Part shown: positions 1 through 6,773 of the stretch, one piece after another | Numbering within the stretch: the stretch's first letter is position 1 | Layout: each line of letters starts with the position of its first letter | From: Gemmatimonadota bacterium | Lineage (GTDB): Bacteria; GCA-2686955 | Assembly (NCBI GenBank): GCA_002686955.1 | Contig: NYZA01000124.1 | Span: forward strand, 1 to 6,773 | Length of the DNA stretch: 6,773 nt | Direction: 5' to 3' | Translations under genes and position numbers: made by a program | The notes under the pieces: model-generated | What the model was told of the DNA's origin: nothing | Databases searched by the model: none | What the model saw: only the letters and a program-made list of their open reading frames with translations

Positions 1-68
1 AAGGCAACCAGCCTTCCCGCTGGAGCTTGCGTTGTTCTTGCGGTCGATGCGGCGATTTCGCGTATCAC
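1..68 (-). CDS. Possible 5' end of a divergent gene (partial, unidentified)
   Basis: On the minus strand an open frame enters from the left edge. Its best start is a GTG at 68-66, because the sequence AAGGAGG (83-77) lies 8 bases upstream, a near-ideal Shine-Dalgarno at ideal spacing. Only 22 residues are visible, beginning MIREIAAS and rich in Ala and Thr, which is too little to name a family. The same frame stays open up to an ATG at 197, but that start would leave only 11 bases before the TPR gene start and has no good ribosome site. Third-position GC over the longer open stretch is lower (about 64% by eye) than in the clear genes here. The plus strand is also open at 1-156 (ending in TAG), so the coding strand is not certain. 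Confidence 0.3.
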   Translation of the reverse strand, partial: MIREIAASTARTTQAPAGRLVA

Positions 69-129
69 CTCCATCCCCTCCTTCCGGGATCGTCCGTCCC
101 CAAAAAGGGCCGCCGGAGCCTCGCGATGG

Positions 130-159
130 TTGTTAGGAACCGACGAATCCCCGTAGACT
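130..159 (+). promoter_or_regulatory. Possible sigma-70-type promoter for the TPR/Nudix pair
   Basis: TTGTTA (130-135) and TAGACT (154-159) are separated by 18 bases. Each matches four of six positions of the -35 and -10 consensus. The pair lies about 50 bases before the GTG start of the TPR gene, in the short gap between it and the possible divergent gene at the left edge. This is a motif match only. Confidence 0.25.
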
Positions 160-208
160 TGGGGTTTGCCCTCGCCCCTCAGATCCACCACGAACATCCG
201 AGAATCCC

Positions 209-2113
209 GTGACGCGCGCACTCTTTCTTCCCCTCTCCGTTTCCGGTGTCGCTCCCGGCGCCCAAGCTGGTCCCGACACCGCCATGCTGGCCCGCTGGTT
301 GCCGGAGCTCGTGTCCCGACTCTGCTCCGGTCCCTCCTTAGCGACGGCCTACGCCCGGTTGGCGGGGCAGACCAAGGAAGGGGCGCCGGTGCTGGTGGCG
401 TTCACCAAGCCGATGCCGGACGACCAGGCGCGGGCGCTCGGCAAGCAGCATGCCGCCCAGAAGGTGGTGATCGGCACTCTCGAAGACAACGAGAAGGTGG
501 TGGTGCGCATGCAGATTCTCGACGTGGAGTCGGGGTCGAGCCGCCTGCTGGAGGACATCACGACCGCCCGGGAGAACCTCGAGACGCTGCCCGGGACGAT
601 CACCGAGGGGCTGCTGGGTGCGCTGGAGATCGGCGATACGCCGCCCGCGCAAGAGGGGTTGCGCTTCCCGAACGCCGGCGCGCTGAGGGCCTTTTTTCAG
701 GTGCGGGATGTTGTCGCGCGGCTGGAGATCGGGGCGAGACCGCCGGCGGCGAAGCTCGAGGAGTCGCTGGAGCCTTTCTTCGATCTGTCGGCGGCGATGC
801 CCGGGTCGGATCATGCGCACGAGGGGTTGGTTGCGACGCTCGGGCGCTTTTTCGATCCGAGGAATCCGCAGTTGGTCGAGCCGGCGAAGCCGATTCTGGC
901 GAGGGCGCTCGAGGAGTTTCCGGAGTCGGCCAGGCTCTGGCATATCCGGGCGTCGATGCACGCGACTTTCTCGCAGCCACCGGCCTCCGACGAGGCGGAA
1001 GAGGCGCTGAAGAAGGCGATCGAGCTCGATATCGACTATCTGCCCGCTCGCTTCGCGCTGGCCGATCTTTACCGTTTTCTCGGCAGGCAGGAGGAGGAGG
1101 ACGGGCTCTATGCGGAGCTCGCCGACCACGAGCGGCATGGGGCGGCGGTTCGCGAGCGGCGCGGGACGGCGTTGGCCAATCGGGGCGAGCTGGACGAGGC
1201 GGAGGCGGAGTGGATCGGGGCGGTGGAGCTCGATCCGGGGTTCACGCCGGCGCTACGGAATCTGGCGACCTACTACAACGAGAAAGGGGATGCGGAGCGT
1301 TCGGGCAACTTCTTCGAGAAAGCGGTTGCACGACCGGAGAAGATGCCGAGCGTCCTCTACGAATACGCGGAGATGCTCGTGGGACGGGGTGAGTTTGCTC
1401 CGGCGATCCCCTATTTGCAGAGGCATTTGCGCTTCGCGCCGGGGCATGTGCCGAGCATGGTGGCCCTGGGGAACGCGCACCGGGGGATGGGCGATGCGGC
1501 GGCGGCTCGGGGGGCATACAAGAAGGCGTCGGACGTCGATCCGAGGGGGCCGGCGGGGGCGGATGCGCGGCTGGCGCTTTTCGGGCTCGATGATCCGGAT
1601 GAGGCGTCGCGGATGGACGAGCTGACCCACAAGGTCTGGGAGTCGACGGACGAGGATGGCTTGGGGGCGATCCGCTCGTTCCTGGAGGGGCATGAGGATC
1701 TCGCGCTCTGGCAGCCCTGGTATGCGCTGGGGATCGGGCACCGCAATTTGGCGCAGTGGGATGAGGCGCAGACGGCTCTGTCGAAGGCGAACGAGCTTTG
1801 TCCGGGGCAGCCGGATGTGCAGACGGCGCTGGGCACTTGCCATCTGCATTTCTCGATGGCGCCCACGGGCCAGATGGATGGGGATCGGCTGAACCAGGCG
1901 ATGCAGCTGATCGGTCCCGCGACGCGGGCGCGTCCGAACGATGTTTCGATTCTGTCGGCCTTCGGGCTGGTCTATCACCTGGCCGGTCAGTTCGCCGAGG
2001 CGGAGCGTGCGTATCGGCGGGCGTTGGAGATCGCCCCGGAGGATCCGACGGTTACGCAGTATATGCAGAGTCTGGAGCAGTGGAAGGCCGGGAATCGGGC
2101 GCCCGTGATTTGA
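209..2113 (+). CDS. TPR-repeat protein with TolB-like N-terminal domain
   Basis: This 634-residue protein has two visible parts. Residues about 4-140 begin with a beta strand (LFLPLSVSG), then a helix (MLARWLPELVSRL), and later a strand pair of the kind VVIGTLEDNEKVVVRMQILDVESG. That pattern is typical of the TolB-N/FlgO-like domain found at the front of TPR signalling proteins. Residues about 222-611 carry seven or eight tetratricopeptide-like helix pairs, for example 312-345, 347-376, 381-413, 415-445, 505-534 and 580-611; the last (AERAYRRALEIAPEDP) is a textbook TPR. TPRs mediate protein-protein contacts, so a scaffold or sensing role is inferred. No catalytic domain, signal peptide or membrane helix is seen. 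The GTG at 209 is the only start after an in-frame stop near 134, and it places the first strand of the domain at residue 4. Its ribosome site is weak (GAGAA at about 200-204). It is probably co-transcribed with the Nudix gene 11 bases downstream. Confidence 0.88.
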   Translation: MTRALFLPLSVSGVAPGAQAGPDTAMLARWLPELVSRLCSGPSLATAYARLAGQTKEGAPVLVAFTKPMPDDQARALGKQHAAQKVVIGTLEDNEKVVVRMQILDVESGSSRLLEDITTARENLETLPGTITEGLLGALEIGDTPPAQEGLRFPNAGALRAFFQVRDVVARLEIGARPPAAKLEESLEPFFDLSAAMPGSDHAHEGLVATLGRFFDPRNPQLVEPAKPILARALEEFPESARLWHIRASMHATFSQPPASDEAEEALKKAIELDIDYLPARFALADLYRFLGRQEEEDGLYAELADHERHGAAVRERRGTALANRGELDEAEAEWIGAVELDPGFTPALRNLATYYNEKGDAERSGNFFEKAVARPEKMPSVLYEYAEMLVGRGEFAPAIPYLQRHLRFAPGHVPSMVALGNAHRGMGDAAAARGAYKKASDVDPRGPAGADARLALFGLDDPDEASRMDELTHKVWESTDEDGLGAIRSFLEGHEDLALWQPWYALGIGHRNLAQWDEAQTALSKANELCPGQPDVQTALGTCHLHFSMAPTGQMDGDRLNQAMQLIGPATRARPNDVSILSAFGLVYHLAGQFAEAERAYRRALEIAPEDPTVTQYMQSLEQWKAGNRAPVI

Positions 2114-2116
2114 GGG
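2112..2116 (+). promoter_or_regulatory. Ribosome binding site deciding the Nudix TTG start
   Basis: GAGGG overlaps the TPR stop codon and lies 8 bases before the TTG at 2125. An alternative in-frame TTG at 2110, overlapping the TPR stop, has no comparable site upstream. The position suggests that ribosomes finishing the TPR gene re-initiate on the Nudix gene. Confidence 0.5.
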
Positions 2117-2124
2117 CTGGCGCG

Positions 2125-2979
2125 TTGCCCCGGCTAGCCGCCGTCCCGCTTTCGGCGACGGTGATCCTGCTGCGCGATCGGCCGGGGGGCGGCTTCGAGC
2201 TCTTCATGGTGCGGCGCGCCTTCGACGCCAGCTTCATGCCGGGGGCCTTTGTTTTCCCTGGGGGACGGGTCGATCGGGACGATGGGGAGGTCGGGGCTAT
2301 TTGCGCGCCGATCGATGTGGAGAGGTTGGATGGACGGTTGGGGATGGGGGAGGACTCGATCCGTTCTCTGCTGGTGGCGGGGGTGCGGGAGTGCTTCGAA
2401 GAGGCGGGGGTGCTGCTCGCGGACGGTGGCGCGTTGCGTGGCGAAGGGGCGAGCGGGCTCTGGTTGGAAGAGCGGAGGGCGGTTCACGCGGGGGAGCGGG
2501 CGCTGGTCGACCTGGCGCGGGAGCACGGGCTGCGTCTGGCGATCGACCGGCTCGAGCCTTTCGCGCATTGGATCACGCCGGCTCAGCGCTCGAAGCGTTT
2601 CGATGCATACTTCCTCGTTGCTCGGCATCCCGACGGGCAGAGTGCGTGCCACGATCGCAGCGAGACGATCGATTCGCTCTGGACGACGCCTGGCGAGGCG
2701 CTGGAGCGACACGGCCGGCGCGATTTTCCTCTCGCTCCACCCACTTTTCGGACGCTCGAGGAGCTGGCGGGCTACGCCGACGCGGCGGCGGTGCTCGATG
2801 CGGCTCCCGGCCGCGCGCTACCGGCGATGGAGCCGCGAATGCGGGTCATCGGGGGCGAGCTGACGATGCTGCTGCCGGGGGATCCGCTCTACCCGCCGGA
2901 GGTGGATGAGGGAGTCGGAGAGGGGGAGCCGACGCGGATCGTTTCGCGGGGCGGGTGTTGGGTTTCGGAGCGGGGGTGA
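2125..2979 (+). CDS. Nudix hydrolase, NUDT19-like with a split Nudix box
   Basis: This 284-residue protein hydrolyses nucleoside-diphosphate-linked substrates if typical of its fold. The N-terminal strand (SATVILLRD, 10-18) leads to a VRRA..ASFMPGAFVFPGG stretch (29-47). The catalytic REcFEEAGV core of the Nudix box lies at 88-96, with E92 and E93 as the expected metal ligands. About 40 residues separate FPGG from this core. In the canonical box (GX5EX7REUXEEXGU) they would be close together, so the spacing marks the NUDT19/RP2-like subgroup. Other subgroup-like features are HWITP (148-152), RFDAYFLVA (158-166), PPTFRTLEEL (205-214) and a C-terminal LLPGDPLYP (249-257). Known NUDT19-type enzymes include coenzyme A diphosphatases, but the substrate here cannot be read from sequence. 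It is cytoplasmic, with no signal peptide. The TTG at 2125 was chosen because of the GAGGG ribosome site. It is likely translated with the TPR gene just upstream and converges with the minus-strand gene ending at 3008. Confidence 0.9.
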   Translation: MPRLAAVPLSATVILLRDRPGGGFELFMVRRAFDASFMPGAFVFPGGRVDRDDGEVGAICAPIDVERLDGRLGMGEDSIRSLLVAGVRECFEEAGVLLADGGALRGEGASGLWLEERRAVHAGERALVDLAREHGLRLAIDRLEPFAHWITPAQRSKRFDAYFLVARHPDGQSACHDRSETIDSLWTTPGEALERHGRRDFPLAPPTFRTLEELAGYADAAAVLDAAPGRALPAMEPRMRVIGGELTMLLPGDPLYPPEVDEGVGEGEPTRIVSRGGCWVSERG

Positions 2980-3007
2980 GTGAAGGGTCAGCGGCGGTCT
3001 CTCGGCG

Positions 3008-4093
3008 TCAGCCCCCTCCCCCCATCCAGACTGTTTTCTCCCCCCACGGCCCTCCGAGCAGGCGACCGACCGCGAATCCACCGCTTCCGCTTCCCAGCAT
3101 CTCGATCTTGGACGCGGCCGAGATCCGCGCGATCTCCGCGGCCGGGCGGCGTCCCAGCGCGACCAGGGTTTTGGGGCGGGCGCGCTCGACGATCGAGGCG
3201 ATCAGGCGGTCGGTCGCCGGTCCCCAAGCGTCGGACTCGACAACGAGACCAAGGCGATCGCCGCTGTGAACGACCGGCGCTAGCTCGCCCACACCCAGCC
3301 ACCGGAGCTCCCTCAGCGGCCGCGGCACCGCGTCACCGGCCCCCTCCCGCAGCACCAGCACCGGCCCCTCGGGCAGCTCGCGGGCCGAGGGCCGGAGCGC
3401 GCCGCCGAGGGTCTCCGCGAGCGCCCAGCCCAAGGCCCGCGTGCCGGCGAAAACCCGAGGCGTGCCGTGGGCGCGCGGCCTCAGCGCGGCCTCGACCACG
3501 CGCAGCAGATCGCCCATCGCTTCGGCATCGCAGATCGGCAGCCGCGTGCGCCGGCTCCAGGCCCGCCCCAGACGCCGCGCCAGGCCCGGGCCGCGAACGG
3601 TCGCCAGCCGCACGATCTCGGGGTGGAGCCAGGTGCCGCCGGTGGCCCCCTGAACCTGCCGCACCAACGAGGAATGGCGCATGCCGCCCGGCAGATGGTC
3701 CCCGCGGCGCATCTGAACCGCGTTTTCGGTCGTGTAGCCCCGGGCGGGAAGGGCGGGCGCGATCAACCCGCAACGCGCGCCGACGCCCAAGATCGCGCCG
3801 AGCGTCGCCGCCGCCGGGAAATGGACCAGATCGGGATCGGTCCCCACAATCAAGACCTCGGCCCCCGCCGCGACATAAGCCCTCGCCCGCACCCCGAAGA
3901 GCCTCAGAATCTCCTCCTCATCGAGCCCGGCGGGCTCGATCAGCTCCACGTCGGTCTCCGCGGCGCCCCGGGCAGCGGTAAGCGCCACGCTCAGAGTCCA
4001 CCCCCGATCCACGAAAGGCGCGGCGACCGCGGCGGCCTCCGGCAGATCGGACGCGAGGATGCCGATCTTCGGCTTGTTCGATCTCGGATGCAC
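3008..4093 (-). CDS. Diverged four-carbon acid sugar kinase (DUF1537)-like protein
   Basis: This 361-residue protein looks like a distant member of the DUF1537/four-carbon acid sugar kinase fold (OtnK-type enzymes, which use ATP to phosphorylate tetronate-like sugars). Matching landmarks, in family order, are IGILASDLPEAAAVA (10-24), GLIAPALPARGYTTENAVQM (109-128), LPICDAEAMGDLL (185-197), VFAGTRALGWALAETLG (214-230) and a glycine-rich tail. Length fits, if slightly short. Several hallmark residues are altered: the usual ADDLTGA reads ASDLPEA, the usual DSTLRG region reads TDPDLVHF (85-92), the usual PAFPxxGR reads PALPARGY, the nucleotide-site GG(D/E)T region reads LGRRPAAE (313-320), and the terminal KSGxFG region reads TVWMGGGG. 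It may therefore be a non-kinase relative. The GTG at 4093 is preferred over the GTG at 4099 because TAGGAT (4105-4100) puts AGGA 7 bases before 4093. It diverges from aroC across about 90 bases with no clear promoter. The gene call is stronger than the family assignment. Confidence 0.7.
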   Translation of the reverse strand: MHPRSNKPKIGILASDLPEAAAVAAPFVDRGWTLSVALTAARGAAETDVELIEPAGLDEEEILRLFGVRARAYVAAGAEVLIVGTDPDLVHFPAAATLGAILGVGARCGLIAPALPARGYTTENAVQMRRGDHLPGGMRHSSLVRQVQGATGGTWLHPEIVRLATVRGPGLARRLGRAWSRRTRLPICDAEAMGDLLRVVEAALRPRAHGTPRVFAGTRALGWALAETLGGALRPSARELPEGPVLVLREGAGDAVPRPLRELRWLGVGELAPVVHSGDRLGLVVESDAWGPATDRLIASIVERARPKTLVALGRRPAAEIARISAASKIEMLGSGSGGFAVGRLLGGPWGEKTVWMGGGG

Positions 4094-4100
4094 CCGCACA

Positions 4101-4104
4101 TCCT
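4101..4104 (-). promoter_or_regulatory. Ribosome binding site choosing the 4093 start
   Basis: Read on the minus strand, AGGA at 4104-4101 is followed by 7 bases and then GTG at 4093. The alternative GTG at 4099 would leave only one base between site and start, so the downstream start is favoured. Confidence 0.4.
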
Positions 4105-4186
4105 ACCCGCCATCCGCCCCGGTGCCGGCCCGCGTTTGTCGCGAACTCACCGCGCCACGGCGGGAGATTGTAGGTAAGCTCGCCGC

Positions 4187-5272
4187 ATGAGCTCCCCCTT
4201 CGGCCGCCTCTTCCGCATCACCACCTGGGGCGAATCCCACGGGGGCGGGATCGGTGTAGTCGTCGACGGTTGCCCCCCGGGAATCGTTCTCGACCTCGAC
4301 GCGATTCAGGCCGAGCTCGATCGCCGGCGCCCCGGCCGGAGCAAGCTCGCCTCGGCCCGGCAGGAGGCCGACCGGCTCACCATCCTCTCCGGGCTCCACG
4401 AAGGCCGCACCCTCGGATCGCCGATCGCCATCTCGGTCGCCAACACCGACGCCCGCCCCGGCGCCTACGAGCATCTGCGCGACCTCTACCGCCCCTCCCA
4501 CGGCGACTACAGCCACGAAGCGAAGTACGGCCTGCGCGACTGGCGGGGTGGTGGACGCGCCAGCGCCCGCGAGACCGTCGGCCGCGTCGCCGCGGGCGCC
4601 ATCGCCCGCCAGCTCCTCACCGAGCGATGCGGCGTCGAGATCGTCGCCCGGGGCGAGCAGCTCGCCGGCATCGACGCATCGCTCCCCGATCCCGCGAGCA
4701 TCGACCGCGCCACCGTCGAGTCGACCCCCGTGCGCTGCCCCGATCCCGCCGCCGCCGCCCGAATGATCGAGCGGATCGAGGCCGCCCGCGCCGAAGGGAA
4801 CTCCCTCGGTGGAATCATCGCCACCCGCGCCGGCGGCCTCCCCGCCGGCTGGGGTGACCCGGTCTTCGATAAGCTCGACGCCCTGCTCGCCCACGCCATG
4901 CTCTCCATCCCGGCCTGCAAAGGGTTCGACCTCGGCTCCGGATTCGCCGGAACCCGAATGACCGGCGCCGACCACAACGACGCATTCGTCATGGAGGGCG
5001 ACCGCGTGCGCACCCGCACCAACCGCTCCGGCGGCGTCCAGGCCGGAATCTCGAACGGCGAACCCCTCCTCTTCCGCTCCGCCTTCAAGCCCACGCCGAC
5101 CATCCGCAAGGAGCAGGACACCGTGGACCGGCGGGGCAACGCCGTCAAGCTCAGCGCGCATGGCCGCCACGATCCCTGCGTGCTCCCCCGCGCCGTCCCG
5201 ATAGTCGAGGCGATGACCGCCCTGGTCCTCGCGGACTGCTACCTGCGACAGCTGGCGGTGGACCGGCGTTAG
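4187..5272 (+). CDS. aroC: Chorismate synthase
   Basis: This 361-residue protein converts 5-enolpyruvylshikimate-3-phosphate to chorismate with reduced FMN, the last common step before aromatic amino acids, folate and quinones. All family signatures are present: [18 protein letters not shown] near the N-terminus (15-32, with the conserved His at 18), [14 protein letters not shown] (102-115, His105 expected to be catalytic), [20 protein letters not shown] (121-140), GADHNDAF (260-267), [14 protein letters not shown] (280-293), FKPTPTI (300-306) and [19 protein letters not shown] (325-343). Length matches the usual 350-390. The protein is cytoplasmic and normally a tetramer. The ATG at 4187 places the first motif at the standard distance; an AGG lies at 4172-4174 and a GGAG further up at 4163-4166. 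It is divergent from the sugar-kinase-like gene, and its TAG stop overlaps the stop of the convergent gene at 5269. No other shikimate genes are in view. The coding strand prefers C over G at third positions, opposite to the TPR and Nudix genes. Confidence 0.98.
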
Positions 5273-6090
5273 AAAAGCTCTTCGTCCGCCACCGCGGTCG
5301 AAATCTCGCCGACGATCCGCGAAAGCTCATCGAGCCCGTCGAGAAGAACCGTGCCCGGATAGAGCAGATTGCGCGCATCGACGTCGTAGATCCGCTCCTC
5401 GCGCACCGCCCGCAGATCGTCCCAGCCGGGCCGATCGAACACCTTCTCCCAATCGTGGTCGCCATCGGCCGCGATCCACGAGAGGATGATCGCGTCGGGA
5501 TCGCGGCGCTGCAGGTCGGCGATGTCGACGATTCGGCTGGCGTCGGAGTCCCCCCGCTGCTCGGCGAAAGGATCCATCCCCCCGACGAACTCGCACATCT
5601 GGCGCACCCACTCCGGCGCGAAGGCCACCGGCTTGAGCTGCGTCTCGACATAGAGTGAAGGACGGGCCGGCAGCTCACGCGCCTTGCGCTGACAGCGCCT
5701 CACATCGGTCTGAAAACGCTTGACCAGCTCTTCGGCCGTCTCTTTCGCGTCGAGAAGCCAGCCGAGCATGCTGATATTGCGCAGAATATCGTCCCACGTC
5801 ACCGGATTCAGCGAAACGACATTGAAATGGCGCGAGACGAGCTCGCACATCATCTGCTGCGAACAATGGGCAGCGGTCAGCACCAGATCGGGCCGAATCT
5901 TCTCCATCATCTCGTAGCGCGGGTAGTTCAGCCCCCCCATGGAGGGCAGCTCGAGATCGACAACACGATCGCCGATCTCGGGGATCTTGCGGCAGTACGC
6001 GGTGACGCCGCAGAGCCATTGCTCGCGCCCGAGGGAGAAGACAAGATCGGTGCAGCTGGGCTCCAGCGAGATGATGCGAGGTGTGGCCAT
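5269..6090 (-). CDS. BtuF-like cobalamin/metal-chelate-binding protein, no signal peptide
   Basis: This 273-residue protein has the fold of helical-backbone periplasmic binding proteins such as BtuF, which bind vitamin B12 or iron chelates. Landmarks are [18 protein letters not shown] (4-21; family form RIVSLxPSxTEixfaLG), LCGVTAYC (26-33), [20 protein letters not shown] (50-69), [20 protein letters not shown] (91-110), a long linking helix (about 115-140), [15 protein letters not shown] (157-171) and [13 protein letters not shown] (193-205). There is no signal sequence or lipobox, so it is probably cytoplasmic; the upstream extension of the frame to 6414 does not supply one either. Similar leaderless proteins are annotated as cobalamin-binding proteins in other bacteria. 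No permease or ATPase gene is adjacent, so transport is not supported here. The ATG at 6090 begins exactly at the first strand and has GGAG (6104-6101) 10 bases upstream. Its stop overlaps that of aroC in the four bases TTAG. Ligand identity is inferred from family only. Confidence 0.85.
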
Positions 6091-6164
6091 GCGCGCGGGT
6101 CTCCAACGGCAGCCGACGCCGGTTGCGTCGAGGCGCCCTTCGGAAGCCGTCGATTCGCCCGATC

Positions 6165-6190
6165 CCGGCTCCCGCGGCGGGGGGAGCCGG
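6165..6190 (-). other. GC-rich hairpin in the 5' leader of the BtuF-like gene
   Basis: CCGGCTCCC (6165-6173) and GGGAGCCGG (6182-6190) form a perfect 9-bp stem with an 8-base loop. On the minus strand it lies about 75 bases before the ATG at 6090 and just downstream of the possible promoter, so it would be in the mRNA leader. No T-run follows on either strand, so it is not an intrinsic terminator. A role in mRNA stability or translation is only a guess. Confidence 0.4.
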
Positions 6191-6203
6191 CTATCGGCTA
6201 AAC

Positions 6204-6237
6204 GATATAGGGTCGTCGATCCGCGCTTCTTTGTCAA
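6204..6237 (-). promoter_or_regulatory. Possible promoter for the BtuF-like gene (atypical spacing)
   Basis: Read on the minus strand, a perfect TTGACA (6237-6232) is followed after 22 bases by TATATC (6209-6204). Both elements stand out in otherwise GC-rich DNA, but 22 bases is longer than the usual 16-18, so at most one of the two boxes may be genuine. An A-rich tract (6289-6274 on this strand) lies further upstream. Confidence 0.2.
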
Positions 6238-6384
6238 ACAAATGGTCCCTGCCCCGGTGGAATGCGCTTCCCGTTTTCTGTTTTTTGTTCGGGGGGACGG
6301 ATGGGAGGTCGAGTTCCGTTCCCGACCACCAGGCAACCCCTCAACGGCTCCGCATCCTCGAAGCTCCGATCCAGGGTGGCTGCG

Positions 6385-6420
6385 CTCAGGGTCCGCGTAA
6401 GAATAGCTTGTCATTTTGGC
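6385..6420 (+). repeat. Left terminal inverted repeat with flanking CTCAG
   Basis: The arm 6388-6416 matches the reverse complement of 6540-6568 at 28 of 29 positions (T6398 against G6558). After one extra T (6417), GGC at 6418-6420 also matches. CTCAG at 6385-6389 recurs in the same orientation at 6567-6571. Confidence 0.9.
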
Positions 6421-6566
6421 GCCCAGATGTGCTGCTGATCTGGTCGATCGCCGATCTTCGAAACCGCAGGAACAGCAAAGCTATTTCGAGGATTTCGGAG
6501 GTCGGCGATCGGCCGGAGACGTGGTGCGGATGGGATGCCAAATGACAAGCTATTCTTGCGCGGACC
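6390..6566. mobile_element. MITE-like or structured-RNA element with nested inverted repeats
   Basis: A 177-bp unit is bounded by inverted arms beginning GGTCCGCG and flanked by direct CTCAG copies (6385-6389 and 6567-6571), as expected for a 5-bp target duplication. Because CTCAG is itself nearly palindromic, the boundary could instead be GGGTCC with a TCA duplication. It encodes no transposase and no convincing protein, so a non-autonomous transposable element is the simplest reading. A second, inner inverted repeat (6439-6463 with 6493-6517) makes most of the unit foldable into one long hairpin. Each arm also carries an outward-facing ATG giving MTSYSxADP, which creates spurious ORF starts at 6414 (minus) and 6542 (plus). 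The family is not recognised, and structural RNA is the main alternative. Confidence 0.55.
6439..6517 (+). repeat. Inner inverted repeat / long stem inside the element
   Basis: Bases 6439-6463 pair with 6493-6517 over 25 positions. Of these, 21 are Watson-Crick and four (T6441-G6515, T6444-G6512, T6455-G6501, T6458-G6498) become U-G wobbles in a plus-strand transcript. The loop is 29 bases (6464-6492). On the minus strand the same positions would be C-A mismatches, so plus-strand RNA is the better-folding form. Confidence 0.7.
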
Positions 6567-6571
6567 CTCAG
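6537..6571 (-). repeat. Right terminal inverted repeat with flanking CTCAG
   Basis: This is the reverse-complement partner of the left arm, matching over 6540-6568 with one difference and extended by GCC at 6537-6539. The arm ends in CTCAG (6567-6571), 8 bases from the stop codon of the partial ATPase-like gene. Confidence 0.9.
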
Positions 6572-6579
6572 GTTCGAGT

Positions 6580-6773
6580 CTACGCTCGCATCAGCCTCAC
6601 GGACCTCTCCGCCGGACTGGTCGCCTCCTCGAACACCGTACGCTCCTCGATCGGCGCCGCCGCACTCCGCCGATCGAAAACCACAAGCACACCGGTGTCG
6701 AGCCCGAGGCGGTCGAGATAGCCGTCGAGCTGCGCGAGCCCCTTCGACAGCGGGTCCTTCTCGCCATCTCGCC
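6580..6773 (-). CDS. C-terminus of an AAA-type ATPase / PD-(D/E)XK nuclease-like protein (partial)
   Basis: A minus-strand frame enters from the right edge and ends at TAG (6582-6580), giving 63 complete codons. The peptide includes KDPLSKGLAQLDGYLDRLG, then LDTGVLVVFDRR, IEERTVFEEATSP and a final LMRA. This matches the very characteristic tail (GLxQLDxYLDRLGLDxGVLVIFDRR...TxFEEA...LRA) of a large bacterial family annotated as ATP-binding or AAA-ATPase-like proteins with a C-terminal PD-(D/E)XK nuclease-like domain, often present in many copies per genome. In that family the E-x-K active-site strand lies shortly upstream of this segment, so it falls outside the window. The biological role of the family is not firmly established; defence or mobile-element links have been proposed. 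The inverted-repeat element begins 8-13 bases beyond the stop. Confidence 0.8.
   Translation of the reverse strand, partial: RDGEKDPLSKGLAQLDGYLDRLGLDTGVLVVFDRRSAAAPIEERTVFEEATSPAERSVRLMRA

Follow-up and report, generated by a model that had tools for sequence, protein, structure and literature searches.

A compact palindromic segment lies near one end of the window, by which we mean the whole 6,773-nucleotide stretch of Gemmatimonadota contig NYZA01000124.1 that was analysed. This raises the question of whether the segment is a mobile element and, if so, what moves it and whether its folded interior is more than passive filler.

Architecture of the Window Element

A preliminary description, made from the letters alone, had pointed to near-perfect terminal arms and a second, 25-bp inverted repeat between them, with no credible ORF inside. 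Each of these was borne out by repeat searching and by an open reading frame check of the element (Table 1). The terminal arms together with their flank extend over 41 nt at 85% identity, and the inner inverted repeat sits within a 38-nt arm pair of 74% identity. The terminal and inner repeats form a single continuous hairpin spanning the element, of which the inner repeat is the upper part. The predicted fold of 6385-6571 has an energy of -131.9 kcal/mol (z = -17), and 0 of 200 shuffles folded as well. An Rfam search of the element returned no family at gathering score; miRNA-like matches were rejected as they fell far under that score. The element has the features of a MITE, being short (within about 70-300 bp) and non-coding, with terminal inverted repeats of 15-30 bp, many dispersed copies and target duplications.

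Table 1. Positions of the element, its repeats and its neighbouring genes in the window.
Feature	Position	Strand	Evidence or remark
MITE, 179 bp, ISAzo13-type ends	6389..6567	+	55 paired own-genome copies; 32 full-length aligned
Left target-site duplication TCA (target CTCAG)	6386..6388		3-bp duplication in 28/55 copies, 4 bp in none
Right target-site duplication TCA	6568..6570		Flank comparison among copies
Left terminal inverted repeat, begins GGGTCCGCGYAAGAATA	6389..6418	+	28/30 vs right arm; outermost 17 bases common to several phyla
Right terminal inverted repeat	6538..6567	-	28/30 vs left arm
Inner inverted repeat, left arm	6439..6463	+	Repeat search, folding, pair comparison among copies
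Inner inverted repeat, right arm	6493..6517	-	Repeat search, folding, pair comparison among copies
15-bp direct repeat, left copy, consensus AGATGTGCCGCAGAT	6425..6439	+	Comparison with 87-bp class
15-bp direct repeat, right copy, consensus AGATGTGGTGCAGAT	6517..6531	+	Comparison with 87-bp class
C-terminal part of gene reading towards element	6580..6771	-	Stop codon 6580-6582, 9 bp beyond right duplication
Periplasmic binding protein gene (Peripla_BP_2)	5269..6090	-	Starts at 6090; downstream of 6580..6771 gene, same strand

The element is located between the 3′ end of one minus-strand gene and the start of the Peripla_BP_2 gene. Elsewhere in the window, a 363-aa ORF at 3008-4099 (minus strand) gave only a sub-threshold match to SBD_N. 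Across the host genome, about 14 of 31 adjacent genes have their 3′ end no more than 20 bp from an element according to approximate gene calling, which also supplied the gene context of the other copies, as if insertion at stop codons (a CTAAG-like target) were tolerated or preferred.

Copies, Target Site and Size Classes in the Host Genome

The host genome is a draft of 4.28 Mb in 270 contigs and is 84.5% complete. A first-pass search for the element gave 40 scored places, while a 30-base end pattern matched 100 times and a 20-base end pattern 145 times, with 0 matches to the reversed control pattern. Both ends were present in 55 copies of 40-180 bp overall (32 at 176-180 bp, one of 151 bp, several of 86-90 and 98-99 bp, and three of 40 bp); unpaired single ends, frequently at contig ends, were many more than these. 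The preliminary description had proposed a non-autonomous element mobilised in trans, with further copies to be looked for in the host, and had set mobility against a conserved single-copy stretch. The copies found here, their target duplications and their size variants all favour mobility, as does the only sister-genus genome compared, which has neither copies nor an ISAzo13 gene. Searches of plasmid and phage collections found nothing matching the element, and a viral contig contained one exact end match without a paired partner.

Identical 3-bp flanks were found in 28 of the 55 copies, as against a mean of 10.2 and a maximum of 20 in 2000 shuffles, and a 4-bp direct repeat flanked none of them. 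The duplicated triplets were mainly TAA, TTA and TCA, the base preceding the duplication was often C and the base following it often G, and this flank pattern defines the target as CTNAG, of which TNA is duplicated. The flanks of the window copy, CTCA and TCAG, are consistent with such a target. The flanking CTCAG copies noted previously do stand at 6385-6389 and 6567-6571, but the duplication comprises 3 bp (TCA) and not 5 bp, since each CTCAG includes one base of the element itself: the element starts with the final G on the left and finishes with the initial C on the right. The other 27 of the 55 copies had no perfect duplication, which is what age or rearrangement would be expected to cause. 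Both orientations were represented (17 and 15 copies).

The 87-bp copies correspond to the full element minus 92 bp, that is, one of the 15-bp direct repeats plus everything between the two. Since junctions of both direct-repeat types occur in this class (C41 and C252 are examples), two or more separate origins of the deletion are probable. A target duplication of their own flanks several of the 87-bp copies. Given that this class is dispersed and lacks the inner repeat, these duplications support the view, already advanced in the preliminary description, that the inner repeat would be dispensable for movement, unless the deletions post-date insertion at each site. Two of the 40-bp copies (L224 and L225, at C8:32786-32825 and C176:6984-7023) consist of the two ends back to back between perfect TAA duplications; they are possibly still mobile, or else a product of hairpin loss.

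Elements with the Same Ends in Other Phyla

Among the matches listed, the outermost bases, TNA GGGTYCGCGCAAGAATA, were exact in Acidobacteria, Nitrospinota, Nitrospirae, Planctomycetota, Lentisphaerae, Fermentibacteria and Proteobacteria. Most of the listed matches in other phyla were paired ends 151-274 bp apart, and among them 39 of 66 paired matches had identical 3-bp flanks, compared with 20.7 by shuffling. Elements of 157 to 240 bp in Acidobacteria, Nitrospinota, Planctomycetota and Sedimenticola have the ends, the TNA duplication and the full-length palindrome of the window element, but interiors that are mostly unrelated to it; by BLAST, the interior of the window element was shared only by copies in Desulfobacterales, Thermoanaerobaculales and Fermentibacteria. 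A further family, distinct in its interior and about 157 bp long (L157, L101, L122 and others), with the same ends and a conserved core of its own, ranges over Acidobacteria, Nitrospinota, Nitrospirae, Planctomycetota and Deltaproteobacteria.

Direct traces of movement came from two strains of Sedimenticola hydrogenitrophicus with 145-151 end matches each, whose elements are sister elements having the same ends and another interior than the window family. The sampled loci included three filled/empty pairs between the two strains (L187/L276, L278/L271 and L260/L181, filled site first), and each empty site contained a single TTA. The left duplication of L187 reads TCA, a one-base change, and at L278 a further 16 bp after the right duplication is missing from the empty site. 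These three pairs show transposition of elements with these ends. The empty sites foreseen in the preliminary description were thus recovered for sister elements, but the window copy has no demonstrable one, as the sister-genus genome is without copies.

ISAzo13-Type Ends and the Likely Mobiliser

The preliminary description had recognised no known IS family in the terminal sequence. Our comparison showed that the ends match those of ISAzo13-family elements, a family that makes 3-bp duplications (PMC10045372). Whole ISAzo13 elements with the same ends were found in Fermentibacteria (L196 441-2471, 2031 bp, duplication CTA), Acidobacteria (L198 532-2451, 1920 bp, duplication TTA) and Nitrospirae (L197 372-2270, 1899 bp, flanks TAA/TTA), and at L202, L204, L207 and L216 the right end lies 34-41 bp past the DDE domain. 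The last of these loci, also sampled as L098 from a Bryobacterales MAG, is a 1416-bp element with the same ends that encloses the start and the end of an ISAzo13 transposase; it is an internally deleted ISAzo13 element, intermediate between IS and MITE. In a Fermentibacteria MAG, the last 32 bases of the MITE L152 are identical at 30 of 32 positions to an end beside the ISAzo13 gene of L201, although this end, at a distance of 137 bp from the domain, could be an independent remnant. When ends were located de novo, without reference to the MITE, annotated plasmid ISAzo13 elements of Streptomyces, Nostoc and Mesorhizobium gave GGG or GGA starts and TTA or TAA duplications, with one unrelated solution scoring equally in Mesorhizobium; the top-ranked solutions for Microvirga and ISScl2 were not of this type. 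Beyond the ends, the element interior gave only one short weak match to ISAzo13 elements, in a coding region of L196, and so showed no derivation from an ISAzo13 element. An ISAzo13-derived interior is not needed for mobilisation in trans.

Three of the ISAzo13 elements, each from a different phylum, encode their transposase in two overlapping frames (L196:1440-1500, L198:1460-1500 and L197:1330-1370, minus strand): an N-terminal ORF of about 255 aa is followed by a DDE ORF, and a run of A immediately precedes the junction. The junction resembles those seen in programmed frameshifting or slippage.

The transposase itself was sought with the ISAzo13 profiles PF07592 and NF033519. ISAzo13 genes were detected with PF07592 in seven of 27 other carrier genomes; the remaining 20 (G041, G043, G044, G046, G048, G049, G051-G059, G062-G064, G066 and G067), including both Sedimenticola strains with visible movement, had no match to either profile. 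A full-length IS with shared ends, which the preliminary description had suggested seeking, thus exists in other genomes, but the host draft contains one broken ISAzo13 fragment only, without matching ends. Such absences weigh little against ISAzo13, since draft assemblies lose multi-copy ISs and the search covered only contigs of at least 3 kb. Among other candidates in the host genome, both PF01609 (IS4/IS5-type) loci are without these ends, and the gene beside a lone end at C17:57829 is not a transposase.

Two alternatives have to be weighed against mobilisation by ISAzo13. In most genomes the elements might instead be moved by transposases of some other, unrecognised family whose ends are the same, ISAzo13 merely sharing those ends, and this would account for the 20 of 27 carriers without a profile match, two of which are isolates with strain-specific insertions. 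In several phyla, however, it is ISAzo13 elements that carry such ends, spaced from the gene by a constant distance, and one long stretch in a carrier without ISAzo13, bounded by two ends 2.3 kb apart with matching duplications (L136), proved to be pnp between element remnants; we consider this alternative unlikely. The other possibility, an immobile host repeat such as a conserved regulatory RNA or terminator that is palindromic by chance, draws on the strong hairpin and on the many copies within 20 bp of gene 3′ ends. It is at odds with the size classes, the occurrence in both orientations and the absence from the sister genus, and the target duplications together with the strain-specific filled and empty sites of sister elements make it very unlikely.

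Together, these data indicate that the element is a MITE with ISAzo13-type ends, very probably cut out and inserted in trans by an ISAzo13-family DDE transposase at CTNAG-like sites. Its ends match those of autonomous transposons in other genomes and not in the host draft; ISAzo13 as the mobiliser in the host, and the cut-and-paste chemistry, are what we infer. Insertion duplicates 3 bp (TNA). In the proposed mechanism, the long hairpin interior is carried along, and deletion between the 15-bp direct repeats within it gives the shorter, still mobile 87-bp class.

Strand Bias of the Hairpin

The interior may not be wholly passive. Pairs in the hairpin were defined by aligning the consensus to its own reverse complement, so that both strands were treated alike, and changes were inferred by parsimony on a FastTree tree. 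On the window plus strand, the consensus inner stem has eight G-U pairs and one A-C pair. Changes from Watson-Crick pairs in the inner stem led to G-U in 52 cases and to A-C in 14 (p = 3e-6), and columns with G-U only numbered 20 versus 2 with A-C only (p = 1e-4). The end regions were unbiased, both in changes (34 versus 23, p = 0.18) and in columns (7 versus 2, p = 0.18). Both sides had changed in 26 pairs. The predicted fold of the plus strand reached -129.6 kcal/mol as compared to -95.6 kcal/mol for the minus strand, and in every one of the 32 copies, as in each of six relatives drawn from Desulfobacterales, other Deltaproteobacteria, Thermoanaerobaculales and Fermentibacteria, the better predicted fold was that of the plus strand. 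Mutational bias arising from replication or from adjacent genes is an unlikely cause, given that copies lie in both orientations and that the strand with the better fold shows no tendency to run in the same direction as transcripts entering from adjacent genes (5 versus 11).

The excess of G-U over A-C on one strand hints at selection for strand-specific folding. On this reading, a mobile MITE would have an interior under additional selection for the folding of one strand, whether at the RNA level or as single-stranded DNA; the benefit might, for instance, lie in withstanding or exploiting transcription of the source element. We consider this reading possible but rather unlikely, and the structured-RNA function put forward in the preliminary description is likewise putative. 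Against it, the copies are related, so that shared variants are not independent, and rare variants alone gave 19 G-U versus 10 A-C (p = 0.14). Another interior family had an unbiased inner stem (35 versus 24, p = 0.19), and both the lack of an Rfam match and the missing co-orientation with reading-in transcripts count in the same direction. The most economical reading of the bias is that source copies are selected for one-strand folding and individual inserted copies less so, with shared ancestry as the main reservation. That a lineage of MITEs with ISAzo13 ends has spread over several phyla with its interior kept by selection for the folding of one strand, be it RNA or single-stranded DNA, is in our judgement rather doubtful. 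If true, the transposase binding sites would not be the only functional part of this non-coding transposon, which would also carry a working nucleic-acid structure.

Comparison with Known Systems

The analysis assigns an abundant, unnamed repeat family to ISAzo13. The Sedimenticola strains offer natural filled and empty sites for testing this assignment, and the hairpin's strand bias hints, in a form open to testing, that the interior of a MITE can be more than passive filler. MITEs are a known kind of element; the ISAzo13 assignment and the spread over phyla appear to be undescribed in the literature searched, which covered few subscription journals and contained no report of ISAzo13 MITEs. 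As described in a review, the Chunjie MITE of Geobacter uraniireducens (178-235 bp, with terminal inverted repeats, direct repeats and many partial copies; PMC10969869) is like the window element in size, repeats and partial copies. The bcr1-bcr3 repeats of the Bacillus cereus group, which occur in transcribed regions (PMC3446304), are described as MITE-like and belong to a different host group. The ISAzo13 family (PF07592, NF033519) shares with the window element the GGG... ends with AATAAnTT and the 3-bp TNA duplication; in its ISs the right end follows the transposase domain by 32-41 bp, whereas the window element is 179 bp long and non-coding, and its likeness to the ISs found is confined to the ends.
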